In this document: in pieces, positions 1-7,839 of the stretch
Layout: every line of letters begins with the position of its first letter
How positions within the stretch are numbered: position 1 is the stretch's first letter
From: Acidobacteriota bacterium
GTDB lineage: Bacteria; Acidobacteriota; Terriglobia; Terriglobales; Acidobacteriaceae
NCBI GenBank assembly: GCA_021799405.1
Contig: JAJZAL010000242.1
Coordinates: 1 to 7,839 of the forward strand
Direction of reading: 5' to 3'
DNA: 7,839 bases
Notes under the pieces: model-generated
Seen by the model: the letters and a program-made list of their open reading frames with translations, nothing else
Told to the model about the DNA's origin: nothing
The model's database searches: none
Position numbers and translations under genes: made by a program

Positions 1-8
1 TGGATACA

Positions 9-23
9 CCTCCGTTATGGAGG
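9..23. repeat. short inverted repeat CCTCC/GGAGG
   Basis: CCTCC (9-13) and GGAGG (19-23) form a perfect 5-bp stem with a 5-nt loop just upstream of the small helix-turn-helix gene. It could be a weak hairpin or a protein-binding site. A repeat this short can easily be chance. Confidence 0.25.
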
Positions 24-29
24 CTTCCA

Positions 30-54
30 GTACGACTTCACACATGGCTCGTAC
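30..54. repeat. inverted repeat GTACGA-13-TCGTAC upstream of the HTH gene
   Basis: GTACGA (30-35) and TCGTAC (49-54) are perfect 6-bp inverted half-sites with a 13-nt spacer, ending 18 bp before the ATG at 73. The position fits an operator for autoregulation or an excisionase/recombinase arm site. No promoter boxes could be assigned with confidence around it, so the function is inferred from position only. Confidence 0.3.
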
Positions 55-72
55 CCCTTTACGGTGGGCACT

Positions 73-288
73 ATGAGCAACTCACCTAAGTCCCAAATCC
101 GCGTCGCACCATTACTTTTGAGTAGGACAGAGTGCGCGTCTGCACTCGGTATTTCTACCCGCTCTGTTGATTATCTGATTGCCAGCGGTCAGCTGGCAAG
201 CCTTAAGATCGGCCGCCGCCGCCTAATCGAGTACTTTTCAGTAAGCCAATTTCCGCGCAGGAACCACCATCTGAGACCAACTAAATGA
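73..288 (+). CDS. small winged-HTH DNA-binding protein, excisionase/MerR-like
   Basis: A 71-aa protein with the layout of excisionase-type HTH domains (HTH_17/MerR-like). A helix-turn-helix lies at about residues 17-35 (SRTECASALGISTRSVDYLI), followed by a wing segment at about 36-52 ending in IGRRRLI, the usual wing signature. Proteins of this kind bind DNA as recombination directionality factors or small regulators. I chose the ATG at 73 because family members normally start 10-16 residues before the helix-turn-helix. A GTG at 64 is the alternative, and the frame stays open to the window edge, so an upstream extension cannot be excluded. No strong ribosome binding site is visible. The gene lies on the same strand as the recombinase pair but is separated from it by about 540 bp containing IS debris, so it may be their directionality factor or belong to another element. 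Confidence 0.8.
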   Translation: MSNSPKSQIRVAPLLLSRTECASALGISTRSVDYLIASGQLASLKIGRRRLIEYFSVSQFPRRNHHLRPTK

Positions 289-373
289 CCTTGCCCTCAG
301 AATGCGTATCCAATAGCTGGCTGGCTTTGAGAGATTAATTCATCTCGTGGCAATCGCAGCAATGGGAACGTGG

Positions 374-392
374 AAATCGGTTTGATCGATTT
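374..392. repeat. inverted repeat AAATCG/CGATTT
   Basis: AAATCG (374-379) and CGATTT (387-392) flank a 7-nt spacer, inside the extension of the IS relic frame. The same bases also read as a near-perfect direct repeat (ATCGGTTTG then ATCGATTTG). Function unknown; chance is possible. Confidence 0.25.
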
Positions 393-400
393 GCGAGGTA

Positions 401-452
401 GGTGGGAAGAGCGGAAAGACAGTTTCATTGTTTTCCATGCTTTCCACCCACC
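401..452. repeat. two-part inverted repeat next to the IS3 relic
   Basis: GGTGGG (401-406) pairs with CCCACC (447-452), and GGAAAG (413-418) pairs with CTTTCC (440-445), giving a 12-bp interrupted stem with an asymmetric bulge (407-412 against 446) and a 21-nt loop. It lies just 3' of the transposase relic stop on the minus strand. It could be part of the IS end, a small non-autonomous repeat or a hairpin. Copies elsewhere in the genome would decide between these. Confidence 0.4.
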
Positions 453-633
453 GCATTTCCGCCGTCGGCTTCGGTTGCCACAGATCTCAGGCTACCGCCT
501 GTGCGCTGGTGTTCTGCAGGCAGTGTTCAAATTGCGCCGGTCTCAGATAGTTCAAGGTCGAATGCATGCGTTGGCGGTTGTACCACAGCAGCCAATCCAG
601 CACTGCGTCTTTAGCCTGCGGGATTGAGTGGGA

Positions 634-806
634 TCACGGTTCGCAACTTTCATTGATGGAGAGAGTTCCGGAGAAAGACCCACTTCAGGAAGGTATCCGT
701 TCTGCCGATAGCTGAATCATGACATTTGATCTCGTGCTGCTCGCTTCCGTTGTTCGAGCAGACGCTGGGGAGGCCTCGATCCGACTTCTCGTGACACCTC
801 CGGACC
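634..806. other. leader region upstream of the first recombinase-like gene
   Basis: No gene could be supported here. The stretch joins the IS3 relic to the start of the first large gene and should contain its promoter, but no convincing -35/-10 pair was seen. Its one clear structure is the inverted repeat at 737-761, listed separately. Confidence 0.4.
737..761. repeat. inverted repeat CTGCTCG-11-CGAGCAG in the leader
   Basis: CTGCTCG (737-743) and CGAGCAG (755-761) are perfect 7-bp inverted half-sites with an 11-nt spacer, about 67 bp before the preferred start at 828. The position fits an operator, a leader hairpin or a recombinase-binding site. Only the symmetry is directly visible; the role is inferred. 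Confidence 0.35.
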
Positions 807-815
807 ATGGATTGC

Positions 816-820
816 GGGAG
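816..820 (+). promoter_or_regulatory. ribosome binding site deciding the start at 828
   Basis: GGGAG at 816-820 lies 7 nt before the ATG at 828. The earlier in-frame ATG at 807 has only pyrimidine-rich sequence (CACCTCC) upstream and no purine-rich site. This favours initiation at 828. Confidence 0.6.
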
Positions 821-827
821 TCTTGAA

Positions 828-3350
828 ATGACAGTGGTTTCGACTCGCTATATAAGTGCAAATTCGCAGGTAGGGGCATTGACGGACCAAATCGGCTCAC
901 CTGACCTTGCTCGGGCCCTTGACGATCTTCTGCTTCTGACCGGCGGGCCGGAGGATCTGCGCTGCCTGCTTTACGTTACGGAGGCTCTGCAACGCGGTTT
1001 TGATGGAAGAGTTTGCTGGACTCGGGTCAAGCCTTTCTCGGCGTACCAATTCCTTGCCGAACAGGTGAACGCGAAAGCATCCATGCTTGTAGGGAAATAT
1101 CCCCATCTAAAGCCACCGCCGAAGGTACAGCACCGCGCGGATGGAACAACAACATGGCTCAACCCGATGTATGGATATATCGAAAAGCACCCACTGTGGG
1201 CAATGCTTTGTGCCGCGAGTGAAGATGAGGACCTGAGAACCAACTACGCGCTTCTCCAGATGCATATCCTTTATGCACGGCTGCGTGAAGCCTTCCATAA
1301 GGCAGGTGAACGGGAGCAAACGCTGGCCGTTATATTGAGCGCGACCGAGAACGATAGGGAGATGCGAATTCCCATTGAACTTGGGAAAGCAGTTCGCCGT
1401 CTATCGACCTTCGCTGGTCTGCTCAAAGCGCTTGATTCATGCCTGAGTCCACCTTTGTTTCGGAAGCACCTTGAGAGCTGGACAGACAGCGTCGACAGCG
1501 AGGCTGGCTCCATATTCACCGAGATCTTCAATCATGTTGTGGTAGAACGTGGTGCCCGACACGGTGGGCAGGGCAGCAAAGGCAGCAAAGGATTCAGGAA
1601 GGTTTGCCGAAAGAGCCATCCCGAGCACATTGAGCATGGCGCTGATCGGATCCGGTTCGCCATCGAGAATCATGATGAAGATGGATTAGACAGCGGAGCT
1701 ACCTACCGGTTAAGCACGCCCACCGACGCCGACGACCCGAACACGGACAATGAGACCCGGAATAAGGAGCAGCACAAATTTACATCGCCGCTTGACGCCG
1801 CCAGGAAACTCGGTCTCCACCCCGCCGAGCTCGGATCACTCTCGGGAATCCATGCCAACGTCCCGGGGGCGAAGAATACGGGGGATGCGAAGCAAATTGC
1901 GCGGGCTCGCTGGAGAAGCAGAGAGATCAACAGAAGCCTTATGCCCTGGAGTTCGGACCACCTCTCCTTGAGGGAATTCCATAGAGCGATCCTGCCGACC
2001 CTTGAAACAGCCTTGACCTCCCCCGAGATGCAGCTAAGCGATTTGAAGTCGGCTGTGCTGGTGGCCCTGTCGATTGACTCCGGCCGCAAAATGGAAGACG
2101 TAATCGAGCTGGCGGTTGAGCCAAAGGTCCAGATGGCGTCCTTCAGCTATCAGCCACCCAGTAAGGGTCGGGGAGATTGCGGCATCTGGAAGTGGGATGC
2201 GATCGCTCCCGAATATGAGTCCATTTTTGAAGTGCCGCAAGGTATGCAAATGGCTCTCGCCCCGTTTCTGCGCTATCCCGCCTCCAGGCTGGTGACGGAA
2301 CTCGTCGATAAATACCGCCGTATGGCCACGGTCCGGACCGTGCTGTTCAGATCCGAGAACGATGATGTTGCCGAAGCCCTCCGATGGATCAAGCGGCGAA
2401 GCGGCTGCGAGAACGTCACCCCGGGCCGGCTTGCCGGGCTCAGGTGGCAGGCACTTCATCAGGTCACTGGGGGCGAGTTGGCCAGTTCATGCCTCATCCT
2501 CGGGCAGCGAGCGCATCTGGCATCTGTCGAAATGCACTACGCTGTGCTCGAAGTGACGGAAGCGCGTGCGCAATTCGACCAGAGTTCAGAGATTCTGTGG
2601 GGTGAGCCTCCGACGGCATTCGACTTGCCTGATTCGGCCGATTCGGCGGTAGTGGGGGCACGAGCGGTTCCACGGGTCTCACTGGTAAAGGAGAAAGTGA
2701 GCCGCCTGGAGGCGGCAAGCAAGCAGTTTTTTGCGATCTCTCCACACGCCTTCGAGCCCCAGCATCATGGCGAACTCCTCAATGCCGCTGTGCTCTATAC
2801 CGTCTGGCACCAGTTCTTCAGCTTCGCAACGCGGTCGATTCAAAATGCGTACCAGGAGAGTTCACGCTTCGCCCGACACCATCAGGTCGCCATCCTGAGC
2901 GACAAGGACTTTGAGGATCACCACAAAACGCGTCTGATCCTGGCCAATAAACGTCTGCTCGATCACATGAAGGCGATCGAACAACGGCTCGATGCGATAC
3001 GCAAACACCTGAAGAGCCATCGGTTTCCGAAGAACTCGCCGCTCTTTTTTCTGGACGATGGCAAGCGAGCCCTCCGTATCACGCCAAAGACAGTAGAGGA
3101 CCAGCTGGGAGACGACTTTCCCTTCGAAGTCAACGCACCGCGCAAGTTGATGCGGTTCCTGGTGCGCAAGGCTGGGTTGTCGCACGAGGATGCAGAGGTC
3201 TATATGGGTCACTGGTGGGAGGCCCGGGAGCCGTGGTCGCCCTTTTCCAGTTTCGACTGGCCGGGTTACTTGGCGCGCATCAACGCCGTCGTTCCCGCCA
3301 TCCTTGATAGTTTGGGGTTCACCTGGATCCCAGGGGAGGAACCTCGGTGA
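828..3350 (+). CDS. large protein with two degenerate tyrosine-recombinase-like domains
   Basis: An 840-aa protein (847 aa from the alternative ATG at 807). Residues 1-240 are of unknown fold. Residues about 245-345 form a low-complexity, Gly/Lys/Asp-rich linker with a GSKGSKG repeat. A recombinase-like core spans about 390-590: R420 in SGRKMED matches catalytic Arg I, R534 in TPGRL occupies the HxxR position with Thr instead of His, Q560 (LGQ) replaces the GH His, and Y571 (MHYAVLE) matches the nucleophile. A second recombinase-like domain fills about 640-840: R669 (FATRS), K693 in SDKD, PLFFL, R772 in NAPRK, and GHW with H795, but no Tyr at the expected place. The gene overlaps the intact recombinase gene by 4 bp, so the two are probably co-translated. 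I infer a catalytically weak or inactive partner for integration/excision. Retained activity in domain 1 cannot be excluded because R, R and Y are present. Annotation pipelines might call it hypothetical or site-specific integrase. Confidence 0.75.
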   Translation: MTVVSTRYISANSQVGALTDQIGSPDLARALDDLLLLTGGPEDLRCLLYVTEALQRGFDGRVCWTRVKPFSAYQFLAEQVNAKASMLVGKYPHLKPPPKVQHRADGTTTWLNPMYGYIEKHPLWAMLCAASEDEDLRTNYALLQMHILYARLREAFHKAGEREQTLAVILSATENDREMRIPIELGKAVRRLSTFAGLLKALDSCLSPPLFRKHLESWTDSVDSEAGSIFTEIFNHVVVERGARHGGQGSKGSKGFRKVCRKSHPEHIEHGADRIRFAIENHDEDGLDSGATYRLSTPTDADDPNTDNETRNKEQHKFTSPLDAARKLGLHPAELGSLSGIHANVPGAKNTGDAKQIARARWRSREINRSLMPWSSDHLSLREFHRAILPTLETALTSPEMQLSDLKSAVLVALSIDSGRKMEDVIELAVEPKVQMASFSYQPPSKGRGDCGIWKWDAIAPEYESIFEVPQGMQMALAPFLRYPASRLVTELVDKYRRMATVRTVLFRSENDDVAEALRWIKRRSGCENVTPGRLAGLRWQALHQVTGGELASSCLILGQRAHLASVEMHYAVLEVTEARAQFDQSSEILWGEPPTAFDLPDSADSAVVGARAVPRVSLVKEKVSRLEAASKQFFAISPHAFEPQHHGELLNAAVLYTVWHQFFSFATRSIQNAYQESSRFARHHQVAILSDKDFEDHHKTRLILANKRLLDHMKAIEQRLDAIRKHLKSHRFPKNSPLFFLDDGKRALRITPKTVEDQLGDDFPFEVNAPRKLMRFLVRKAGLSHEDAEVYMGHWWEAREPWSPFSSFDWPGYLARINAVVPAILDSLGFTWIPGEEPR
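1572..1589 (+). repeat. tandem 9-bp repeat GGCAGCAAA x2
   Basis: Two perfect copies of GGCAGCAAA encode GSKGSK in the linker of the first large protein. The 9-bp unit preserves frame, so slippage would change linker length by three residues without disrupting the gene. Confidence 0.7.
2631..2648 (+). repeat. tandem 9-bp repeat GATTCGGC(C/G) x2
   Basis: GATTCGGCC followed by GATTCGGCG encodes DSADSA. It falls in the probable linker between the middle and C-terminal recombinase-like domains of the first large protein, which supports a domain boundary there. Confidence 0.6.
3332..3340 (+). promoter_or_regulatory. strong ribosome binding site for the GTG-started recombinase
   Basis: AGGGGAGGA at 3332-3340 lies 6 nt before the GTG at 3347, inside the last codons of the upstream gene. 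It justifies the GTG start. With the GTGA stop/start overlap, it indicates translational coupling. Confidence 0.8.
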
Positions 3351-5716
3351 TCCCTCACCAAGAGCGCATCGAGCAAATTCTCGCGTCAAGCGATCTACCT
3401 GCGGCGGTCCGTCTTTTGAGGAAGAAACAGCCGGAGCTGCAGCATCACGAGATCGAGCAACTGGAGGATCTCGTCCTGATCTCCGAGTCGGGGCCGGCCC
3501 GGTTGGATCGGCTCATGGACGCGCTGCACCAGAGAATCGGCGACACCTACGAGGTGCTCCACGGCAAGCTGGCGACACGCGTTGCCTTTCAGCCTCCTCA
3601 GTACGACAATATTCTCGCCGGCGGATTCGAGGGTCCCGAACAGGTATGGCGACAGGCGAAAAAATGGCTTGATGCGCATGCTGAGGGCGATCCGGCGAGC
3701 GAGCCTGCCCGTCTGCTCGGGCAACTCGCGGTCAGGTTGATCGTCGACTTCCAGATCCTCGATGCGGATGCAGTTCCCGCCCTGGTCCGTTCGCTCCGCC
3801 AACGCAGGCGCATCGTACTCGATCAGTGGTCTGGCGCAATTCCCATCGAGATCGTGAACAAGACCGCTACGAATCGCATTGAGCGCCTGTTGCATCCGAA
3901 GGGCGCATCACTGAACGTCATGCGATCCCTCATGGAGGATCAGGGCGCACAGCAGTACCTCGCGACACTTTTCGCGGAATGCGCAAAGGATAGCGGTGCG
4001 GCGGTTCGCGCGATCGAAGCCATCAAAGTCACATCGGGCGGGAACAGGCTGAAGATCAAGATCAAGCCGCTGATCGAAGCGGCGTGCCAGATGGCGATTC
4101 TGAGGATGCGCACCTCCGTGCTAGGGGTCAGAACCGGCGCGGTTCGGTCCCACGCACTCAATCTCGCCACGATGCAGCGAATCAGCAGATCCTCGCCTCC
4201 GGTGCTGCCGTTCTCGGCGCCAGCGGACGAGAAGGGCAAGGAGGATCTCCCCGGTGATGCCGAGGAGATCCTTGAAGAAGACGTTCGAGCATGGCCCTGG
4301 ATGCAGGATCTGCGCAAACTGGTCAGAGCGGATGCTCATGACAAGCCGGGCCTTCAACGGTTGGTGCAGAGTGGCGGGTTCTGCGGAAAGACTCTGGCCG
4401 GCTATGCTCTATTTCTGATTGGAAGGAAGTCGTTTGAAACCTCGACGGTCCACAAATACGTGTTCCTTATAGCGAACCGCCTGATGTTGAAGTTCGCTGC
4501 CTGGGACGAGGAGCGTGCAGGCGATAAATGGCAGAGCCTGCTCGCCGATCAAATCGCCTGGGAGGAACTCATCGAGCAGGTACTTGATGACGATGCGTAC
4601 TACCATCGCCGGCAGTATTCGCAGCGTACCCTGGCCGACAAAGGATTGGATCTTCCCTCTCCGCCCATCGCCAAAGAAGCTGCGGACGGCACATCGGACG
4701 CGGAGGTTCCTGCCGAGTCGTCCGGATCTGCGCCTGGCAATGTGCCCGGTTGGAATACTGCGTCTCCCGAGTTCCCAAAGTCGGACCCAGATCGCGACGC
4801 GGCAGGTTACTCGCGCGCCCTGCTGAAAGCTCTCGGCAACTTCATCACCTACCTGAATCGCGGCAAGCAGGCTTCAGAAGAATTGACGACGAAGCTTCCG
4901 CCGGCAGGCCTGATCCGAGTTGACGCCTCCATGATCACGGTCGACGAGTTCCGGCAGGCGCTCGAATGGTTTGATAGCCCGAACGTCAATCAATCCCAGG
5001 TTCACCTCAGGAAGACGGCGCGTGTGGCTTTGATCCTGGCCTTCCGCTGTGGACTGCGACGCGCCGAAATTGCCTATCTGCGGGTCTCGGATCTGGATCG
5101 TCCCCTGCCGAATGAAGACCTCATGACGACCGACCTTCGCCTGCGCGTCCGGCCATGGCTCTTGCGCAAGCTCAAGACCGCCAACGCGCTTCGCGATCTG
5201 CCTCTGGGGGTGCTGATGCCCGTTGAGGAATTGCGGGAAGTACTCGACTGGGTCCAGGAGGTTCGCACGCAAGGCGGCGACGGCGCCCTGCTCTTCCACA
5301 TGGTGGGTGCGAAGAAGAAGGCAGACTACCAAAAGCCAATGAGTTTCGACGCAGTGGTCGATGCACTGACGGATGCCTTCACGAAGAAGGTGAAGGGCCG
5401 TCCGCCCATCATACCCGACTGGCACCTGCATCAGTGCCGTCACGCCTTTGCAAACCTCATGCTACTTCGGCTATGGCCAGAGTTGCATCTGGTGGCAAAG
5501 CAGGTGTTCCGCCACCACCCGCTGACGCTTGCGTGGATTGCGGACCCGGAAGCGTTCCGCCTGGATCTGTTCAAGGTGGCGGGGATCCGCGGCAGCGATC
5601 TGCAGGCGATTGCGCTGCTGATGGGCCATGGCGCGTCGGCGACGACCTGTGAACACTACCTGCATATCTTGGACTGGTACACCCCAGTTGCGGCCGGAGA
5701 ACTGAATGTTTCCTGA
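3347..5716 (+). CDS. large tyrosine recombinase (site-specific integrase)
   Basis: A 789-aa protein, about twice the length of a typical phage integrase, with a complete tyrosine-recombinase catalytic domain in its C-terminal 230 residues. Arg I is R571 in CGLRRAE; the beta-hairpin Lys is K610 in KLKTANALRDLPL; the HxxR box is H695-Q-C-R698, followed by H699AFA; the second His is H761 in LMGHG; the nucleophile is Y771 in EHYLHI. This family cuts and rejoins DNA through a 3'-phosphotyrosine without external energy. Residues about 346-386 resemble the helical core-binding domain, followed by an acidic, Pro/Ser-rich linker at about 440-490. Residues 1-330 match nothing I recognise and include an acidic patch near 300-316. 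The GTG start has a strong ribosome binding site and overlaps the upstream gene's stop. It is very likely the catalytic subunit of a mobile-element integration/excision system. Confidence 0.92.
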   Translation: MIPHQERIEQILASSDLPAAVRLLRKKQPELQHHEIEQLEDLVLISESGPARLDRLMDALHQRIGDTYEVLHGKLATRVAFQPPQYDNILAGGFEGPEQVWRQAKKWLDAHAEGDPASEPARLLGQLAVRLIVDFQILDADAVPALVRSLRQRRRIVLDQWSGAIPIEIVNKTATNRIERLLHPKGASLNVMRSLMEDQGAQQYLATLFAECAKDSGAAVRAIEAIKVTSGGNRLKIKIKPLIEAACQMAILRMRTSVLGVRTGAVRSHALNLATMQRISRSSPPVLPFSAPADEKGKEDLPGDAEEILEEDVRAWPWMQDLRKLVRADAHDKPGLQRLVQSGGFCGKTLAGYALFLIGRKSFETSTVHKYVFLIANRLMLKFAAWDEERAGDKWQSLLADQIAWEELIEQVLDDDAYYHRRQYSQRTLADKGLDLPSPPIAKEAADGTSDAEVPAESSGSAPGNVPGWNTASPEFPKSDPDRDAAGYSRALLKALGNFITYLNRGKQASEELTTKLPPAGLIRVDASMITVDEFRQALEWFDSPNVNQSQVHLRKTARVALILAFRCGLRRAEIAYLRVSDLDRPLPNEDLMTTDLRLRVRPWLLRKLKTANALRDLPLGVLMPVEELREVLDWVQEVRTQGGDGALLFHMVGAKKKADYQKPMSFDAVVDALTDAFTKKVKGRPPIIPDWHLHQCRHAFANLMLLRLWPELHLVAKQVFRHHPLTLAWIADPEAFRLDLFKVAGIRGSDLQAIALLMGHGASATTCEHYLHILDWYTPVAAGELNVS
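4243..4271. repeat. inverted repeat GGATCTCC-13-GGAGATCC inside the recombinase gene
   Basis: GGATCTCC (4243-4250) and GGAGATCC (4264-4271) are perfect 8-bp inverted half-sites with a 13-nt spacer, within codons for the acidic patch DLPGDAEEILEED. The coding constraint may be the whole explanation. An internal recombinase-binding or regulatory site is possible but unproven. Confidence 0.35.
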
Positions 5717-5768
5717 CCCCGGAATGACCCAGCGGTCGTTGAACAATTCGCCGGCGTGTTTGGTCAGG
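5712..5768. repeat. distant inverted repeat CCTGACC/GGTCAGG after the recombinase gene
   Basis: CCTGACC (5712-5718, overlapping the recombinase stop) and GGTCAGG (5762-5768) are perfect 7-bp inverted copies 43 nt apart. There is no T-run, so this is not a clear intrinsic terminator. It may be chance or part of a recombination site at the end of the gene pair. Confidence 0.2.
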
Positions 5769-5967
5769 ACCCCGCCGCGCCAGACCGTTCCCGGGCAAGT
5801 TGACTGCGCAAGGAACGGTTGTCAATCGCCATCGTCGGTTGGCCGGTCACCTCCATGGCGGCGAGCAGACTGATGCCCTGCTGGCCTGCTTCGCTCACAT
5901 GGCCTACGCGTAAAAAGGACTTGCGACTATCCCAGCGGATTTCGTCCCTGAACGGCTGTAGAAACGG
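5764..5967 (-). other. coding-like open frame without a start, possible gene relic
   Basis: On the minus strand a frame of 67 codons is open from the TAA at 5968-5970 to a TGA at 5764-5766. It contains FRDEIRWDSRKSFL and RVGHVSEAGQQGISLLA, which read like real protein, with many G/C third positions. There is no start codon near its beginning and no ribosome binding site; the only Met codons are internal. I do not recognise the family. It may be a remnant of a gene destroyed by insertion of the module, or a chance open frame. Confidence 0.25.
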
Positions 5968-6034
5968 TTAAGAGGGGAGCGAAAGCGAACCACCGGCCGG
6001 ATTCCTTTGGATGTTGCTGAGAAACGACGCTTCC
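5968..6034. other. remaining intergenic stretch before the short leader reading frame
   Basis: No gene or clear promoter was recognised here. It separates the minus-strand relic from the ribosome binding site at 6035 and presumably carries the promoter for the downstream 297-aa gene, but no confident -35/-10 pair was found. Confidence 0.3.
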
Positions 6035-6041
6035 AAGGAGG
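6035..6041 (+). promoter_or_regulatory. near-consensus Shine-Dalgarno AAGGAGG without a normal gene
   Basis: AAGGAGG at 6035-6041 lies 9 nt before the ATG at 6051. It is one of the two strongest ribosome binding sites seen in the window, yet it serves a reading frame of only seven codons. This suggests either a translated leader upstream of the 297-aa gene or a gene recently broken by a stop. Confidence 0.5.
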
Positions 6042-6050
6042 ACAGACGAA

Positions 6051-6074
6051 ATGGCCCCCAAGAGAGAGTATTGA
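6051..6074 (+). CDS. seven-codon leader reading frame or truncated small gene (MAPKREY)
   Basis: ATG at 6051 with a near-consensus ribosome binding site is followed by MAPKREY and a TGA at 6072-6074. The frame then continues open to a TAG at 6171-6173, which overlaps the start of the 297-aa gene by 11 nt. Read through, it would be about 40 residues with a basic, hydrophobic middle (RMARRSILLQVFL). Either the heptapeptide is a leader affecting the downstream gene, or a small coupled gene was interrupted by one stop codon. There is no run of a single amino acid as in classical attenuators. Too short for homology assessment. Confidence 0.3.
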   Translation: MAPKREY

Positions 6075-6162
6075 GATTTTGTCAGGATGGCACGTCGGTC
6101 AATCCTGCTCCAGGTGTTCCTGCGGACAGTTCTCGGCGTGAGCCCTGTAGCAGAGGATCCTC

Positions 6163-7056
6163 ATGGACGGTAGCAACAATATGAATTCGAGAAGAATTTC
6201 GGCGAAGGAAGGACGTCCCAGCAACCTAGCGCTCTATCGGGAATACTGGTCTCCAGCGGAAAGCATCACTCCGCTGAATGGTGCCGTAATGAACTGCGCC
6301 GAATGGTTCCAGTTGTATGGCGGCTACATCTTCCGGACGTTCAGCACCGGTGAAGCGACTGACTCCTTCGAAATTCCAGAGACGATGTGCGCCTACATCC
6401 GGAGTCGTCTGGAAAGGATCACGACCGAATCTGCGGAACGAGAGCAACCAGCCGGCTCTGAACAGCCTCGATGCGCGTTGATGAACAAATCGGGCAATCC
6501 ATCCGATGCCCAGTTAGCCCGCTGGTTCGTACCACCCCTCAACCCGAGCTTAACTACTGCCCTTCCACCGCTTCACCTCTCGAAGAAAGCATGGGAAAGA
6601 TCTGTATCGCTCGCGCGGAAACTGATGACTGTGGCCCGACGCCAGCCATATCTGGTGCGTAGCGCTGTGTCGGGGTACTGCTACGCCGCGACAACTCATC
6701 GCTACGTAATCATCAGCGATGCACATGATGCCGAATACGGCAAGATGCTCTTCAAGTTGGTAGACGAACTTGACCTCGACGGTCCGACTCTTCGCTATGT
6801 GGGATTCCGGGCAGGGGCCCGCCAGAACGCTGTGCAGGCCCTGGCCAGGTCATTCGGCCTGCCTTCTGCGCCCGGTGACTATGAGACTGCCAACAACCTC
6901 GAAAGCCTTGCCCGCCTGAACCACCTCGGCATCCGGATTTGCTGGGGTGACTCGCACCGTTCCAGCCCAGAATGGCATCAGGTCGCCGTTCTAGCTGCGG
7001 TCACGGAATTGTGGCGCTGTGTCACCAGTACGAAAAGGTTCCATTCTGCACTGTAA
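6163..7056 (+). CDS. 297-aa protein of unknown function
   Basis: I do not recognise this family. The ATG at 6163 has GAGG 6 nt upstream (GAGGATCCTC ATG); an in-frame ATG at 6181 is a weaker alternative. The protein appears soluble: no signal peptide or membrane segment is evident. The N-terminal 90 residues include NCAEWFQLYGGYIFRTF, followed by a polar, low-conservation-looking stretch at about 85-135. From about 140 a mixed alpha/beta region follows, with GYCYAATTHRYVIISD, a VDELDLDGPTLRYVGFR segment, then helices around ARQNAVQALARSFGL and a C-terminal LGIRICWGD. No tyrosine-recombinase, HTH or nuclease signature was found. It is on the same strand as the recombinase pair but 446 bp downstream, so probably has its own promoter. 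It could be a third component of the recombinase module, or cargo. Confidence 0.7.
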   Translation: MDGSNNMNSRRISAKEGRPSNLALYREYWSPAESITPLNGAVMNCAEWFQLYGGYIFRTFSTGEATDSFEIPETMCAYIRSRLERITTESAEREQPAGSEQPRCALMNKSGNPSDAQLARWFVPPLNPSLTTALPPLHLSKKAWERSVSLARKLMTVARRQPYLVRSAVSGYCYAATTHRYVIISDAHDAEYGKMLFKLVDELDLDGPTLRYVGFRAGARQNAVQALARSFGLPSAPGDYETANNLESLARLNHLGIRICWGDSHRSSPEWHQVAVLAAVTELWRCVTSTKRFHSAL

Positions 7057-7058
7057 CC

Positions 7059-7085
7059 GCAGTCGACCAGATTCTGGTTGTCTGC
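7059..7085 (+). terminator. hairpin just after the 297-aa gene, possible terminator without a T-run
   Basis: Two nt after the TAA at 7054-7056 there is a strong hairpin. GCAG (7059-7062) pairs with CTGC (7082-7085), and CGACCAG (7064-7070) pairs with CTGGTTG (7074-7080) with one G-U pair, leaving a single T-T mismatch and an ATT loop. No T-run follows, so a standard rho-independent terminator is not met; a transcript-end stabilising or attenuating structure is likely. Confidence 0.4.
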
Positions 7086-7327
7086 AAGGAAACTCTCTCA
7101 AGGGAGGCGGAAAACTGCATTTGTGGCCGCAGTGAAAGCCTTAATGAGAGACAGGATGCAAATTGCAAACCAAACTCAACTTGTGTCTTCGACTGCGCTT
7201 GAGTGCTCGACAGTGCAACTCGGTGCAGCAAGCTTCGACTGGAGTTTGGTGGACTTTCAAGAGGTTAGAATCGGCAGCAGCAGCGGCGCTGGTTATCTCA
7301 TTTCACGATGCAGACCGATTCACTTTG
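7086..7327. other. intergenic stretch with no supported gene
   Basis: Nothing convincing is encoded here. Plus-strand open frames of up to about 90 codons exist, but the longest has only a non-ATG start and no ribosome binding site, and the peptide lacks recognisable features. The stretch looks less G/C-rich than the recombinase genes, as expected of noncoding DNA or an element edge. Confidence 0.4.
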
Positions 7328-7345
7328 GACGCTTCTCGAAGCGTC
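7328..7345. repeat. perfect 8-bp inverted repeat GACGCTTC-TC-GAAGCGTC
   Basis: GACGCTTC (7328-7335) and GAAGCGTC (7338-7345) are perfect inverted copies with a 2-nt centre. There is no T-run, so it is not an intrinsic terminator on either strand. It lies between the unknown 297-aa gene and the end of the converging oxidoreductase gene. It could be a dimeric-protein operator, a bidirectional transcript-end hairpin or part of a recombinase crossover site. Confidence 0.5.
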
Positions 7346-7375
7346 AGATAGACTAACCGGAGCAGGTAAAAGCGT

Positions 7376-7398
7376 GTCACAAGTGTCGCGATAGTGAC
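7376..7398. repeat. short inverted repeat GTCAC-13-GTGAC
   Basis: GTCAC (7376-7380) and GTGAC (7394-7398) are inverted with a 13-nt spacer, immediately downstream (minus strand) of the oxidoreductase stop codon. It is short enough to be chance but adds to the cluster of symmetric sequence at this possible element edge. Confidence 0.25.
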
Positions 7399-7403
7399 TG
7401 CCA

Positions 7404-7839
7404 TCACCTTGAACGAATTGCTACAGATAATAGGTGCAGCAGCGCAAACCAACTTCTTGGGTTCAGCAGGTCGAGGCCGGCAGACAAGCGTGATACACGC
7501 ACCAACTCTTGCGGGGGGTAGTCGGGAGGCAATTTCGCCATCAGTTTCGCTGCCGTGTCTCGACTCACAGGTGCCTTGTCTCGCTTGGCGCGCTCAAGCA
7601 ACTTCGGAAGCTGTTTGATCGTCGGGTCAGGGCAATACGCAGGCGTTCCAGGTTGGAAGCGCCATGATTCGGACAGTGATCCCGCATCCAGCGAGTCAAA
7701 GCCCACCGCGTCAAGCAGATCCATTACCGTCTTCTTTGATTGAGCATTCTCGCCGGCGACAGGGAGAGCAATTCTTTTCTTCGCTCCGCGCGGAACGGCC
7801 TTCTTGAGCAGACTGTCTGCGACGATGTTGTTCATAGCC
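7404..7839 (-). CDS. NAD(P)-binding oxidoreductase, F420:NADP reductase-like (COG2085 type), 3' part
   Basis: The minus-strand frame is open from the right edge to a TGA at 7404-7406, giving about 145 codons. The sequence AMNNIVADSL matches the K-A/V-F-N-N-I strand-helix of the COG2085 / NADPH-dependent F420 reductase-like family, so the Met at 7833-7835 is internal and the real start is beyond the window. Further family features are RIALPVAGENAQSK and VGFDSLDAGSLSESWR followed by FQPGTPAY. These enzymes use an N-terminal Rossmann fold (outside this window) to bind NADP(H); the substrate here is unknown and F420 use should not be assumed. The last 25 or so residues (NPRSWFALLHLLSVAIRSR) do not resemble anything I recall from the family, so the C-terminus may be replaced by foreign DNA. 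It converges with the upstream genes. Confidence 0.8.
   Translation of the reverse strand, partial: AMNNIVADSLLKKAVPRGAKKRIALPVAGENAQSKKTVMDLLDAVGFDSLDAGSLSESWRFQPGTPAYCPDPTIKQLPKLLERAKRDKAPVSRDTAAKLMAKLPPDYPPQELVRVSRLSAGLDLLNPRSWFALLHLLSVAIRSR

Follow-up and report, generated by a model that had tools for sequence, protein, structure and literature searches.

In SE elements and in GInt islands complete and incomplete tyrosine recombinases can be required together, according to the accessible parts of both sources (PMC10214605, PMC5385486). SE elements (strand-biased circularizing integrative elements) carry the operon intA-tfp-intB-srap. In the part of the paper available, Tfp reportedly has no RHRY motif, and no deletion of tfp could be obtained (PMC10214605). 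For GInt islands (ginABCD) it was reported, in the available parts of the papers, that all four gin genes are essential for integration/excision (PMC5385486; PMC10214605). GinC is incomplete: its first arginine is missing according to the accessible part of one source (PMC5385486), and it is without RHRY motif / catalytic tyrosine according to that of the other (PMC10214605). RIT elements are described, in the same partial text, as three recombinase genes in a row (PMC10214605).

Two adjoining giant genes of recombinase type, here called A and B, were analysed in a stretch of 7,839 nucleotides from a bacterium of the family Acidobacteriaceae; this whole stretch is referred to as the window. 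On our best reading of the sequence comparisons, A and B would constitute a genuine, widely spread two-subunit giant recombinase that is undescribed in the papers searched. No description of the A-B pair was found in the literature searched, a weak absence as most subscription papers lay outside that search. A and B are probably both indispensable parts of a single giant tyrosine-recombinase machine for the integration and excision of a mobile element, and a hetero-oligomer with divided roles is what the sequences best suggest.

Comparison with described systems

SE elements resemble the A-B locus in having several recombinase-type proteins per operon, one of them large and one (Tfp) incomplete, and in being mobile islands, as far as the accessible description goes. 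In a comparison by gene content they are set apart: SE elements have two complete recombinases plus Tfp and Srap, whereas A-B consists of two giant proteins, of which the incomplete one comes first and keeps R-K-N-R-H. Instead of intA, tfp and intB with srap, the window holds two recombinase-type genes. In genome G001 the A-B copy sits on a 20-kb contig, C232, and the genome's 14 PF00589 matches (E≤1e-12) are all on other contigs. At another related locus (L027) an ordinary 442-aa recombinase is encoded ~0.7 kb upstream of a small helix-turn-helix (HTH) gene. Since some relatives have ordinary recombinases in the vicinity of the pair, a more distant third gene is possible for some of them.

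GInt islands likewise combine complete and incomplete recombinases. However, compared by gene content as given in the available text, they have three integrases plus GinD with the incomplete GinC third, while A-B has two with the incomplete one first; the set of three integrases and GinD is not present in the window. The triple arrangement of RIT elements is not seen either, A-B being two recombinase-type genes. The earlier note also named Tn554, with TnpA, TnpB and TnpC, among the systems of several recombinase-type proteins. The best reading is that A-B is like SE and GInt in logic, but by gene content a member of neither.

The Gamma-Mobile-Trio is a mobile three-gene module with a tyrosine recombinase, and most relatives of A-B also have a small gene ahead of the pair. 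The earlier note had drawn this comparison, which fails at the level of models: no Gmt model matched A or B at E≤10, or ten proteins from relatives at E≤1, with NF040693 (GmtY) as the one model confirmed to be among those compared. GmtX and GmtZ presumably have NCBI models as well. NF040693 gave no match in the Vibrio and A. johnsonii records (W01, W02) and a single 32-bit match elsewhere in G001, where the cut-off is 340.

The gene pair and subunit B

The pair and its junction comprise the following features, the functions being predicted:

828..3350, forward strand: gene A, putative recombinase-type subunit, 840 aa, no Pfam match
3347..5716, forward strand: gene B, putative catalytic subunit, 789 aa, ended early by an in-frame stop
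3347..3350, forward strand: GTGA overlap of the start of B and the stop of A, read from the sequence
3333..3339, forward strand: Shine-Dalgarno-like GGGGAGG, 7 bases ahead of the GTG of B, read from the sequence
3347..4246, forward strand: N-terminal module of B, residues 1-300, predicted degenerate recombinase-like fold
4814..5713, forward strand: C-terminal catalytic module of B, residues 490-789, with R571, K610, H695, R698, H761 and Y771 (hhalign 99%, E=4.9e-18)

The 840 residues of A are counted from the ATG at 828, as in the earlier note; with the first ATG the open reading frame (ORF) extends to 807-3350 (847 aa). B starts with GTG. The overlap and the ribosome binding site described in the earlier note are both present. 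In 200 mononucleotide shuffles of the window the longest stop-free stretch was at most 307 codons (mean 184), and the lengths of ORFs A and B are far beyond chance.

B matches PF00589 with E=2.2e-7 and 31.3 bits (cut-off 27.1), which places it in the family. Residues R571, K610, R698, H761 and Y771 are found in 22/22 aligned B proteins and H695 in 19/22, so that the full R-K-HxxR-H-Y set ascribed to B is borne out. Weak matches were also obtained to XerC/XerD-type models, and no PADLOC model matched. B probably starts with a second, degenerate recombinase module, as judged from its predicted fold; the AlphaFold model of B is poor, with a mean pLDDT of 49.8. The best match of PHROG 33072, of unknown function, to B proteins had E=1.1e-20. 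A search of phages with the A. johnsonii B gained nothing.

Surroundings and ends of the element

Three further features of the window bear on the element as a whole:

64..288, forward strand: HTH / excisionase-like ORF, 74 aa from GTG, possibly an accessory DNA-binding protein of the element
6163..7056, forward strand: ORF D, 297 aa, with residues 148-262 weakly like the C-terminal extension of distant B proteins
7262..7271, no strand: likely right end of the mobile element, ...GAGGTTAGAAT, where near-identical copies diverge

The first ORF matches HTH_17 (E=1.2e-4, 22.7 bits, cut-off 27) and TIGR01764 (E=1.3e-5, 25.5 bits, cut-off 28.8), in both cases below cut-off. In L027 and L032 the pair is preceded by ORFs with above-cut-off matches to HTH_17 and AlpA. 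ORF D was matched by a profile of six acidobacterial B extensions in hmmsearch (E=2e-4, or 3.9e-4 among 2361 ORFs; 15-17 bits), while a broader profile of 17 B tails did not report it at E≤1; by this resemblance it is possibly the C-terminal extension of B as a separate gene.

The copies in the window, in L005 (G001) and in L022 (G523) are 99.6-99.7% identical up to window position 7271-7272 and then continue into different flanks; G571 shares the left part at 99.5%. L022 and L002 are the same contig. According to the kinship labels, the three metagenome-assembled genomes (MAGs) with near-identical copies represent three genera of one family. Near-identical copies with different right flanks fit recent movement of an element with its right end at 7271, and this position is likely that end as judged from the divergence of the copies. 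They could also reflect assembly or binning of a repeat, and the coverage of L002 is low (2.64). Comparison of the copies did not reveal the left end. Stretches of 14, 18 or 22 bases that lead up to the right end had no second occurrence in the window or L005 at ≤1/4 mismatches, and no att repeats were found in either. No Rfam family at gathering score and no tRNA was found, and nothing was gained from a search of viral contigs.

It is possible, though less likely than not, that the copy in the window belongs to a decaying island and may be inactive, the family itself being real. The in-frame stop ends B ~25-30 residues short of its close relatives, with a similar tail following beyond the stop. 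Furthermore, none of nine proteins encoded by the small gene that precedes A in relatives found a counterpart in positions 1-900 of the window (best tblastn E 0.37), and a remnant of an IS3-like transposase, by our own reading, lies in antisense in the window. However, both large frames are open in the whole copies (window, L005 and L022; that of A also in L023), and the near-identical copies with their different right flanks suggest recent movement.

Domains and conserved residues of subunit A

Two domains can be delimited in A:

1980..2627, forward strand: middle domain, residues 385-600, with a fold unassigned by profiles and the invariant Y571 (codon 2538-2540)
2634..3341, forward strand: tyrosine-recombinase catalytic domain at the C-terminus, residues 603-838, with R669, K693, N769, R772 and H795; the place of the usual tyrosine is taken by F806

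Gene A itself is matched neither by Pfam or NCBIfam (E≤10) nor by PADLOC models (E≤1), and its AlphaFold model is poor (mean pLDDT 41.2). An alignment of 22 A proteins was made, in which the A of the window is represented by the G001 copy (3 residue differences, none at the positions discussed). Identity to the A of the window is 13-21% for 18 of these 22 and 61-71% for three (P0003, P0007, P0013), and the A protein of A. pittii shares 99% identity with that of p3ABAYE; with these three close relatives and one near-identical pair, the effective number of proteins is ~18. Only Y571, G610, R669, D692, K693, R772 and H795 are identical in 22/22 proteins, and N769, R702, N652, S807 and G419 are kept in 21/22. 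The same seven invariant columns were found in the A9 alignment of 19 rows, which includes the window itself and leaves out the three P proteins.

The C-terminal domain (~603-838), which is the recognisable recombinase domain of A, had been overlooked in the earlier note. Compared with 23 ordinary recombinases it scored 95.8% in hhalign (E=7e-9), and its profile matched PDB entry 4a8e (XerA) with E=6.6e-6 for the whole sequence and 2e-4 for the best stretch. The comparison set consists of 17 of the 30 PF00589-search loci, namely those passing a filter for HxxR and G[HR]-Y, and six sequences from fetched loci, so that the filter partly builds these two motifs into the set. PDB searches with profiles of close relatives gave as best hit an unrelated enzyme at E 1.1 for profile A1, and AmphI (0.016) and a XerC-like protein (0.62) for profile A2. 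Among single A proteins 2/19 match PF00589 at E≤1, the best being that of Vibrio (2.2e-4, 21.5 bits), below cut-off. Judged from the profile comparisons, the C-terminal domain is homologous to the PF00589 family and a real recombinase catalytic domain; the kinship of A to tyrosine recombinases thus holds through this domain, contrary to a lack of similarity, which would have spoken against the proposal of the earlier note.

In a joint alignment R669, K693, N769, R772 and H795 of A fall on the columns of arginine I, lysine, histidine II, arginine II and histidine III, and all five are kept in 21-22 of the 22 A proteins. Position 806 aligns with the tyrosine column and holds F in 10, Y in 8, H in 2, S in 1 and L in 1 of the 22, so that a conserved nucleophile tyrosine is not found at the usual place. 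The description of A as a degenerate partner is borne out only in part, as R-K-N-R-H is almost invariant although the domain's own tyrosine is not.

The sole invariant tyrosine of A, Y571 (22/22), lies upstream of the C-terminal domain, in the middle domain. There the T and Q noted at presumed histidine positions are present in the A of the window as T531 and Q560. In the 22 proteins R420 is Arg in 7, R539 is Arg in 4, Q560 is Gln in 2, and T531 is Thr in 15/22 and Ser in 5/22; with the exception of Y571, as the alignment indicates, a conserved catalytic set is absent from the middle domain. Sequence tests gave no support for this domain as a degenerate catalytic domain: hhalign to ordinary recombinases gave 0.5% over a stretch of only 23 residues, and a PDB profile search gave 0 matches at E≤10. 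In a sliding-window test with reversed controls against the HxxR-GH-Y region of ordinary recombinases, the windows over Y571 ranked 42 and 50 of 202, ranks 1-9 being taken by windows of the C-terminal domain of A and the catalytic domain of B. The distance from G419 to Y571 is 124-175 residues in the 22 A proteins versus 121-175 in the 23 ordinary recombinases. The A of Vibrio weakly matches PF16795 (E=0.17) over residues 425-484, spanning its Y470.

A could be a purely architectural pseudo-recombinase like Tfp or GinC, binding the element ends and B, with R-K-N-R-H only holding the DNA and all chemistry performed by Y771 of B. This version of the two-subunit explanation, with an inactive A, is possible but somewhat doubtful. 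It would agree with the variability at position 806 and with precedent, since Tfp without its RHRY motif could not be deleted and the gin genes are all essential, as far as the accessible parts of the sources go (PMC10214605, PMC5385486). However, the retention of the five catalytic-type residues in proteins mostly 13-21% identical is strict for a scaffold, and Tfp, in the available description, reportedly lacks the motif altogether, unlike A.

Distribution and coupling in Acidobacteriota

A search of 5.8 billion proteins (E≤0.001, best 7993-7995 candidates scored) yielded at least 22 clusters of A and at least 27 of B, those of the window included; no further ones came up when distant A proteins served as queries, the 22 being found again. 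An organism, an Acidobacteriota MAG, was named for the source of one cluster only. Nine of the 22 A clusters share the size of their longest contig with a B cluster, which probably puts eight A/B cluster pairs on one contig each. The ninth is a single protein in both lists (P0022), in which an N-terminal part of A is fused in frame to the catalytic half of B.

In a sample of 397 genomes from the order, 14 places in 11 genomes matched the A profile and 22 places in 18 genomes a wider B profile, all in the window's own family. In samples of the phylum and the class, the B profile (E≤1e-10) was found in 1/396 genomes and the A3 profile in 1/399, respectively, and a genome-contig search gave one relative. 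A lies directly upstream in 12/12 judgeable B places (G636, two each in G573 and G558, G595, G482, G546, G523, G001, G681 and G571, the B of the last being truncated at the end of its contig). These amount to about nine distinct elements, because one G558 and one G573 element are identical in A and B and those of G001, G523 and G571 are near-identical. The other B places are a contig edge where A is expected (G730), a broken B at a contig edge counted as two (G592), four that resemble only the C-terminal extension of B (G569, G274, G441, G720), two whose frame length and matched part suggest ordinary recombinases (the opened G517 and the unopened G436), and a second piece of the G681 gene. From the side of A, B adjoins in 11 of the 14 places; the other three are two fragments of a broken A in G509 (L031), where B is missing, and a remnant of 22 bits in G681:C350. 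The fixed coupling of the two genes is thus upheld, and B was not regularly found without A.

The genes overlap by 4 bases in the window, L027, L028, L030 and L032, by 8 in L029 and by 1 in L100, the start of B being uncertain in L024-L026. A gene of 203-287 aa precedes A in 7/8 distant types opened and is absent in L029; the clearest winged-helix matches among these genes are in L028 (HTH_36, just above cut-off) and L027 (below).

Plasmid homologues and a fused protein

In tblastn of plasmids the A of the window found no match and its B 19 Acinetobacter records at 24-27% identity. With a distant B, 203 plasmid records were found, of which 198 are from Acinetobacter; a distant A gave four (E≤0.01), and the Vibrio proteins found 15 (A, E≤0.001) and 193 (B). 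Relatives of B are matched by 190 to 198 Acinetobacter plasmid records.

Fourteen plasmid regions were opened. The pair is adjacent in ten (L035 of Vibrio, L036 of Aeromonas, L038 of Ketogulonicigenium, and L040, L041 and L043-L047 of Acinetobacter), with B in two frames after A in L047 (p3ABAYE). A and B are fused in two (L003, L004), B stands with a partial A in one (L037, Sphingobium), and one holds an IS-truncated piece of B without A (L039, Marinomonas). Seen from B, the coupling is 6/7 (L003, L004, L035, L040, L041 and L047, against L039), because the other seven regions (L036-L038, L043-L046) were picked via A. All nine opened Acinetobacter regions (9/9) hold the pair or the fusion, annotated as 'hypothetical protein', 'integrase' or 'site-specific integrase / tyrosine-type recombinase'. 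The tyrosine recombinase gene tyr13 belongs to the four core genes shared by 43 GR13 Acinetobacter plasmids and is treated as a single recombinase gene in the accessible part of that study (PMC9455709). The reference plasmid p3ABAYE carries an A gene followed by B, and tyr13 of GR13 plasmids may be B.

The fused protein of 1683 aa is at least 80% covered in 42/42 matching records, all Acinetobacter plasmids: unbroken in 27 and in 2-8 pieces in 15, an insertion sequence being listed beneath the match for several of them. The C-terminal half of the fused protein corresponds to B (hhalign 95.3%, E=2.1e-8), while the N-terminal half carries the seven invariant residues of A. The A family compared with the fused protein as a single sequence matched weakly (1.2%); with this and the empty plasmid search, the A of the window is tied to plasmid A and the fusion via intermediates. 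Judged by the same gene order in Acidobacteriota, Vibrio, Aeromonas, Ketogulonicigenium and Acinetobacter, with identity of A down to 13%, the A-B pairing is old. That an ordinary integrase gene merely happens to overlap a long ORF unrelated to it, as the lack of a Pfam match of the window's own A might suggest, has a negligible probability, being contradicted by the conserved pairing in distant bacteria, the fusion and the homology of the A C-terminus to recombinases.

Proposed mechanism and significance

In the two-subunit machine, A and B would be translated in a coupled fashion and assembled on the element ends, where B would cut and join through Y771. A would occupy the neighbouring protomer positions of the synapse, its R-K-N-R-H pocket gripping and perhaps activating the scissile phosphate. 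Such an asymmetric synapse might exchange one strand pair only, in line with the published model of SE elements.

A homotetramer in which the protomers take turns is the usual form of a tyrosine recombinase. A bolder and unlikely extension is that A and B, or the 1683-aa fusion, form a ready-made asymmetric synapse, in which A-middle, A-C-terminal, B-N-terminal and B-C-terminal domains act as a pseudo-tetramer, as heterodimer or in one chain. It would have two active sites, that of B itself and a composite of R669-K693-N769-R772-H795 of A with Y571 from the preceding domain. Flp-type recombinases cleave in trans, and the composite site would be a covalent counterpart of this. The two points for the middle domain as a recombinase are the G419-Y571 spacing and the PF16795 match of Vibrio A, so that the composite site is conjectural.

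A giant two-subunit form, fused stably in one plasmid lineage and with one subunit that has a nearly whole pocket but not its tyrosine in place, would make it possible to tell the roles of the synapse positions apart. It could also account for the exchange of one strand in the model of SE elements.

Flanks and neighbouring frames

Upstream of A, the gene of the 840-aa recombinase-type subunit, the translation shows an antisense frame at about 490-633 of the window, which we take to be similar to the C-terminus of an IS3-type transposase. Two further open frames are:

Window 7404-7838, minus strand: 144-aa open frame that lies beyond the probable element end and continues off the window
Ketogulonicigenium plasmid region (L038), 10665-11411: 248-aa ORF overlapping the end of B, the catalytic recombinase gene, by 4 bases

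The 144-aa frame gave no matches in Pfam and NCBIfam searches, and the Ketogulonicigenium ORF none in Pfam at E<=1.

Separated, fused and related forms

Parts of the pair also occur alone in genomes of the window's order. In G509 (L031:8897-9945), A is present in broken pieces without a recognisable B. Solitary pieces similar only to the C-terminal extension of B were found in four genomes (L102, L103, L104 and L105), and represent either remnants or an independent domain. Cluster P0022 (three member sequences on three contigs) is a natural in-frame chimera of the N-terminal part of A and the catalytic half of B, possibly an internal deletion derivative.

B proteins were matched by phrog_33072 (best E 1.1e-20), a phage protein family of unknown function with 1066 positions. 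Despite this similarity, tblastn of phage records with the A. johnsonii B gave no matches.

Acinetobacter plasmid p3ABAYE (L047, 5349-10905) carries A followed by B, the latter split over two frames. This plasmid is the reference of the GR13 plasmids, of which tyr13 is a core gene (PMC9455709). It may be that tyr13 is B, its partner A having been overlooked.
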